Origin: an uncultured Acetatifactor sp.
GTDB lineage: Bacteria > Bacillota > Clostridia > Lachnospirales > Lachnospiraceae
Length of the DNA: 64,000 nucleotides
Assembly: GCA_934436435.1 (NCBI GenBank)
Contig: CAKSAN010000008.1
Location: 62,001-126,000 of the forward strand
Reading direction: 5' to 3'
In this document: piece after piece, positions 1 to 64,000 of the stretch
Layout: the number at the start of each line of letters is the position of its first letter
How positions within the stretch are numbered: the stretch's first letter is position 1
Position numbers and translations under genes: made by a program
The notes under the pieces: generated by a model
The model's input: only the letters and a program-made list of their open reading frames with translations
Database searches by the model: none
What the model was told of the DNA's origin: nothing

Positions 1-183
1 GCCGGAAGTCATGTACTGACCAGTGACGGAGAAGAAGCAATTGTGGTATCACAGAACAAAGATTTTCAGGATCGTCCAGTGATCCGCATTATTCGCGATA
101 AGGACGGACGGGAATTGAAGGAAGAAAAAATTCTGGATCTCGTGAAGGTTCTGAATGTGTATATTGAAAAAGGATTAGAATAA
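1..183 (+). CDS. C-terminal end of an HD-GYP-like protein (partial)
   Basis: The first 60 codons form an open frame that ends in TAA and enters from outside the window. The tail has a short beta-rich segment (GSHVLTSDGEEAIVV, then RPVIRIIRDKDG) that resembles the small C-terminal extension found after HD-GYP phosphodiesterase domains in Clostridia. The catalytic part is not in the window, so the family call is tentative. The gene lies 37 bases upstream of serS on the same strand, so the two could be co-transcribed. Confidence 0.45.
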   Translation, partial: AGSHVLTSDGEEAIVVSQNKDFQDRPVIRIIRDKDGRELKEEKILDLVKVLNVYIEKGLE

Positions 184-220
184 TGCTGCATAAATATATG
201 TCAGCAGAATGGAGGAAGTC

Positions 221-1507
221 ATGATAGACATTAAATTTTTAAGAGAAAATCCCGAGGTAGTCAAGGAGAACATCCGCAAGAAATATCAGGATGAAAAGCT
301 GCCTCTGGTAGATGAGGTGATCGCACTGGATGCCGAGAGCAGAAAGGCAAAGCAGGAAGCAGATGATCTGCGTGCTTCCAGAAACCGTATCTCCAAAGAG
401 ATCGGTGCGCTGATGGGTCAGGGCAAGAAGGAAGAGGCAGAAGCAAAGAAGGCAGAAGTAGCTGCCGGTGCAAAGCGTCTGGCAGAGCTGGAAGCTTCCG
501 AGACAGAGTTGCAGGAGAAGATCACCAAGATCATGATGGTCATTCCCAACATTATCGATGCGTCTGTTCCTATCGGTAAAGACGACAGTCAGAACGTAGA
601 AATCGAAAAATTCGGCGAGCCCGTAGTTCCTGAGTTTGAGGTTCCCTATCATGCAGATATTCTGGATCGTCTGAATGGTCTGGATAAAGAGAGCGCAGGA
701 CGTACCAGCGGTAATGGTTTCTATTACCTGATGGGCGATGCAGCAAGAATCCATTCCGCAATGATCAGCTATGCAAGAGACTTCATGATCGACAAGGGAT
801 TCACTTATTGCATTCCTCCTTTCATGATCCGCAGCAGCGTAGTAAACGGCGTTATGAGCTTCGCAGAAATGGAAGCTATGATGTATAAGATCGAAGGCGA
901 GGATCTGTACCTGATCGGTACTTCCGAGCATTCTATGATCGGTAAGTTCAAGGGTCAGATCGTAGACGAGAATAGCCTGCCTATTACCATGACTTCTTAT
1001 TCCCCTTGCTTCCGTAAGGAAGTAGGTTCTCACGGAATAGAGGAGAGAGGTGTCTACCGCGTACACCAGTTCGAAAAGCAGGAGATGGTAGTGCTGTGTA
1101 AGCCCGAGGATTCCATGGACTGGTATAACAAAATGTGGTCCTATACTGTAGAGTTCTTCCGCAGCCTGGATGTACCGGTTCGTACTCTGGAGTGCTGTAG
1201 CGGTGACCTGGCAGATCTGAAGGTGAAATCCTGTGACGTAGAAGCATGGAGCCCCAGACAGAAGAAGTACTTTGAGGTCGGTTCCTGTTCTACTCTGGGT
1301 GATGCACAGGCAAGACGTCTGGGTATCCGTACCAAGGGTGAAAACGGAACTTATCTGGTACACACACTGAACAATACTGTACTGGCTTCTCCCAGAGGAC
1401 TGATCGCATTTCTGGAGAACAACGTAAATGAGGATGGCAGCGTGAATATTCCTGTTGCTCTGCGTCCTTACATGGGTGGCAAGGAGAAAGTCCTGCCTAA
1501 GAAATAA
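221..1507 (+). CDS. serS: serine--tRNA ligase
   Basis: Class II aminoacyl-tRNA synthetase that charges tRNA-Ser in the cytoplasm. The protein is 428 residues, normal for the family. The first ~110 residues form the long basic coiled-coil arm that grips the tRNA variable arm. Motif 2 (SPCFRKEVGSHG, with GVYRVHQFEKQEM) lies near residues 257-290 and motif 3 (ASPRGLIAFLENN) near 385-401. The ATG at 221 is chosen because GGAGGA ends five bases before it; an in-frame ATG at 209 would put that ribosome-binding site inside the gene. Core motifs differ from textbook SerRS: GTSEHSMIG where many have PTAE, and ASPRGLI where many have AVGRTL. It therefore belongs to a less common SerRS branch, but the identity is not in doubt. 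Confidence 0.95.
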   Translation: MIDIKFLRENPEVVKENIRKKYQDEKLPLVDEVIALDAESRKAKQEADDLRASRNRISKEIGALMGQGKKEEAEAKKAEVAAGAKRLAELEASETELQEKITKIMMVIPNIIDASVPIGKDDSQNVEIEKFGEPVVPEFEVPYHADILDRLNGLDKESAGRTSGNGFYYLMGDAARIHSAMISYARDFMIDKGFTYCIPPFMIRSSVVNGVMSFAEMEAMMYKIEGEDLYLIGTSEHSMIGKFKGQIVDENSLPITMTSYSPCFRKEVGSHGIEERGVYRVHQFEKQEMVVLCKPEDSMDWYNKMWSYTVEFFRSLDVPVRTLECCSGDLADLKVKSCDVEAWSPRQKKYFEVGSCSTLGDAQARRLGIRTKGENGTYLVHTLNNTVLASPRGLIAFLENNVNEDGSVNIPVALRPYMGGKEKVLPKK

Positions 1508-1551
1508 GTAGTATTTTATGAAAATGACACAGACGGAAAGAGGGTGATTTT

Positions 1552-2466
1552 TTGCATAAATATATGAGAGCTATCGGGTTCAGTGAGTATACGGACCGGA
1601 AGAAATTAAAAGAATTACTGACAGACGTGATCATGAATTCCGATCATCGCACATATACCATGAATCAGGAGGGAATCCTTCTGGGTGAATTCAGCAAAAA
1701 TCACACTGCCACGAAAGCTAAAGGAGCTGTGGAATCCGGCGCCTTTGGTGTGGCCGTCTGTGGGGAATTTGACGATAATGACAAGTTCATCTATGAATAT
1801 TATTTTCCGTATCTGACGGGAAGCGGCATTACCTCTTACGAAGATGTCTCCGTGGAACGTCATGCGGATAAGGATTCCTATGCCGGTATCTGTGATGATA
1901 TCAAGGTGGGAATTTCCCTGATCTTTTACCTGCGGAACCGGATTCCCTACATCAAGGCCCAGAGCACCGGAAAATTACCGATCCGCGGTACCACATTGAC
2001 TCTATCCGGTCTGTCCCTGACCGGAAGTATCCTGTTACCCATCAAAAAAGATGAAGAACAGGTCCTTCGGGTAAAAAAAGACTCCGCCAATCGTAACAAG
2101 CTGCTGGCGGCCGCCAGACAGGGAGACGAAGATGCCATTGAGACCCTGACGCTGGAAGATATGGACATGTACACCACCATCTCCCGCAGAATCCAGAAAG
2201 ACGACATTTTCAGTCTGGTGGACACTTATTTCATGCCCTATGGAGTGGAGTGCGACCAGTACTCCGTACTGGGAGAAATCACGGAACTTCGTCTGGTGAC
2301 CAATGATGTCACGGGAGAAAAAGTATATATTCTCACGATTCTGTGCAACGAATTATCTTTTGACGTGTGTATCAACGCTAAGGATCTCTACGGAGAACCC
2401 CAGGTGGGACGCCGCTTCAAAGGAGTGATCTGGCTCCAGGGATATATCAATTTTCCTGAGGAATAA
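1552..2466 (+). CDS. DUF3881 family protein
   Basis: A 304-residue soluble protein that starts at TTG (MHKYMRAIGFSEYTDRKKL). It matches my memory of DUF3881, a family common in Lachnospiraceae with no known biochemical role. No transmembrane segment or signal peptide is visible. The first third carries the family opening, and the C-terminal half has beta-rich segments (VLGEITELRLVTNDVTGEKVYILTI-type). It follows serS by 44 bases on the same strand. A weak AGGGTGA ribosome-binding site precedes the TTG. Function is unknown. Confidence 0.75.
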   Translation: MHKYMRAIGFSEYTDRKKLKELLTDVIMNSDHRTYTMNQEGILLGEFSKNHTATKAKGAVESGAFGVAVCGEFDDNDKFIYEYYFPYLTGSGITSYEDVSVERHADKDSYAGICDDIKVGISLIFYLRNRIPYIKAQSTGKLPIRGTTLTLSGLSLTGSILLPIKKDEEQVLRVKKDSANRNKLLAAARQGDEDAIETLTLEDMDMYTTISRRIQKDDIFSLVDTYFMPYGVECDQYSVLGEITELRLVTNDVTGEKVYILTILCNELSFDVCINAKDLYGEPQVGRRFKGVIWLQGYINFPEE

Positions 2467-2468
2467 GG

Positions 2469-2497
2469 TTGCAAAATAGTGATATTTTCGGTATACT
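2469..2497 (+). promoter_or_regulatory. Promoter of tRNA-Arg
   Basis: TTGCAA at 2469-2474 and TATACT at 2492-2497 are separated by exactly 17 bases. Transcription would start about 9 bases before the tRNA 5' end. The -35 box begins right after the stop codon of the preceding gene. Confidence 0.75.
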
Positions 2498-2512
2498 ATC
2501 AGTTGTGTATAT

Positions 2513-2583
2513 GTTCCTATAGTTAAATGGATATAACAAGCGCCTCCTAAGCACTAGTTGTGGGTTCGATTCCCGCTGGGAAC
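2513..2583 (+). tRNA. tRNA-Arg (anticodon CCT)
   Basis: A full cloverleaf can be folded by hand: 7-bp acceptor stem (GTTCCTA with TGGGAAC), 4-bp D stem, anticodon loop CTCCTAA giving anticodon CCT (reads AGG), 4-base variable loop, and 5-bp T stem closing TTCGATT. One C-A mismatch sits in the anticodon stem (third pair). CCA is not encoded, which fits the cca gene at 60402. The gene has its own promoter and terminator. Confidence 0.93.
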
Positions 2584-2594
2584 ATTAATATTTT

Positions 2595-2630
2595 GCAGCA
2601 ATGATCTAAAAATTCATTGTTGCTTTTTTT
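2595..2630 (+). terminator. Intrinsic terminator after tRNA-Arg
   Basis: GCAGCAATGA at 2595-2604 pairs with TCATTGTTGC at 2614-2623 and is followed by seven T. The terminator at 13795 uses almost the same stem sequence. Confidence 0.88.
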
Positions 2631-2662
2631 GTTTTATAGCGGATATGATAATAATGGAGTGA

Positions 2663-2938
2663 ATGAATATGAGAGCGGATGAAGTAATCAGTCGGGTTGC
2701 AGATCTTTGCAGGAAATATAATGCAAAAGAAGTGATCCTATACGGCTCCAGAGCAAAAGGAACTGCCAGAGAACGCAGTGATATTGATATTGCAGTATCC
2801 GGAGCAGAGGATTTTGATATACTTGTTGAAAAGGTAGAGGAGCTGCCAACGCTGTATTCTGTAGATTTGGTAAATATGGATACCTGTAAAAATGAGTTAT
2901 TACTGGAGGATATCAGACAATATGGACGAGAAATTTAA
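2663..2938 (+). CDS. MNT-type nucleotidyltransferase domain protein
   Basis: A 91-residue minimal nucleotidyltransferase of the pol-beta superfamily. The active-site signature GSRAKG followed by SDIDIAV gives the G-S and D-x-D metal ligands. It overlaps the next gene by 17 bases, and the two form the classic MNT/HEPN pair. In characterised MntA/HepT systems the MNT partner AMPylates and silences the HEPN RNase, but other pairs of this HI0073/HI0074 type have no proven toxin role. The ATG at 2663 follows GGAG; an alternative ATG lies at 2669. It has no obvious promoter of its own beyond the tRNA terminator region. Confidence 0.85.
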   Translation: MNMRADEVISRVADLCRKYNAKEVILYGSRAKGTARERSDIDIAVSGAEDFDILVEKVEELPTLYSVDLVNMDTCKNELLLEDIRQYGREI

Positions 2939-3326
2939 CAGACGTTTTTTATCTTTTTGTAAATCTTTGGACGCATTGGCAGAGGCCAGACAGAGAGATC
3001 TGACAGATTCATTTGTATTAAGTGGAACCAGTGCAAAGTTCAGCATCACCTTTGACCTGTCATGGAAAGTAATGAAAGACATTTTGGTACAATATTACGC
3101 GATTACCAATTTTGTTGCAGGATCACCGAGAGAAGTACTCAAAGAGTCTTTTCAGGCAAATCTGATTTCTGATGACAAATGGATGGAAATGCTGAAAGTC
3201 AGAAATGAACTTGCACATGATTATGATGGAGAAATTGTGAAAGAGCATTGCAATGAAATTGTTGAAAATTACATTGATTTGTTTTATACATTTGAAAAGC
3301 AGGTAAAGCAGCTGACGGAGTCATAA
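2922..3326 (+). CDS. HEPN / nucleotidyltransferase substrate-binding protein (HI0074-like)
   Basis: A 134-residue helical protein that partners the preceding MNT protein. The C-terminal half contains RNELAHDY, an R-x4-H arrangement typical of HEPN RNases and of the HI0074 substrate-binding family. The start at ATG 2922 (MDEKFNRRFL) is preferred because GGAGGA lies 11 bases upstream; an in-frame ATG at 2892 would put that site inside the gene. The two genes overlap by 17 bases, implying translational coupling and complex formation. Whether it acts as a toxin cannot be told from sequence. Confidence 0.8.
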   Translation: MDEKFNRRFLSFCKSLDALAEARQRDLTDSFVLSGTSAKFSITFDLSWKVMKDILVQYYAITNFVAGSPREVLKESFQANLISDDKWMEMLKVRNELAHDYDGEIVKEHCNEIVENYIDLFYTFEKQVKQLTES

Positions 3327-3417
3327 ATCATTTGGTTGTTGCACTTATTAATGCAAAATAATTCAGGTTTCATGCAGAAAAAAATATCATATAGAGCTTA
3401 TGAAAAAGCCAGACGCT

Positions 3418-3469
3418 AAGACGCAGAGCTGAATCTGTTTTACAGAGGAATGTTCTGCGTCTTTGTTTT
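3418..3469 (+). terminator. Terminator downstream of the MNT/HEPN pair
   Basis: AAGACGCAGA at 3418-3427 pairs with TCTGCGTCTT at 3454-3463, with a small inner hairpin (TCTG/CAGA) in the loop, then TGTTTTTT. The remaining bases of this 333-base gap hold the promoter at 3580 and nothing else I recognise. Confidence 0.75.
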
Positions 3470-3579
3470 TTAGGAAAATGGAAAGATGGCTGGTGACTTT
3501 GCCAAAAAGAAGGTTCGTACTGTCCCTCATTGGAATTTCAACAATTTGGCACTTTTAAATACAAAATGGCAGATAGGTA

Positions 3580-3608
3580 TTGCTTTTTTTATTAAATGCA
3601 TGTAAAAT
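3580..3608 (+). promoter_or_regulatory. Promoter of the duplicated lipoprotein gene
   Basis: TTGCTT at 3580-3585 and TAAAAT at 3603-3608 with a 17-base spacer. GAAGGAG lies at 3644-3650 before the ATG. Confidence 0.65.
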
Positions 3609-3659
3609 AGCGAAAGTGTCGTAAGGGACAGCAACTGGAAAAAGAAGGAGAAAATTATT

Positions 3660-4355
3660 ATGAAGAAGAAGTTATTAGCAGTATTATTAACAGGTGTTAT
3701 GGCAATGTCTATGCTTACCGCATGTGGCGGTTCTGATGAGACCACCACAGGTGCAGCAACCGAAGATGTTGCTGAAGTTTCCGCAGATGGAGAGATGTGT
3801 TCCGATGAGACCTTCTCCGCTTTGCAGGAAAACTACCAAGCCATGACAGAAGCTTACAATGCAGTAAAAGATCTCTATGAGAATGATGCAGTCGCAGCAG
3901 ATGCAGATATTGAAGATGTTATGAATCAGGCAGCAGATGTAATCAACCAGATGGGTGAAATCTCTCAGGATTCCATTACCGAAGAGGATGCAGATACTCT
4001 GAATTCCGCAATGCTTGATATTGCAGATGTTTTGTCTGCTGTTATTGATGGCATGGCCATGACCGAGGGTGGTGATGAGGTAGCTTCTGAGGGATGTTCC
4101 GATGAGACCTTCGCTACCTTACAGGAAAACTACAGCACCTTATCCGGTGTATATGACACTGTAGAAGCTGCTTACATGTCCGATGAAATCGAACAGAACG
4201 ATGACATCGAAGCTGCTCTTACCCAGACACAGGATATTATGACTCAGATGGGTGAGATTTCTCAGGATTCCATTACCGAGGAAGATGCAGTAGCTTTGAA
4301 TGATGCTATGATTTCCTTACTTGAAGTACTGGGTGCAGTTGTTGATGCAATGTAA
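3660..4355 (+). CDS. Lipoprotein made of two tandem ~86-residue repeats
   Basis: A 231-residue predicted lipoprotein. The signal peptide ends in a lipobox (LTAC, Cys22). The mature part is two copies of one unit of about 86 residues. Copy 1 starts at CSDETFSALQENY and copy 2 at CSDETFATLQENY. Each copy contains the nearly invariant stretch QMGEISQDSITEEDA and ends in a hydrophobic helix (LSAVIDGM and LGAVVDAM). The units are acidic and helical. I do not recognise the family. It is monocistronic, with a strong promoter and a terminator at 4388. It is probably surface-anchored on the outer face of the membrane. Confidence 0.8.
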   Translation: MKKKLLAVLLTGVMAMSMLTACGGSDETTTGAATEDVAEVSADGEMCSDETFSALQENYQAMTEAYNAVKDLYENDAVAADADIEDVMNQAADVINQMGEISQDSITEEDADTLNSAMLDIADVLSAVIDGMAMTEGGDEVASEGCSDETFATLQENYSTLSGVYDTVEAAYMSDEIEQNDDIEAALTQTQDIMTQMGEISQDSITEEDAVALNDAMISLLEVLGAVVDAM

Positions 4356-4387
4356 TTTTACAGTTCTTCTATAAGCCACATAGAACA

Positions 4388-4416
4388 AAAAGGGAGTAAT
4401 CTTACTCCCTTTTTTG
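4388..4416 (+). terminator. Intrinsic terminator of the lipoprotein gene
   Basis: AGGGAGT and ACTCCCT flank a six-base loop and are followed by six T (4411-4416). It separates the lipoprotein from the histidine kinase. Confidence 0.85.
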
Positions 4417-4443
4417 TGTTATACATAGAGGGGGAACTTCTTT

Positions 4444-7104
4444 ATGGTCGCTTTGTATTTTGCAGCCTTTGCATTCTCTGTTTTGTTGTTAATTCTGACA
4501 CTCGCCGCAACCAGCCAGTACCGCGGAAATTATCATGTACTTTCTACCATGACTACCGCGGTTGTAAATTTCGGTTACTGGCAGCTTGCCATGTCACACA
4601 ATCTGGAGGAAGCTCTTCTTGCGAATCGGATCGCCTATCTGGACGGAACATTTCTTACTTTATTTATGTTCCTTGCCGTTGCCCAGTTCTGCCGGATCAA
4701 GGTTCCCGTCTGGCTCGTTACTGCCATGTCCGTAGCCGGGTTTGTTGTTCTGGGACTTTCTTATACAGGCGGTTACAGCACTATTTATTACCGCAATGTT
4801 TCCATCATTCAACATCATGGAGTTACCTTCCTCGTTACGCAGGATGGACCGGCGCATATCCTTTATACCTGCCTGATCGTGGTTTATGCAGTGATAGATA
4901 TTGGAGTTATGGTCTATGCTTTCCGAAACAAAAACAGAGTCTCCTATGTCAATACTTTTTTCCTTTTGGCTACGGAGCTGTTCTGTATGGCTGTGTATGC
5001 TGTCGAAAGCATTACCGCATGTGAAATCCAGCTTCTTCCCTTTGCCTATGTTTTTAATATGGCACTTCTATTTGTGCTTTTTCGCAGAACCAATCTGTAT
5101 GATCTGTCCATCAATGCGGAGCACATTCGTGAAGAGCGCCGTGAATATGGTTATGTTTCGTTCAGCCGTCATGGAAAATACATTGGAAGCAATGAGGTCG
5201 CGAGAAAATATTTTCCGGAACTTGAAAATCTTCTGATGGATCATAAAATTTCCCCGAAGGAGGAATTTCTTTACAATGAATTTGGTAATTGGGTAGCACA
5301 TTTTGATCCCGATACCGACAAAACCCGTTACTATACCCGAAACGACAAGATTCTCAAATGCCGGCTCAGCTATTTTACCATGGGAAAACAAAGCCACATC
5401 CAAGGCTACCTCATTGAAATAACCGATGACACCAACCAACAACGCCACATTCAGGAGCTGAATGAAATGGCCCGCAAGGCGGAAGAGGCAAATCTTGCCA
5501 AAAGTACCTTCATTGCCAATATTTCCCATGAAATCCGTACTCCCATTCATGCCATCTTAGGTATGAATGAAATGATCATGCGTGAATCCAATGAACCGCA
5601 GATTCGTGTATATGCCGGAAATATCAAGAAATCCGGCAACATCCTGTTATCCCTTGTGAACACTATCCTCGATTATTCCCGTATGGAACGGGGCAACCAA
5701 GGGCTACAGCTCGTTACTTATGAAACCGGAAAGCTGTTAAACAATGCTCTGGATGTTATCCGGCTCCAGACAAGCAGTAAGAATCTCCGGCTGGAGGTCT
5801 TTGTTGACGAACATCTTCCTGTAAAACTCATCGGCGACGATCTCAAATTCCAGCAGATTCTGTTTAATTTGCTGACAAATGCGGTGAAATACACCAATGA
5901 AGGTTATGTGCGTCTGTGTGTTTCCCAGAAGAAACGTAGCACGGATTCCGTATCCATTGAAGTATCGGTGGAAGACTCCGGCATTGGAATCCGTAAGGAG
6001 GATATTAGTCACCTCACCAACGCATTCTGCCGTGTGGATGAGAAGCATAACCGGAATATCGAAGGTGCGGGACTTGGCCTTTCGATTGCAAGTCAGTTAT
6101 TGCAGCAGATGGGAAGTCAGTTAATGATTGACAGTGAATATGGTGTCGGTTCCATTTTTTCCTTCGAACTTACGCAACAGATTGCAGATGCAGCGGAACT
6201 TGGTTCCTTTTCCCAGTTCTCAGATACAGACATGGAAGTGCTCTGTCCGGCCCCTCCCCGTTTTACGGCTCCGGAGGCGAAGATTCTGGTGGTCGATGAT
6301 AACCAGATGAACCGCTTCGTTTTTCAGGGGCTCTTAAAATATCTGAAGGTACAGGTTACCCTCGCTGAGAGCGGCAAGGAATGCTTAAGTGCCATTGCAA
6401 AAGAACATTTTGACTTGATTTTTATGGATCACCTTATGCCGGAACTGGATGGTATCGAAACGCTTCACATTCTAAAGAAACGCAGCGGACACCTTTGTAC
6501 GGACAGCAAGATCATTGCCATAACAGCCAATGCTTATCCGGACGCAAGGGATGTTTATCTTAAGGAAGGATTTGATGATTTTCTGGAAAAACCGGTAGAA
6601 GGAAAGCAGTTAGAGGATATGATTTATCAGTATCTTCCCAAGGAATTGATCCAGCCTGCAGACGGGATTTCTCATGAAAATACGAAGGATCCTGTTCAGA
6701 CGGATATTAAAATTGTTCCTGGGGGGAGTGATAATCTTCTGGTGGAACAGCTCTCAAGCCTGGGAATAGATGTGTCAAAGGGCCTGTCCTATGCCGGTGA
6801 TGACTGGAATTTTTATCTGGAAGTATTGAAGTGCTTTGTAGACGAATACGATGCTAAATGGGAGTTATTGCGTACACGCAAAAAAAATCTCTCCGAAGAC
6901 CATCATTTTGAAGCCTTCACCTATCTTGCTCACCAGTTAAAAGGAGAGTCGCGTGGGATCGGGCACATGGAACTTGGAGAGAAATTCTATGAATTGGAAA
7001 CAGCATCCAAAGCCCACAGGGAAGATACCATTAATGGCCTTTTCGACAGCACTCTGGATTTATGGGAACATGTTGTTACGTCTTTGAAAAATTATCTGCA
7101 GTAA
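4444..7104 (+). CDS. Hybrid sensor histidine kinase (7TM, HisKA, HATPase, receiver, HPt)
   Basis: An 886-residue membrane kinase. About seven hydrophobic segments fill residues 1-225 (7TM sensor type). A PAS-like region and a coiled linker follow. The HisKA phosphoacceptor motif ISHEIRTP has its His at residue 362. The ATPase N-box starts near 470 (QQILFNLLTNAVKY) and the G-boxes are EDSGIGI and GAGLGLSI. A receiver follows with Asp662 (FMDHLMP) and a C-terminal HPt with His830 (LAHQLKGESRG). It therefore holds a whole phosphorelay in one chain. The ATG at 4444 follows GAGGGGG. Its 3' end overlaps the convergent LytTR regulator by 29 bases. Confidence 0.93.
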   Translation: MVALYFAAFAFSVLLLILTLAATSQYRGNYHVLSTMTTAVVNFGYWQLAMSHNLEEALLANRIAYLDGTFLTLFMFLAVAQFCRIKVPVWLVTAMSVAGFVVLGLSYTGGYSTIYYRNVSIIQHHGVTFLVTQDGPAHILYTCLIVVYAVIDIGVMVYAFRNKNRVSYVNTFFLLATELFCMAVYAVESITACEIQLLPFAYVFNMALLFVLFRRTNLYDLSINAEHIREERREYGYVSFSRHGKYIGSNEVARKYFPELENLLMDHKISPKEEFLYNEFGNWVAHFDPDTDKTRYYTRNDKILKCRLSYFTMGKQSHIQGYLIEITDDTNQQRHIQELNEMARKAEEANLAKSTFIANISHEIRTPIHAILGMNEMIMRESNEPQIRVYAGNIKKSGNILLSLVNTILDYSRMERGNQGLQLVTYETGKLLNNALDVIRLQTSSKNLRLEVFVDEHLPVKLIGDDLKFQQILFNLLTNAVKYTNEGYVRLCVSQKKRSTDSVSIEVSVEDSGIGIRKEDISHLTNAFCRVDEKHNRNIEGAGLGLSIASQLLQQMGSQLMIDSEYGVGSIFSFELTQQIADAAELGSFSQFSDTDMEVLCPAPPRFTAPEAKILVVDDNQMNRFVFQGLLKYLKVQVTLAESGKECLSAIAKEHFDLIFMDHLMPELDGIETLHILKKRSGHLCTDSKIIAITANAYPDARDVYLKEGFDDFLEKPVEGKQLEDMIYQYLPKELIQPADGISHENTKDPVQTDIKIVPGGSDNLLVEQLSSLGIDVSKGLSYAGDDWNFYLEVLKCFVDEYDAKWELLRTRKKNLSEDHHFEAFTYLAHQLKGESRGIGHMELGEKFYELETASKAHREDTINGLFDSTLDLWEHVVTSLKNYLQ

Positions 7105-7792
7105 GTTGCTGCCGGATTTCCTTTTGAAGCCGAACCGGAATGGGAATCTTTGCAGAATTCATCATTTCAATGTCTGTCTGATCCACATTGCGGACATAGA
7201 GACGGTTAATCAGGTAACTGCGGCCCACTTTGACAAATTCCGGATTCTGTTCAAAATCTTCACAGACTTCGGATAGAACTTTTGTCACGGAGATAATATC
7301 GGTAATGGTATGTATCAGTGTCACATGACGACCTGTTTCAAAGTACAGAATATCCCTGAGGGGAATCTGTACTTCCTTTCCCTGCACATTCACCCGGTAC
7401 AGCTTCGAGGTGCCCTCGAAGATTGACGTACAGCGCCGGATCGCATTCATAAAATCCTCATGATTATAGGGCTTTTGCAGATAATACAACGCATCCACGT
7501 TATAGCTGTCCATGGCATGCTCCATGGAACTCGTTGTAAAGATCAGACCACCGTTATAATGTTCCTCCCGCAGCGTATGCGCCACACTCATGCCATCCGG
7601 ATCATCCATATAAATGTCCAGAAAAATGAGGGATGGCTTCTCGATCGTTTCCTCATATCGCCGAAGAAGCTCTTTCCCGGACTGAAAAGATTCTATTACG
7701 ATTTTTTGATCCAGATGAGACAGATACTCCTGCAGATGATGATTCAACCGCAGCAGATCACTTTTGGAGTCATCGCAGATATAAATTATCAT
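7076..7792 (-). CDS. LytTR-family response regulator
   Basis: A 238-residue response regulator. The receiver domain starts at residue 1 (MIIYICDDS, acidic pocket D7-D8), with phosphoacceptor Asp59 in FLDIYMD. The C-terminal half is a LytTR DNA-binding domain (DILYFETGRHVTLIH, and FVKVGRSYLINRLYVRNV). The start at 7792 is chosen because AAAGGA lies upstream and the receiver core begins there; the longer reading adds 23 basic residues with no domain. Its promoter is at 7882-7910. It is convergent with, and overlaps, the hybrid kinase gene, so partnership is plausible but is not an operon relation. Confidence 0.9.
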   Translation of the reverse strand: MIIYICDDSKSDLLRLNHHLQEYLSHLDQKIVIESFQSGKELLRRYEETIEKPSLIFLDIYMDDPDGMSVAHTLREEHYNGGLIFTTSSMEHAMDSYNVDALYYLQKPYNHEDFMNAIRRCTSIFEGTSKLYRVNVQGKEVQIPLRDILYFETGRHVTLIHTITDIISVTKVLSEVCEDFEQNPEFVKVGRSYLINRLYVRNVDQTDIEMMNSAKIPIPVRLQKEIRQQLTADNFSKT

Positions 7793-7881
7793 TTTTATAT
7801 AATTCCTTTTACGCCTTTGCCAACCCTTTATGCCCTGCACTTCTGGCCGCTCTTTATACACGGACAGTTTTTGTATACTTT

Positions 7882-7910
7882 ATTATAACTTTATTCTTAT
7901 TTACAGTAAA
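7882..7910 (-). promoter_or_regulatory. Promoter of the LytTR regulator
   Basis: On the minus strand, TTTACT (7905-7910) and TATAAT (7882-7887) with a 17-base spacer. The predicted 5' leader is about 80 bases. Confidence 0.7.
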
Positions 7911-7953
7911 CCGTTTTTTAAGCGTGCCCCTTATTTATTACCGAAAGATTTGT

Positions 7954-7982
7954 TTGACTTTTTTGAAAATCATCAATATAAT
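7954..7982 (+). promoter_or_regulatory. Promoter of the MATE leader RNA
   Basis: TTGACT at 7954-7959 and a perfect TATAAT at 7977-7982 with a 17-base spacer. The start point would fall at about 7989, at the first base of the first leader hairpin. Confidence 0.8.
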
Positions 7983-7990
7983 ACTTTTTG

Positions 7991-8130
7991 AACGAGTAGC
8001 AAACCAGCGTAAATCCAGTTTTGCTACTCGTTTTTCTATGTGTGGTTGACACCACACTATATAATGCCATTGAAAAAGTGTGTAGCTTATCAGCGTAAGT
8101 CCAACTTATGGGATAAGTACACATTTTTTT
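7991..8130 (+). ncRNA. Tandem-hairpin regulatory leader of the MATE gene (candidate riboswitch)
   Basis: Hairpin 1 has a perfect 13-bp stem, AACGAGTAGCAAA (7991-8003) with its complement (8020-8032), and runs into five T. Hairpin 2 has a 12-bp stem with one bulged G (8079-8091 with 8112-8123) and seven T. Both carry the same core in the 5' arm/loop: TAGC, two to three bases, then CAGCGTAA, one base, TCCA. Both can act as terminators. Bases 8104-8118 can form a competing hairpin (ACTTAT-GGG-ATAAGT) that would steal the 3' arm of terminator 2, as an antiterminator would. Guanidine-IV (mepA-motif) riboswitches are known upstream of MATE genes in Clostridia; I suspect this class but cannot confirm its consensus from memory. 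Confidence 0.6.
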
Positions 8131-8170
8131 ATGTACAAAATGGAAAGAAAACAAGGAGGAATAAGTTAAA

Positions 8171-9532
8171 ATGGCAGAAAGTAGCAAAATGAAGGAGATG
8201 CCGGTAAATAAACTCATGGTACAGATGGGAATACCGATGATCTTATCCATGGCATTGCAGGCGGTCTATAATATTGTGGACAGTGCCTTTGTCGGAAATA
8301 TGAAAGTGGGAAGCGAAGCAGCACTGAATGCTCTGACACTGGTGTTTCCGGTTCAGATGTTGATGGTAGCAATTGGAATCGGAACAGGTGTAGGAACCAA
8401 TGCGCTTCTGGCAATGACCCTGGGACAGGGAAATACGAAAAAAGCTGCGAAAGTGGCAGGAAACAGTCTGTTTTTGGGAGTCATTATTTATGTGATATAT
8501 TTGCTGTTTGGAATTTTCGGAGTAAAAACATATATTTCATCCCAGACGGTGGATGCGCAGGTGATTTCTATGGGAACCGACTATTTGAGAATCTGTTGCG
8601 TGATTTCCTTCGGAATCATTTTCTTTTCTCTGTTTGAAAAGCTGCTACAGGCAACCGGCCGGTCTCTTTATTCCACAATAGGTCAGGTCGTGGGAGCTGT
8701 AGTAAATATTATTCTTGATCCGATTATGATCTACGGTATTGGACCGGTTCCTGAAATGGGAGTAGCAGGTGCTGCATATGCAACTGTAATCGGTCAGGTG
8801 GCATCGGCGGTGTTATTATTCTTTTTCCATATAAAATTAAATAAAGAATTTGAACATGGTATCAGGTATATGAAACCGGATATGGAAATCGTGAAAGAAA
8901 TTTATGTTATCGGACTCCCGGCGATTATCGCCCAGGCACTGATGTCTATCATGGTTTATGTTATGAATCTGATTTTGAAATTCAGTCCTTCGGCACAGAC
9001 CGCATACGGATTGTTCTATAAAGTGCAGCAGTTTGTGTTGTTCCTTGCTTTTGGACTGAGAGATGCGATCACACCGATTATAGCTTTTGCATATGGAATG
9101 GGCAGCAAAAAGAGGATCAAAGACGGAATGAAATACGGCATCCTATATACCGTGGCCTTGATGATCGCGGGTACTCTGATTACAGAGATTTTTCCGGGTG
9201 CATTTGCAACGTTGTTTAATGCCGGACAGTCCAGAGAATATTTTATCGGTGCCATGCGAATCATTTCAATCAGCTTTATTTTTGCGGGAATCAATGTAGC
9301 ATATCAGGGAATCTTTCAGGCATTGGAAGGTGGTATCCAATCTCTTGTGATCTCGTTGCTGAGACAACTGGTGATCATATTGCCACTGGCAGGAATTTTT
9401 TCTGTTTTTGTCAGAAATGGCCAGATGAGTGCCTCACTGATCTGGTGGGCATTTCCGATCACAGAACTAATTGCCTGCCTGGTGGGTTATGTATTTTTAA
9501 AGAGAATCAAACATAAACTGTCACTGAACTGA
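8171..9532 (+). CDS. MATE family efflux transporter (MepA-like)
   Basis: A 453-residue polytopic membrane protein with the two-fold repeat of twelve helices expected for MATE drug/cation antiporters. The N-terminus ([20 protein letters not shown], then [10 protein letters not shown]) is the typical MepA-like opening. It exports small organic cations coupled to Na+ or H+. AGGAGGA lies at 8154-8160, 10 bases before the ATG. Expression is likely controlled by the two-hairpin leader at 7991-8130. A terminator at 9550 ends the transcript, so the pump is monocistronic. Confidence 0.92.
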
Positions 9533-9549
9533 TTTAAGATAGAAGAACG

Positions 9550-9583
9550 AAAGATGGGAGTAGATCGTGCTCCCATCTTTTTG
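9550..9583 (+). terminator. Intrinsic terminator of the MATE gene
   Basis: AAGATGGGAG at 9551-9560 pairs with CTCCCATCTT at 9570-9579, followed by TTT. Confidence 0.85.
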
Positions 9584-9688
9584 TAAATGCACTTTTTTGA
9601 GACGATTCATACAAAAAATATTCTTGTGAATCAAATCGTTATATAATATACTTAAAAGAAGCAACGACAACATATGAGGAGGAATTCT

Positions 9689-11680
9689 ATGAAACGAAAA
9701 AAGCAAAGATTTCTGGCAGTATTGCTTACAATTATCATGTGCTTAAGCCTTGTGGGATGCACAGATGAAGAATTCGATTATACCGAAGAGGATTCACAGG
9801 ACGGTGATTCTGCAAGACAATATGACAAGCAGGCGGAGGATGGCAGTTGGGCAATTTACTGGTATCTGTGCGGAAGTGATCTGGAGACAGACGGAGGTTT
9901 CGCAACCACGGATCTGGAAGAAATGCTGGAGGTGCAGCTTCCGGAGAACGTAAATGTGGTAATCCAGACGGGTGGTGCTGTGGAATGGCAGAACGAAATT
10001 ATGGATTCGTCGGTGATACAGAGATGGCTTTACAGCAGTGAGGGACTGGAACTGCTGGAGGAGCAGGATACGGCCAATATGGGAGATGCGCAGACGCTGT
10101 ATGAGTTCCTTGCATTTGCCAATGAGAATTTTCCTGCCGATAGGGTTGCAGTTACCTTTTGGAATCACGGCGGCGGTTCTGTAAGCGGTGCGGCATTTGA
10201 TGAGATCTATGATTATGATTCCCTGGATCTGTCGGAAATGTATCAGGCTTTCGATGCGGTATGGCCGGCAGATAAAGAGAATCCCGCGTTGGAACTGGTC
10301 GGTTTTGATACCTGCCTGATGGCTACCATTGATGTGGCAGCAGTATTCCAGAACTTTGCAAAGTATCTGGTGGGTTCCGAAGAGGTTGAACCGGGCAACG
10401 GCTGGTATTATACAGGCTGGCTGGAGGAACTGGCGGATAATCCCGGTATGGACGGCGAAGATCTGGGTGTTGCGATCTGTAATGCTTATTATGAAGGATG
10501 CGAAGATGTCGGAACAGAGGATCAGACGACGTTATCTGTGACGAACCTGACAAAATTGACACCGCTTTTAGAGGCATATGAAGCTTTCGGACAGGAGGCT
10601 TTGGAGACAGCAACAGAAGAGCCCGGATTTTTCGCAGAACTGGGACGAGCTGCCGCACAGACGGAGAATTACGGCGGTAACACCAGGGAACAGGGATATA
10701 CCAATATGATAGACTTAGGACATTTTGCCCGTCAGACGGCATGGATGCTTCCTTCGGCGCAGGATGTGTCTGATGCATTGGAGGAGTGCGTTGTATACCG
10801 TGTGGGTGGTGTCTATCGGTCCGAAGCAACCGGCTTAAGCTGTTATTATTCCTATAACGGAGACATTGATGATCTGAACGGATATATAGATGTGGGAACC
10901 GGTGAGGCTTTCAAAAATCTCTATGCTTATGAACTGACCGGTGAACTGGCAGAGGGCGGTGATGAATATCTGTCATCTCTGGATATTCAGGAATTGCCGG
11001 ACGTTGTCTCTCTAGCAGATACAGACTGGGAGGATGCACCTCTTGATGTGGATGATGAGGGAACCGCATATCTGACGTTGGGTGAAGAAGCCGCTGATGT
11101 ATTGGCGGGTATTGGGTTTTCCCTGTATTATGTGGACCCCGAGGATGATTTGATGATGCTGCTGGGTACAGATAATGACCTGATAGCGGATTGGGACAAC
11201 GGTATTTTCTATGATAATTTCCGCGGTGTCTGGGGTGCTATTGACGGTTATCTGGTGTACATGGAGCTTTCCTATGAGGGTGACGATTACAACCTGTATT
11301 CTGTACCGATTCTGCTGAACGGAGAAGAGTACAATCTGCAGGTTGCCTATGACTTTACAGAAGAGGAGTGGGTGATCATCGGTGCAAGCCGGGGATTGGA
11401 TGCTTCCGGTATGGCAAGTAAAGAGATGCGTCTTCTGGAAGTGGGAGATGAAATTACCACAATCTGGCAGCTTGCTTCCTACAGCGGAGATGATGATTTT
11501 GAAATGTACACGGTGGATGAACTGATCGTGACGGAGGATACTTCCTTCGGTGAAGCTCCCCTGTACGACGGAAGCTACGCCATGATCTTTGAAATGTGGG
11601 ATTCCGCCGGTAACTATTCCTATTCGGATGTGGTGACCTTCGACTGTGAGGACGGAGAGATTTATACATCGGTAGAGTGA
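9689..11680 (+). CDS. Clostripain-family (C11) cysteine peptidase lipoprotein
   Basis: A 663-residue predicted secreted lipoprotein. The signal peptide ends in lipobox LVGC (Cys24). The C11 caspase-like fold is marked by IYWYLCGSDLETDGG near residue 57, the catalytic His160 in NHGGG and the catalytic Cys209 in GFDTCLM. The C-terminal ~250 residues are beta-rich and acidic and have no motif I recognise. Clostripain-like enzymes cleave after basic residues and are anchored at the cell surface. The ATG at 9689 is chosen because AGGAGGA ends five bases before it; an upstream in-frame ATG at 9674 would enclose that site. A TATAAT lies at 9642-9647 without a convincing -35 box. Confidence 0.9.
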   Translation: MKRKKQRFLAVLLTIIMCLSLVGCTDEEFDYTEEDSQDGDSARQYDKQAEDGSWAIYWYLCGSDLETDGGFATTDLEEMLEVQLPENVNVVIQTGGAVEWQNEIMDSSVIQRWLYSSEGLELLEEQDTANMGDAQTLYEFLAFANENFPADRVAVTFWNHGGGSVSGAAFDEIYDYDSLDLSEMYQAFDAVWPADKENPALELVGFDTCLMATIDVAAVFQNFAKYLVGSEEVEPGNGWYYTGWLEELADNPGMDGEDLGVAICNAYYEGCEDVGTEDQTTLSVTNLTKLTPLLEAYEAFGQEALETATEEPGFFAELGRAAAQTENYGGNTREQGYTNMIDLGHFARQTAWMLPSAQDVSDALEECVVYRVGGVYRSEATGLSCYYSYNGDIDDLNGYIDVGTGEAFKNLYAYELTGELAEGGDEYLSSLDIQELPDVVSLADTDWEDAPLDVDDEGTAYLTLGEEAADVLAGIGFSLYYVDPEDDLMMLLGTDNDLIADWDNGIFYDNFRGVWGAIDGYLVYMELSYEGDDYNLYSVPILLNGEEYNLQVAYDFTEEEWVIIGASRGLDASGMASKEMRLLEVGDEITTIWQLASYSGDDDFEMYTVDELIVTEDTSFGEAPLYDGSYAMIFEMWDSAGNYSYSDVVTFDCEDGEIYTSVE

Positions 11681-11699
11681 TAATAGAGATATAAAAGGG

Positions 11700-11745
11700 T
11701 ACCCCGGAAAGTTCATGGGATGAATGGACTTTCCGGGGTATTTTG
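11700..11745 (+). terminator. Intrinsic terminator of the C11 peptidase gene
   Basis: ACCCCGGAAAGT at 11701-11712 pairs perfectly with ACTTTCCGGGGT at 11728-11739, then ATTTTG. The 215 bases from here to the promoter at 11961 hold nothing I recognise. Confidence 0.88.
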
Positions 11746-11960
11746 TGTTTAAACTGATACGGGAGTTCTAAGGTTATTTGAAAATTAAAATAAGCTGGAA
11801 TAAGAATTTAAGGATACGGATCTAATCTGTGAAATAGAGGCAAATACGATTCGCCTTGCACATTATCAGCGATGGAGAGCGTACAGAAGAAAGCAGGCTT
11901 TGAAGTTGATTCAGCAAATAAATCAGATCAAAAAATAGGGTAGCATATGTGCCGACAGTA

Positions 11961-11989
11961 TTGTTCTTTTTCTGCAAGTATGCTAGACT
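11961..11989 (+). promoter_or_regulatory. Promoter of the acyl hydrolase gene
   Basis: TTGTTC at 11961-11966 and TAGACT at 11984-11989 with a 17-base spacer. A palindromic operator follows at 11992. Confidence 0.6.
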
Positions 11990-11991
11990 GA

Positions 11992-12007
11992 GTTAGAAAT
12001 AGCTAAC
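11992..12007 (+). promoter_or_regulatory. Palindromic operator, GTTAG-N6-CTAAC type (site 1)
   Basis: GTTAG and CTAAC separated by six bases, placed two bases after the -10 box so that it covers the start point. The same arrangement recurs at 16161 and, in slightly relaxed form, at 33682. This suggests one shared repressor, which is not identified. Confidence 0.5.
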
Positions 12008-12057
12008 CACAGTAAATTCCAGCGGAATAAGCATACAACGGCAGAAAGAGGCAGTTT

Positions 12058-12984
12058 ATGAAAAAACAGTTTTTTGAAAATGAGAAGGACGGTTTCTACG
12101 GCACTTATTATGAGAATCCAAACGGAGCAGATTGCGCAGTGATAGGATTGTTTGGGGATGATCCGAATGATTACATGGCAAAATGCGGTGCAAAGTGGCT
12201 TCATAAAAACGGTGTAAATGTGCTGTGTATGTCGCCGGGCAGGAAGAATTACAGTCATGTGAATTATCCGCTGGAGAGAATAGAGACAGCCATAAAGTGG
12301 TTGAAAAGCAAGGGCAACCGGAAGGTCGGCATTATGGGAATGAGTACTGCCGGGATGGATGCAGTGGCCGCGGCATCTTATTTTGAGGACATCACCCTGA
12401 CGATCGGATTGACAGCCAGCGATTTTGTATGGCAGGGATTCGAACAGGGAGACAGGGACGGATGTAAGGAATGGCCGATTCCGGGAGCATCGACGCTGTC
12501 CTGGAAGGGAGAACCGCTTCCTTATATGCCGTTTGTGTATGAGCATCCGGTATACTGGCAGAAGGTTCAGGAAGAGACCAAAGGATCCGGCGATTTTGAA
12601 CGAAGCACCTGCCTCTTCATAGATTCGGAAAAAGCAAGACCGCATACGGAAGAGGAAATGATAAAAGTAGAGAGGATCCAGGGAAAACTGATCCTTGTCG
12701 CTGCGGAGGATGATTCCTTCTGGGAGGCTGGAAAATATGTCCGCCGCATGGAGAAGCGTCTGGCAGAACGTCCTCACACCTGCGAGTGCGAAGCCCTTGT
12801 CTATGAACACGGCACACATTTCGTACTGCCGGAATCCCTGCTCCGGACAGCACTTCCGGTGGGCTTAAAATTTGTACTGAAATTTGTCTTTAAAGCGGCA
12901 AAGGATTATCCTAATGAGTGTGAGGCCACCAGAAAGGATATTGACAGGAGACTTTCGACGGCGATAAAAGAGTGGATCGCATAA
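12058..12984 (+). CDS. Acyl-CoA thioester hydrolase/BAAT-like alpha/beta hydrolase
   Basis: A 308-residue soluble alpha/beta hydrolase related to the C-terminal domain of BAAT-type acyl-CoA thioesterases. The putative nucleophile is Ser96 in GMSTAG; the usual GxSxG has one extra residue here. An acidic residue lies in AAEDDSFWE, and the catalytic His is probably His254 in EHGTHFVLP. Family members act on acyl thioesters or esters, but the substrate here is unknown. A GAGG ribosome-binding site precedes ATG 12058. It is controlled from the promoter/operator at 11961-12007. A TetR-type gene follows downstream with its own operator. Confidence 0.8.
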   Translation: MKKQFFENEKDGFYGTYYENPNGADCAVIGLFGDDPNDYMAKCGAKWLHKNGVNVLCMSPGRKNYSHVNYPLERIETAIKWLKSKGNRKVGIMGMSTAGMDAVAAASYFEDITLTIGLTASDFVWQGFEQGDRDGCKEWPIPGASTLSWKGEPLPYMPFVYEHPVYWQKVQEETKGSGDFERSTCLFIDSEKARPHTEEEMIKVERIQGKLILVAAEDDSFWEAGKYVRRMEKRLAERPHTCECEALVYEHGTHFVLPESLLRTALPVGLKFVLKFVFKAAKDYPNECEATRKDIDRRLSTAIKEWIA

Positions 12985-13003
12985 ATAGAATGCTATAATT
13001 CTA

Positions 13004-13036
13004 TTCAATGAATAAAATAATAAAATATTCATTGAA
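13004..13036 (+). promoter_or_regulatory. 33-bp perfect palindromic operator before the TetR-type gene
   Basis: TTCAATGAATA at 13004-13014 and its exact complement at 13026-13036, separated by 11 A/T bases. A TATAAT at 12994-12999 sits just upstream, so the operator would cover +1 to about +30. This is the pattern of an autoregulatory TetR operator. Confidence 0.65.
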
Positions 13037-13047
13037 AGGGAAAATCT

Positions 13048-13482
13048 ATGCCGGCGAATTTTACAGAGGAAGAACGGAAGGAGATTAAGGAGAGGCTGAT
13101 CGCTCTCGGCTATGATCTTATCCGGGAAATGGGATTAAAGAAAATGAAGGTATCCACCATTGCGGAGCGGGCGGTCCGATGGTTCCGTGATTCCTTCCGT
13201 CCAGAGGATAATATTCTGATGGAGCTGACCTTTGACGACTGGGTGTGGCTGAAATCCCACCGGACGGAGGACGGGATGTTCAGCGCCCTGCATGACGAAC
13301 GGGAAGCCAAACGGTATCTGGCCTATGTAGATGGTATCCGGCCGGATCTGGATGTCCGGGTCATCATTAATTTTTTCAAGACCATTTACAGTATGGCGCA
13401 GAACCGGGCGATAGAAAAAGGCATCACCACGCAGGAAGAGATGAATGCCAATGCGAAAAAAACAAGCTGGTGGGAATTCTGA
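13048..13482 (+). CDS. TetR-like regulator with degenerate HTH (probably decayed)
   Basis: A 144-residue protein with a TetR-type opening (EEERKEIKERLIALGYDLIREMG, KMKVSTIAERA). The next stretch should be the recognition helix (usually G-x-x-x-G-T/S-F/I-Y-x-x-F-x-S-K-E). Instead it reads AVRWFRDSFRPEDN, which fits only if a few residues are lost or the frame is disturbed. The protein is also shorter than the usual ~190 residues. DNA binding is therefore doubtful. The intact palindrome upstream suggests that it was functional until recently. It ends in a TGATG overlap with the next reading frame. Confidence 0.55.
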   Translation: MPANFTEEERKEIKERLIALGYDLIREMGLKKMKVSTIAERAVRWFRDSFRPEDNILMELTFDDWVWLKSHRTEDGMFSALHDEREAKRYLAYVDGIRPDLDVRVIINFFKTIYSMAQNRAIEKGITTQEEMNANAKKTSWWEF

Positions 13483-13781
13483 TGATGGTAGTTTTCAGTG
13501 TTTTCATTACCTGTGTTGTGAACAGACAGTTTACATTTTTGGATGGATTCCTACAGTCTTATATCTTTTTCAATGCATTTTCCCTGTTTGATGCGTTGGT
13601 GATCGACAGCATCTGGTTCTGCCATTCCAAATGGTGGATGATTCCCGGAACGGAGGATATGACAGAGGCCTATCATGATTATGCTTTTCACTGGAAATGG
13701 TTCTTTCTCGGACTGCTGCTCAGTCTTCCGCTGGCATTGATCCTGGGAGGAATCGTGGCGCTGATAGGAGTTATTGTATAG
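13482..13781 (+). CDS. Small membrane protein, possibly an N-terminally truncated gene
   Basis: An open frame of about 99 residues with two clear hydrophobic segments at the start (VVFSVFITCVV; LQSYIFFNAFSLFDALVI) and one at the end (WFFLGLLLSLPLALILGGIVALIGVIV). Between them is FCHSKWWMIPGTEDM. The stop of the TetR gene overlaps the ATG as TGATG, so translation would be coupled. An alternative start lies at 13470. It resembles the C-terminal part of a longer four-helix membrane protein, so its start may have been lost together with the end of the TetR gene. Function unknown. Confidence 0.5.
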   Translation: MMVVFSVFITCVVNRQFTFLDGFLQSYIFFNAFSLFDALVIDSIWFCHSKWWMIPGTEDMTEAYHDYAFHWKWFFLGLLLSLPLALILGGIVALIGVIV

Positions 13782-13794
13782 ATAACTGATAGGA

Positions 13795-13827
13795 GTAGCA
13801 ATGATGAAAAGTCATTGCTGCTTTTTT
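13795..13827 (+). terminator. Intrinsic terminator
   Basis: GTAGCAATGA pairs with TCATTGCTGC and is followed by TTTTTT. The stem is almost the same as that of the terminator at 2595. Confidence 0.85.
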
Positions 13828-13891
13828 ATTGGAAAAACAGATGGAATATGATAAGATGTAAAAAATCTAAGGGTCTCGATTTTCTTAACCA

Positions 13892-13922
13892 TTGATAGAT
13901 TGGTGAAAATATGTGGTATACT
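13892..13922 (+). promoter_or_regulatory. Possible promoter of the nitroreductase gene
   Basis: TTGATA at 13892-13897 and TATACT at 13917-13922, with a 19-base spacer that is longer than usual. No palindrome is seen in the spacer. Confidence 0.4.
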
Positions 13923-13957
13923 TGGTTTAAACATTTGAACGAAGGAGAGGATACCAC

Positions 13958-14599
13958 ATGGATATTTTAGAAATCATAAAAAACAGACACAGTGTGCGTC
14001 AGTATAAAGATCAGGCAATCGAGCAGGAAAAGAGAGCTGCAATCAACGCATGTGTAAATGAAATTAACACGGAAAGCGGGCTGGCGATACAAGTTTTCTA
14101 TGAGGAGCCGAAGTGTTTTGATTCTTTTATGGCGCATTACGGAAAATTTGAGAATGTGAAGAATTATATTGCTATTGTCGGCGACAGGGACGAACAGGAA
14201 AAGGCGGGATACTACGGGGAGAAGCTGGTACTGAAATGTCAGGAATTGGGACTGAATACCTGCTGGGTGGCCATGACCCACGGCAAATCGCAGGCGCAGA
14301 TCAAACGGGGACAGAAGCTGTTGATTATCATATCCCTTGGCTATGGCGTGACACAGGGAGTACCGCATAAGAGCAAACCCATAGAGGAACTTGGTCACGC
14401 AGACCGGGAGACCGATTGGTTTGCCACCGGCTTGGAAGCGGTAAGCCTTGCCCCGACAGCTGTAAACCAGCAAAAATTCTTTTTTGAATGCAAGGACGGC
14501 ATGGTAACCGCCAAATCTCTGGGAGGATTCTACTCCAACATTGATCTGGGAATCGCAAAATACCATTTCGAGGCAGTCACTGGGCATGAGGTAAAGTAA
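13958..14599 (+). CDS. Nitroreductase-family flavoprotein (TM1586-like)
   Basis: A 213-residue FMN-dependent oxidoreductase. The opening DILEIIKNRHSVRQYKDQAI is the standard nitroreductase start, with the R-x-S-x-R phosphate-binding segment. GLNTCWVAMTHGK and a second half-domain (LAPTAVNQQKFFFE) match the fused-dimer TM1586 subtype, which is bounded in one chain. The physiological substrate is unknown. The ATG follows GAAGGAGAG. The gene leads a row of small enzyme genes on the plus strand. Confidence 0.88.
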   Translation: MDILEIIKNRHSVRQYKDQAIEQEKRAAINACVNEINTESGLAIQVFYEEPKCFDSFMAHYGKFENVKNYIAIVGDRDEQEKAGYYGEKLVLKCQELGLNTCWVAMTHGKSQAQIKRGQKLLIIISLGYGVTQGVPHKSKPIEELGHADRETDWFATGLEAVSLAPTAVNQQKFFFECKDGMVTAKSLGGFYSNIDLGIAKYHFEAVTGHEVK

Positions 14600-14634
14600 T
14601 GTACTTGAATGAAATCTGTGAAGGAGATTAAATT

Positions 14635-15240
14635 ATGACAGAATGGGAAAAAGCGCAAAAAGGATATTTATATGATGCAAATTATGATAAGGAAATCGTA
14701 GAGGCAAGAACACGCTGTGCTGATTTATGCTACGAGTTCAATCAATGTAAACCGTCTGACGTAAAAAGGCAGCAGGAATTACTGGCCCAGATTCTGGGAA
14801 GCATCAAGGGAAATCCGGTGATCACAGCACCGTTTTATTGTGATTACGGGGTGAATGTTTCTATAGGAGAAAATTTTTATACCAATCATAATGTCACAAT
14901 ACTGGATTGTGCAAAAGTTACTTTTGGAGATAATGTATTTATTGCCCCCAACTGTGTATTTTCCACCGCAGGACATGCCATCGACAGTGAGCAAAGAGGC
15001 CGAGGACTGGAAATTGCCCTGCCGATCACGGTAGGAGACAATGTCTGGATCGGAACGAATGTGTCCGTATTGCCGGGAGTTACGATCGGAAGCAATACGA
15101 TTATCGGTGCCGGAAGCGTCGTGAATAAAGACATTCCGGAAGGCGTGATCGCAGCCGGTAATCCCTGTAGGGTAATTCGTAAAATAACGGAAGCCGATAA
15201 GAAAAAATATCCGATCTTTGGGGAGCCTGTGGAAGGTTAA
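14635..15240 (+). CDS. Maltose/galactoside O-acetyltransferase family
   Basis: A 201-residue left-handed beta-helix acetyltransferase that transfers acetyl from acetyl-CoA to sugars or similar hydroxyl groups. The N-terminal Mac domain is at residues 1-55 (TEWEKAQKGYLYDANYD). Hexapeptide repeats run from about 70 to 185 (GVNVSIGENFYTNHNVTILD; VGDNVWIGTNVSVLPGVTIG). The catalytic His lies in STAGHAID and the acetyl-CoA end is AAGNPCRVIRKI. The length is typical of LacA/Maa. Preceded by AAGGAG; the substrate cannot be told. Confidence 0.9.
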   Translation: MTEWEKAQKGYLYDANYDKEIVEARTRCADLCYEFNQCKPSDVKRQQELLAQILGSIKGNPVITAPFYCDYGVNVSIGENFYTNHNVTILDCAKVTFGDNVFIAPNCVFSTAGHAIDSEQRGRGLEIALPITVGDNVWIGTNVSVLPGVTIGSNTIIGAGSVVNKDIPEGVIAAGNPCRVIRKITEADKKKYPIFGEPVEG

Positions 15241-15255
15241 GAGGAGGAACTGCTT

Positions 15256-15804
15256 ATGGAAACAGAAAGATTAGTATTAAGAAAATGGACAGAGGCAGAC
15301 GCAGAGAGCTTATTTGAATATGCAAAAGATCCGGAAGTCGGCCCCATTGCAGGATGGCCGCCCCATAAGTCAGTAGAAGAAAGCCTTGACGTAATCAGGA
15401 ATGTATTCAATGGTCCGGAGTGCTATGCCATCTGTGAAAAAGAGAATGGGAAAGCAATCGGTGCCATCGAGTTGAAACTGAAGGGCCACACGGATATGAC
15501 AGAACGTGAGGACGAGTGTGAACTGGGCTATTGGCTGGGACAGCCCTTCTGGGGAAAAGGCTACATGCCTGAGGCCGCAAAAGAAATCCTGCGTCATGGA
15601 TTTGAAGAGCTTGGGATGAATACCATCTGGTGCGGATACTATGAAGGGAATCAGAAATCCAAAAGAGTGCAGGAGAAGGTCGGTTTTGTGTACCATCATA
15701 CCTGCGAAAATGTTCCTGTGCCTTTACTGAATGAAGTAAGGACTGGCCATACAAATGTAATGACAAAAGCGCACTGGAAGGAAATAAACATAATATTCCC
15801 ATAG
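15256..15804 (+). CDS. GNAT acetyltransferase, RimJ/RimL type
   Basis: A 182-residue GNAT protein (METERLVLRKWTEADAESLFEYAKDPEV is the RimJ/L opening). The acetyl-CoA loop region is ELGYWLGQPFWGKGYMPEAAKEIL, and the core ends with WCGYYEGNQKSKRVQEKVGF. It lies 15 bases after the acetyltransferase gene with AGGAGGA between, so the two are probably co-transcribed. The acceptor is not predictable. Confidence 0.9.
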   Translation: METERLVLRKWTEADAESLFEYAKDPEVGPIAGWPPHKSVEESLDVIRNVFNGPECYAICEKENGKAIGAIELKLKGHTDMTEREDECELGYWLGQPFWGKGYMPEAAKEILRHGFEELGMNTIWCGYYEGNQKSKRVQEKVGFVYHHTCENVPVPLLNEVRTGHTNVMTKAHWKEINIIFP

Positions 15805-15833
15805 AAGAAAATATGCGAAAGGAAGTGAGCGCT

Positions 15834-16044
15834 ATGTGCAATTTGGGAGAAGGAATTGAAGAAAAAGGGATTGCAATCGGACGAGAAAAGGGTCGTGAAG
15901 AAGGGTCGCATAGAAGGCGAAGCCGGCCTCATTCTCATAATGCATAAGAATGGCTTGTCGGCAGAGCAGATAGCCTCTGCCACAGATAAAACATTAAAGG
16001 AAGTGGCAGAAATTATTGCTGGAAAAACATCGACACAGATATAG
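15834..16044 (+). pseudogene. Frameshifted tail of an Rpn/PD-(D/E)XK transposase-like protein
   Basis: ATG at 15834 opens MCNLGEGIEEKGIAIGREKGREEG, the typical start of the C-terminal tail of Rpn-type (recombination-promoting nuclease) proteins in Lachnospiraceae. A +1 shift near 15900 is needed to continue into RIEGEAGLILIMHKNGLSAEQIA and on to the stop at 16044. The nuclease domain is absent. I read it as a gene remnant. A TTG-start reading of the second frame alone (from 15856) lacks a family match at its N-terminus. Confidence 0.6.
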
Positions 16045-16068
16045 ACACTGTGACAAGTCAGGCATTTG

Positions 16069-16110
16069 GCCCATTGAGAGAGATTTCGTTCTTTCTCAAT
16101 GGGTCTTTTT
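16069..16110 (+). terminator. Intrinsic terminator
   Basis: CCCATTGAGAGA at 16070-16081 pairs with the complementary TTTCTCAATGGG ending at 16103, followed by TCTTTTT. Confidence 0.85.
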
Positions 16111-16122
16111 GCAAACTATCGG

Positions 16123-16151
16123 TTGTATCCCCAGACTGTGTGAGCTATAAT
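16123..16151 (+). promoter_or_regulatory. Strong promoter before a GNAT remnant
   Basis: TTGTAT at 16123-16128 and perfect TATAAT at 16146-16151, with a 17-base spacer. The downstream coding unit is only a fragment. Confidence 0.7.
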
Positions 16152-16160
16152 GTGAATATG

Positions 16161-16176
16161 GTTAGCTATGACTAAC
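16161..16176 (+). promoter_or_regulatory. Palindromic operator, GTTAG-N6-CTAAC type (site 2)
   Basis: GTTAG (16161-16165), CTATGA, CTAAC (16172-16176). It covers the predicted start point. Same geometry as site 1 at 11992. Confidence 0.5.
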
Positions 16177-16258
16177 ATTGCTTGTAGTCATCGGGCAGAA
16201 TGAGGCGGGAGAAGGTACAGAATACCTTCGGGAAAAGCGAAGCTAGTAAGGTCGGTTT

Positions 16259-16444
16259 GTGAGGGATAAACTTGGGAACGAAAGGTCAGACCCTATGAAA
16301 ATACAGGAAGTTCAGGAAGTCACAGTCAATGAGCAGAACCCGCAGGCCGTAGGCTTCTATGAATATATGGGCTTCAAGACATATAAAAGAACGGACCATG
16401 ACGAAGAGGGCAATCCGTATCCGCTTTTATATATGAAAAAATAA
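16259..16444 (+). pseudogene. C-terminal fragment of a GNAT acetyltransferase
   Basis: The last ~40 codons read VNEQNPQAVGFYEYMGFKTY then NPYPLLYMKK. This is the C-terminal acetyl-CoA-domain end of YjcF/PhnO-like GNAT enzymes, in which an Asn just before NPQA helps catalysis. The ~100 residues that should precede it are missing, and the upstream frame is unrelated. The segment from 16177 to about 16290 has one small perfect hairpin (GAAGGTA/TACCTTC at 16209-16227) and no other feature I can name. A deletion fused a promoter/operator region to this tail. Confidence 0.6.
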
Positions 16445-16499
16445 TTGAAAAGAAAAACGCCGTCCGGCGAAAATCGTTTGACAGAGGAGAGGAAGTATT

Positions 16500-17102
16500 A
16501 TGCAGGTAAAAGAGTTAGAGGAACAGAAAATCCAACAGATTGGTCATGCTTTTGGCTACTATGACTACGGAGAGGAAAAGGGGCTGGTTTCCTGCTACAG
16601 GGATTCTGAGGCGGCGGCCGTTTATATTAACGGTTATGCCCGCATGGCGCTAAAAAGCGGGCTTCTCTATACGACCAGCAAAAAAGGTGAAGGTTACATC
16701 GCTTATAAGCTGCCGGGACAGAAAGTGGGCCTGAAGGCCGGGATGGAATTGGTAAAGGGACTGTTTCAGTCCATGAATTTCAAAGAACTGGTGCAGTTTT
16801 TCAAGGTGTTATCCAAGGGTGGACCCGATCTCAAGGACCGTATGGACAAAGAGAAGAAACCATATATTTTTGTAGGACTGGTATGTGTCACGGAAGATTA
16901 TCAAGGGCAGGGCTACATGCGGAAACTGATGGAAATGGCATTTGCCGAAGGTAACCGGCTACAGATTCCGGTGATCCTCGACACGGATGCCAAAACCAAG
17001 TGTGATAAATATATGCATCTTGGAATGGAATTGGCCGGCACCCGTGATTTTGGGGAAAACGGAAAGCTCTATGATCTGATCAAATATCCGGACGCGTTGT
17101 AA
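16500..17102 (+). CDS. GNAT-family acetyltransferase
   Basis: A 200-residue GNAT-type protein. The acetyl-CoA-binding segment is VCVTEDYQGQGYMRKLMEMAFAEG near residues 125-150, followed by PVILDTDAKTKCDKYMHLGMEL, in which the Tyr near the end of the core takes the usual position of the general acid. The first half is atypical for GNAT. GAGGAGAGGAAG precedes the ATG. Substrate unknown. Confidence 0.75.
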   Translation: MQVKELEEQKIQQIGHAFGYYDYGEEKGLVSCYRDSEAAAVYINGYARMALKSGLLYTTSKKGEGYIAYKLPGQKVGLKAGMELVKGLFQSMNFKELVQFFKVLSKGGPDLKDRMDKEKKPYIFVGLVCVTEDYQGQGYMRKLMEMAFAEGNRLQIPVILDTDAKTKCDKYMHLGMELAGTRDFGENGKLYDLIKYPDAL

Positions 17103-17192
17103 TAGGGAGAAAAGCCTAAAACCAAATAGCCTGCCTATGACAATTGTGCTATACTGTATGCAAATATGATTCAGTCAGAAAGGAATCCGGCT

Positions 17193-17963
17193 ATGGGCAT
17201 CAGATTAATTTGCAGTGACCTCGACGGTACACTGTTGCAATATGGAAAAAAGGAATTGGAAGGCGAGATCTTTGACCAGATCCGGGAACTGCACAAACGG
17301 GGCATTTTGTTCTGCCCGGCTTCGGGAAGGCAGTATACCAGCCTGCGAAAGCTGTTCGCTCCCGTGGCGGATTGTTGTATTTTCCTATGCGAAAATGGGG
17401 GCGTGATCTATAAGGACGAGCAATGTATTGCGAAAAATCCCATGCCAAGAGCTCTGGCAGAAGAGATCGCCGAAGACTTGTGGAACCGGAGCGATGGACA
17501 GGGTGAAGTCATGCTCTCCGGGCAAAATACAGCTTATCTGATGGAACGGGGTCTGGGAATGTTAGACAGAATCCGTTTTATCGGTAACAACTATCAAGTC
17601 ATTCAGGATCCTTCCGAGATCCCGGAGGATATCGTAAAGGTCTCCGTGTATCTTCATGAGGGCGTAGAGGCTTACGCTGACCGTTTTGTTCCCCGGTGGG
17701 AACAGGCAAACTGCGCGGTAGCGGGACCCTTCTGGATCGATACCACGCTTGCTAACAAGGGGGTAGGTGTCACCTCCATCTGCGAGATTCTTGACATCGA
17801 CCTCGCAGATGTCATGGCATTCGGTGACAACTATAATGACGTATCCATGCTGGATATTGTGGGACATCCCTACATTATGGACGGTGCAGCGGTGCCACTT
17901 CGGGAAAAATATCCGAATCACACACCGCGCCCGGAAGATGTTTTGCGGGAATTTTTAAAATAG
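17193..17963 (+). CDS. Cof-type HAD-IIB phosphatase
   Basis: A 256-residue HAD-superfamily hydrolase. Motif I is ICSDLDGTLLQ (nucleophile Asp and acid/base Asp). The C-terminal motif IV is MAFGDNYNDVSML, and the C2B cap lies between. Such enzymes dephosphorylate sugar phosphates or cofactors such as pyridoxal phosphate and FMN. The start at 17193 is chosen because AGAAAGGA lies eight bases upstream; the in-frame ATG at 17166 would place that site inside the coding region. It is convergent with the next gene with only two bases between stops. Confidence 0.88.
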   Translation: MGIRLICSDLDGTLLQYGKKELEGEIFDQIRELHKRGILFCPASGRQYTSLRKLFAPVADCCIFLCENGGVIYKDEQCIAKNPMPRALAEEIAEDLWNRSDGQGEVMLSGQNTAYLMERGLGMLDRIRFIGNNYQVIQDPSEIPEDIVKVSVYLHEGVEAYADRFVPRWEQANCAVAGPFWIDTTLANKGVGVTSICEILDIDLADVMAFGDNYNDVSMLDIVGHPYIMDGAAVPLREKYPNHTPRPEDVLREFLK

Positions 17964-17965
17964 AC

Positions 17966-18919
17966 CTATTTTGCACAGGTTGCCATTTCTTTTCCGCTGT
18001 AATCAAATTTTCCGTCATTTTTCTCTTCGAGAGCTTTGATCATATGATAGGTATATTCGTTATAAGGAACCGGGATGCCCAGTTCCCTGCCCATACGCAT
18101 CAGAGCTCCGGAGAACATATCAATCTCCGTATGCCGTCCGGCATCCAGATCCTGCAAAGTGGAATATCTTGCGGTAGGCGGAACAGCGCTTCCGCGGGAG
18201 GAAGAAACATCGGCTTTGCTGATATCGATTCCCTTCGCTTCTGCGATCGCTTCCAGTTCTTTTTTCAATCCATCACTTATGGCTTTCATATGAATGCTGT
18301 CCCGATAACAGCCCACACCGGCACCCAGAATGGCCTGTGGCAGATTGTTGCAGACATTCAGACGGAATTTGCTCCACATTTCTTCCCGGATGTACTCGGT
18401 TGCGCGATAATGGATTCCGGTATTTTCAAATAGCTTCTCAATGGCCTGTATCCGTTCGCTCAGATAAGGTGCTGACGGTTCTCCAAAGACGATTCCTATG
18501 GTGGTCTCCGGGTCAAAATAATAACCGGTATCCTCCTGATGGGAAGCTACTTTGATCAGGGAATAGATCAGATGAGAAGCGTCGATGGCCTCGGAGATCA
18601 GCTCTTCGCTGTCGACACCGTTCATCAGACTCATTACCGTTGTATTTTCTCCGGTGATGGCACGGATACCTTCCATGGCTCCCGGCAAAGCTCCGTATTT
18701 CAGTGCCACGATCAGCAGATCGGCTCCGTGGGCTTCCTGCGGGCTCCATACTTCCGGATGATAGGTAACATCATTGATCCGGCAGCCATGTTTCAGACGT
18801 TTGGCCCTTTCTCCTTCCGCCACAACACCCAGACGGATGTCCTTACGACCGGAAAGTCCCCAGATCACATAAGACCCTACGGCTCCCGCTCCCAAAATCG
18901 CAACTTTTTCTATTTTCAT
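17966..18919 (-). CDS. Ketopantoate reductase-family (PanE/ApbA) oxidoreductase
   Basis: A 317-residue NADP-dependent reductase. The Rossmann motif is VAILGAGAVGSYVIWGLSG. The family-typical LLIVALKYGALPGA and LMNGVDSEE follow, then a helical C-terminal domain with the conserved Lys in EEMWSKFRLNVCNN. The family includes 2-dehydropantoate 2-reductase (pantothenate synthesis), but several paralogues have other substrates, so the symbol panE is not assigned. It lies 19 bases downstream of an HxlR regulator on the same strand, an arrangement more in line with a regulated stress or catabolic reductase than with a housekeeping panE. Confidence 0.85.
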   Translation of the reverse strand: MKIEKVAILGAGAVGSYVIWGLSGRKDIRLGVVAEGERAKRLKHGCRINDVTYHPEVWSPQEAHGADLLIVALKYGALPGAMEGIRAITGENTTVMSLMNGVDSEELISEAIDASHLIYSLIKVASHQEDTGYYFDPETTIGIVFGEPSAPYLSERIQAIEKLFENTGIHYRATEYIREEMWSKFRLNVCNNLPQAILGAGVGCYRDSIHMKAISDGLKKELEAIAEAKGIDISKADVSSSRGSAVPPTARYSTLQDLDAGRHTEIDMFSGALMRMGRELGIPVPYNEYTYHMIKALEEKNDGKFDYSGKEMATCAK

Positions 18920-18938
18920 ATAGGTGTTCCCCCTTTTG

Positions 18939-19268
18939 TTAAGATATCAGATTTTTTTTATAATTGGTTCCCCATTCCTGCATGGCATTGAGAATAGGGC
19001 GCATGGTCTCGCCGAGGTCACTCAGCGCATATTCCACCCGGGGCGGAACCTCGGGATAAACGGTTCGGGTGATCAAGCCGTCCTCTTCCATGGAGCGCAG
19101 AGAATCCGTCAGAACCTTCTGGCTGATGCCGTCCAGACTTTTCTTTAATTCATTGAATCTCCAGGGCCGTATCATCAGATTTCTCAGAATCAACAATTTC
19201 CATTTACTTCCGATCAACTGTACCGTGGTTGCCACCGGGCATTCCGGTAATTCGTCCTTCGTTAACAT
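18939..19268 (-). CDS. HxlR-family transcriptional regulator
   Basis: A 109-residue winged-helix regulator (ECPVATTVQLIGSKWKLLILRNL is the HxlR signature with the redox/ligand-sensitive Cys of the family; then LKKSLDGISQKVLTDSLRSMEEDGLI). The start at 19268 is chosen because GGAGGT lies six bases upstream; the longer reading adds a hydrophobic run with no match. It precedes the ketopantoate-reductase-like gene, which is probably its target. Two 18-bp direct repeats (19284-19319) before the gene are candidate operator sites. Confidence 0.9.
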   Translation of the reverse strand: MLTKDELPECPVATTVQLIGSKWKLLILRNLMIRPWRFNELKKSLDGISQKVLTDSLRSMEEDGLITRTVYPEVPPRVEYALSDLGETMRPILNAMQEWGTNYKKNLIS

Positions 19269-19283
19269 AAGATTACCTCCCAA

Positions 19284-19319
19284 AAGTATCAAATATGATG
19301 TAAGTATCAAATACAATGT
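19284..19319 (-). repeat. Two tandem 18-bp repeats upstream of the HxlR gene
   Basis: On the plus strand, AAGTATCAAATA begins at 19284 and again at 19302. The 18-base units differ at only two positions. They lie between the HxlR ribosome-binding site and its likely promoter, a plausible place for autoregulation. Confidence 0.6.
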
Positions 19320-19465
19320 AGCACAACTGTCAGCATCCGTCCATAGGTTACCTGAAGGTGCCTACTTTTCTTGTCAGCACGGCTCTGTTATTCTGTAGAT
19401 GCAACAGGATGAAAGCAATCGTCAGAAGACAATAGAGCACATCATAGAGGATATTAAAGGAAATT

Positions 19466-20356
19466 ATGGATCATTTACAGGAAAAAATAAAGATTTTACA
19501 ACAGAAAATAAAAGAAGCGGATGCAGTTGTGATCGGCGCGGGAGCGGGGCTGTCCACGGCAGCAGGCTTTACCTACAGCGGGGAACGTTTTGACCGGTAT
19601 TTTTCGGACTTTGCGGAAAAATATCATTTTTCAGACATGTATTCCGGTGGATTTTATAATTACGATACGCTGGAAGAATACTGGGGGTATTGGAGCCGGT
19701 ACATCTACGTGAACCGCTATATGGATGCTCCTACGGATCTCTATGACCAGCTGTTTGCGCTGGTGAAGGACAAGGACTATTTCGTACTGACCACCAATGT
19801 GGACCACTGCTTCCAGAAAGCGGGCTTCGATAAGAGCAGACTGTTCTACACTCAGGGAGATTACGGCCTGTTCCAGTGCAGCAAGCCCTGCCATCGTGGG
19901 ACCTACGACAACGAAGAGACCGTGAAAAAGATGGTGGTAAGTCAGGGCTACCGCATGGAAGAAGGAAAACTGACGGTGCCGGAAGGCACGCAGATCCGGC
20001 GCACCGTGCCCGCCGAACTGGTGCCCCGATGCCCGAGGTGCGGTAGACCCATGAGCATGAATCTCCGGGCAGATAACACTTTCGTACAGGACGCCGGATG
20101 GGATGCTGCGACGAAGCGATATCAGAAGTTCATGGAAGACCACAGGGGACAAAACGTTGTATTTCTCGAACTCGGTGTCGGTTACAACACCCCCGGCATC
20201 ATCAAATATAATTTCTGGCAGTATGCCTACAACTGGCGGAATGCATTTTACGTCTGCATCAATAAGGGCGATACCTATGTTCCCAAGGAGATCGAGAATA
20301 AGGCGGTTGGAATCGATGCGGATCTTGCGGAAGTGATTTATTTATACAATTCCTGA
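19466..20356 (+). CDS. Sir2-family protein of the SirTM-like (macrodomain-linked) type
   Basis: A 296-residue NAD-dependent Sir2-fold protein. The NAD-binding motif is VVIGAGAGLSTAAGF near residue 20. TTNVDHCF gives the conserved Asn111. Where classical sirtuins have the catalytic His (HG), this one has Gln130 (YTQGDYG), as I recall for the SirTM class, which mono-ADP-ribosylates lipoyl-carrier proteins rather than deacetylating. A four-Cys zinc site is visible (QCSKPC and CPRCGRPM). No GcvH-like, lipoyl ligase or macrodomain gene is next to it. Target unknown. Confidence 0.78.
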   Translation: MDHLQEKIKILQQKIKEADAVVIGAGAGLSTAAGFTYSGERFDRYFSDFAEKYHFSDMYSGGFYNYDTLEEYWGYWSRYIYVNRYMDAPTDLYDQLFALVKDKDYFVLTTNVDHCFQKAGFDKSRLFYTQGDYGLFQCSKPCHRGTYDNEETVKKMVVSQGYRMEEGKLTVPEGTQIRRTVPAELVPRCPRCGRPMSMNLRADNTFVQDAGWDAATKRYQKFMEDHRGQNVVFLELGVGYNTPGIIKYNFWQYAYNWRNAFYVCINKGDTYVPKEIENKAVGIDADLAEVIYLYNS

Positions 20357-20390
20357 AATAAAAAGATTGCTAATGATATCCAAAACGAGT

Positions 20391-20419
20391 AAGATAATAA
20401 GCAAGATAATAAGCAAGAT
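20391..20419 (+). repeat. Short tandem repeat (12-bp unit, 2.4 copies)
   Basis: AAGATAATAAGC at 20391-20402 is repeated exactly at 20403-20414 and starts again. It sits in the short gap just before the ribosome-binding site of the Fic gene, so copy number could alter leader length. Confidence 0.7.
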
Positions 20420-20431
20420 GGAGTGACATAA

Positions 20432-21424
20432 ATGGGAAAATACGAACCGCCATATACGATCTCAAATAAAATGTTGGAACTTGTTTCTTCTATATCTGAA
20501 AAAGTAGGTAAAATAAGCAGTCACAGGGAATTGGAGGCAAGACCGCATTTAAGGAAAAACAACCGAATCCGATCCATTCATTCTTCCTTAAAAATAGAAG
20601 CAAATTCCTTGTCTCTGGCTGAAGTGAGAGATGTCATCAATGGTCATCTTGTATTGGGAGATCAAAAGGAAATACAAGAGGTGAAAAATGCATATGCTGC
20701 ATATGAAAAAATCTCGAAAATAAATCCCCAAAGCATGTCAGATCTGAAAAAAATTCACGGAATAATGACCTATAGAACCGTAGGGGAATCCGGTGTATTC
20801 AGGAAAGGGGAAGAGGGTGTCTTTTCAGGAGATCGGTGTATTTTTGTGGCACCGCCGCCGAATATGGTAAATGAACTGATGAAGGATTTATTTTCATGGG
20901 TTAAAAACAGTGAAGGGACAATACATCCGCTTATTATGTCAGCTGTTTTTCATTATGAATTTGTGTTTATACATCCTTTTGCAGACGGAAATGGAAGAAT
21001 GGCCAGATTATGGCATACGGTAATGCTATACCGGTGGAGAAATGTATTTGAATACATTCCGTTGGAAAGCCAGATTGAAAGATTCCAGGCAGAATATTAT
21101 GATGCAATAGCAGAATGTCATGTGAATGGAAATTCAGATGTTTTTATAGAATTTATGTTGAGTATGATAGATCAGGTATTGGATGAAGTTATCCTACAGG
21201 TAAATAAGACAAATGAAAGTATGTCAGAATATGTCAAACGAATGCTGGAAGTAATGGAGTACGATGTTCCCTATACCGCTAATGCGATTATGGAGGCTCT
21301 GCATCTGAAATCCAAGGAAACATTTCGAAAAAATTATATCAATCCTGCCATGGAGTCAGGATTGATAAAAATGACATTGCCGGAAAAACCAAATAGTAAA
21401 AATCAAAGATATGTAAAACAATAG
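20432..21424 (+). CDS. Fic-domain protein (AMPylator-type)
   Basis: A 330-residue Fic protein. The catalytic motif HPFADGNGR is at residues 181-189. An N-terminal inhibitory helix is suggested by SIHSSLKIEANSL near residue 50 (pattern S-x-x-x-E), so it is probably a class II self-inhibited Fic enzyme. A winged-helix-like C-terminus follows (VPYTANAIMEALHLKSKETF). Family members transfer AMP to a hydroxyl of target proteins. The ATG follows GGAGTGAC. No partner gene is next to it. Confidence 0.9.
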   Translation: MGKYEPPYTISNKMLELVSSISEKVGKISSHRELEARPHLRKNNRIRSIHSSLKIEANSLSLAEVRDVINGHLVLGDQKEIQEVKNAYAAYEKISKINPQSMSDLKKIHGIMTYRTVGESGVFRKGEEGVFSGDRCIFVAPPPNMVNELMKDLFSWVKNSEGTIHPLIMSAVFHYEFVFIHPFADGNGRMARLWHTVMLYRWRNVFEYIPLESQIERFQAEYYDAIAECHVNGNSDVFIEFMLSMIDQVLDEVILQVNKTNESMSEYVKRMLEVMEYDVPYTANAIMEALHLKSKETFRKNYINPAMESGLIKMTLPEKPNSKNQRYVKQ

Positions 21425-21427
21425 CCC

Positions 21428-21458
21428 TTGACCTAAAGCTAACTTTAGGTATTACAAT
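21428..21458 (+). promoter_or_regulatory. MerR-type promoter A (19-bp spacer with palindrome)
   Basis: TTGACC at 21428-21433 and TACAAT at 21453-21458, with a 19-base spacer. The palindrome CCTAAAG-CTAA-CTTTAGG (21432-21449) fills the spacer. This over-long spacer is the hallmark of MerR-family promoters. Near-identical copies lie at 30264 and 31543. Confidence 0.8.
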
Positions 21459-21509
21459 GTCTTCAGAATGAGTTTCAGCATTTGGAAAAGAAAAGGAGAC
21501 AGAGCAGAA

Positions 21510-22184
21510 ATGAAAAAACCATATATCATATGCCACATGATGACTTCCATCGACGGAAGAATCGACTGCGCCATGACTTCAAAACTTCGTGGGGTAAATG
21601 AGTATTACCAGACATTGGAAGAATTGAATGTTCCCACTACCGTAAGCGGACGTGTGACCGCAGAACTGGAGATGGCGGAGCCGGGAGAATATGTTCCGAA
21701 GGATACCACAGCCTACGGAAAGGAAGGATTTTCCAAGAAGACTGAGGCAGCGGGTTATGAAATCGTGGTGGATTCCCGGGGAAGGCTTCTGTGGCCTAAG
21801 TCAGAAAATGAAGCAAAGCCCTACCTGATCCTCACCGGCACCGGCGTGGCGAAGGAATATTTGGACTATCTGGATCGTCAGAACATCTCCTGGATCGCCT
21901 GCGGAGAGGGTCACGTAGACCTCGTAAGAGCATCGGAGATCCTTGCGGAGGAATTCGGTGTAACCCGTATGGGAATTGTGGGTGGCCCCAAGATCATCAC
22001 CGCTTTTCTGGAGGCGGGGCTGCTTGACGAAATCAGCCTGCTGATTGGCTCCGGTATCGACGGAAGAGGCGGAATGCCCGCCGTATTCGATGGACTGGAT
22101 CGGGACCACGATGTGACGGGACTGAAACTTATGGATGTACAGAAATTCGACAGCGATGCGGTATGGCTTCGCTATCGCGTATAA
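21510..22184 (+). CDS. RibD C-terminal/dihydrofolate-reductase-like oxidoreductase
   Basis: A 224-residue NADPH-dependent reductase with the DHFR-like fold of the RibD C-terminal domain (PYIICHMMTSIDGRIDCAM at the start; MGIVGGPKIITAFLEAGLLDEI near residue 160). No deaminase domain is present, so it is not riboflavin RibD itself. The start at 21510 follows AAAGGAG; an upstream in-frame ATG (21468) is less likely. It is driven by MerR-type promoter A, which suggests a response to electrophiles, drugs or redox stress. Confidence 0.85.
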   Translation: MKKPYIICHMMTSIDGRIDCAMTSKLRGVNEYYQTLEELNVPTTVSGRVTAELEMAEPGEYVPKDTTAYGKEGFSKKTEAAGYEIVVDSRGRLLWPKSENEAKPYLILTGTGVAKEYLDYLDRQNISWIACGEGHVDLVRASEILAEEFGVTRMGIVGGPKIITAFLEAGLLDEISLLIGSGIDGRGGMPAVFDGLDRDHDVTGLKLMDVQKFDSDAVWLRYRV

Positions 22185-22187
22185 TAT

Positions 22188-22256
22188 GATGCCGGGGTCA
22201 AAAGGTCTAAGCCCGCATGAGTGGGAATGCGTAGCACGAAGCAATCCGTAGGCATC
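22188..22256 (+). other. Structured intergenic element of unknown function
   Basis: GATGCC (22188-22193) pairs with GGCATC (22251-22256). Inside, CCCGC/GTGGG forms a second small hairpin (22212-22225) and GGTC/GGTC repeats occur. It lies between the RibD-like stop and the terminator. It looks like a folded RNA or a dispersed repeat, but I do not recognise it. Confidence 0.35.
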
Positions 22257-22291
22257 AAAGTCGGGGGATTTTTATACAACAGGAATCAGAT

Positions 22292-22335
22292 AAAAAGGTG
22301 TCGATACCGGAAAACAGGGTGTCGGCACCTTTTTT
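22292..22335 (+). terminator. Intrinsic terminator of the RibD-like gene
   Basis: AAAAAGGTGTCGATACC pairs with a GGTGTCGGCACCTTTTT arm (G-U pairs allowed), ending in a T-run. The terminator at 23966 has a closely related stem. Confidence 0.8.
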
Positions 22336-22409
22336 GGGATTTACATTAGCAGATTCGTTAGATATGATAGAGATAGAAAATGTATTTACCGGCTACATGG
22401 GGAGGGCAT

Positions 22410-23957
22410 ATGTACAAAAGAAAGTTTCACAAAAAAATAAGCGGTGGATTACTGGCATTGATCGCAGCATTTTCTCTGACAGGCTGCGGTAAAACGGGAG
22501 ACGCTTTGGAAATTTCCGACACGATAACTGCCCAGGCGGAAGAAACCGGTCAGGAGACCGCGGCAGCCACTCCGCAGATAACTCCGGAGACGACACCGGA
22601 ACTCGAGACAGAGGAACTTTCCAACCAGACCGGATTATTTCAGGAGAAAACCTTAGCGGATCAGGTCTCGGTGGATGCTGTCCGGGAGCTGCCGGAAGGA
22701 GAATATGGTGTGCTGGCCTATTCCTACGACGATACTGTCAGTGTCTGGGGTAATGGTGCAGAAGATTGTCTGGTGATTCATGGCGGCGACCGGGAATACA
22801 GGGTGGATATCCCCTGGCAAAACATGTATTCGGCACGGCCTGCTGTAGAAGCCGCAGATTATGATGCGGATGGCGAGAAGGAGTACTTTATTTCTACCTT
22901 GCAGGGGACCGGAACCGGTGTCTATATGGAAGGACTGTACTATGTGGATGTACAAAAAGGAACTCCGAAAGTATCCGAATATACACAGGTGGCCGAAGAT
23001 TTTGCAGAACGGATCCTTGCAGCGGATACGGTAGATGAGCAGTTTCAGACACTTCATGTGGATTTTCTGGATGAAAACGGGGAGTCAGATCCTGAGGAAA
23101 GTATAGATCTGAATCTGGATTCCCTGCTGCAGGAATATAAAGGAAATACTTACATGGGTACCGTCGTGGGAGACCAGATTCGGTTTGATTTTCGGGGAGG
23201 AAAGCCTTTTGCAAGCGTAGTGGTGGGAATTCAGCTGGACCAGATAGCAATTCCGCTTTATGATTCCAGCTTTCTTATAACGGCACCGGTGTCAATGCAA
23301 AAGGATGGAAAATTTTCTCTGGGTGATTTTTCGGTAAGGACCAATCCCTATGACTGGGACGTGGAGAATACCGGCGAGGAAGATCAAAATATGACAGAAG
23401 TCTATACGGGATATTATGATCTGACTCATAACGGCTACAAGGAAAAGGTCGTAACAAAAGTTCATCTGGAGGAAGAAAACGGGGATTTTACGGAAGCGCT
23501 GCACAAGAACGGAAATTGGGGAACAGTAGCGGTCTATGAATATCTGGGAGACGGGCAATATGGAAACATCCCTCTGTGGTCGAAGGAGTTCGCCATTGCC
23601 CATGCCGGGAACACGCAGATATTCCTTACGCAAAAGGATGGCTACGATTATCTGGTGGTGACAAGCTTCTGGACGGGGCAGGGTATCTGCTATTATGATT
23701 ATAATGTACTGTCTCCATTAGACTATTCTTTTGACAGATATCATAACGAGTTGAAAGGAGCAGATCACTTCGATCCGCAGTTTTTCACAGGGTTGGAAAG
23801 CTGGTTGAAGGAGGATTCCCTCCTGCTTGCAGCAACAGATATTGACATGCCGCAGGGACAGGAAGTCATTCTCACGACCGATGAGGAAACACATTATGCG
23901 GAAGAATATCTGAAGGTAAAAAAAGAAAGATTGCAGTCTGTGGAAGATATTGATTAA
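22410..23957 (+). CDS. Large lipoprotein of unknown function
   Basis: A 515-residue predicted lipoprotein. The signal peptide ends in LTGC. A Thr/Glu/Pro-rich linker (~residues 35-80) is followed by a beta-rich body with FG-GAP-like acidic turns (DYDADGEKEYFI; YDLTHNGYKEKV), as seen in VCBS/FG-GAP-type surface proteins. The start at 22410 is chosen for GGGGAGGG just before it. No enzyme motif is seen. It is bounded by two related terminators. Confidence 0.7.
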   Translation: MYKRKFHKKISGGLLALIAAFSLTGCGKTGDALEISDTITAQAEETGQETAAATPQITPETTPELETEELSNQTGLFQEKTLADQVSVDAVRELPEGEYGVLAYSYDDTVSVWGNGAEDCLVIHGGDREYRVDIPWQNMYSARPAVEAADYDADGEKEYFISTLQGTGTGVYMEGLYYVDVQKGTPKVSEYTQVAEDFAERILAADTVDEQFQTLHVDFLDENGESDPEESIDLNLDSLLQEYKGNTYMGTVVGDQIRFDFRGGKPFASVVVGIQLDQIAIPLYDSSFLITAPVSMQKDGKFSLGDFSVRTNPYDWDVENTGEEDQNMTEVYTGYYDLTHNGYKEKVVTKVHLEEENGDFTEALHKNGNWGTVAVYEYLGDGQYGNIPLWSKEFAIAHAGNTQIFLTQKDGYDYLVVTSFWTGQGICYYDYNVLSPLDYSFDRYHNELKGADHFDPQFFTGLESWLKEDSLLLAATDIDMPQGQEVILTTDEETHYAEEYLKVKKERLQSVEDID

Positions 23958-23965
23958 ACCAGTTA

Positions 23966-23997
23966 CAAGGTGTCGGTACAAAAGTATCGGCACCTTG
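23966..23997. terminator. Bidirectional terminator between convergent genes
   Basis: CAAGGTGTCGGTAC, loop AAAA, then GTATCGGCACCTTG. The T-run on the plus side is weak (CAGTTTCTT). It separates the lipoprotein from the convergent P-type ATPase. Confidence 0.65.
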
Positions 23998-24013
23998 CAG
24001 TTTCTTATTTCGA

Positions 24014-26641
24014 TTATCTGTGTCTGATAATTTTCATTATCTGTATAAGTACGGTCGGTATCAGGGAGAGCCCTACGATCTGACCGAGTGCCGTCATAGT
24101 CAGATCGGCTACGCTGAATACACTGTGCAGTCCCGGGATGAAGATTACCAGTGCCAGTAAACCGGCTCCTGCGACGAAAGCATAGAGGCTGTATCGGTTC
24201 GAGGCCAGTCCCAGCCGGAAGATGGATTCCTTGCCACGGCAGTTAAAACCATGGAACAATCTGGCCATTGTCAGTGTGGCAAAAGCCATAGTGGAGGCCA
24301 TAGCCGAGCTGTCTGTCAGCCCAATGTGATAAGCTGTCATGGAGGCCACTGCGATCAACAGGCCCTGTGCTATCATCGTAATCACAAAATCCCGGGTGAG
24401 GATTCCTTCCCGTGGATTCCTGGGCTTTTCTTTCAGAAGGTCGTCATCTGCCGGTTCCATACCGATTGCTAGGGCCGGAAGAGAATCCGTCAGCAGGTTG
24501 ATGAACAGCAGATGTACCGGTGCAAGAGGCACAGGAAGCCCCATCAAAGATGTGTATAATACCGTTAATATCCCCGCGGTATTGCCGGACAGTAGGAACA
24601 AAATGGCATTTTTAATATTTCTGTACACATTACGTCCGTTTGCCACGGCCTTGATGATCGTTGCGAAATTGTCATCCGACAGAATCATGTCTGCGGCATC
24701 TTTGGACACCTCTGTTCCGGTAATTCCCATAGCGACACCGATGTCCGCCTTTTTCAATGCAGGAGCATCATTCACACCGTCCCCCGTCATGGATACAATA
24801 TTACCTCTTCGCTGCCATGCTTCCACAATTCGAATTTTGTTCTCGGGAGATACTCTGGCGTAAACGGAGATCTTTGCTATCTGTTCCTCCAGATCCCCGT
24901 CGCTCATAGCATCCAACTCCGCACCTGTCAGTGCGAGGTCTCCCTCTTCGAATATTCCGATTTGGCGGGCGATTGCCACTGCTGTAACCTTGTGATCACC
25001 GGTGATCATGACCGGACGAATGCCGGCTCTCTTAGAATCTGCGACGGCAGCCGCAGATTCCTCTCTGGGAGGATCTACCATAGAGATCAGGCCCAGAAAG
25101 GTATAGCCATACTCCGCATTGACATCAAGGGTTTCTTCCGATTCCTTGTAGGCAAAAGACAACACACGCAGACCATTTTCCGAAAAAAGCTGATTCTGCA
25201 TACGAATTTTTTCCTTTTCCTCCTCAGTCATAGCACGGATGCTGTCGCCGTAGCGCACACAATTACAGCGATCTAAGAGCACATCCACAGCACCCTTGGT
25301 AAGAATCGTAGGCACACCATGCAGCAGGTATTTCGTGCTCATCAGCTTTCTGTCAGAATCAAAAGGTACTTCCTCAAGACGCTGCATATTTTGTCTGAGG
25401 ATATCTTCATGCATATTTACTTCTTTCAAAAGAGATGATGTATCCGCTTCGATCTTTCGAAACATCTCTAAAAGCGCATATTCTGTAGGGTCTCCGATGC
25501 CTTTGCCATCGACGATACTCGAATCATTGTTGAGGACCGCGTTGTAGAGCAGATAACGATGTGTCTGATCCGAAAGATCAAGCTGCTGCGGCTCGTATAA
25601 TTTGCCTTCTATATAAATCTGCTGCACTGTCATTTTATTCTGTGTCAGTGTTCCGGTCTTATCAGAGCAGATGACAGAGACACAGCCCAGGCTTTCCACA
25701 GCTTTGAGATTCTTAATAATTGCATTTTCCTTTGCCATTTTCTGCGTACCAAAGGCCTGCACTATGGTCACAATGGAACTCAGTGCTTCAGGAATCGCAG
25801 CAACCGCCAGGGCTACAGCAAACATCATGGAGTCTAACAGCGTCATCCGACGCTGGATACACAGGCAAAAGACGACAGCGCATATGATCATGATCAGTAT
25901 GGCCAGCCTGCTGCTGAACTTGTCCAGGCTCTCCTGCAGAGGTGTTTTGCGCTCCCGGGCTGCATTCATCAGTCCTGCAATCTTACCCAGCTCCGTCTCC
26001 ATGCCGGTAGCGGTCACCAACATCTCGGCGCGTCCGTAGGTAACCAGACTTCCTGAATACACCATATTTGCCCGGTCAGCAAGTGCCACATCACCCTCGA
26101 TAATGTCATCTGACTTCTCTACATTGGCAGACTCACCTGTCAGAGAGCTTTCATTGACCTGCAGCGAATAGTTGTGCAGGATACGTCCATCAGCCACGAT
26201 CATGTCTCCCGCTTCCAGTATGACAATGTCTCCCGGCACAATATCCTTAGAGGGGATTTCCCGCATCACACCGTCTCTTATGACTTTGGCACCCGGGGAA
26301 GAGAGCTGCCGGAGGCTATCCAGAGAACGTTGTGCTTTTACATGCTGTAGGGTGCCCAGGATGGCGTTTATCACCAGTACCAGCAGGATTACAATGGTAC
26401 TCTCCGTATTGCCTGAGAACATGGAGATCACTGCTGCAATGATCAGGATTACTACCAGCAGATCAGCAAACTGACTGATAAATACTTCCAGTATACTTTT
26501 GCGCCTGCTTTCCTGCAGGATGTTTTCCCCCTTTTCCAGTCGAAGCTCCTCCGCACGGGCAGTACTAAGTCCCTGTTCCGTGACCTGATATTCTTCCATC
26601 AGTTCCTTTACAGAAATATTCCAGTTGTTTTTTTGCGTCAT
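24014..26641 (-). CDS. P-type cation ATPase (Ca2+/Mn2+ type), under a yybP-ykoY riboswitch
   Basis: An 875-residue P2-type ATPase. The cation-transporter N-domain is at the start. The actuator motif TGES is near residue 180. IPEALS is in the M4 ion-binding segment, the phosphorylated Asp327 lies in CSDKTGTLTQNKM, and the hinge is MTGDGVNDAPALKKADIG. A C-terminal helix bundle (six segments) closes it. PMCA/SERCA-like members export Ca2+ or Mn2+; the Mn2+-sensing riboswitch upstream favours Mn2+ export, as for YoaB-type pumps. The start at 26641 follows AAGGAGG. A longer reading to 26695 runs into the terminator hairpin and is rejected. Confidence 0.9.
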   Translation of the reverse strand: MTQKNNWNISVKELMEEYQVTEQGLSTARAEELRLEKGENILQESRRKSILEVFISQFADLLVVILIIAAVISMFSGNTESTIVILLVLVINAILGTLQHVKAQRSLDSLRQLSSPGAKVIRDGVMREIPSKDIVPGDIVILEAGDMIVADGRILHNYSLQVNESSLTGESANVEKSDDIIEGDVALADRANMVYSGSLVTYGRAEMLVTATGMETELGKIAGLMNAARERKTPLQESLDKFSSRLAILIMIICAVVFCLCIQRRMTLLDSMMFAVALAVAAIPEALSSIVTIVQAFGTQKMAKENAIIKNLKAVESLGCVSVICSDKTGTLTQNKMTVQQIYIEGKLYEPQQLDLSDQTHRYLLYNAVLNNDSSIVDGKGIGDPTEYALLEMFRKIEADTSSLLKEVNMHEDILRQNMQRLEEVPFDSDRKLMSTKYLLHGVPTILTKGAVDVLLDRCNCVRYGDSIRAMTEEEKEKIRMQNQLFSENGLRVLSFAYKESEETLDVNAEYGYTFLGLISMVDPPREESAAAVADSKRAGIRPVMITGDHKVTAVAIARQIGIFEEGDLALTGAELDAMSDGDLEEQIAKISVYARVSPENKIRIVEAWQRRGNIVSMTGDGVNDAPALKKADIGVAMGITGTEVSKDAADMILSDDNFATIIKAVANGRNVYRNIKNAILFLLSGNTAGILTVLYTSLMGLPVPLAPVHLLFINLLTDSLPALAIGMEPADDDLLKEKPRNPREGILTRDFVITMIAQGLLIAVASMTAYHIGLTDSSAMASTMAFATLTMARLFHGFNCRGKESIFRLGLASNRYSLYAFVAGAGLLALVIFIPGLHSVFSVADLTMTALGQIVGLSLIPTVLIQIMKIIRHR

Positions 26642-26692
26642 ATGCAAATCCTCCTTCTTTCTATGATGTACCCGGATCCTTTGTTTATCACG

Positions 26693-26735
26693 CAAAAAAG
26701 ACTTTTATTGCACGATAAACATACAATAAAAGTCT
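26693..26735 (-). terminator. Expression-platform terminator of the Mn2+ riboswitch
   Basis: On the minus strand, AGACTTTTATTG (26735-26724) pairs with CAATAAAAGTCT (26710-26699) and runs into six U. It lies between the aptamer and the ATPase start, so antitermination would turn the gene on. Confidence 0.85.
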
Positions 26736-26744
26736 CGTTCCATT

Positions 26745-26847
26745 TCTGTAGAAGTGTACTGCCCGGTTAGCGACGGCCTGTGGCCTCACTAACGTGATGA
26801 CGACCAACACAACATCGGTTGCCCGATGCGAACTACTCCCTAATATT
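26745..26847 (-). ncRNA. yybP-ykoY (manganese) riboswitch
   Basis: The minus-strand leader contains the family landmarks in order: GGGAGUAG near the 5' end, a CGGG-CAA-CCG hairpin, GUCGUCA in the middle and ACCGGGCAGUA near the 3' end. These match the two-loop yybP-ykoY fold as I recall it from the Lactococcus example. The aptamer starts a few bases after the predicted start point and is followed by a terminator. This class binds Mn2+ and usually activates exporters such as P-type ATPases and TerC/MntP proteins. Confidence 0.82.
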
Positions 26848-26853
26848 TGTAAT

Positions 26854-26882
26854 ATCCTAGCATACGCGAGAAATATTGTCAA
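26854..26882 (-). promoter_or_regulatory. Promoter of the riboswitch-ATPase transcript
   Basis: On the minus strand, perfect TTGACA (26882-26877), a 17-base spacer ending in TGC, and TAGGAT (26859-26854). It is an extended -10 promoter with the start near 26847. Confidence 0.82.
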
Positions 26883-27079
26883 ATATAAATTTCTCTGTCG
26901 GGAGAGTGTCAGCCTGAACCGGGGAAGCGTTCCCATTGTGAACGGGGTTCTGAATAGTTACAGTTTTTTAAGAATGGTTGCTATACACAGAATTGTTTTT
27001 TTGATAGAATAGGATCAATAAGAATTCATTTCACAGGAATAAAGTTTGCAGGTTACGGAAAGGCAGGAGGGTTAAAAAG

Positions 27080-27706
27080 ATGGACGAAATGATCAGAAAA
27101 AGAAATGAACAACTGGCAAAAACAGTAATCAAAGGTTTGCAGTCCCGCAACATGTCGGGATACTACGCAGAGGATAAAGAAGCTGCACTGAAACAGGCGT
27201 TGGAGCTGATTCCGGAGGGAAGCACCATTGCCATGGGTGGATGCCACAGTGCCGGAGAGATCGGACTGATCTCTGCTCTGGAAGCAGGCAATTACTACTA
27301 TATTGACCGCTCCAAGATGGATGCAAGAGCCGGGCTGATGGCTGCTTACGATGCGGATATCTTCCTTTCCAGTGCCAATGCCATCACCAGTGATGGCGTT
27401 ATGGTCAATATCGACGGTAACTCCAACCGTGTCTCCTGCATTGCTCAGGGTCCGAGAAAGGTAATCTTCATCGTCGGTATCAACAAGGTCTGCGCAGACT
27501 TAGACAGCGCCATGAAGCGTGCGAGAAATGTGGCAGCTCCTATCAATGCCCAGAGATTCGACATCAAGACTCCCTGCAAGGAGACCGGAAAATGCTTTGA
27601 CTGCAAGTCTCCGGATACCATCTGCTGCCAGTTCCTGATCACAAGATATTCCAGACATACAGACAGAATTCATGTGATCCTTGTAAATGACACCATCGGA
27701 TATTAA
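27080..27706 (+). CDS. LUD-domain (LutC/YkgG-like) protein
   Basis: A 208-residue LUD-domain protein (Rossmann-like, NagB/RpiA/CoA-transferase-like fold). SEEN: IPEGSTIAMGGCHSAGEIGL near residue 50, DADIFLSSANAITSDGVMVNIDG in the middle and RKVIFIVGINKVCADLDSAMKRARNVAAP near the end. LutC is a subunit of the lactate-oxidising complex. Isolated LUD proteins with a Cys-rich tail (CKETGKCFDCKSPDTICC) are common in Clostridia and their role is open. It stands alone, without lutA or lutB, and is 20 bases upstream of the YbaK-like gene. Confidence 0.85.
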   Translation: MDEMIRKRNEQLAKTVIKGLQSRNMSGYYAEDKEAALKQALELIPEGSTIAMGGCHSAGEIGLISALEAGNYYYIDRSKMDARAGLMAAYDADIFLSSANAITSDGVMVNIDGNSNRVSCIAQGPRKVIFIVGINKVCADLDSAMKRARNVAAPINAQRFDIKTPCKETGKCFDCKSPDTICCQFLITRYSRHTDRIHVILVNDTIGY

Positions 27707-27725
27707 ACAGCAAAGGGGAAAAAAC

Positions 27726-28265
27726 ATGGCATTGGAATTACAAAAAGGAAGACCTGCCGATACCACAGGCAGGCTGGACAAAGAAATCCGCAGTTATGAT
27801 TTGTTGGATAGCTTAGGTGTGGAATATGAGCGTGTGGATCATGCACCGGTGATGACGATGGAAGACTGTAAGGAGATCGACGAGATCCTGCAGTCCATGG
27901 TCTGCAAGAATCTGTTCCTGTGCAATCGTCAGGAGACCGCATTTTACCTGTTGATGATCCCAGATACCAAGGTGTTCCATACCAAGGATCTGTCGGCACA
28001 GATCGGTTCGGCAAGACTTTCTTTTGCCAAGCCGGAATACATGGAAAAATTCCTGGATATTACGCCGGGCTCTGTCAGTGTGCTGGGATTGATGAACGAT
28101 ACGGAGCATCAGGTGAAGCTGTTGATCGACGAAGATGTGCTGGACAGTGAATATTTCGGATGCCATCCCTGCATCAATACCTCCAGTCTTCGCTTTCGGA
28201 CGGCGGATCTGGTAGAGAAAATACTTCCGGCAATGGAACATGATTTTGTGAAAGTAAAGCTGTAA
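27726..28265 (+). CDS. YbaK/ProX-type aminoacyl-tRNA deacylase
   Basis: A 179-residue editing-domain protein that hydrolyses mischarged tRNA such as Ala-tRNA-Pro or Cys-tRNA-Pro. YERVDHAPVMTMEDC opens the fold. CKNLFLCNRQETAFYLLMIPDTKVF carries the conserved Lys of the family, and CHPCINTSSLRFRTADL carries the GxxP-like end. ATG 27726 follows AAAGGGGA. The spacing to the LUD gene suggests an operon. Confidence 0.85.
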   Translation: MALELQKGRPADTTGRLDKEIRSYDLLDSLGVEYERVDHAPVMTMEDCKEIDEILQSMVCKNLFLCNRQETAFYLLMIPDTKVFHTKDLSAQIGSARLSFAKPEYMEKFLDITPGSVSVLGLMNDTEHQVKLLIDEDVLDSEYFGCHPCINTSSLRFRTADLVEKILPAMEHDFVKVKL

Positions 28266-28276
28266 AAGGGTCGCTT

Positions 28277-28734
28277 ATGAGAAATCCGTATGAACTTGCC
28301 AAAGATATATTGCTGACCACCGAGCTTTCCGACCGGTTTACCAGCATTGATCTGTATGGCGCTTCCGTCCGCGAGAACGGTGCCGGGGCAGATTCGTCCG
28401 GGCTATATCCGGGTGAAGATTCTGGAGCTTCTGTTGGTAATGACAGAGCTGGACATGAAAGAAGATTTGACGGAGCATGCCCGTTTTACCGAGTCGCAGA
28501 TCGAGATCATCAAGCAGGTACATACTTTTGTGACAGAGCATTTCAGCGAACATCATACCATTGAAGAACTGGCGGAACGCTTCGAAATGTCCCCCACGGT
28601 ATTGAAGAAATGTTTCCGGGGTGTCTATGGGGATTCCATTTATTCCTACCGGAAGCTTTACCGACTGCAGGTGGCGGAACGGCTGCTGAAGGAAAGCAAG
28701 CTTATCGTAGGCGAGATCGCCGCACAGATTTATC
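28277..28734 (+). pseudogene. Remnant of an AraC-family regulator, fused to an ABC gene
   Basis: A start at 28277 (MRNPYELAKDILLTTELSDRF) runs about 35 codons, then the match shifts frame into GQIRPGYIRVKILELLLVM. The first AraC HTH follows (HTIEELAERFEMSPTVLKKCF; GDSIYSYRKLYRLQVAERLL). The second HTH breaks off at KLIVGEIAAQI, exactly where the sequence becomes ABC-transporter sequence in another frame. The middle sensor domain and the last helices are therefore gone. It cannot make a working regulator. Confidence 0.75.
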
Positions 28735-30249
28735 ATGCATTATTTACAATATACGGTAACTTATCTGGGAACCTATCAGGAGAGTGAACGCCGCCGGATC
28801 ACTCTTGCGGAAAAACTGCGGGCCATGCCTCTACGTTTCTTTCAGGAGCACGATCTGTCGGATCTCACCGGCACCATCATGGGAGACTGCGCGGGCTTTG
28901 AGCATGCCTTTTCCCATACAGTACCGCAGTTCTGGGGATCCCTGATCTCCACCGCCATTGTGTGTGTAGCGCTTTTAATCTACGACTGGCGGATGGGGTT
29001 GGCATTGCTGTGGGTGGCTCCGGTAGCTTTTGCCATCGTTCTGTTGTCCCGGAAATTGCAGTCGAGTCTCGGCAGAAAGCATATCGATTCGAAGCTGGCC
29101 ATGGCGGACGGAATTCAGGAATGTCTGGAGACGGTGCAGGACATCAAGGCCTGCAATCAGGAGGAGCAGTATTTGAAAAAGCTGGATGCCAAGCTGGAAG
29201 CTTCCGAAAAGACCCAGATCTCTTCGGAAATGGTAACGGCAAGTCTGGTGACCACCGGGCAGATGTTTCTGCGGCTGGGACTGGCAACAGTCATCGTCGT
29301 GGGAAATGCACTGATGATGAATGGCCAGACCACGTTGTTTTCTTATATCTTATTCCTGATCGCCGCATCCAGACTGTACGATCCGCTGTCCGGTGCCATG
29401 ACGAATATGGCGGAGCTGTTCTCTGTGGACCTGTCGGTGGAGCGTCTGAAAAAGATTCAGGATTATAAGGAAGAAGAGAAGCAGAAAGAATATCGTACCA
29501 ACGGTTATGACATTGCTTTCGACCATGTAAGTTTTGCTTATGAACCCGGCAAACCGGTATTGAAGGATGTTACTTTTACTGCAAAACAGGGTCAGGTGAC
29601 CGCCCTCGTGGGACCCTCAGGCGGAGGCAAGAGTACGGTGGCCAATCTGGCAGCAGGTTTCTATGATGTGAACGGCGGTAAGATCACCCTGGGCGGTATG
29701 GATATCGCGCCGGTGGATTCCGTATCCATGATGAGGGATTTCTCGGTGGTGTTCCAGAATGTTGTATTGTTCAACAATACCGTCATGGAAAATATCCGTG
29801 TCGGCAGAAAAAATGCGACGGATGCAGAAGTCATCGCAGCCGCAAAAGCAGCCCACTGCCATGATTTTATAGAAAAATTGCCCGAAGGCTACCAGACTGT
29901 CATCGGAGAGAACGGCTCCACCCTGTCCGGTGGCGAATGCCAGCGTCTGTCCATTGCCCGCGCCCTCTTAAAGGATGCGCCGGTGATCCTGTTGGACGAA
30001 GCTACGGCCTCCCTGGATGTGGACAATGAGACCGAGATTCAGGAAGCCATCTCCCGGCTGATCAAAGGCAAGACTGTTCTCGTCATCGCCCACAGAATGA
30101 GAACCGTGGAAAATGCCGACAAGATCGTCGTCCTTGCGGACGGTGTCGTGGCAGAGAGCGGCACCCACGCCGAACTTATGCAAAAGAACGGCCTCTATGC
30201 AAGGCTTGTCAGCCTGCAGACCGCGTCTGCGGAGTGGAAATTGAAATAA
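28735..30249 (+). CDS. ABC exporter half-transporter, N-terminally truncated
   Basis: A 504-residue fused permease/ATPase. The match starts inside the membrane domain (LQYTVTYLGTYQESERRRITLAEKLR), so about the first 80-100 residues with two helices are missing. The ATPase is complete: Walker A GPSGGGKST, Q-loop VVFQNVVLFNN, signature LSGGECQR, Walker B VILLDEATASLD, H-loop IAHR. Intact relatives are multidrug or peptide exporters that pair with a second half-transporter. None is next to it. No ribosome-binding site is visible at 28735. It is probably non-functional, because a deletion joins it to an AraC remnant. Confidence 0.75.
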   Translation: MHYLQYTVTYLGTYQESERRRITLAEKLRAMPLRFFQEHDLSDLTGTIMGDCAGFEHAFSHTVPQFWGSLISTAIVCVALLIYDWRMGLALLWVAPVAFAIVLLSRKLQSSLGRKHIDSKLAMADGIQECLETVQDIKACNQEEQYLKKLDAKLEASEKTQISSEMVTASLVTTGQMFLRLGLATVIVVGNALMMNGQTTLFSYILFLIAASRLYDPLSGAMTNMAELFSVDLSVERLKKIQDYKEEEKQKEYRTNGYDIAFDHVSFAYEPGKPVLKDVTFTAKQGQVTALVGPSGGGKSTVANLAAGFYDVNGGKITLGGMDIAPVDSVSMMRDFSVVFQNVVLFNNTVMENIRVGRKNATDAEVIAAAKAAHCHDFIEKLPEGYQTVIGENGSTLSGGECQRLSIARALLKDAPVILLDEATASLDVDNETEIQEAISRLIKGKTVLVIAHRMRTVENADKIVVLADGVVAESGTHAELMQKNGLYARLVSLQTASAEWKLK

Positions 30250-30263
30250 TTTCTCAAATCCTC

Positions 30264-30294
30264 TTGACCTAAAGCCAACTTCAGGTGGTATGCT
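30264..30294 (+). promoter_or_regulatory. MerR-type promoter B
   Basis: TTGACC at 30264-30269 and TATGCT at 30289-30294 with a 19-base spacer. The spacer palindrome is CCTAAAG-CCAA-CTTCAGG, with one mismatch. Same design as promoters A and C. Confidence 0.78.
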
Positions 30295-30343
30295 ATAAGG
30301 TAGAGAAAGAGAACCCAGAAGTTGACAGAAGGGAGAAGAGAGA

Positions 30344-31464
30344 ATGTATTTTGAGGAAGTGAAGAAGAATTTCGGCTTCGGCTGTATGAGACTTCCCATG
30401 ATGGAGAACGGAACAGACGTCGATATTGCCGAGACCACGAAGATGGTGGATACTTTTCTGGAGCAGGGCTTCAATTATTTTGATACCGCCCATGGATATC
30501 TGGGCGGGAAAAGCGAGCTTGCCATAAAGGAATGTCTTACCGGCAGACATAAAAGAGAAGAATATATCCTGACGGATAAGCTGACCATGCCGTATTTTAA
30601 CAAGCAGGAGGACATCCGGCCTTTCTTCGAGAGTCAGTTGGAAGCCTGCGGGTGGAATATTTTGACTTTTACCTGATGCACGCCCAGTCCAAGGATATTT
30701 TCGCACATTTCAAAAAGTGCCGTGCATACGAGACCGCACTGGAATTAAAGGAGGAGGGCAAGATCCGTCATTTCGGAATCTCCTTCCACGACAGAGCGGA
30801 AGTGCTGGAGGAGATTTTGCAGGAGTATCCCCAGATCGAGGTGGTACAGATCCAGTTTAACTATGTGGATTATGAAGATCCCGCCGTACAGAGCAGAAAA
30901 TGCTACGAGGTCTGCCGGAAATACAACAAGCCCATGATCATCATGGAGCCGGTAAAGGGTGGAAATCTGGTAAATCTGCCTGCGGATGCAAAGCAAATTC
31001 TGGATGACCTGCATGGCACCGGCAGCACCGCCAGCTATGCGGTACGTTTTGCCGCCAGCTTTGAAGGCGTCATGATGGTGCTCTCCGGCATGAGCAATCT
31101 GGAGCAGATGCAGGACAACTTAAGCTACATGAAGGATTTCCAGCCTCTGGATGAGACCGAGATGGCAGCAGTCAGGGCTGTGGCCGATGTTTTCCACTCT
31201 AAGCACATGATCCCCTGTACTGCATGCCGTTACTGCATTGAGGGATGCCCGAAGAAGATCTCCATTCCGGACCTGTTCGCCTGCATGAACGCCAAGACCG
31301 TATTCCACGACTGGAACGCGGACTATTACTACAGCAACGTACATACCGTGCACAACGGCAAGGCCAGCGAATGTATCCGCTGTGGTAAGTGCGAAAAAGT
31401 ATGCCCCCAGCATTTACAGATCAGAGAACTGTTACAGGATGTGGCAAAAGAATTTGAAAAATGA
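30344..31464 (+). pseudogene. Aldo/keto reductase with 2x[4Fe-4S] tail, broken by a one-base frameshift
   Basis: The 5' half (MYFEEVKKNFGFGCMRLPMM, DTAHGYLGGKSE) stops early, and the 3' half continues in another frame (EYFDFYLMHAQSKD). Restoring one G in the G-run near 30648-30652 joins them into one ~373-residue protein. The tail has two ferredoxin-like clusters, CTACRYCIEGCP and CIRCGKCEKVCP, as in the predicted aldo/keto reductases of the ferredoxin-linked group. It is driven by MerR-type promoter B. If the deletion is real, the gene is dead; a sequencing or assembly error is the alternative. Confidence 0.82.
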
Positions 31465-31477
31465 CAGTTCCGCCATG

Positions 31478-31530
31478 AAAATATCCGGGAGCAAAATCGT
31501 GCCTGCATGAGTTTGTGATCGGATATTTTT
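31478..31530 (+). terminator. Intrinsic terminator after the aldo/keto reductase
   Basis: AAAATATCCG at 31478-31487 pairs with CGGATATTTT at 31520-31529 and ends in a T-run. Confidence 0.75.
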
Positions 31531-31542
31531 ATGAGATGGATA

Positions 31543-31573
31543 TTGACCTAAAGTCAACTTTAGGTATTATAAT
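31543..31573 (+). promoter_or_regulatory. MerR-type promoter C
   Basis: TTGACC at 31543-31548 and perfect TATAAT at 31568-31573 with a 19-base spacer. The spacer palindrome is CCTAAAG-TCAA-CTTTAGG. It is the strongest of the three copies. Confidence 0.85.
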
Positions 31574-31608
31574 GGCATCATCAAGATACAGATTTGGAGG
31601 TGTCATCT

Positions 31609-32079
31609 ATGAAAAAGAGATTAGTAGCTTATTTTAGTGCAAGCGGAGTGACGAAAAAGGTCGCTGAAATGGTAGCAGGCGCTGCTGACTGCGATCTTTA
31701 TGAGATCACACCCAAAGTACCGTACACGACCGCTGACCTGAACTGGATGGATAAAAAATCCAGAAGCAGCGTGGAGATGAGTGACAAGACCATCCGCCCG
31801 GAGATCGCCGGAGCAGAACTGGATGTGAGCGCTTATGACGAGATTCTGATCGGCTTCCCGATCTGGTGGTATGTTGCGCCTACGATCATCAATACTTTTC
31901 TGGAAAGCCATGATTTTGCGGGCAAGAAGATTATCCTCTTCGCCACTTCCGGAGGAAGCGGTTTCGGCAACACCGTAAAAGAATTGCAGCTGTCTGCACC
32001 CGGTGCCGAGATCGTGGAAGGAAGAGTCCTGAACCGTGCCACACAGCAGCAAGTCAAAACCTGGGTAGAAGAATTATAA
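31609..32079 (+). CDS. Flavodoxin-like protein
   Basis: A 156-residue FMN-binding flavodoxin (KKRLVAYFSASGVTKKVAEMV is the FMN phosphate-binding loop; IGFPIWWYVAPTIINTFLE and FATSGGSGFGNT follow). Proteins of this subtype act as electron carriers or quinone-type reductases. The start at 31609 follows GGAGGTG; an earlier in-frame start is unlikely. It is the first gene behind MerR-type promoter C and lies 15 bases before the decarboxylase-cupin gene. Confidence 0.9.
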   Translation: MKKRLVAYFSASGVTKKVAEMVAGAADCDLYEITPKVPYTTADLNWMDKKSRSSVEMSDKTIRPEIAGAELDVSAYDEILIGFPIWWYVAPTIINTFLESHDFAGKKIILFATSGGSGFGNTVKELQLSAPGAEIVEGRVLNRATQQQVKTWVEEL

Positions 32080-32094
32080 GGAGTGTACGAGATA

Positions 32095-32862
32095 ATGGCA
32101 AAGATCACACAGACAGCAGGCAGAAACGCACTGGGAGAATTTGCTCCCGAGTTTGCACATTTTAATGACGATGTTCTCTTCGGAGAGAACTGGAACAATC
32201 AGGATATCGATGTCAAGATCAGAAGTATCATCACCGTAGTGGCGTTGATGGCTTCCGGCATCACCGATTCTTCCCTGAAATTCCATTTACAGAACGCGAA
32301 GGCTCACGGCGTGACCCAGAAGGAGATCGCAGCGGTCATCACTCATGTGGCTTTCTACGCAGGCTGGCCCAAGGGCTGGGCAGTCTTCAATCTGGCAAAG
32401 GAAGTATGGAGCGTGAACGAGGGAGACCTTCCCTACGAAGATGAGGCCATGAGAGCCCATGCAAAAGAAATGGTATTCCCCATCGGTGCTCCCAACGAAG
32501 CGTTTGCACAGTACTTCATCGGCAAGAGCTACCTTGCCCCCGTATCCACCAGTTAGGTGGGAATCTTCAACGTCACCTTCGAGCCCGGCTGCCGTAACAA
32601 CTGGCATATCCATCATGCAAAGAGTGGTGGCGGACAAATTCTGGTCTGCGTAGCCGGCCGCGGTTACTATCAGGAAGAGGGCAAGGAAGCCATTGAAATG
32701 AAACCCGGCGACTGCATCAATATCCCCGCCGAAGTAAAGCACTGGCACGGCGCCGCACCGGACAGCTGGTTCAGCCACCTTGCAGTAGAAGTCCCCGGCG
32801 TGGAGACCTCCAACGAATGGTGCGAGCCGGTATCTGAGGAACAGTACGGCACATTAAAATAA
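32095..32862 (+). pseudogene. Carboxymuconolactone decarboxylase-like + cupin fusion, split by an in-frame TAG
   Basis: The first part (32095-32556) is a CMD/AhpD-like domain (VKIRSIITVVALMASGITDSSL, THVAFYAGWPKGW). The same frame goes on after the stop, without a shift, into a cupin (WHIHHAKSGGGQ; GDCINIPAEVKHWHG), ending at 32862. The stop is a TAG at 32554-32556, where CAG (Gln) would fit (STS-stop-VGIFNVTFEPG). Intact fusions of this sort are known in Clostridia. The gene is probably inactivated by one base change, or makes two separate polypeptides if translation restarts at the GTG 32557, for which no ribosome-binding site is seen. Confidence 0.8.
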
Positions 32863-32878
32863 AATTAGTAGTATGGCT

Positions 32879-33664
32879 CTATTGGATCCCGCAGGCGGAG
32901 CACACTTCTTTCGTCCAGCGGTCGGCATCCAGCAGTAATTCTTCATGCAGCAGATCGTATTCCCGGATGTCCGGATCTGCAAAATATTTCAGATAGCGTG
33001 CCCGGTATTTCTCCCCCATTTTCAGGGCGTAAAATACGTGGATCGTGGTACCGGGTGCGCTGATCTGTTCTCCCACGGGAGTGTACAGGTCGGTGCAGAA
33101 CTGGTTCCGCACGGATTCCTTGGAAATGAAGGAGAAATCCATTCCACTGCCGCTTCCCATCAGAGCCATAAATTTCTTCATATATTCAGCGCGCTCGTCT
33201 CCGGAGGCGATCATCTTGTCAGATCTTTTCTTAAAAAATGACTTTTCATCCCCCATGAGAAAAGGATAGATTAACGGCAATACGATGGCAGTCTCCAGCT
33301 TTGCCAGCCACTTCGGGGCCTGATCCATGTCGCTGGAACCGATGATGGCATGGTCGATATGGATATTGTGGCGGCCCACCAACAGAGAGACCACCGAGCC
33401 GCCCAGGGAACAGCCATAGGCAGCAAACAATTTGCCGTCCAGATGCTCTTTGATATAAGCCTCTGCCTTCTCCACCTCGTCCAGTTCCGAAACAAAAGTT
33501 GATTTTTCCGTTTCATCAAATCCGCTGTAGCTGACTACCATGGTGTAAAAATGTTCCTGCAGCGGTTTCAGTACATGTCCGAAATTTGTCTTCCAATAAC
33601 AGCAGGTGCCCGGAAATAACATAATACCGGGCTTGTTCCTGTCGCCAAATGCATATACCCTCAT
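32879..33664 (-). CDS. Alpha/beta hydrolase
   Basis: A 261-residue soluble hydrolase. The nucleophile elbow AAYGCSLGGSVV (Ser in GCSLGG) and an oxyanion segment LFPGTCCYWKTNFGHV are visible. The likely His lies in EYDLLHEELL. The substrate is unknown. The ATG at 33664 follows AGGAGG. Its promoter (33701-33729) and a GTTAG-N6-CTAAT palindrome lie upstream. It faces the cupin gene tail-to-tail with a 16-base gap. Confidence 0.82.
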   Translation of the reverse strand: MRVYAFGDRNKPGIMLFPGTCCYWKTNFGHVLKPLQEHFYTMVVSYSGFDETEKSTFVSELDEVEKAEAYIKEHLDGKLFAAYGCSLGGSVVSLLVGRHNIHIDHAIIGSSDMDQAPKWLAKLETAIVLPLIYPFLMGDEKSFFKKRSDKMIASGDERAEYMKKFMALMGSGSGMDFSFISKESVRNQFCTDLYTPVGEQISAPGTTIHVFYALKMGEKYRARYLKYFADPDIREYDLLHEELLLDADRWTKEVCSACGIQ

Positions 33665-33681
33665 CACGAATTCCTCCTATG

Positions 33682-33697
33682 GTTAGTTGAACCTAAT
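33682..33697 (-). promoter_or_regulatory. Palindromic operator, GTTAG-N6-CTAA type (site 3)
   Basis: On the plus strand, GTTAG (33682-33686), TTGAAC, CTAAT (33693-33697). It lies right after the -10 box of the hydrolase promoter, the same position as in sites 1 and 2. Confidence 0.45.
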
Positions 33698-33700
33698 TGA

Positions 33701-33729
33701 ATAGTAGCACCGTAAAATAGAGATGTCAA
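33701..33729 (-). promoter_or_regulatory. Promoter of the alpha/beta hydrolase
   Basis: On the minus strand, perfect TTGACA (33729-33724), a 17-base spacer, TACTAT (33706-33701). Confidence 0.75.
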
Positions 33730-33863
33730 ATAGTGCTATTTATAAAAAACAGGGCAAATGATAAGGTTTCGAAATTGATTTCCCGGACAGGGTTTTATAT
33801 AATAAAAGCAGTTATATCGGAAGTCAGATAAACAGCCGAAAAAGAAGCTAAAGAAGGATACTT

Positions 33864-35132
33864 ATGATACTACAGATCTTAACATATACCCACCATACGA
33901 CCACCCTGCTGTTCGGAATCTTCCTGTCGGCTTTTTTCCTGGGGGTAAAACAGGATAAGAAAAATGTTATGAAGCTGCTCCTGCCGGCAGCCGGCTCAGG
34001 GATCCTATATGTCCTGATTTCTTATGGTTTTGGGGCAGTCATTGCGAATCGCTTTTATCCGCTGATTGTACACCTGCCGCTTTGGTGTGTACTGGTACTG
34101 TACTATAAGTTCCGTCCGCTGCCCTCTCTGATCTCGATCTTTACGGCCTACCTGTGCTGCCAGTGCAGTAACTGGATGGGACTTTTCGTGTTATCCATGA
34201 CAGGACAGGAATGGTGTTATTATGCCTGTCGTATTCTGGTGACGGTGGGAACCTTTATCCTTCTGTGCCGTTATGTCTGCCAGACGACGACTATGCTGTT
34301 TGCCAAGACAGATCGGGAGTTGTTGATCATCGGAAGCCTGCCGGTGATATATTATATTTTTGACTATGCCACCACGAAGTTCTCCTCATTGTTGTATACC
34401 GGGAACAAGGCGGTACCGGAGTTTTTGGGGTTTGCCATATGTCTGACATATCTGATCTTTTTACTGGTGTATTTCAGGGAGTATGAGCTGAAGAACAAGG
34501 CGGAACAGTACAATGAACTGATCCGTATGCAGTTAAGTTCTCTTCACACCGAGATGGAAAGTACGAAGAAAAGCGAACAGAGAATGTCTATTCTGCGGCA
34601 TGACACCAGACATCACTTATCTGTGATCCGCACCCTGATCCAACAGGGAGATACCGGGAAAGCACTGGAATATCTTAACCAGATCAGCCAGACCTATGAT
34701 GATACGGTGATAAAGACCTACTGTAAAAATGAGATGGTGAATTCCGTATTGTCTATTTACAGTACAAGATTTGAGGAGCAGAAGATCCGGTGGGAGACAC
34801 AGGTGACGATCGGAGAGCAGCTTCCCTGTCCGGAGATGATGTTCTGCGCCATCCTGTCCAATGTACTGGAAAATGCCATGCATGCTGTACAGGAATTACC
34901 GGAGAAGGAACGGTATATCTGCCTGTCTCTGTCGGAGAGGACAGGGCATCTCCTCCTGATGGCGAAGAATTCGGTGAAGAGTGCACCGACATTTATAGAT
35001 GGGATCCCTGTGACGGAACGGTCCGGACACGGACTGGGAGCCAGGAGCATTGTATTTTATGTGGAAAGGCTTCACGGACAGTATCAGTTCCTTATGGAAA
35101 ACAGTGATTTTGTAGTCTGGATCATTCTCTAG
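33864..35132 (+). CDS. GHKL-type sensor histidine kinase
   Basis: A 422-residue membrane kinase of the AgrC/LytS-like GHKL group. Six or more hydrophobic segments fill residues 1-205. A coiled linker leads to the H-box LRHDTRHHL. The ATPase has the N-box AILSNVLENAMHAV and a G-box GHGLGARSI. In characterised members such kinases sense peptides and signal to LytTR regulators. No response regulator is adjacent. AAGAAGG precedes the ATG. Confidence 0.88.
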   Translation: MILQILTYTHHTTTLLFGIFLSAFFLGVKQDKKNVMKLLLPAAGSGILYVLISYGFGAVIANRFYPLIVHLPLWCVLVLYYKFRPLPSLISIFTAYLCCQCSNWMGLFVLSMTGQEWCYYACRILVTVGTFILLCRYVCQTTTMLFAKTDRELLIIGSLPVIYYIFDYATTKFSSLLYTGNKAVPEFLGFAICLTYLIFLLVYFREYELKNKAEQYNELIRMQLSSLHTEMESTKKSEQRMSILRHDTRHHLSVIRTLIQQGDTGKALEYLNQISQTYDDTVIKTYCKNEMVNSVLSIYSTRFEEQKIRWETQVTIGEQLPCPEMMFCAILSNVLENAMHAVQELPEKERYICLSLSERTGHLLLMAKNSVKSAPTFIDGIPVTERSGHGLGARSIVFYVERLHGQYQFLMENSDFVVWIIL

Positions 35133-35173
35133 GAGAGCAAGATGCATTCCGAAGTGAAAGAAATTTTTTTTTC

Positions 35174-35206
35174 AGGCTCTTTTCGTTATGGGAAAGAGCT
35201 TTTTTT
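35174..35206 (+). terminator. Intrinsic terminator of the GHKL kinase gene
   Basis: GCTCTTTTC and GGAAAGAGC flank a short loop and are followed by seven T. Confidence 0.8.
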
Positions 35207-35290
35207 GTGGATGTATCCGGCAATTAGTGTTATGATAAAAAATAAGATTCCTATAGTTATGATATACAAAAGATACAGGATGATAAAACC

Positions 35291-38200
35291 ATGAAAGAAC
35301 AGAACTTAGAGAATACAAAAGATACCTCCGTGTTGGAGATAGTGGGAAATCTGATCACGGAGAGACAGTTTCTGGATGTGATCTGCAGAGATTATACGTC
35401 TGTCCATTACGGAGACCTTAAGAATGACTTCGCAGAGCCGTTGAAAGTGGCTCTGAGTGCCAACGCCAGCAGAATTGACGGAATCAGATTACAGAAGAAA
35501 ATAGGCTATACGGACACGGTCAGAAGCTATTGTGAAAATTTCGTATGTGAGGACAACAGAAAAGAATTTTTGCGTGTTATGGACAGAGAATTCCTGATGA
35601 GACAGCTTTCGGAATCGGATCGATTTGTTTATCGTTACGAAAGTGTTCCCAATCTGGCAGGGCGCCGGTATTTTGAGGTGCAGATCGTACGCGTGACGGA
35701 AGACAATTTTGACGGGAAAGTTATCGTCGCTTTTCGCCATATTGATGATACTGTGACCAGGGAGCAGGAATACCGTTGGGAACTGGAGAGAATGGCCTAC
35801 ACGGATGCCCTTACCGGAATCGGAAATCGTGCGGCATTTACCAGAGAGATGGCGGCTTTTGCTGAACAGGAAAAGGCTGCCTGTGTGGTAGCGGACGTGA
35901 ACAATCTGAAGGTAGGCAACGACAGATACGGTCATGAAGAAGGGGATCGGATGATCCGGGATGCTGCGGAGTGTATCCGGGAGGTATTTCGGGAGAACGG
36001 TGTCTGCTATCGTATCGGCGGTGATGAATTCTGTGTCCTCATCCGGGAAGGCGACAGCGCCCAGATCCGGGAAAGCTTACAGCGATTGGAGCAGCTGACA
36101 GTGGAGAAGAATGCGGTCCGGAGAATGCCTCTGACCATAGCCTGTGGATATGCCCTGCGTGAGAACGCACAGGAGACCATGGAGGAATTATTCAATCGTG
36201 CGGACGAGATAATGTACGATGTGAAATTCCGCATGAAGAAAGAGTTTCCTGTCTACAGTGAGGAGAGGATCAAGAACTATCTGAACGTACTCCGGATCCT
36301 CTGCAAATCCACAGACTCTTATCTGTATCTGTGGAATATTAACAAGAATGAATGTTGGTTCTTCGGGGAAGTGGACAGGGAGTATGCCCTGCGCAAAAAG
36401 GGATCTCCCACCAATACGGTGGAGGAGATAGTGGATATCATATATCCCCCGGATCGTGCTGCATTCCAGGAGGATCTGGCACGGATCATGGCCGGGGAGA
36501 AAGATACTCACGATATGGATTACCGTTGGATGAACCGTAAGGGGGAAGAGGTCTGGATCAACTGCAGAGGCAAGGTGATCCCGGATGACAAGGGCAAACC
36601 TTTTGTTATGATCGGAAGAGTCTCAGATAAGGCCCTGCGTTACCTGTACCATCCTCTGACGAAGCTGTTCAACAAGAATAAGATGTTCATTGATCTCAAG
36701 GAGCAGATTATGCCGCAGAATACCGGCTATCTGATGCTTATGGGAATTGATAATCTGGGCAGCATCAATCTGCGCCATGGCAGAGCCTACGGCGACGATG
36801 TTATCAGGAAATGTGCACAGGTCATGGAAACCAATGAAGCCGTACAAAACGTATGGCACGTAGAAAATAACTGCTTTGCTCTGTATCTGGATGTGGGGAA
36901 AGCGGAGGAGGTACGCCGGATCTATGATAGTATTCTGACAGAACTGTCAGATGATTGCACATTGTCTGCAGGTGTGGTGGCCAACAGCAGAGAACTGTTT
37001 GGAGATGAGAACAATATCTATGCCTGTGCAGAGATGATGCTGGAGAAGGCAAAAGACATCGGTATTCAGAATATTGTATTTTTCTCACAGGAGGATCTTG
37101 CGGAGCGTCTGAAGACGATCCAGTTTATGGAAGAGATGCAGTCCAGTGTCCGGAAGAACTGTGAGGGATTTTATCTGTGTTATCAGCCGCAGATCAAGTC
37201 CGGCAACTACCATTTGTTCGGTGCGGAGGCATTGCTTCGCTATCGTTCGGATACCTGTGGGAATATTTATCCGGATGAATTTATTCCTCTGCTGGAACAG
37301 TCCAAACTGATCAAGCAGGTGGGAATGTGGACCTTGGAGACCGCTCTGCGTCAGTGTAAAAAATGGCGGGAGACGGTACCGGATTTTCACATCAGCGTGA
37401 ATTTCTCAGTGGTACAGCTGGAGGATCGGGATGTTGCGGAGAAGGTATTGCATATTCTGGAAAAAGTCGGGATTCCCGGGAATGCTTTGACCATAGAACT
37501 TACGGAATCCATACAGATCCAGAGTATTTCCCAGTTGCTGCCGATCTTCAAGAGCTGGAGGGAAGCGGGAATCGAGCTGTCCATTGATGATTTCGGTACC
37601 GGATATGCCAGCATGAGCTATCTGAAACAGCTGGATGTCAACGAGATCAAAATCGACAAGATGTTCGTCAGGGATGTAGAGGAAGCTACCTATAATTACC
37701 GACTCATCAGCAATATGATCGAGTTCGCGAAAAACAGTGGTATGCGTGTCTGCTGTGAAGGTGTGGAGGACATGCGGGAGCTTACGGTACTGGAAGGATT
37801 GTCTCCCAGTCTGTTCCAGGGATACCTGTTCTCCAAACCCTGCGAGACGGGGGACTTTGAGAAGGCCTTTATTGACAGCACCACACCGGAATATCAGGAG
37901 CGGCAGAGCTTTATCCAGAAGATCTACGGTTACAAGGAGAGCATGCACTTTATCTATTTTAATACCAAAAACATTCTCAGGGATACGGATCTGGGTCTCT
38001 GGATCATAAGGATCAACGAGGAAACCGGATATGCGGAAATGCATATTGACGAGACCATGGAACGGATCATGGGGGTTGAGAAGAAATATACCCCGCAGGA
38101 ATGCTATCATTTCTGGCACAGCAGGATCCGGGAGGATCATTGGGACTATGTGAATGAAAATGTGGAACGTATGATAGAAGCGAATGTGGTGGTACAGCTG

Positions 38201-38332
38201 CAATATCCCTGGACCCATCCGCTCTACGGAGAAGTCATGGTGCGGTGCAGCGGTCGTCGGATCGAGGACTCCGACGGTATGATCACGCTGGAAGGATACC
38301 ATAGAATCATCAGTGACATAGAAGAGAGATAA
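35291..38332 (+). CDS. PAS-GGDEF-PAS-(GGDEF-like)-EAL-PAS cyclic-di-GMP protein
   Basis: A 1013-residue cytoplasmic protein for c-di-GMP turnover. An N-terminal sensor region is followed by an intact GGDEF at residues 243-247 (CYRIGGDEFCVLI). A PAS domain comes next (MDYRWMNRKGEEVWINCRG). A second GGDEF-like domain has lost its signature (HVENNCFALYL). The EAL domain (GAEALLRY, Glu646) keeps all metal and catalytic residues (NFSVVQL, IELTES, SIDDFGTGYAS, EIKIDK, CEGVED, FQGYLFSKP). A last PAS domain ends the chain. It can probably both make and degrade c-di-GMP. The MCP-PilZ protein at 47510 is a possible reader. Confidence 0.92.
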   Translation: MKEQNLENTKDTSVLEIVGNLITERQFLDVICRDYTSVHYGDLKNDFAEPLKVALSANASRIDGIRLQKKIGYTDTVRSYCENFVCEDNRKEFLRVMDREFLMRQLSESDRFVYRYESVPNLAGRRYFEVQIVRVTEDNFDGKVIVAFRHIDDTVTREQEYRWELERMAYTDALTGIGNRAAFTREMAAFAEQEKAACVVADVNNLKVGNDRYGHEEGDRMIRDAAECIREVFRENGVCYRIGGDEFCVLIREGDSAQIRESLQRLEQLTVEKNAVRRMPLTIACGYALRENAQETMEELFNRADEIMYDVKFRMKKEFPVYSEERIKNYLNVLRILCKSTDSYLYLWNINKNECWFFGEVDREYALRKKGSPTNTVEEIVDIIYPPDRAAFQEDLARIMAGEKDTHDMDYRWMNRKGEEVWINCRGKVIPDDKGKPFVMIGRVSDKALRYLYHPLTKLFNKNKMFIDLKEQIMPQNTGYLMLMGIDNLGSINLRHGRAYGDDVIRKCAQVMETNEAVQNVWHVENNCFALYLDVGKAEEVRRIYDSILTELSDDCTLSAGVVANSRELFGDENNIYACAEMMLEKAKDIGIQNIVFFSQEDLAERLKTIQFMEEMQSSVRKNCEGFYLCYQPQIKSGNYHLFGAEALLRYRSDTCGNIYPDEFIPLLEQSKLIKQVGMWTLETALRQCKKWRETVPDFHISVNFSVVQLEDRDVAEKVLHILEKVGIPGNALTIELTESIQIQSISQLLPIFKSWREAGIELSIDDFGTGYASMSYLKQLDVNEIKIDKMFVRDVEEATYNYRLISNMIEFAKNSGMRVCCEGVEDMRELTVLEGLSPSLFQGYLFSKPCETGDFEKAFIDSTTPEYQERQSFIQKIYGYKESMHFIYFNTKNILRDTDLGLWIIRINEETGYAEMHIDETMERIMGVEKKYTPQECYHFWHSRIREDHWDYVNENVERMIEANVVVQLQYPWTHPLYGEVMVRCSGRRIEDSDGMITLEGYHRIISDIEER

Positions 38333-38400
38333 AAAAGAGACAGAGAAGACACTGGAGCATAAAAACAGAAACAGAGAATAGGAAGGGAGCAGACAGGCAT

Positions 38401-41214
38401 ATGAAATACACATTGGATTATCAGAAATATGCGGAACTGGCAAGGCGTGTGGCCGCAGAAGGAAGTGTACTGCTTCGCAATGAAGAGGATGCCCTGCCTT
38501 TACAGAAAGGACAGAGAGTATCCGTCTTCGGCAGGACACAGTTTGAACATTATAAGAGCGGGACCGGCTCCGGCGGTATGGTCAATGCCCCTTATGTCAC
38601 CAATATTACAGACAGTCTCAAAGAAGACGGAACGGTGCAGGTGAACGAAGCACTGGAAACACTGTACAGGGAATGGCTGAAGGATCATCCCTTTGATGTG
38701 GGAGAAGGCTGGGCCATGGAACCCTGGAATCAGGAGGAGATGCCCGTCAGCGAAGAACTGGCAGGGCAGGCGGCAGAACAGTCGGATCTGGCCATCGTGG
38801 TCATCGGCCGTACCGCCGGGGAGGACAAGGACAATAGTGCTACACAGGGGAGTTATCTGCTGACAGCTGCGGAGGAGGAGATCCTTCGGAATGTCTGCAA
38901 TGCATTTGCCCGGACCATTGTAGTGCTGAACGTGGGCAATATCATGGATATGAAGTGGGTAGAACGTTATAAACCCCAGGCGGTGCTCTATGTGTGGCAG
39001 GGCGGTCAGGAGGGCGGCAGAGCCGCAGCGGATGTCCTGACAGGCAAGATAAATCCCAGCGGAAAGCTCAGTGATACCATTGCGGAGGATATTGCGGATT
39101 ATCCTTCTACGGAAAACTTCGGAGATCCGGTGGAGAACTTCTATACCGAGGATATCTATGTTGGTTATCGCTATTTTGAGACCTTTGCCAGAGATAAAGT
39201 AAAATATCCGTTTGGTTTTGGCCTGTCCTACACCCGGTTCCAGACAGAGACTATGGGACTGGCGGTGCAGGGAACTACAGTGACAGCTATCGGTAAAGTT
39301 ACCAATGTGGGGGGGATGTCCGGCAGAGAGACCATGCAGGTCTATGTGGAGGCACCCCAGGGCAGGCTGGGTAAGCCCCTGCGTCAGCTGGCAGCGTATG
39401 CGAAGACGGAGGAACTGAAGCCCGGAGAGAGCGAAGAACTGATTCTGCGAGCAGAGTTAACAGAGCTTGCTTCCTATGATGACAGTGGTGTCACCGGACA
39501 CAAGTCCTGTTATGTGCTGGAAGAAGGAGACTATATTTTCTATGTGGGTACGGATGTACGGAGCGCAAGAGTCGTCGGAAAGGTGACGTTGTCTGAACTC
39601 CAGGTGGTGCGGACGGCCACGGAGGCATTGGCACCGGTACAGGCATTTAAGCGCTTAAGACCGTTCTTCTTCGGAGAAAATGACCATGCCATCGCCAACT
39701 GGGAGGATGTTCCCCTACAGACCATCAATCTGGCGGAACGTATTTTACGGGAGAGACCGACACAGAGCGGGTATGTGGGAGATCAGGGCTGGAAGCTGGC
39801 AGATGTCTATGATAAAAAGATAACGCTGGAACAGTTCCTGACACAGCTGTCAGATGAAGATCTGATCTGTATGACCCGCGGGGAGGGCATGTGCTCCCCT
39901 AAGGTTACGCCGGGAACGGCAGCAGCTTTCGGTGGTGTTACTGACAGACTGGAGCGGTTTGGAATCCCGGTGGCTTGTTGTTCCGATGGTCCCTCAGGTA
40001 TCCGGATGGACTGTGGAACCATGGCCTATGCCCTGCCGAATGGTACGCTGCTGGCCTGTACCTTTGATCCGGAACTGGTGGAAGAACTGTATGAGATGGA
40101 GGGTATGGAGCTTCGTAAGAACAAGATCGACTCCCTCTTAGGTCCCGGCATCAATATTCACAGGAATCCGCTGAACGGTCGTAATTTTGAGTATTTTTCC
40201 GAGGATCCCTACCTCACCGGCACCATGGCGGCAGCCCAGCTTACCGGCATGGGAAAATACGGTGTTACCGGTACGATCAAACATTTTGCATGTAATAATC
40301 AGGAATTCAAGCGGCATGATACCAATGCCATCGTATCCGAGAGAGCATTGCGGGAGATTTATTTGAAGGGATTCGAGATCGCTGTAAAGCAGGGCGGTGC
40401 CTACAGTATCATGTCTACCTATGGTCCGGTAAACGGACTGTGGACCGCGGGCAGCTATGATCTCTTAACGACGATTCTCCGTAAGGAGTGGGGCTATCAG
40501 GGCATTGTCATGACCGACTGGTGGGCGAAGATCAATGAGGAGGGCGAGGCCGGTTCCAAGAGCCAGACGATTCCCATGGTACGGGCACAGAATGACATCT
40601 ATATGGTCGTGGCCGATGCGGCATCCAATTCCGGCAGGGACAATACTGCGGAAGGGCTGGCGGACGGCAGACTGACCAGAGCCCAGCTTATGCGGAATGC
40701 GGCAAACATTTGTCGGTTCCTGCTGCGCTGCGCCGCTATGGACAGACTGCTTGGCAGAGAGGAAGAGGAGTGTACGGAACTTCACAGCCCGGTAAGCACC
40801 GAGGGTGCCGGGGACAGCGGACAGGTGCTGGCCCGCCTGGAACTGCCGGAACCGAAGATGGGAGAAGAGATAGAACTCCCGTTAGAGAAGCTGACTACGA
40901 AAAAGGGCACCAGTGCGGTATACCAGCTGCGTTTCCCCAAGGTTGGACGATATGAACTGGTATTCCGGATGAGTTCGACCCTTGGCTCTCTGGCGCAGCT
41001 GCCCATTTCCGTATTCCTGAACAATACATTGCAGCAGACTGTGACTATCAATGGTACAGAAGGTAAAATCGTGGAACAGTTCGTGATTCTGCCGATCCGG
41101 CAGGATGGTGAGAAGTACATGAAGCTGTATTTCGGAGAAAGCGGCATCGAGATGCATCAGATGTTTTTACGATATGTGGGGAAGAATGATATTGAAAGCT
41201 TTCGGAATGAATAA
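38401..41214 (+). CDS. Glycoside hydrolase family 3 beta-glucosidase, domain order reversed
   Basis: A 937-residue GH3 enzyme in the permuted form: the GH3 C-terminal (alpha/beta sandwich) domain comes first (AAEGSVLLRNEEDALPLQKG), then a fibronectin-type III domain (residues ~290-390), then the TIM-barrel domain from about 470. The catalytic nucleophile is Asp706 in IVMTDWWA. Substrate-binding signatures are SDGPSGIRM and KHFACNNQEFKRHDTNA. No signal peptide is present, so it acts inside the cell on imported beta-glucosides. Known permuted GH3 enzymes occur in gut Clostridia and Bifidobacterium. Confidence 0.93.
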   Translation: MKYTLDYQKYAELARRVAAEGSVLLRNEEDALPLQKGQRVSVFGRTQFEHYKSGTGSGGMVNAPYVTNITDSLKEDGTVQVNEALETLYREWLKDHPFDVGEGWAMEPWNQEEMPVSEELAGQAAEQSDLAIVVIGRTAGEDKDNSATQGSYLLTAAEEEILRNVCNAFARTIVVLNVGNIMDMKWVERYKPQAVLYVWQGGQEGGRAAADVLTGKINPSGKLSDTIAEDIADYPSTENFGDPVENFYTEDIYVGYRYFETFARDKVKYPFGFGLSYTRFQTETMGLAVQGTTVTAIGKVTNVGGMSGRETMQVYVEAPQGRLGKPLRQLAAYAKTEELKPGESEELILRAELTELASYDDSGVTGHKSCYVLEEGDYIFYVGTDVRSARVVGKVTLSELQVVRTATEALAPVQAFKRLRPFFFGENDHAIANWEDVPLQTINLAERILRERPTQSGYVGDQGWKLADVYDKKITLEQFLTQLSDEDLICMTRGEGMCSPKVTPGTAAAFGGVTDRLERFGIPVACCSDGPSGIRMDCGTMAYALPNGTLLACTFDPELVEELYEMEGMELRKNKIDSLLGPGINIHRNPLNGRNFEYFSEDPYLTGTMAAAQLTGMGKYGVTGTIKHFACNNQEFKRHDTNAIVSERALREIYLKGFEIAVKQGGAYSIMSTYGPVNGLWTAGSYDLLTTILRKEWGYQGIVMTDWWAKINEEGEAGSKSQTIPMVRAQNDIYMVVADAASNSGRDNTAEGLADGRLTRAQLMRNAANICRFLLRCAAMDRLLGREEEECTELHSPVSTEGAGDSGQVLARLELPEPKMGEEIELPLEKLTTKKGTSAVYQLRFPKVGRYELVFRMSSTLGSLAQLPISVFLNNTLQQTVTINGTEGKIVEQFVILPIRQDGEKYMKLYFGESGIEMHQMFLRYVGKNDIESFRNE

Positions 41215-41456
41215 CACTTCAGGGAGTCTTATATACTATCATCCCGTAAAAACCTTAACGGAATATTTATGCATAGAAACTGGAAGAAGAATTGACTTCT
41301 GCCTCTATTTCGGATAAAATCATATCTTGAGCGTTTTAGTCGAAAGGTGCGAAAAACCCTTAATTTTTAAGAAAAAATCAAGAAAATAAAAGGGAAAAAG
41401 CGAGGCTAAAAATGCTTAATAAAGACAAATGAAAAATGTACGAGGAGGCAGGAAAA

Positions 41457-42815
41457 GTGATAGCACAAATACTTGCAGTAGTCATATTTCTGGCGATGTT
41501 TGTATTGATCGTTCTGGAAGTATGGGAGAGACACATTATCACATTGGGCTGCGGCCTGCTGACACTGGTTCTGGTGTTCGGATTGGGAATGCACAGTATG
41601 AGCGCAGTGTTGGAGACCTTGAACCTGGGAAGCTTTTTTACAAGTCATTTCTGGTACACGGCGGGACAGTCCGCAGAGGCTTCCAGTGGTATCAACTGGG
41701 AGACTATAGTGTTCGTGGCGGGAATGATGATCATGGTAGAAGGAATGGCACGGGTTGGATTTTTCCGCTGGCTGTGTATGCGCCTTGCCAAGATGGTCAG
41801 GTATAAGGTAGTACCGCTGTTTATCACTTTTATGGTATTATCCGGTGTTCTGGCAATGTTCATTGACAGTATTACCGTAATCCTGTTCCTGGCAGCAGTC
41901 ACCATTGAATTGTCACAACTCCTGAAGTTCAATCCGGTACCCATGATTCTGGCGGAAGTGTTCTGTGCAAACCTGGGCGGATCCGCAACCATGTGCGGAG
42001 ATCCCCCCAACATTATTATCGGTACTTCCCTGGGATATTCCTTCACGGATTTCCTTACCAATACCGGTGTGATGGCAGGAGTCTCCCTGATTGTGGTGGT
42101 ACTGTATTTTTATCTGGTATTTCATAAGGAACTGCGCGCCAGCGAAGCAGCTACGGCAGGCAGCAACCAGACCTACCCGGATCCTTCCGAGGCCATTACC
42201 GACAAAAAGGGATTCATTATCAGCACCGTTATTTTCCTGTGTGCAATAGCGTTGTTAGTGACCCATGCGCAGACAGGGCTGACCGTATCCTGCATCGGTG
42301 TATTTATCTCCATTGTGACACTGATCGCCGCAGGCAAGGACGCGCCGAAGCTGATCAGACAGATCGATTATAAGACGCTTTTGTTCTTCGTAGGATTGTT
42401 TATGGTCGTAGGTGGTCTGGAACAGACCGGTATTCTGAAACTTATGGCCAACTTCATCGGAGACATCAGTAACGGTAACATGATGCTGATGATTGCTATT
42501 ATCCTGTGGATCTCTGCTACCGCCAGTGCGTTCGTGGATAATATTCCTTTTGCGGCTACCATGATTCCTATTATCAGCAGCCTGTCCGCTACGCAGGGTG
42601 TAGATCTGTCCATTCTGGCATGGGCGCTGGCTATGGGAACTGATATCGGTGGAAGCGCAACCCCTATCGGCGCATCTGCCAATGTGGTAGGTATTGCTAC
42701 CGCAGCGAAGGCCGGTCATATGATTAAGTGGGGAAAATATTGCAAAGTTATGGCACCTGCGACTATAATAGTAGTAGGAATCTCCATGTTGATGATCTAC
42801 GCGAGATACCTATAA
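41457..42815 (+). CDS. ArsB/NhaD/SLC13-type ion transporter
   Basis: A ~452-residue membrane protein with about eleven hydrophobic segments. The family signature is NLGGSATMCGDPPNIIIG near residue 175 and its inverted counterpart is TDIGGSATPIGASANVVG near residue 395. The family includes Na+/H+ antiporters (NhaD), arsenite carriers and dicarboxylate transporters; the substrate is uncertain. GTG 41457 is chosen as start because AGGAGG lies eight bases before it; an ATG at 41436 would enclose that site. The 242 bases upstream hold no promoter or RNA element I can recognise. It is followed 21 bases later by the kinase-like gene. Confidence 0.88.
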   Translation: MIAQILAVVIFLAMFVLIVLEVWERHIITLGCGLLTLVLVFGLGMHSMSAVLETLNLGSFFTSHFWYTAGQSAEASSGINWETIVFVAGMMIMVEGMARVGFFRWLCMRLAKMVRYKVVPLFITFMVLSGVLAMFIDSITVILFLAAVTIELSQLLKFNPVPMILAEVFCANLGGSATMCGDPPNIIIGTSLGYSFTDFLTNTGVMAGVSLIVVVLYFYLVFHKELRASEAATAGSNQTYPDPSEAITDKKGFIISTVIFLCAIALLVTHAQTGLTVSCIGVFISIVTLIAAGKDAPKLIRQIDYKTLLFFVGLFMVVGGLEQTGILKLMANFIGDISNGNMMLMIAIILWISATASAFVDNIPFAATMIPIISSLSATQGVDLSILAWALAMGTDIGGSATPIGASANVVGIATAAKAGHMIKWGKYCKVMAPATIIVVGISMLMIYARYL

Positions 42816-42836
42816 AGCCATAAGGAGGGCAGACCC

Positions 42837-43436
42837 ATGAGTGAACAACTGATTATCTCCGTCAGCCGTGAATACGGCAGCGGCGGACATGAAATAGCAC
42901 AGAAGCTGGCAGAATATTATAATCTGCCGCTGTACGATCATAACCTGTTAGATGAGGTGGCTGCAAGCATGAATGTGAGCAGCAAGGAACTGGCAGAGTT
43001 CGATGAAATGAGACGTAACAAATTCCTGTACCGCAGTGTGATAGGAATGAACAGCTCTCCGGCAGATAATGTGGCCAAAATGCAGTTTGACTACATCAAG
43101 AAAAAGGCAGAGGCAGGAGAATCCTTCGTGATCGTAGGACGTTGCTCCGAGATCGTGCTGAAGGACAATCCCAACCTGATCTCCATCTTTGTGTTGGGAG
43201 ATAAAGAAGCCAAGATCCAGCGTATTATGAAAATTTATGAACTGGATGCCCGTCACGCGGAAGAGCGCATGATCGAGAAGGATCGCCGCAGAAAATATTA
43301 CCATAACAGTCATTGTAAGGTAAAATGGGGCGATTCCCGTAACTATGATGTATCCATCAACAGCAGCAGGCTGGGAGTGGACGGTACCATGGATGCTCTG
43401 AAGAATTACATAGATGCACGGATCGCTCATAAGTAA
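42837..43436 (+). CDS. Cytidylate kinase-like family protein
   Basis: A 199-residue P-loop protein. ISVSREYGSGGHEIAQKLA carries the modified Walker A loop of the cytidylate-kinase-like group (AAA/CMP-kinase 2). Arg-rich lid segments follow (ARHAEERMIEKDRRRKYY). Such proteins are common in Clostridia and often lie beside transporters. Their substrate has not been established. The gene is probably in an operon with the ArsB/NhaD-type transporter. A terminator follows at 43464. Confidence 0.88.
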   Translation: MSEQLIISVSREYGSGGHEIAQKLAEYYNLPLYDHNLLDEVAASMNVSSKELAEFDEMRRNKFLYRSVIGMNSSPADNVAKMQFDYIKKKAEAGESFVIVGRCSEIVLKDNPNLISIFVLGDKEAKIQRIMKIYELDARHAEERMIEKDRRRKYYHNSHCKVKWGDSRNYDVSINSSRLGVDGTMDALKNYIDARIAHK

Positions 43437-43463
43437 AAGCAACAAATGAGTTAACAAAATTAC

Positions 43464-43525
43464 AGGGACTATTTGCGGACAGCATGCGAAAGAGAATAGC
43501 TTAGCTGCCGCAGATAGTCCTTTTT
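43464..43525 (+). terminator. Intrinsic terminator of the transporter-kinase operon
   Basis: GGGACTATTTGCGG and a matching CCGCAGATAGTCC arm, extended by CAGC/GCTG near the loop, then TTTTT. Confidence 0.8.
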
Positions 43526-43711
43526 ATGGTAAAAAATTTCTTTTCTTAAGATCAGGGGTACAACATTTAAGCAAATATTAAGGATTTCTGCCGTGACGAA
43601 TACAGGAGAGTGTGGTATTATCTCTAGGAGATGAATAAGAAGCAAAATAAGCAGGAAAGAGCAATGAAGTAAGGAACGTACCGGATCAGGTACGTGGAAG
43701 TGAGGTACAGG

Positions 43712-45229
43712 ATGAGCGATCGGGAAAGAGACTCCATTCAGGAGATGGAAGATATACAAAAAGGTCTGGAAGCTTTTTTACAGCAGGAGATGCAGGAAAT
43801 GCAGATGTCCGGGAACGGAACCGGCAGCGCGGCGGGAAATACCGCAGTGCACGGTACGGAAAGACCGGCAGCCGGTCGTCCTGCTCCCCAGATGTATGAT
43901 ATGAAGGAAGATGAGGAGGAAGAGGAGGAACTGGATGTGATAGGATCCGACAGAAGATCCCGACAGGACTATGCAGAGGACTGGGATGATCCCGCATATC
44001 GCAGAAAGCAGGCTGCTCGCAGAGAGGCAACGCGCAGGACAGCGGAGAGCCGTAACAGCGGTACCCGCGGCGGAGGGACCTCCGGCAGATCCCGCCGCGA
44101 AAGACAGGATGACTATGCGGACGAATATGATGATTATGAAGAGGATTACGAGGAATACAGAGAGAGAAAGTGTTCCGGCAGGAACTCCGGAAAGCATGAG
44201 GAGACAGCTACGAGAGCAGACAGAAAGAGCGGTAAGAAAGCAGCAAAGAGAAAGAAAAAGTCCGGGTTTCGACGGTTCCTGATCACGGTAGCCCTGATCA
44301 TTGCATTTTTGGGAGCCGGGCTGTATGTCCTGGTGGGCAAGGTCTATGGAGAGATGAAATACGAAGAGATCCAATCGGTATCATCCTCTCCCATGAAGGA
44401 AGATGGGGTGACCAACATTCTGCTGATCGGCAACGATTCCCGTGAAAACGGGGAAGACGGCAGATCTGATGCTATGATCCTGCTGTCCATCAGTAACAAG
44501 ACCAAGAAGATCTATATGACTTCCCTGCTTCGTGATATGTATGTGGATATTCCGGGACATAAGGGGAACCGTCTGAATGCCGCTTATTCCTACGGCGGTG
44601 CAGAACTGCTGATGGAGACCATCGAACAGAACTTTGATATTCATATCAGCCGCTATGTACTGGTGAACTTTGAAGCATTTGCCAATCTGGTAGATGCTGT
44701 CGGCGGTGTGGATCTGGAACTGAGCAGCAAGGAAGTGGAATATGTAAACGGCTATCTCGTAGAGTATAATATGCTGCTGGGAAGACCGGAAGGCACGGAC
44801 TATTTTGCCGATACCTCCGGAGGTATGGTACATCTGAACGGACCGCAGGCACTGGCCTATTGCCGAAACCGCTATATCGGTACGGATTTCGGCAGAACCG
44901 AGCGTCAGAGAAAGGTGCTGACGGAGGTGATTCACAATCTGCCTAAGGGAATGTTGACCAATCCTACGGGACTGATTGACGGACTGATGCCGAATCTCAC
45001 CACCAATCTTACGCAGGCGGAGTGTTATCAGTTAAGCCTTATGGCACCGAAGGCCGCGACTTATGATATTATCCAGAACAGCATTCCTCTGGAAGGCACT
45101 TATAAGGATGCGACGATCCGTGAGATGGCGGTACTGGAAGTGGATTTTGAGGCCAACAAGAAGTTCTTGCAGGAGAATCTGTATGGAGCAGGAGACAGTA
45201 CTTCGACATCGGAAGCTTCCGCAGACTAA
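43712..45229 (+). CDS. LytR-CpsA-Psr (LCP) family cell-wall ligase
   Basis: A 505-residue membrane protein. An unusually long charged cytoplasmic tail (~185 residues, rich in Arg, Asp and Glu with an EDEEEEEELD run) precedes one transmembrane helix (LITVALIIAFLGAGLYVLV). The extracellular LCP domain follows (TNILLIGNDSRENGEDGRSDAMILLS; LLRDMYVDIPGHKGNRLNAAYSYGG; QALAYCRNRYIGTDFGRTERQRKV), with the Arg and Asp residues that bind polyprenyl phosphate. LCP enzymes attach glycopolymers to peptidoglycan. ATG 43712 is chosen; a GTG at 43694 is possible. A CapA-like gene follows. Confidence 0.92.
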   Translation: MSDRERDSIQEMEDIQKGLEAFLQQEMQEMQMSGNGTGSAAGNTAVHGTERPAAGRPAPQMYDMKEDEEEEEELDVIGSDRRSRQDYAEDWDDPAYRRKQAARREATRRTAESRNSGTRGGGTSGRSRRERQDDYADEYDDYEEDYEEYRERKCSGRNSGKHEETATRADRKSGKKAAKRKKKSGFRRFLITVALIIAFLGAGLYVLVGKVYGEMKYEEIQSVSSSPMKEDGVTNILLIGNDSRENGEDGRSDAMILLSISNKTKKIYMTSLLRDMYVDIPGHKGNRLNAAYSYGGAELLMETIEQNFDIHISRYVLVNFEAFANLVDAVGGVDLELSSKEVEYVNGYLVEYNMLLGRPEGTDYFADTSGGMVHLNGPQALAYCRNRYIGTDFGRTERQRKVLTEVIHNLPKGMLTNPTGLIDGLMPNLTTNLTQAECYQLSLMAPKAATYDIIQNSIPLEGTYKDATIREMAVLEVDFEANKKFLQENLYGAGDSTSTSEASAD

Positions 45230-45283
45230 TGCGGAGGGAGGAATCCTTGCGATCACTATTGCAAAAATGAGGGGAGAACGCGT

Positions 45284-46531
45284 ATGGGGCAGCGGAAAAA
45301 GAGGCTTGCGGCATTGCTCTGTGTGGCAGTTGTGATAATGCTTGGCGGATGCGGCGATGATCTGACACAACAGGTCTATATTCCGGGAAGGGAAGATCTG
45401 GCGCAGCCCATCGGTGGTTACGACATAGGGACACAAAGCAGTCAGTCTGAGGAGTTCTCCGGGGAGACATCCCAGACCAATACAATTCCGGGAGGAGAAG
45501 ACGCTGCGGCACCGGGACAATCGGACGAGCAGAGTGTTTTGACAGAGGACCGTTATACGGTCACAATCTCCGCAGCGGGGGATGTGACCCTGGGAACCCA
45601 TCAGGAGCAGGACTACGGTTCCTCCTTCCGCCAGGCTTACGACCAGGCGGAGGATGAAGGTTACTTTTTTGAAAATGTCAGGGATATTTTTGCGGCAGAC
45701 GATATGACCATCGTGAATCTGGAGGGTCCGTTAACAACATCGGATCAGATGAGGGAGGGGCAGACCTACTGTATCAAAGGAGATCCGGAGTATGCGCATC
45801 TGCTGACTCTGGGCAGTATTGAGGCCGTCAGCTTTGCCAATAATCACCGTCTCGACTACGGCGAACAGGGAAGCCGCGATACGGTGGCTGCATTAGAGCA
45901 GGAAGGGATCGTCTATGCCTATGATAAAAATGTGGGCATCTACGAAGTCCCGAATAGTGCGGCTGCGCATGGCGGAGAGCGGAACCTGACCATAGGCATT
46001 ATCTCTGTCAATGAGGTAGAATGGGGTGCACAGGCAGAAAAACTGATCCAGAACAATATCGAGACCCTGCGGGAACAGAACGTGGATCTGATCCTGGCCT
46101 GCTGCCACTGGGGCATCGAGAAAGACACTTATCCGGAGAACTATCAGCAGGTATTGGGCAGAAAATGTATCGACTGGGGCGTAGATCTGGTCATCGGTCA
46201 TCATCCCCATGTCCTTCAGGGAATTGAAGAATATAAGGGAAGATACATTATCTACAGTCTGGCCAATTTCTGCTTTGGAGCCAACCGGAATCCGGAGGAT
46301 AAGGACACTATGATCTTCCAGCAGACATTTACCTTTGAGAACGGGCAAAAGGTGGAGGATCAAAACGCCAGGATCATTCCCTGCATGGTAAGTTCGGTAT
46401 CGGCCCGGAACGATTTTAAGCCCACGCCGGCGGTGGGCGAGGATGCGAAGAGGATTTTGCAGCGGATGAATGAGTACAGCAGGGATTTTGGCGTGGAATT
46501 TGATGACAACGGCGGAATTCTCGTGAATTAG
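45284..46531 (+). CDS. CapA-family (PGA_cap) lipoprotein
   Basis: A 415-residue predicted lipoprotein. Lipobox LGGC at residue ~23, then a low-complexity acidic linker to about residue 90. The metallophosphatase-like CapA domain follows: SAAGDVTLGTHQEQ, MTIVNLEGPLT, AVSFANNHRLDYG, LACCHWGIEK and VIGHHPHVLQGIE. CapA proteins are linked to poly-gamma-glutamate or cell-envelope polymer work. The gene is 54 bases after the LCP gene, which fits a joint cell-wall role. Confidence 0.9.
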   Translation: MGQRKKRLAALLCVAVVIMLGGCGDDLTQQVYIPGREDLAQPIGGYDIGTQSSQSEEFSGETSQTNTIPGGEDAAAPGQSDEQSVLTEDRYTVTISAAGDVTLGTHQEQDYGSSFRQAYDQAEDEGYFFENVRDIFAADDMTIVNLEGPLTTSDQMREGQTYCIKGDPEYAHLLTLGSIEAVSFANNHRLDYGEQGSRDTVAALEQEGIVYAYDKNVGIYEVPNSAAAHGGERNLTIGIISVNEVEWGAQAEKLIQNNIETLREQNVDLILACCHWGIEKDTYPENYQQVLGRKCIDWGVDLVIGHHPHVLQGIEEYKGRYIIYSLANFCFGANRNPEDKDTMIFQQTFTFENGQKVEDQNARIIPCMVSSVSARNDFKPTPAVGEDAKRILQRMNEYSRDFGVEFDDNGGILVN

Positions 46532-46569
46532 AGAAGAGGGCGGCGACGCGGAAAGGATACGGTTCGACC

Positions 46570-47457
46570 ATGGAAAAAGCATTTAAACTGGATTTTGTCA
46601 ATGATAAAACAGGAAGTTTGTATGTGAACTGCTGCGGATGCTCCCAGACGGCACCGTTGCATAGCTTTGGACCGGCCTCCAAACCTCATTATCTGATTCA
46701 CTATGTCTTAAGCGGCAAGGGACATTTTCGGTTTCATGACAAGGAATACCAGCTGGAAGCGGGCTACGGCTTTTTGATCCAGCCCAATGAACTGGCTTTT
46801 TATCAGGCGGATGCGAAGGATCCCTGGAGCTATCTGTGGGTGGGATTTGCCGGAAGCCGGGCGGAAGAGTACTTGCATAGCATGGGACTGTCGGACCGGC
46901 ATCCTATTTTTGCCTGTGATAAATCCGAGGAACTGTATTCCATCATCCGGGATATGATGGAGCACAATACCTTTGGCATTGCGGATGATCTGCGCCGGAA
47001 CGGACTTCTGGGAGTATTCCTGTCGGTGATCGCTGACAGTGCCGGTGTGGTGGCGCGTGAGGAAGAGGATAAGGGCAATCAGTATGTGAAAAAGGCGGTC
47101 TCTTTTATCCAGAGTAACTACTGTAACCCCATTAAGGTCACGGACGTGGCGGATTATGTGTGTATCAACCGCAGCTATTTATATACGCTGTTCCAGAATT
47201 ATCTGGGGATGTCACCCCAGCAGTTCCTTACCACCTTCCGTATTACCAAGGCGAGGGAACTGTTGGATTCCACGAATTATCCCATTGAGAGTATTGCGCT
47301 GTCCTGCGGCTACAGCGATGCACTGGTATTCACCAAGGCCTTTCACACCATGAAGGGAATGTCCCCCTCGAAATACCGCAAGGAGAGCCATAAGGAGAGC
47401 ACAAAAGAACAGCTCCAGGAGGTCGAGGGCCTGATCGCCCAGCTCCTGAAGCCATAA
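46570..47457 (+). CDS. AraC-family transcriptional regulator
   Basis: A 295-residue regulator. The N-terminal cupin/sugar-sensor domain spans residues 1-130 (HYLIHYVLSGKGHFRF, then AGYGFLIQPNELAFYQAD). Two HTH motifs follow (IKVTDVADYVCINRSYLYTL; YPIESIALSCGYSDALVFTKAF), ending with the AraC signature (MKGMSPSKYRKE). It probably controls carbohydrate use. It lies 38 bases after capA on the same strand. Its target is not evident. Confidence 0.9.
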   Translation: MEKAFKLDFVNDKTGSLYVNCCGCSQTAPLHSFGPASKPHYLIHYVLSGKGHFRFHDKEYQLEAGYGFLIQPNELAFYQADAKDPWSYLWVGFAGSRAEEYLHSMGLSDRHPIFACDKSEELYSIIRDMMEHNTFGIADDLRRNGLLGVFLSVIADSAGVVAREEEDKGNQYVKKAVSFIQSNYCNPIKVTDVADYVCINRSYLYTLFQNYLGMSPQQFLTTFRITKARELLDSTNYPIESIALSCGYSDALVFTKAFHTMKGMSPSKYRKESHKESTKEQLQEVEGLIAQLLKP

Positions 47458-47509
47458 TATTTTGTGAACGAATATGTTCATAGTTGAACTGTTATAAGTT
47501 TACATTCTT

Positions 47510-49600
47510 TTATTTCTGCAGGTTCTTTTCTACATATTCCAAGATATAGAAATTATCCTCCGGCATCTGGCAGCCCACGATGAAGAGGCCGTTATCGTCG
47601 GAACATCGGATGATACGTCCTTCCAGAACATTGTGGTTCGGGAGGGCGAAATCCTTAATAGTAACGAGGATTAAGGCATCTTTGCTCTGGGAGAAGATCT
47701 TGTCCGTTGCCAGGAAAGCAAAGCCGTTGGCACTGATATTATCCATGGTGGCCGCATATTCCTTGTCGGAATCTTTGAACTTAATGGTGCAGGCATTGTT
47801 CAGATCCATGCGGGGATACTTGCGTCGGTTGTTGATCCGGGGTCTGGTGTTAATAACAATTTTGAAGGCATGTGCACCACTCTCGGAAGCCGGGGAGATG
47901 GTTGCCTTGTCCCAACAGTACAGGATGTTGCCCGCCGTGATTTGCAACGTGCAGGGAACTGCTTCGGTGATGGTCAGTTTCTTCTGACAGGACACCAACA
48001 GTCCTTCCGGTATCTGCTCGATCAATTCTCCCAGATATTCCGTATCGTCCTGACCGACTAATTTCAGATCGATCTTCATACCGGGCTGAATATCTTCGAT
48101 ACCCATGAAACCGCCAATACCGAGATCGCACATCATGTTCTCCATGACATCTTCGATAGTATTGATATTGGTAGCGGTCTCTTCGTATTTGCTGAGCATA
48201 CGTTCACTGGTCTGGCTGGAGTGTGCAATACAGCCGGTAATGGTCTCCACGATGTTGGACACCTGTTCCATATTGGATACCAGCTGGGTATTGGAACTTT
48301 CCACTTCCTTGATGGCATTGTCCACGACTTGAATATGTTTTCCCAGCTGCGTGGAATCCGAAGTGATCTGATCTACGTTTTCTCTGGTCTGTGTTACTTT
48401 TTCCAGAGTGATCTGAATCAGTTTTAATGTCTCTTCGATGGAAGCGGTCATCTTTGCGGAAGTAGCATCCAGACGGGAGAGCGCATCCCGGATCTGCCCG
48501 GAGGAAGCATGGGTCTCAGTACTTAAGGTGCGGATCTGGTCAGCGACCACAGCGAAGCCCTTGCCGGCCTCACCGGCTCTGGCGGCTTCAATGGAAGCAT
48601 TTAAGGCTAACAGGTTGGTCTGGTTCGTGATCTTCTCGATGGTACCGGTCTCCTGTTTTACCATATTGAATTCCTGTTGGAAGTTCTTCAGGACATTTTC
48701 CAGTTCGGTGGACAGCTCAGACATGGTAGTTGCAGTATTTACCAGGCTTTTCAGATCCTCGGCACTGATGCTGGCGTGGGTTTCGGACTTTTCCACCAGA
48801 GATACCATCTCGCCGATCAGGGAAACTACATGCTCTACCTGAGCACGGATGTCTGAGGTCATTTGTGTGGAGGAAGTGGTATGATCCTGCAACATGGCAT
48901 TATTGTCGGTCAGCTCGTTCATACCCAGCATGACGATATCGGAACCGTGCTTGTTCTCGGAAGCCAGCTCTCTTACGACGGTAATGCCGTCCAGGATGGT
49001 ATTGCTGGAAGTCTTGACCTGTTCTACGGTGGTCACGACTCTGTGCAGGTCAGCCTTGATGCTGTCGGTCATGGCGCCGTCGGACTCGTTCAGATGGCGG
49101 ATGGACATGACGTAACAGATGTAGCACAGGATAATACAGGAGAGCTGCAGCTGATAGTTCTTCATATCGGAGGCACTGTTAAAGCCCAACAGGTAGCGGT
49201 AGACGGCAGCACCCACAATGATCAGGGAGTTGATGATACCGCATTTGATCATGAATTTCCGGTTCTTATACAGTACCAGTAAGCTTGTAACCGGAAGTAT
49301 GTAAGTGAAAGCGATGGGGGACTCCGTGGTGCATATGACAAAGGTATAGAAGATGCCGTAACCGATGACCAGATCGTAACGGTAGAGCTCCGTCGCCCAT
49401 CCTTTTACCCGCAGCAATACTTCGCCGAGAATCAGAGGCAGCCAGCACAATGCCACAAAGATGAGATAAGAACTGGTGGGGTATAATCCGCCGGCAGCAT
49501 CGGAACCATAGTTGGCACTGAGCAAAACCGCAAAAACGATCCAGATCTTACGGGCCTTGCGATTGGCTTTTTCTTTGAAAACATTTTCATCGTACGTCAT
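47510..49600 (-). CDS. Methyl-accepting chemotaxis protein with a C-terminal PilZ domain
   Basis: A 696-residue chemoreceptor. Six hydrophobic segments fill residues 15-170, with almost no external domain, so it senses at or within the membrane. The signalling hairpin tip is present ([43 protein letters not shown] core at residues ~310-350). A PilZ domain closes the chain: the RxxxR motif (RRKYPRMDL) and the NxSxxG motif (DNISANGF), as needed for c-di-GMP binding. It therefore links c-di-GMP to chemotactic signalling. It overlaps the esterase gene as ATGA and would be transcribed from the sigma-28 promoter at 50669 in the present orientation. Confidence 0.9.
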
Positions 49601-50517
49601 TGTGCATTTCCTCCTTTACAGTCCTCAGCAATATGCTCAAAAAAGTGAATCATATTGTGGATAACTTCCCTGCTTTCCGGAAGGTTCGGGTAAAAAACAC
49701 TGAATGCGTGGGTCAGGCGGGGATCCTTCGGAAAATTAATCAGTTTATGGGGCATCTGATGTCTGGTCAGAGCTTTTTCAAAATCCAGAGTGTATTTCTG
49801 AAGATGATCGTTGTCACTGGTGATCAGGAGGCTGGGGGGCAGGCTGGTCACAATATCCGGATGCTCCGGAGATATATAAGGGGCAAAAGCACTTTTTTTA
49901 TAATGTGTGCCATAGAGGTATCGGGGAAGAAAAAGTCCGATTTTGTCTGGGCGGTTCGTGTAAAACATACCGCTGACCAGACCCAGAGCGAGGATCTGCA
50001 GACCGGAAGGCTTTACTCCCGCAGCCTGTGCCAGAGAACTGTCTTTCTGCATGGCAATTCCGTAAGTCAACAGGCAGGCACCGCCGCTGTCGCCGCAGGC
50101 ATACACATGGGAGGGATCACCGCCGTATTCTGTCAGGTGATCCCGGATAAAGTCAAGAGCCAGATGCAGATCCGCCAGCTGGTCGTAGAAGAGGCAGTCC
50201 GGCACCAGACGGTATTCGATGCTGAACACCACATATCCCGCTTCACAGAGGAAAGCACAAAAAGGACGGTTGAATTCCTTGTTTCCCATAAGGAGACCGC
50301 CACCGTGGACGTTGATGATGACAGGGAGAGTCTCCTCGTCCCGACCCTTGGGGCGGTAGACATCCAGGCGGTGTGCGGGGACATGTTTCTTATCATAGAA
50401 GACATCTGTATGCAAAGTGACATCCGGAGGCAGGGGATATTCCCTGCCTCTGGATGCACCATCCTGTTCGAATTGTGCCCGTTGCTTATAGAACATTTCA
50501 CATATAAGGTTTTTCAT
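49597..50517 (-). CDS. HSL-type esterase/alpha-beta hydrolase
   Basis: A 306-residue soluble esterase of the hormone-sensitive-lipase group. The oxyanion motif is [10 protein letters not shown] and the nucleophile motif is [11 protein letters not shown]. The conserved acid is expected in TSDNDHL and the His in [13 protein letters not shown] (PRLTHAF). The stop overlaps the MCP start (ATGA), so the two are translationally coupled. The 5' leader runs back to the invertible segment. AGGAG precedes the ATG. The substrate and the reason for pairing with a chemoreceptor are unknown. Confidence 0.88.
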
Positions 50518-50622
50518 TCGTACTCCTGATTCTGACTGTAGATTATGAAAAAATAATTGTCGAAAAAAGTAAAATGCAGTCTTTTATAGAATAACACAGA
50601 AATGAAATGATTAAAATAGAAA

Positions 50623-50653
50623 ATGCAACATTCTGTTATGGAATGTTGCATTT
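50623..50653 (+). repeat. Left 31-bp inverted repeat (recombination site L)
   Basis: Arm ATGCAACATTC, spacer TGTTATG, then the mirrored arm GAATGTTGCAT and TT. The 31 bases are the exact reverse complement of 51375-51405. The palindromic arms extend further here (14 bp each, 50620-50654). Confidence 0.95.
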
Positions 50654-50668
50654 TGTCTCGCACTACAT

Positions 50669-50695
50669 ATTTCGGCTGTCCATGGAAAAACTTTA
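50669..50695 (-). promoter_or_regulatory. Sigma-28 (flagellar) promoter inside the invertible segment
   Basis: On the minus strand, TAAAGTTT (50695-50688) matches the sigma-28 -35 consensus at all eight positions. An 11-base spacer follows, then GCCGAAAT (50676-50669), which matches GCCGATAA at six of eight. The TAAA-N15-GCCGA form of the Bacillus SigD consensus also fits. In this orientation it reads out of the segment to the esterase and MCP-PilZ genes. Confidence 0.82.
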
Positions 50696-50759
50696 GTTTT
50701 TTTTATAAAAATCGTTACGCCGTTGCTTCTGTATCAATATAACGGTTTTCAACCGCGAA

Positions 50760-51341
50760 TCATAGCTGTATGTCACGAAATACAGCATCTTTGTCATCCT
50801 GTTCAATTCCCAGGTAATGTTTTGTGATCTGAAAAGAAGAATGATTGTAGATCTCCATCAGCAGAGCCGGAGGTGTTCCCATTTTCCATGCATGGTAGCC
50901 GAAGGTCTTCCGCAGGGAGTGGCATCGTATCACATCTTCGATCCCTACGGCCTCGGCGGCTTTGCGGACAATGCGGTAGGCCTGGTAACGGGAGAGAGGG
51001 AAAGCAGCTTTTCTGGGACTGGGAAACAGGTAATCTGCGTCAGTTGCGGAAGACTGTGTTTTTCGATAGGAACGTAATATCTTCTGAAGTTCTTTGTTGA
51101 TTAGAATTCGGGACTCTTTTCCTGTTTTTTTCTCCGTGATCAGGAGATGGGTATAAAAATGTCCGTGTTTCGAACAATAGACATCGCCCCAGGTGAGATG
51201 AAGAATGTCGTTGATGCGGAGTGCGGTGTTCAGACCGATCAGGATGATGGTGTAATTCCGGAAGTCCGGCTGTTCGACAAGGTAGTAATTTTTAAAATCA
51301 TGTAAAAGCTGCTTGCTGCGGATAGGTTGTGTTGTGCTCAT
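50760..51341 (-). CDS. Small tyrosine recombinase (FimB/FimE-like size), predicted invertase
   Basis: A 193-residue catalytic-domain-only tyrosine recombinase. The catalytic residues are Arg42 (ALRINDIL), Lys72 (EKKTGK), His141-x-x-Arg144 (HSLRKTFGYHAW), His167 (NHSSFQ) and nucleophile Tyr176 (KHYLG). The N-terminal SAM-like domain of phage integrases is lacking, as in FimB and FimE. AAGGAGG precedes the ATG, and a TATAAT (minus, 51362-51357) lies upstream with a poor -35 box that would overlap the right repeat. The gene is wholly inside the inverted repeats, so it flips with the segment. Confidence 0.9.
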   Translation of the reverse strand: MSTTQPIRSKQLLHDFKNYYLVEQPDFRNYTIILIGLNTALRINDILHLTWGDVYCSKHGHFYTHLLITEKKTGKESRILINKELQKILRSYRKTQSSATDADYLFPSPRKAAFPLSRYQAYRIVRKAAEAVGIEDVIRCHSLRKTFGYHAWKMGTPPALLMEIYNHSSFQITKHYLGIEQDDKDAVFRDIQL

Positions 51342-51374
51342 AATGGCCTCCTTGAAATTATAAATGAATTTGGG

Positions 51375-51405
51375 AAATGCAACATTCCATAACAGAATGT
51401 TGCAT
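51375..51405 (+). repeat. Right 31-bp inverted repeat (recombination site R)
   Basis: Two A then arm ATGCAACATTC, spacer CATAACA, arm GAATGTTGCAT. The spacer is the reverse complement of that in the left site, so recombination between them should invert, not delete. It lies 51 bases before csrA. Confidence 0.95.
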
Positions 51406-51456
51406 CAGTGAAAACCAGCAGGCAAGGAAGGCTGAACAGGACAAGGAGGTTATTAT

Positions 51457-51729
51457 ATGCTGCGTCTGACCGTTAGTCCGGAAGAATACCTGATGATCAA
51501 TGACAATATTAAGATCGTGTTCCTGGGAGGGACCAAGAACCATCTCCGTATCATGATCGATGCGCCGAAAGAGGTGAACATCGTGAGAAGCACGGTATTG
51601 GAAAATAAGATCACCGATCCGGAAGAGAGAGCGAAGCTTCCTAAATATTACGCGGAAGAAGAGCATCCGGAGAAGTACCGGAAGAAGTCCAATGTGATCA
51701 TTACCAGAGGGAATGCGGACAAGCACTAA
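51457..51729 (+). CDS. csrA: CsrA-family RNA-binding translational regulator
   Basis: A 90-residue CsrA protein. The first beta strand is MLRLTVSPEEYLMI, the core is IKIVFLGGTKNHLRIMIDAPKEVNIVR (with the RNA-contacting Arg near residue 45), and a ~40-residue charged C-terminal extension is longer than in most CsrA proteins. CsrA dimers bind GGA loops in leaders and block translation; in Firmicutes the main target is flagellin mRNA, countered by FliW. No fliW is near. AAGGAGG lies seven bases before the ATG. Upstream of the gene are 51 bases and then the invertible segment. I see no promoter for it in the present orientation. Confidence 0.9.
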   Translation: MLRLTVSPEEYLMINDNIKIVFLGGTKNHLRIMIDAPKEVNIVRSTVLENKITDPEERAKLPKYYAEEEHPEKYRKKSNVIITRGNADKH

Positions 51730-51820
51730 TTTTTATACGGTAATAATCGGAGGAAGAGTGAACCTGTCAGGGCCCGACAGGGAAGCTCCTACTCCGGTTA
51801 CTATAAAAAACTAACAACAA

Positions 51821-51856
51821 GTATCTGGGAGAAAAGGATTTCTCACAAACAGATAC
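51821..51856 (+). promoter_or_regulatory. CsrA-binding hairpin 1 in the flagellin leader
   Basis: Inner stem GAGAAA (51829-51834) and TTTCTC (51839-51844) present AGGA as a tetraloop. An outer stem GTATCTG (51821-51827) and CAGATAC (51850-51856) locks it. AGGA in a short hairpin loop is the CsrA consensus target. Confidence 0.75.
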
Positions 51857-51860
51857 GCAC

Positions 51861-51886
51861 ACTGACACAAAAGGATTTGTGGCAGT
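51861..51886 (+). promoter_or_regulatory. CsrA-binding hairpin 2 in the flagellin leader
   Basis: Stem CACAAA (51866-51871) and TTTGTG (51876-51881) present AGGA in a tetraloop. ACTG/CAGT extends the stem (51861-51864 with 51883-51886). It ends five bases before the AAGGAGG ribosome-binding site, which has a third GGA. Confidence 0.78.
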
Positions 51887-51906
51887 AATACAAGGAGGTA
51901 AATATT

Positions 51907-53403
51907 ATGGTAGTACAACACAATCTTACAGCTATGAACTCTAACAGAATGTTAGGTCTGACCACCGCTTCTCAGGCAAAGTCCACCGAGAAACTGTCTT
52001 CCGGCTACAAAATCAACCGCGCAGCTGATGATGCAGCAGGCCTGTCCATCAGTGAGAAGATGAGAAAGCAGATCAGAGGTCTGACCCAGGCTTCCTCCAA
52101 TGCACAGGACGGTATTTCTACGGTACAGACCGCTGAAGGCGCTCTGAACGAAGTGCAGGATATGCTTCAGAGAATGAATGAGCTGGCTGTAAAGGCAGCG
52201 AACGGAACTAATTCTGAAGACGACAAAAGTTACATTCAGAACGAGATCGATCAGTTAACCACTGAGATTGACCGTGTATCTGAGACCACCAAGTTCAACG
52301 AGACTTATCTGTTGAAGGGTGACAAGAGCCTGGCAAACGAGCATTCTTATTCTTACAAAAACTTTAAAACAGCGCAGACAGCTGATGCAAAGTTTAGTAA
52401 AGACGGCGGAACCAGCATAACACTGGAATATGGCGCAGGAGATGCTATTGTAAGTGAGGAACAGCAGGATGAAGTAAATGATCTGCTGATGGCACTTAGA
52501 GATCAGGGAGCATCTGTAACATATACGTCTTCTTATGCAAAGGGAGCTGCACAGCAGACAGATACATACACGCTTTCTTTAAATGGAGCAGCTGCTGATA
52601 AGTATAAAGTGACTGCTACAGCAACAGATGGTGAGTTTGAAATTTCAGATTCAAACGGTAAGGTGCTGTTGAAGCTTACAGCCAAGGGAGCTAATGCTCC
52701 CCAATTAAACCCGGGAGATGCTGATAAGACACAGAAGGCAACCATTATTGCTACATCTATTACCGCAGCAGAAGCTATAGTTTCCACGGCAAAGTATTAC
52801 GATAAGGACGGTAATACCATTTCTGCAAATGCATTGAATAAATACTTTGATGCAACAACAGCAACGGATGGTACAACTACTGTATCCAACCGTGCAGATG
52901 CGCCTACTTTGTATGATGCTGTCGGCAATAAAATCATAGGTAATAGATTAACCAGTGCAAAAGATAATGTGTCCGCGCTTAATGATGTAACACATTCTTT
53001 AGCACTTACGCTTCATGTTGGTGCTGATGCTACTTCCAACAACCAGATTACTCTGAGCATTGATGCTATGTCTGCCAAAGGCCTTGGCGTAAATGGTTTG
53101 AAGGTTGATGGAACTGATGACACCAATGCACTTTCCGCTATTGATACCATCAAGGAAGCTATCCAGAAGGTATCTACCCAGCGTTCCGCACTTGGTGCAG
53201 TTCAGAACAGACTTGAGCACACCATCAACAACCTCGACAACGTTGTAGAGAATACCACCAGCGCAGAGAGCCAGATCCGTGATACCGATATGGCTACTGA
53301 GATGGTTAAGTACTCCAACAACAACATTCTGGCTCAGGCAGGTCAGGCTATGCTGGCTCAGGCTAACCAGTCCAACCAGGGCGTACTGTCACTGTTACAG
53401 TAA
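51907..53403 (+). CDS. Flagellin
   Basis: A 498-residue flagellin, the filament subunit. The conserved N-terminal D0/D1 (MVVQHNLTAMNSNRML; SSGYKINRAADDAAGLSISEKMRKQIRGL) includes the region recognised by TLR5. The conserved C-terminal D1/D0 ends SNQGVLSLLQ. Between about residues 140 and 390 is a variable, Ala/Asp/Thr-rich surface domain with more AT-rich codons than the ends. The leader carries two CsrA-type hairpins and a strong AAGGAGG. No sigma-28 or good sigma-A promoter is seen between csrA and this gene, so it may depend on transcription through csrA. Symbol (hag/fliC/flaA) is left open. Confidence 0.96.
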   Translation: MVVQHNLTAMNSNRMLGLTTASQAKSTEKLSSGYKINRAADDAAGLSISEKMRKQIRGLTQASSNAQDGISTVQTAEGALNEVQDMLQRMNELAVKAANGTNSEDDKSYIQNEIDQLTTEIDRVSETTKFNETYLLKGDKSLANEHSYSYKNFKTAQTADAKFSKDGGTSITLEYGAGDAIVSEEQQDEVNDLLMALRDQGASVTYTSSYAKGAAQQTDTYTLSLNGAAADKYKVTATATDGEFEISDSNGKVLLKLTAKGANAPQLNPGDADKTQKATIIATSITAAEAIVSTAKYYDKDGNTISANALNKYFDATTATDGTTTVSNRADAPTLYDAVGNKIIGNRLTSAKDNVSALNDVTHSLALTLHVGADATSNNQITLSIDAMSAKGLGVNGLKVDGTDDTNALSAIDTIKEAIQKVSTQRSALGAVQNRLEHTINNLDNVVENTTSAESQIRDTDMATEMVKYSNNNILAQAGQAMLAQANQSNQGVLSLLQ

Positions 53404-53471
53404 TCCTGAACTGAGAACAGATTGTTCACAAAGAGGAAATAACCCTATCTGTAAGAGTTATGTAAGAACCA

Positions 53472-53505
53472 AAGGGCAGTCCATGACGGGCTGCCCTTTT
53501 TCTTT
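53472..53505 (+). terminator. Intrinsic terminator of the flagellin gene
   Basis: AAGGGCAG at 53472-53479 pairs with CTGCCCTT at 53491-53498, then a T-run. A group II intron lies right after it. Confidence 0.85.
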
Positions 53506-53507
53506 GT

Positions 53508-55367
53508 TTGCGCGCCATGGGCGCGCTCTAACGGGTGTAAGTCCCGAACACGCCCAGATAGTGGGAAGTGTATAGCCGAACAGCAAGGGTGTCCACCGTG
53601 AGGTGGAATCTGAAGGAAGCTGTAAGCAAATCTCCGGTCCGACGGACAGAAATCACATATAAGGCTAGGCTACGAGAGATAAGTTGGCAAAGAACAACGA
53701 AATCTAATAACTATCACTTTTGTAGTAGCAGAGTAAATGTGGCGGATATATGGAGAGAAAGAGCGAGCACCTTAAGCGTGGAGATCTCACAGAGGTTCCA
53801 TTAGCCTAGTAACAACGAACTGTGAGAAGTCAGCAGAGCCCATAGTAGTGAAGAAGTCTCTGTAATGGAGATGGAGCAAAGGGGCGAACAATCAATAAGT
53901 TTGAGTAGGTCTCGTATTGCAGAGGAGACATTCATCTGCCGTAACCAATCGGGTAAAGGGTGGTCAAATCAAGCGAGACGGAAAGGAAAGAACGCATGGA
54001 CACAAGTAGTCTAATGGAGCAGATACTATCTAGCGATAACCTCAACAGGGCATATCTGCAAGTCGTACGAAATAAAGGTGCAGAGGGAGTGGACGGAGTG
54101 AAGTACACAGAACTCAAAGAACATCTTGCAAAGAACGGCGAAAACATCAAGGAACAGTTGAGGGCGAGAAAATATAAACCTCAGCCAGTACGAAGAGTGG
54201 AGATACCAAAGCCTGATGGCGGTGTCAGAAACCTGGGAGTACCAACAGTGACAGACAGATTTGTACAACAAGCCATTGCACAGGTATTAACGCCAATCTA
54301 TGAGGAACAGTTCCATGACCACAGTTATGGATTCAGACCGAACAGATGTGCACAACAAGCAATTCTAACAGCACTTGAAATGATGAATGACGGTAATGAG
54401 TGGATTGTAGATATCGACTTGGAAAAGTTCTTTGACACAGTAAATCATGATAAGCTCATGACTATCATAGGCAGAACTATTAAAGATGGAGATGTTATCT
54501 CTATCGTAAGAAAGTACCTTGTCAGCGGAATCATGATTGATGATGAATATGAGGACTCTATCGTGGGAACACCCCAGGGAGGAAATCTCTCGCCGTTACT
54601 GGCAAACATCATGTTGAATGAACTCGATAAAGAAATGGAAAAGCGTGGGCTTAACTTTGTAAGATACGCGGACGACTGCATCATTATGGTCGGAAGTGAA
54701 ATGTCTGCCAACAGAGTCATGAGAAATATTTCACGATTCATTGAGGAGAAACTGGGGCTTAAGGTCAACATGACCAAGAGTAAGGTAGACAGACCACAAG
54801 GACTTAAATACCTTGGATTTGGATTCTACTTTGATACAAGAGCACATCAATACAAGGCGAAACCGCATGCAAAATCAGTAGCGAAATTTAAGAAGAGAAT
54901 GAAAGAGCTCACGTGCCGTAGCTGGGGCGTTAGCAACAGTTATAAAGTGATGAAACTCAATCAGCTTATCAGAGGGTGGATTAACTATTTCAAGATAGGT
55001 AGTATGAAAACACTTTGTAAAGAGATGGACGCAAGAATTCGTTGCAGACTGCGCATGTGCATTTGGAAACAATGGAAAACTCCGCAGAACCGCATAAATA
55101 ACTTGATAAAACTCGGAGTAGATAAGGATACAGCAAGGATTACAGCCTATACGGGTAATCGAATAGCATATGTTTGTCAGCGAAGAGTTATGAATTTTGC
55201 AATAAATAAAGAAAGACTAACCCGTTTTGGATTAGTTTCTATGTTAGATTACTATACTGAAAGGTGTGTTACTTGTTAAGTTGATTGAACCGCCGTGTAC
55301 CGAACGGTACGCACGGTGGTGTGAGAGGTCGGAATTTCTCATTTAAGAGAAATTCCTCCTACTCGAT
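53508..55367 (+). mobile_element. Group II intron (probably class C) with its maturase
   Basis: The 5' ribozyme part (53508-53995, about 490 bases without another gene) has the expected paired GCGCGCC/GGGCGCGC start and further hairpins. The 3' end has a domain V-like hairpin with a GAACGG turn (55290-55322) and a domain VI-like hairpin (GGAATTTCTC/GAGAAATTCC), ending in CGAT at 55367. It sits directly behind an intrinsic terminator; class C introns are known to target terminators. The exact 5' boundary is uncertain by several bases. Confidence 0.85.
53996..55279 (+). CDS. ltrA: Group II intron-encoded reverse transcriptase/maturase
   Basis: A 427-residue reverse transcriptase. The first RT block is RNKGAEGVDGVKYTEL, domain 3 has GFRPNRCAQQAI, the active site is RYADDCIIMV (YADD 224-227) and the maturase X domain follows (LNQLIRGWINYFKIG). 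No C-terminal HNH endonuclease is seen, as in class C introns. It splices and mobilises its own intron. The start at 53996 (MDTSSLMEQIL) is chosen as it fits the family and GGAAAGGAAAG lies upstream; a start at 53960 is less likely. Confidence 0.93.
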   Translation: MDTSSLMEQILSSDNLNRAYLQVVRNKGAEGVDGVKYTELKEHLAKNGENIKEQLRARKYKPQPVRRVEIPKPDGGVRNLGVPTVTDRFVQQAIAQVLTPIYEEQFHDHSYGFRPNRCAQQAILTALEMMNDGNEWIVDIDLEKFFDTVNHDKLMTIIGRTIKDGDVISIVRKYLVSGIMIDDEYEDSIVGTPQGGNLSPLLANIMLNELDKEMEKRGLNFVRYADDCIIMVGSEMSANRVMRNISRFIEEKLGLKVNMTKSKVDRPQGLKYLGFGFYFDTRAHQYKAKPHAKSVAKFKKRMKELTCRSWGVSNSYKVMKLNQLIRGWINYFKIGSMKTLCKEMDARIRCRLRMCIWKQWKTPQNRINNLIKLGVDKDTARITAYTGNRIAYVCQRRVMNFAINKERLTRFGLVSMLDYYTERCVTC

Positions 55368-55793
55368 TTAATATTTTTGCACTTGTAAAGCCGTCATAAG
55401 AGCTTCCTGTAAAACCTTAGATACATTGATCCCTGCCTTATCTGCTTCTACATTTAACCAATGTGGAAGAGTGACATTTCTTCTGACAGAACGGGTATCT
55501 ACTTTCTTTCGATATTCTGAAAAATCGACATCTACCAGAGAGACATAGCTGTGGCCCTCTTTATAAAAGGTTCCCTGCTCAATAGAAATTTTTTCTATGT
55601 CGCTGGATTCTGCAAGGGGCTCATTCTGATCTTCGCAGGTAATACCTTTTAATCCGATGGCATCTCTTGCCATATCAATTGCGTTCGCAGTGCCAAAGCC
55701 TTCTGTCAAGATGTTCAGATCAGGAACGTCAATCAATATAGTGTCCTTTTTATCCATGGTTTTTGTAAAAATTACAGGATATACTTTTTTCAA
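55368..55793 (-). CDS. HicB-like antitoxin, orphan
   Basis: A 141-residue HicB-type protein. The N-terminal degraded-RNase fold is VYPVIFTKTMDKKDTILIDVPDLN and TANAIDMARDAIGLKG. The C-terminal ribbon-helix-helix is RRNVTLPHWLNVEADKAGINVSKVLQEALMTAL. It starts at TTG 55793 with AAAGGAGG just upstream; a longer ATG reading contains that site. No hicA gene is found on either side. Its operator-like palindrome overlaps the promoter. The intron ends immediately before its stop codon. Confidence 0.82.
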   Translation of the reverse strand: MKKVYPVIFTKTMDKKDTILIDVPDLNILTEGFGTANAIDMARDAIGLKGITCEDQNEPLAESSDIEKISIEQGTFYKEGHSYVSLVDVDFSEYRKKVDTRSVRRNVTLPHWLNVEADKAGINVSKVLQEALMTALQVQKY

Positions 55794-55811
55794 TGATATC
55801 TCCTCCTTTGT

Positions 55812-55840
55812 GTTATACACACTGATGTGTATAATATCAA
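55812..55840 (-). promoter_or_regulatory. HicB promoter with a palindromic operator
   Basis: On the minus strand, TTGATA (55840-55835), a 17-base spacer and TATAAC (55817-55812). A perfect palindrome TATACACA-CTGA-TGTGTATA (55814-55833) covers the spacer and -10. This is what RHH autorepression would need. Confidence 0.72.
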
Positions 55841-56018
55841 CAATATAAAACGAAATATCCTATGTTTTTATAATGCTTTGAAAAATAATATAGGGAAACT
55901 TTTGACCACTGACGGGTCTATAAGAATTTTTGAAAGAAGCAAATCACTTCCAATACCGCCATACCACAGGGTTCTTATATTGGCAAGCAGAGAAAATGTC
56001 GCAAAAAACTTCAAAAGT

Positions 56019-56047
56019 TTTACTTTCCCGGCAATTTGGGGTAAGAT
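56019..56047 (+). promoter_or_regulatory. Probable promoter of the pepF gene
   Basis: TTTACT at 56019-56024 and TAAGAT at 56042-56047 with a 17-base spacer. Confidence 0.55.
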
Positions 56048-56091
56048 AAGCAGTAAAGATCCGTAAAGACAAAGAAAGGAAGATTTATTAT

Positions 56092-57765
56092 ATGAAATTT
56101 CAGGACATGCCTTACGAAAGAATAGATTTTACCAAAGTGCAGGAAGAAATGGGCGAGCTGATCCGGGAGCTGGACGAGGCGAAGAGCGGGGAGGAGCAGT
56201 TCGAGGTGCACAAGAAATATTATGGGCTGACAGATCGTGTCATGACGCTGATGACCATTGCGAACATCCGCTTCGACATTGATACCTCCGACAAATTCTA
56301 CGAGGAAGAGCATAAATACTACGATGAACAGGGTCCGGTATTCAGCAATCTGGTGCTGGCTTATCAGAAGAAGTTGTTCGCTTCTCCCTACAGAGCTTAT
56401 CTCGAAGAGAAGATCGGTCCGGTGGCTTTCAAGAACATGGAACTGGCGCAGAAGTCCATGAGCGAGGCACTGATCCCGCTGATGCAGGAAGAGAACTCCC
56501 TGACCATGGAGTATGACAAACTCATTGCCGGTGCGAAGATCGACTTCGACGGCAAGGAACTGAACCTGTCCCTGTTACGTCCCTATCTGGTAAGTTCCGA
56601 CCGCAATGTCCGCAGACAGGCATGGGAGAAGATGAGCGCCTTTTTCCTGAAAAGTGAGGAACAGCTGGACACCATCTACGACAAACTGGTGAAAAACCGT
56701 ACCGCGCAGGCCAGAGCCATGGGATACGAAAACTATCTGGAACTGGGCTATTACCGGATGAACCGTAACTGCTACGGCAAGGATGACGTAGAGGCTTTCC
56801 GCCAGCAGATCAAGCAATATTTTGTACCTTTTGCGGAAAAACTGCATGACCTGAGAAGACAACGACTGGGTCTGGAAAAACTTAGCTATATCGACGAACA
56901 GGTATATTTCAAGGACGGCAATCCGGCACCCACCGGAACTCCGGAAGAGATCCTGGCAGCAGGCCAGAAGATGTACCGTGAACTGTCCCCTGAGACAGCA
57001 GAATTCTTTGATTTTATGATGGAAAACCAGCTGTTTGACGTACTGGGCCGCAAGACCAAAAAGGCGGGCGGCTATATGACTTATCTGCCCCTGTATCATG
57101 CACCGTTTATTTTTGCCAACTTTAACGGAACCAGCGGCGATGTGGATGTCATTACTCACGAGTGCGGTCATGCTTTTCAGGGATATCTGTCCGGTACGGA
57201 CCCTATCAGAGAACATGCGGATATCGGCATGGAGACCGCAGAGATCCATTCCATGTCCATGGAATTTTTCACGGAAAAATGGATGAACCTGTTCTTCGGT
57301 GACCGGGCGCAGGATTATGTGGAGATGCATCTGGAGGATGCGGCGGCATTTATCCCCTACGGCTGTATGGTGGATGAATTCCAGCATATCGTCTATGAGC
57401 ATCCGGAGCTGACTCCCGCGGAGAGAAAACAGGAATGGAGCCGTCTGGAGCGGGAATATAAGCCCCATCTGGATTACGAAGGAGATCCCTTCTTCGGGCA
57501 GGGCGGTTTCTGGCAGAAGCAGCTGCATATTTACGACTATCCTTTGTATTATATTGATTACTGTCTGGCACAGACCTGTGCATTGCAGTATAAGGTGAAG
57601 ATGGATGCGGACTTCGGGGAGGCATGGAAGAGCTATCTGAGGCTGTGCAGACTGTCTGCCAGCGATTTTTACACCAATATGATCAAAGAGGTGGGACTGG
57701 ACAGTCCTTTTGAACAGGGATGCGTGAAAAATATTGTGGAAAAACTTGAAAAATATGTGAAATAG
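56092..57765 (+). CDS. Oligoendopeptidase F-like metallopeptidase (M3)
   Basis: A 557-residue cytoplasmic zinc peptidase of family M3. The metal site is His356-Glu-Cys-Gly-His360 (VITHECGHAFQGY), with the third ligand Glu in AEIHSMSMEFFTEKW. The length fits the PepF/M3B group that degrades short peptides. AAGGAAG precedes the ATG. A second gene for a foldase follows 76 bases later. Confidence 0.92.
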   Translation: MKFQDMPYERIDFTKVQEEMGELIRELDEAKSGEEQFEVHKKYYGLTDRVMTLMTIANIRFDIDTSDKFYEEEHKYYDEQGPVFSNLVLAYQKKLFASPYRAYLEEKIGPVAFKNMELAQKSMSEALIPLMQEENSLTMEYDKLIAGAKIDFDGKELNLSLLRPYLVSSDRNVRRQAWEKMSAFFLKSEEQLDTIYDKLVKNRTAQARAMGYENYLELGYYRMNRNCYGKDDVEAFRQQIKQYFVPFAEKLHDLRRQRLGLEKLSYIDEQVYFKDGNPAPTGTPEEILAAGQKMYRELSPETAEFFDFMMENQLFDVLGRKTKKAGGYMTYLPLYHAPFIFANFNGTSGDVDVITHECGHAFQGYLSGTDPIREHADIGMETAEIHSMSMEFFTEKWMNLFFGDRAQDYVEMHLEDAAAFIPYGCMVDEFQHIVYEHPELTPAERKQEWSRLEREYKPHLDYEGDPFFGQGGFWQKQLHIYDYPLYYIDYCLAQTCALQYKVKMDADFGEAWKSYLRLCRLSASDFYTNMIKEVGLDSPFEQGCVKNIVEKLEKYVK

Positions 57766-57841
57766 CTTTCCTTTTCCGCAGAAATACGGTAAAATAAGGA
57801 GTCATTGGGACTTAAGACACCAGGAAGGAGACATGTAAGCA

Positions 57842-59458
57842 ATGTCTAAGAATGAAAAAGTTACAGAAAATAATAAGGAACAAACAGAACAGAAGGTCAT
57901 GACCAAGTATGACCGTAAAGTACAGAAGCGTAAAGAAGAGAAGGAAAAGGAAAAGAGAGAGGAGCGCATCAGCACGACCATCGGTATTGTAGTACTTGTG
58001 GCTCTGGTATGTCTGGTGGCATCTTTCCCCATCCGTACCTATCTGGCAACCCATGAGACCTATGTGGTGATTAATGGGGAAGCGGTAAACAAGGTAGAAT
58101 TCGACTATGAATACAACCTGACCAAGAACAATTATATCACCCAGTACGGCAGTTATCTGACATACTTCGGACTGGATACTTCCAAAGATCTGTCCACGCA
58201 GATGTATTCCGATACGCTGACCTGGCAGGATTACTTTGAACAGATGGCCGTAGAGAATCTCAAGCAGGAAAAAGCCATGAATGCAGCTGCCGAGGCAGAG
58301 GGATTCACCTATGATACCACCGAGGAATACAATACCTTTAAGGAGACCATCAAGACTTCCGCTGCTTCCGCAGGCGTATCCGAGAAGGAATATGTGCGTT
58401 CCGTTTACGGTACTTATGCAACCATGGGCCGTATCGCCGAGTATGTGAAGAATGATATGGTCATGAACGCTTATTACCAGAAGCTGCAGGAGGACAATGC
58501 TCCCAGCGACGACGAGATCCAGAACTATTATGAAGAAAATAAGGCGACTTACGATTCTGTAGACTATCGCCTGACCACTATCGAGGCAGAACTGCCTACA
58601 GAGCCTACCGATCTGGCAGACCCCGTAGAAGCAACCACTGCTCCCGATGCTGCGACCGATGGAACCGCAACTACGGATACTGCATATCAGCCTTCCGATG
58701 CTGAGATCGCCAAGGCAATGGAAGATGCGAAGGTGCTGGCAGACGATGCGGAGAAGACCGTGGCAACCACCGGCGATGCACACGAGAACGAGCAGAAGTC
58801 TTCCGTGAATTACCTGATCTCCGACTGGCTGTTTGATGATGCCAGAAAAGCAGGAGACACCACCGTCATTACCAACGACACCAGCCATTGCTACTATGTA
58901 GTAGCATTTGAGCAGAGATACCTGGATGAGACCCCTTCCGCCAATGTTCGTGTTATCATCCCGAACGAGGACAAGACCGGGGAAGAGATCCTGGACGAGT
59001 GGAAGAACGGAGCGGCTACCGAGGACAGCTTCGCAGAACTGTGCAAGAAGTATACGCAGGATACTTCCGCAGCAGAGAACGGCGGTCTGTTTGAGCAGGT
59101 AACCGCCAGCGGCATGACCGAGGAACTTAAGGACTGGATCTTCGACAGCAGCCGTCAGGCAGGAGACACCGTATCCATTACCATCGCAGAAGATGCGACT
59201 TATGTCCTGTACTATGTAGGACAGGATCAGCCCGAGTGGAAGATCAATATCAAGAATACTCTGGTATCTCAGGCAATGTCCCAGTATGTGGAAGATATTA
59301 CCGCAGATGTTACCGTAGAGGATCCCAAGGGTAAGCTGAATTACCTGAAGGTGCAGACAGAGGAATCCGCAGCCGCTGAAACCGCGACCGCAGAGACCCA
59401 GGAGATCACCGAGGAGCAGACCGCTGCTACCGAGGAGACCGCAACACAGGCACAGTAA
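57842..59458 (+). CDS. Membrane-anchored parvulin-type peptidyl-prolyl isomerase (PrsA/SurA-like)
   Basis: A 538-residue protein. A charged cytoplasmic N-terminus (~45 residues, rich in Lys and Glu) precedes one transmembrane helix (TIGIVVLVALVCLVASFP). The outer part has a SurA-N-like helical domain (EFDYEYNLTKNNYI, then EKAMNAAAEAEGF), then a rotamase-like region (VRVIIPNEDK to AAENGGLFEQVTASGM) with the GGLF motif of parvulins. A Thr/Ala/Glu-rich tail ends it. It folds exported proteins at the membrane face. AGGAGGAC-type site upstream (GGAAGGAGAC). Confidence 0.85.
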   Translation: MSKNEKVTENNKEQTEQKVMTKYDRKVQKRKEEKEKEKREERISTTIGIVVLVALVCLVASFPIRTYLATHETYVVINGEAVNKVEFDYEYNLTKNNYITQYGSYLTYFGLDTSKDLSTQMYSDTLTWQDYFEQMAVENLKQEKAMNAAAEAEGFTYDTTEEYNTFKETIKTSAASAGVSEKEYVRSVYGTYATMGRIAEYVKNDMVMNAYYQKLQEDNAPSDDEIQNYYEENKATYDSVDYRLTTIEAELPTEPTDLADPVEATTAPDAATDGTATTDTAYQPSDAEIAKAMEDAKVLADDAEKTVATTGDAHENEQKSSVNYLISDWLFDDARKAGDTTVITNDTSHCYYVVAFEQRYLDETPSANVRVIIPNEDKTGEEILDEWKNGAATEDSFAELCKKYTQDTSAAENGGLFEQVTASGMTEELKDWIFDSSRQAGDTVSITIAEDATYVLYYVGQDQPEWKINIKNTLVSQAMSQYVEDITADVTVEDPKGKLNYLKVQTEESAAAETATAETQEITEEQTAATEETATQAQ

Positions 59459-59493
59459 AGCTTGCCCGGGAACAGAACATAGACAGCAGACAA

Positions 59494-59532
59494 GTACCTG
59501 TTTCACTGCGCAAGCAGAAGAGACAGGTACTG
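59494..59532 (+). terminator. Long hairpin between the foldase and HAD genes
   Basis: AGTACCTGTTTC and GAGACAGGTACT form a 12-bp stem (one G-U). No T-run follows (GTTAGATT), so termination is uncertain; it may instead be a processing or stability element. Confidence 0.45.
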
Positions 59533-59554
59533 TTAGATTATAGGAGAGAGAAAA

Positions 59555-60376
59555 ATGCAGGAAAAGGTTCTGGTATTAGACATTGACGGAACACTGACCA
59601 ATTCAAAAAAAGAGATTACGGAAGTCACAAAAAAAGGAATCTGGAATATCTTACAGCATGGCCATAAGGTCATTCTGGCATCCGGCCGTCCGACCCCCGG
59701 CATGCGAGGTTGTGAGGAAGAACTGGAACTGAAAAAATACGGTGGCTATCTCCTGTCCTTTAACGGAGCGCGTATCGTGGATTGTAAGACAGGTGAGGTG
59801 GTGTACCAGAGGACCCTGCCATTGTCCATTGTGCCCGGATTGTATGATTTTGCCAAAGAAAACGGCTGTGGTCTGATCACTTATCAGGGAGAAGGTGTGA
59901 TCTCTGCTTTTAAACCGGACAAGTATGTGGAGCTGGAAGCAAGGATCAATAAGATCCCCATTAAAGTTGTGCCGGATTTCGTAAATTATGTGAATTTCGA
60001 CATTAACAAGTGCCTGATGACGGCACCGGAAGAGATCGCTCCCGCTTTGGAAAAACAGTTACAGGAAAAATACAGTGATGTGGCAAGCATCTACCGTTCC
60101 GAGCCCTATTTCATCGAGATCATGCCCAAGGATGTAAACAAGGCGACTTCTCTGGATCACATGTTGGAAGGCATGGGACTGACCAGAGAGAATGCGATCT
60201 GCTGTGGGGATGGCTACAATGACATTTCCATGATCGAATATGCGGGAACCGGTGTGGCCATGGGCAACGCCCAGCCTGCAGTGAAGGATGCGGCAGATTA
60301 TATCACCGGCACCAACGATGAGGACGGGCTGGTAGAAGTCATTGATAAATTCATCATGAACCCGGAAGCAGAGTAG
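59555..60376 (+). CDS. Cof-type HAD-IIB phosphatase (YidA-like)
   Basis: A 273-residue HAD-IIB hydrolase. Motif I is LVLDIDGTLTN and motif IV is CCGDGYNDISMIEYAG; LSFNGARIVD and the C2B cap lie between. YidA-like enzymes dephosphorylate sugar phosphates. GGAGAGAG precedes the ATG. It lies 26 bases before cca and may share its transcript. Confidence 0.9.
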   Translation: MQEKVLVLDIDGTLTNSKKEITEVTKKGIWNILQHGHKVILASGRPTPGMRGCEEELELKKYGGYLLSFNGARIVDCKTGEVVYQRTLPLSIVPGLYDFAKENGCGLITYQGEGVISAFKPDKYVELEARINKIPIKVVPDFVNYVNFDINKCLMTAPEEIAPALEKQLQEKYSDVASIYRSEPYFIEIMPKDVNKATSLDHMLEGMGLTRENAICCGDGYNDISMIEYAGTGVAMGNAQPAVKDAADYITGTNDEDGLVEVIDKFIMNPEAE

Positions 60377-60401
60377 AAGATGTAAGAGTGGAAGGAAAAG
60401 A

Positions 60402-61745
60402 ATGATCCAGATACCGGAAAAAGCAAAATATATCATAGATACCATACAGAATGCCGGATTTGAAGCCTATGTGGTAGGCGGCTGCGTGCGGGACTCCATT
60501 CTAGGGAGAACCCCGGAGGACTGGGATATTACGACCTCGGCGAGACCGGAGCAGGTAAAAAAGCTGTTCCGCCGGACTATCGACACCGGGATCCAGCACG
60601 GTACCGTAACTGTCATGCTGGACAAGGAGGGTTTCGAAGTCACCACCTATCGCGTGGACGGAAAATATGAAGACAGCAGACATCCCAAGGAAGTGACCTT
60701 TACTCCGAATCTGGAAGAAGACCTGAAACGCCGTGACTTTACCATCAATGCCATGGCTTATAATGAAAAAGAGGGTTTGATCGACATTTTCGGTGGATTA
60801 AAGGATATCGATGCGAAGCTGATCCGATGCGTAGGCAACCCAGAGGAACGTTTCGGGGAAGATGTCCTGCGCATTATGCGGGCCATTCGTTTCTCCGCAC
60901 AGCTGGGCTATGAGATCCACGAGGACACCGAGGCGGCAATCCGGAAGCTGGCACCGACCTTACAAAAGATCAGTGCAGAGCGGATTCAGGTGGAACTGAC
61001 CAAGCTGTTGACCTCGCCCCATCCCGATACCCTGCGGGATGCTTATGACATGGGTGTCACGAAAGTGATCCTGCCGGAATTTGATGCCATGATGGAGACC
61101 CCCCAGAGGCACAAACATCATAAATACAACGTGGGAGAGCATACCCTGCATGCACTTCTGGAGATCGCGCCGGAGAAGAATCTGCGCTATGCCATGCTGC
61201 TCCATGACATTGGCAAGCCTGCCACACTCACCACGGATGAAGATGGAGTCACGCATTTCTATGGACATCCTGCCGTAGGCGAGGAAATGGCGCGAAAGAT
61301 CCTGAGGAGACTCCGTTTTGATAATGACACGGTGGCTGTGGTTACCCGTCTGGTGAAATACCATGATTACGGTAATGACGTTACGCCGGATCTGCGGATC
61401 GTGCGCCGGGCGGTGAACAAGATCGGGGAAGATATTTTTCCGTTGCTGTTCCCGGTGAAACGGGCGGATATTCTGGCGCAGAGTGATTATCTGCGGACAG
61501 AAAAGCTGGAAAACCTGGAACTCTGGAAGAAACTGTATCAGGAAATGCTGGAAAAGAAGCAGTGCGTATCCCTGAAAACACTGGCAGTCACCGGCAGAGA
61601 TCTGATCGATACCGGCATGAAGCCGGGCAAAGAACTGGGAGAGATGCTGCAACAGCTTCTGGAACTGGTATTGGAACATCCGGAACAGAACACCAGAGAA
61701 CAGCTTCTGGAAAAGGTGAAGGAACTGTCGGTTCACAAAGATTGA
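60402..61745 (+). CDS. cca: CCA tRNA nucleotidyltransferase with HD domain
   Basis: A 447-residue class II CCA-adding enzyme. The catalytic domain has YVVGGCVRDSILGRTPEDWDITTSA (GG and D-x-D). The RRDFTINAMAY motif and the ERFGEDVLRIMRAIRF segment follow, then tRNA-binding helices. An HD phosphohydrolase domain is inserted near residue 240 (HTLHALLEIAPEKNLRYAMLLHDIGKP). It adds or repairs the 3' CCA. It is required here because the tRNA-Arg at 2513 has no encoded CCA. Confidence 0.94.
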   Translation: MIQIPEKAKYIIDTIQNAGFEAYVVGGCVRDSILGRTPEDWDITTSARPEQVKKLFRRTIDTGIQHGTVTVMLDKEGFEVTTYRVDGKYEDSRHPKEVTFTPNLEEDLKRRDFTINAMAYNEKEGLIDIFGGLKDIDAKLIRCVGNPEERFGEDVLRIMRAIRFSAQLGYEIHEDTEAAIRKLAPTLQKISAERIQVELTKLLTSPHPDTLRDAYDMGVTKVILPEFDAMMETPQRHKHHKYNVGEHTLHALLEIAPEKNLRYAMLLHDIGKPATLTTDEDGVTHFYGHPAVGEEMARKILRRLRFDNDTVAVVTRLVKYHDYGNDVTPDLRIVRRAVNKIGEDIFPLLFPVKRADILAQSDYLRTEKLENLELWKKLYQEMLEKKQCVSLKTLAVTGRDLIDTGMKPGKELGEMLQQLLELVLEHPEQNTREQLLEKVKELSVHKD

Positions 61746-61824
61746 GCATACTTTATAAGCTTCTCTCATAAGATAGCGTAGGAACCGGAAAACGGTTAAG
61801 GACGTATCTTAGGAGGGGTTGTAA

Positions 61825-62823
61825 GTGAATGACAGAGCGGTGGCACTGCTGGAGCAGTATGAGATAGAAGTATTGCGTACCCGAAAAGGAAGGGGAGCTA
61901 TTCTGTGCGATACGGAGCAGGGCTGCCTGATCTTCAAGGAATATACTGGAAGAGAGGAACAACTGCGCTTACAGGAACAGGTCTTAAAGCATCTGGAGCA
62001 ACAAGGGACTGTCCCTGCGGAGAAGCTGCTTCCCACGAAAGAAGGCGCACTGTCCGTGACGGACAGAGACGGTGTCAGATATATTCTGAAGACCTGGTGG
62101 GAAGGCAGAGAATGCAACATCCGCGACAGAGAGGAATGCCTGGAAGCCATGCGGCTGCTGGCGAGACTTCACGGAGATCTGGAATTTACGCCGGTATTTC
62201 CGGAAGAGGAAGGATTGCCGATACCGACTATAGAGAAATATCTCCCCAGCCGAGATTATGAGAAGCATAATCGGGAACTCAAGCGTGCCCGCAGGTTTTT
62301 AAAGCAGCGCAGCCAGAAGACCTGGTTCGAGATCCGGTTGTCTGCGGTGATCGATCCTTTTTTAGAGGAAGCGAGACAGCTCAGCGAGGAATGGAAAGAG
62401 ATCGAGACGGCGGCCGGCAACAGTGGTGAAGAAGAACCGCTGTGTTTCTGCCATGGAGATTATCAGTACCACAATATCTTACGGCAGGACCGGGGATTTT
62501 TCCTGGTGAACTTTGAGAAATGTCAGGCAGACGGACCGGTAAGAGATCTGTATCTGCTGTTGCGCAAGCTATTGGAAAAAAGCGAATGGGACTGTAACTG
62601 GGGCAGGGAACTTCTGGCGGCCTATGAAACGGTCCGGCCTCTGAAATCTTATGAGAGGCAGGATCTGTTCTATCGCCTGTCCTATCCGGAAAAATTGTGG
62701 AAGATCGTAAACTTTTATTATAATTCCGGGAAGGCCTGGATCCCGGAGAAGAATCAGGAAAAACTGGACCGTCTGTTAGAGCAGGAAGCAGCCAGAAAAA
62801 AATTCCTGAAGACCATTTGCTGA
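61825..62823 (+). CDS. CotS-family spore-coat kinase-like protein
   Basis: A 332-residue protein with the aminoglycoside-phosphotransferase/choline-kinase fold. The N-lobe holds CLIFKEYTG with the ATP-binding Lys. The Brenner motif is CFCHGDYQYHNIL (catalytic Asp present). The metal-binding motif that usually reads D-F-D/E is here LVNFEKC, with Asn in place of Asp. Members of this CotS/YutH group are made during sporulation and may be weak or dead kinases. GTG start at 61825 behind AGGAGGGG. Confidence 0.85.
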   Translation: MNDRAVALLEQYEIEVLRTRKGRGAILCDTEQGCLIFKEYTGREEQLRLQEQVLKHLEQQGTVPAEKLLPTKEGALSVTDRDGVRYILKTWWEGRECNIRDREECLEAMRLLARLHGDLEFTPVFPEEEGLPIPTIEKYLPSRDYEKHNRELKRARRFLKQRSQKTWFEIRLSAVIDPFLEEARQLSEEWKEIETAAGNSGEEEPLCFCHGDYQYHNILRQDRGFFLVNFEKCQADGPVRDLYLLLRKLLEKSEWDCNWGRELLAAYETVRPLKSYERQDLFYRLSYPEKLWKIVNFYYNSGKAWIPEKNQEKLDRLLEQEAARKKFLKTIC

Positions 62824-62862
62824 TAACATGCAATGATAAGATGCAAAGGAGAAGACAAAACG

Positions 62863-64000
62863 TTGAAAAGAAGAACCGGAGACAAAAGGTATTCGAAGAC
62901 AGGGAAGATAGCAGTAAGTCTTTTGCTTGTGACAGTAATGTCATTGACGGGTTGCGGACAGACAACATCCTCCGGAACGGTGACGGAGGCACAGACTACG
63001 GCGGCACCTGCGGCAACGGTGCAGGAAGAACGGATAGATACCGGCTTCGTTGTGACAGGACCGGACAGCTATGATTCAGCAGACACCGCTGTGCTGGTGG
63101 ATATCAATAATATTGACAACACTGTCACTTTGTTAAATCTGGATCTTGGCAAGCGTTATACCCTGTCCATGGACGGAACGACACGTTTTGCGGACAAATA
63201 CGGGAAGGCCATTTCGCTGAGCCAGCTGCAGGAGGGGGATATTGTGGATGTGACCTTTCTGAAGAGTCAGAAGCATCTGACGACCATGCAGCTGGCACAG
63301 ACGGCATGGCAGTATGATGCTGTGGAGCGGTATGAAATGAACACTGTCCGAAATGAGGTATCCATCGGCGACGAGATCTTCCAGTTATCCAGTGACACCC
63401 AGTATTTTTCCCAGGGACACAGTATCGAAAAAATGGATCTGAATCCGGCGGATATTCTGACATTTCACGGAATCGACAGCACTGTACTTAGTGTAACGGT
63501 GGAGAAAGGCCATGGTTATCTGCGGCTGGTGAACGACGAGAATTTTGTAGGCGGCTGGCTGGAGATCGGGCAGACACAGATCGTGCGGATCACGGAGGAC
63601 ATGCTGGTGACCGTGCCGGAAGGAAGTTATCAGGTAGACATCAGCTATAACGGCGGAGGCGGCACGAAGAATGTGGTGATCAACCGCAACGAAGAGACTG
63701 CGTTGGATATCGGCGATCTGGAAGTGGCGGAAGCACAGTACGGTATGGTGCTGTTTTCCATGAGTCCTTCCAATGCGGAATTATATATTGACGGAAGCCA
63801 GGCGGATCCTTCCCAGCCGATTTCCCTGGAATACGGAATTCATCAGATCATAGCCAAAGCGGACGGCTATAAGTCTCTGACACAGTATCTCAGAGTAGGA
63901 CAGGAATCCGCCGGTGTGGATGTACAGCTGGACAAGGTGGATTCTGACAGCGAAGAAAGCACGGACAGCAGCAGTTCCGAAAGTTCTTCCGCTACCGCCA
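62863..64000 (+). CDS. Lipoprotein with a PEGA-like C-terminal region (partial)
   Basis: An open frame that runs off the end of the window (379 codons seen). It starts at TTG 62863 behind AAAGGAGAAG. The signal peptide ends in lipobox LTGC. A Thr-rich linker is followed by beta-rich domains (VDINNIDNTVTLLNLD; EGDIVDVTFLKS) and a PEGA-like unit (SPSNAELYIDG; LEYGIHQIIAKADGYKSL). A Ser/Glu-rich stretch follows at the window edge. It is probably a surface protein; function unknown. An ATG-only search would miss this gene. Confidence 0.75.
   Translation, partial: MKRRTGDKRYSKTGKIAVSLLLVTVMSLTGCGQTTSSGTVTEAQTTAAPAATVQEERIDTGFVVTGPDSYDSADTAVLVDINNIDNTVTLLNLDLGKRYTLSMDGTTRFADKYGKAISLSQLQEGDIVDVTFLKSQKHLTTMQLAQTAWQYDAVERYEMNTVRNEVSIGDEIFQLSSDTQYFSQGHSIEKMDLNPADILTFHGIDSTVLSVTVEKGHGYLRLVNDENFVGGWLEIGQTQIVRITEDMLVTVPEGSYQVDISYNGGGGTKNVVINRNEETALDIGDLEVAEAQYGMVLFSMSPSNAELYIDGSQADPSQPISLEYGIHQIIAKADGYKSLTQYLRVGQESAGVDVQLDKVDSDSEESTDSSSSESSSATA

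Follow-up and report, generated by a model that had tools for sequence, protein, structure and literature searches.

The locus described here lies in a 64,000-nucleotide stretch of DNA from an uncultured Acetatifactor sp. of the Lachnospiraceae (the window), and comprises a tyrosine recombinase gene and a sigma-28-like promoter enclosed by inverted repeats (Table 1). Hydrolase and MCP-PilZ genes stand to the left of the repeats and csrA and flagellin genes to the right, as the first-pass annotation of this DNA had assigned them, and Pfam matches confirm these identities. We refer to the recombination site on the hydrolase side as the far site and to that on the csrA side as the near site. In the window assembly the promoter points away from flagellin, the orientation termed OFF.

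Table 1. Features of the recombinase-promoter segment and its neighbours in the window.
Feature	Position	Strand	Remarks
MCP-signalling protein with PilZ domain	47510..49600	-	PF00015, PF07238; far-side neighbour
Alpha/beta hydrolase (esterase-like)	49597..50517	-	PF20434, PF07859; far-side neighbour
T tract outward of far site, TTTCTATTTTAATCA on minus strand	50608..50622	-	Completes predicted intrinsic terminator
Predicted invertible segment, 783 bp	50623..51405		No strand; flanked by perfect inverted repeats
Far (left) recombination site	50623..50651		Arms 50623-50633 and 50641-50651; core TGTTATG 50634-50640; perfect inverted pairing with 51377-51405
Sigma-28-like promoter, TAAAGTTT-N11-GCCGAAAT	50669..50695	-	Consensus match only; points away from csrA (OFF)
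Tyrosine recombinase, 193 aa	50760..51341	-	PF00589 (Phage_integrase), E 3.9e-26; in segment, co-directional with promoter
Near (right, csrA-side) recombination site	51377..51405		Without outward T tract; T-tail score 0.19
csrA-like gene, 90 aa	51457..51729	+	PF02599, E 2.9e-18; predicted ON-state output
Flagellin gene, 498 aa	51907..53403	+	PF00669, E 2.2e-42, and PF00700; predicted ON-state output

The arms of the inverted repeats (50623-50653 and 51375-51405) are 31 nt long, 100% complementary and separated by 721 nt; the repeat search and the PF00589 match thus bear out the original description of a complete tyrosine recombinase gene between perfect 31-bp inverted repeats. Inside each repeat lies a dyad, ATGCAACATTC-TGTTATG-GAATGTTGCAT (50623-50651 and 51377-51405), with 11-nt arms around an asymmetric 7-nt core. 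Crossover sites of tyrosine recombinases usually have this form. Because the two cores are inverted relative to each other, a tyrosine recombinase is predicted to invert the DNA between them rather than to excise it.

In a 16-member alignment of the recombinase, the positions of the R, K, HxxR, H and Y motifs, which we take to be catalytic, are invariant. The window protein scores below the curated cut-offs of the FimB/FimE-type NCBIfam models (41.8 against 221 bits for PRK09870 and 39.3 against 222 for PRK09871), and its closest matches among solved structures, by sequence, are XerA-type recombinases. Weaker relatives with 38-44% identity are present in viral contigs, where a search for the exact dyad pattern gave no matches. 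We infer that the recombinase acts on both sites of the segment that encodes it.

The putative promoter lies inside the segment on the minus strand and points outward, as first annotated; its placement just inside the left repeat also stands, with an offset of 15 nt instead of the 16 originally given. A scan of the 64-kb window with the same 12-position consensus returned a single other equally good match (11/12, at 15173-15200), which is not near the switch genes. After inversion, the end of the -10 element would stand 98 nt before the csrA ATG, in line with the distance of about 100 bases proposed earlier. Judged by its agreement with the consensus, the segment promoter is probably used by sigma-28.

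The csrA-like protein is recognized by the Pfam CsrA model and falls under the NCBIfam CsrA equivalog cut-offs (37.9 against 73 bits and 36.3 against 70.1). It is a divergent, flagellin-linked paralogue, and all six genomes examined (G001-G006) have at least one stronger CsrA match elsewhere (86.8 bits or more). Weaker CsrA-like matches (51-66 bits) also occur in these genomes, many adjacent to flagellin genes, and form a family of flagellin-linked CsrA paralogues; flagellin-family matches number 4 to 11 per genome. CsrA of B. subtilis, studied by Mukherjee et al., reportedly restrains flagellin translation, and by analogy the window CsrA may have a similar role. CsrA and flagellin would be made only in the ON orientation. 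Just 3' of flagellin, at 53592-53884 and 53960-55279 on the plus strand, the window contains a group II intron (Rfam D1-D4 matches) with its own reverse transcriptase/maturase (TIGR04416); the Rfam search of the window returned no riboswitch.

Similar segments lie beside flagellin genes in many gut Lachnospiraceae. One-genome-per-species contigs were scanned with the recombinase alignment, and the best 80 of 576 confirmed loci were taken; with additions from whole-genome searches, this first set comprised 129 loci with 110 distinct recombinases. In 95 of these 110 recombinase loci, csrA or a flagellin N-terminus is found nearby in the expected divergent direction, at the 5' side of the recombinase in 83, at the 3' side in 10 and on both sides in 2; among the 15 loci lacking such a neighbour, 4 have one flank shorter than 700 nt. 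Sigma-28-like matches scoring 11/12 or better lie downstream of the recombinase stop codon, within 500 nt and on the same strand, in 56 of 107 loci; shuffled sequences would yield 1.15, and the opposite strand has 3. Because the loci are related, P values across them overstate independence. Since the same arrangement recurs in related loci, it is not due to chance. A site pair was obtained for 79 of 111 recombinase loci of the first set; for the 32 others, the cause is in part contig ends and in part decay or other designs. Inspection by eye revealed sites and T tracts in several of these 32 (L018, L052, L062, L071 and L178), and did not reveal the full set in L003, L005, L014, L051, L181, L211 and others lacking a site pair.

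A stricter scan, which covered all fetched non-viral loci and the window, required an inverted pair of dyads sharing the same central pentamer, and a sigma-28-like sequence 5-45 nt from one of the sites. It yielded 116 distinct cassettes counting the window, nearly all beside csrA or flagellin; 113 have an internal recombinase and three small ones (181-183 bp) lack it. Promoter and internal recombinase are co-directional in 102 cassettes and divergent in 11. The end of the -10 element lies 12-35 nt from the dyad overall and 16-21 nt from it in 96/116 cassettes. Shuffled segment ends contained a promoter-like match at the allowed distance in 31 of 1,160 trials, and only one cassette has such a match at both ends. 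The recombinases of this set fall into 43 clusters at 70% identity. When genomes were drawn from the whole family, a recombinase match at E <= 1e-30 was present in 37 of 397, and cassettes were found in 12 of the 30 loci fetched from this draw (flanks of ~1.5 kb). At E <= 1e-45, matches were present in 43 of 138 genomes in the genus-level group of G002 and in 22 of 29 in that of G004.

The central pentamer is identical within the locus in 76 of 77 site pairs, a figure inflated by the preselection of these pairs at >=75% overall identity. Between loci, pentamers agree in 4.5% of 1,288 comparisons, with 47 distinct pentamers represented, and the site arms are perfect in only 13 of the 77 pairs. 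Identical cores within a locus are expected if strand exchange requires matching cores. The 116-cassette set is no test of core matching, because its filter demanded an identical pentamer.

Promoter direction could be assigned relative to csrA-flagellin in 111 one-sided cassettes, of which 109 are OFF and 2 are ON (L041 and L289/L340). Outside this count stand L076, L346 and L366, which have no csrA or flagellin nearby, and two cassettes with flagellin on both sides. One further locus, L062, was missed by the filter and is ON by eye. Thus, both orientations, which were to be sought in the assemblies of relatives, do occur, the reverse one (L041, L289/L340 and L062) being rare. An earlier way of calling the state, by recombinase direction, gave 10 'ON' loci and was dropped; of these, L056, L073, L189 and L191 are OFF, because their promoter is at the end opposite to that first assumed, and L194, L180, L075 and L014, which failed the switch filter, were counted as neither ON nor OFF. 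The excess of OFF (109:2) is far from even and could reflect switching that is slow or biased, selection, or decay of cassettes.

One ON/OFF pair consists of the ON locus L340 and the OFF locus L334, whose recombinases are 86% identical. Segment against segment, the alignment runs in a single direction (78% over 776 nt), while 212 nt of the L340 csrA flank match the opposite end of L334 in reverse (81%). A 49-nt match running beyond the site indicates that the far flank is exchanged too. Between the two loci, the segment is inverted with respect to both the csrA flank and a short conserved far flank. In the 5.6 kb fetched for L340, csrA is present but flagellin gave no match, so this locus may be a remnant. 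For the ON loci L041 and L062, we found no far-side synteny with OFF relatives. Taken together, the conserved anatomy, the matched crossover cores and the presence of both orientations among relatives support the earlier proposal of a self-contained invertible segment beside csrA-flagellin.

On the minus strand, the far site is followed by a T tract, and a terminator scan picked out a hairpin at 50654-50620 with 14 pairs, of which 4 are G-C. The T-tail score of this tract, calculated with a standard formula, is 3.61. In the predicted fold of the OFF transcript, AAAATGCAACATTC pairs with GAATGTTGCATTTT at -15.6 kcal/mol, followed by TCTATTTTAAT, whereas the ON junction would form an 11-pair hairpin (-13.5 kcal/mol) without a T tract. 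The window hairpin is GC-poor and may be leaky. The two closest relatives, L001 and L002, retain the promoter, the sites and the T tract; L002 is the locus of Lachnospiraceae bacterium GAM79, which has the same cassette.

This difference between the two sites was also examined across the cassettes. In 74 of the 79 site pairs (L008, L218, L076, L187 and L196 were left out), the number of T residues in the first 10 nt outward is greater at the far than at the near site in every pair (74/74; mean 6.77 versus 1.49), and the T-tail score is greater in 69 of 74. In the later set, the far site has the higher score in 105 of 111 cassettes (mean 3.11 versus 0.61). The six exceptions are L006, L007, L016, L040, L060 and L299; the hairpins of L006, L007 and L060, which were folded, are very stable (-29 to -32 kcal/mol). 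The asymmetry is present in 58/59 cassettes with a convergent neighbour and in 32/36 with a co-directional far gene, and the latter indicates that a convergent neighbour's terminator is not enough to explain the tract. In L041 and L062, which are ON and have flagellin downstream, the T tract likewise lies on the far side, as if it were fixed in the chromosomal flank. The far site is predicted to terminate the OFF transcript.

Beyond the far site, the gene content varies. The first far-side ORFs form 51 clusters among 65 (the window's entry being a mis-called antisense ORF), and of the 95 whose direction could be determined, 59 point towards the segment; ten examples of co-directional far-side genes include those for argininosuccinate synthase, a DinB-type polymerase and a thiamine transporter. 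The MCP gene adjoins the switch in all three members of the window's clade (the window, L001 and L002), and the hydrolase gene is present in L002, in the same orientation, and absent from L001. Among 17 usable MCP-PilZ homologues from related genomes outside the clade, none has a sigma-28-like match of at least 11/12 within 500 nt upstream, counted from the gene start; L236, with too little upstream DNA, was left out. The window also encodes a GGDEF-EAL-PAS protein (35291-38332, plus strand), 9 kb from the MCP-PilZ gene.

These observations bear on whether the segment has one output or two. The first-pass annotation had proposed a motility phase switch whose single promoter drives hydrolase-MCP-PilZ in one orientation and csrA-flagellin in the other. 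MCP genes are often sigma-28 genes, and in the window both far-side genes lie directly beyond the far site and face away from the segment, as do both genes in L002 and the MCP alone in L001. Since the MCP stays beside the switch throughout the clade, some read-through into the hydrolase-MCP genes is conceivable. However, the path from the promoter to these genes would be obstructed by the predicted terminator, which is conserved in all three species. The proposed second output is conserved only in these three loci; elsewhere the far-side genes are unconserved and more often face the segment, and the MCP homologues lack a sigma-28-like promoter. We therefore regard a two-output switch in the window as unlikely, and we reject it as the general design, given the predicted terminator at the far site, the lack of relationship among far-side genes and the absence of sigma-28-like promoters from the MCP homologues. 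Of the original motility switch, the predicted csrA-flagellin half is retained, and the chemoreceptor/c-di-GMP half is not, since a predicted terminator intervenes. Two-output forms do probably exist among relatives: L008 (6796-7556) and L218 (1059-2124) have flagellin on each side and are candidate flagellin-to-flagellin exchangers sharing one promoter. L008 has a T tract at neither site (T-tail scores 0.90 and 1.03), and the case for L218 is weaker, because one of its sites has a fair T tail (2.58; the other 1.32). Both may be true two-output switches.

A cassette that once flipped and is now effectively fixed in OFF, with flagella built from other flagellin genes, would account for the 109/111 cassettes in OFF, and one silent copy is perhaps tolerated in genomes with as many flagellin-family matches as the six examined. 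Against such decay stand the perfect sites and the intact recombinase, csrA and flagellin frames of the window, the retention of promoter, sites and T tract in L001 and L002, and cores that match within a locus yet differ between loci; we consider it unlikely. It is also conceivable that there is no switch at all, and that a small mobile integron- or integrase-like element came to lie by chance beside flagellin with a fortuitous promoter. The XerA-type nearest structures and the weaker-identity relatives in viral contigs would fit this idea, but the site pairs are inverted and not direct, csrA or flagellin accompanies the recombinase in 95/110 loci with a tightly kept promoter spacing, and the L340/L334 pair in ON and OFF disfavours it further, which makes a mobile element very improbable.

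We consider it likely that the segment is an ON/OFF phase switch with csrA-flagellin as its single output. In this mechanism, the recombinase would recombine the two sites and so flip the segment. In ON, sigma-28 RNA polymerase would start about 90 nt before csrA, and the transcript would pass the near site, where no T tract follows the hairpin, before continuing into csrA-flagellin. In OFF, the same promoter would fire into the far site, where an A tract carried at the segment's promoter end would pair with the chromosome-fixed T tract and complete an intrinsic terminator; the transcript would stop after about 50 nt, leaving the neighbours insulated. The far recombination site would thereby serve as a crossover site in DNA and as the OFF-state terminator in RNA.

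By the features tested, the window switch is outside the types represented by four known systems. It resembles the Salmonella Hin/H2 switch, as portrayed in passages of PMC2784873, in having the recombinase gene inside the invertible segment and in controlling flagellin by promoter orientation. As hin sits within its own segment according to the same passages, placing the recombinase within the DNA that flips is not new, contrary to the earlier suggestion. The Salmonella enzyme is a serine recombinase in the account given in part of PMC11868660, whereas that of the window is a tyrosine recombinase (PF00589), and the window differs further from Hin in its sigma-28-like promoter, the presence of csrA in the output and the predicted terminator facing the OFF promoter. 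Escherichia coli fimS, with FimB/FimE, is similar in having a small tyrosine recombinase of similar length and a promoter between inverted repeats that is turned ON or OFF; in the sections of PMC2784873 dealing with it, FimB/FimE are encoded beside the segment, unlike the window recombinase, and a phase-variable terminator is Rho-dependent and acts on the fimE recombinase transcript. Clostridioides difficile cwpV/RecV offers a DNA inversion in Clostridia, mostly OFF and with a proposed intrinsic terminator in the OFF transcript, but there the promoter is not part of the inverted region and the RecV gene lies elsewhere (portions of PMC2784873), whereas here promoter-like sequence and recombinase would flip together and the predicted terminator faces a non-flagellin neighbour. 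The C. difficile flg switch combines flagellar phase variation, a tyrosine recombinase and terminated OFF transcripts; in contrast to the window, it acts on the leader of the early flgB operon via Rho and its recombinase lies outside the segment (portions of PMC7446863).

For Eubacterium and Roseburia, members of the same bacterial group, most flagellin genes have been assigned predicted sigma-28 promoters and csrA has been placed at a motility locus, as stated in parts of PMC3720852. The words recombinase, integrase and phase variation are absent from the main text of that paper, in which we found no invertible segment described. Searches of the CC-licensed PMC literature returned no account of a flagellin promoter that inverts in Lachnospiraceae; individual cases may be listed in genome-wide inversion surveys. 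Lachnospiraceae are major flagellated gut commensals, and their flagellins are strong immune antigens. If the proposed switch is real, a heritable, reversible and mostly OFF control of flagellin would provide a genetic cause for silent or patchy flagellin in the gut. It would also exemplify a compact design rule, in which a recombination site doubles as the OFF-state terminator and a promoter can flip without disturbing its neighbour. Orientation can be counted in existing long-read metagenomes.

Whether such phase variation of flagellin extends across gut Lachnospiraceae, with a dual-job far site, OFF as the default, satellites worked in trans and flagellin exchangers arising by terminator loss, we judge to be an evenly balanced question. 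Under this broader scheme, the far site would terminate only when the promoter faces it, some genomes would have more than one copy, or small satellites lacking a recombinase next to other csrA-flagellin genes, and loss of the terminator on both sides would, in a few loci, produce a flagellin-to-flagellin exchanger.

The three small promoter segments without an internal recombinase (L258:690-872, L070:4730-4912 and L064:6375-6555) lie beside csrA-flagellin and have matched sites. A recombinase of the same family is encoded near but outside the segment in L064 and L070, and none is found within 3.5 kb in L258, which suggests that these segments are worked in trans. L258 and L070 come from a single genome, G004, which also carries a full cassette. 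A second architecture, with the promoter at the 5' side of the recombinase and divergent from it, was observed in L056, L073, L189, L191, L005 and L289, and further in L334, L338, L344, L346 and L349; the sites of those inspected have the form GGTAACACAAT.
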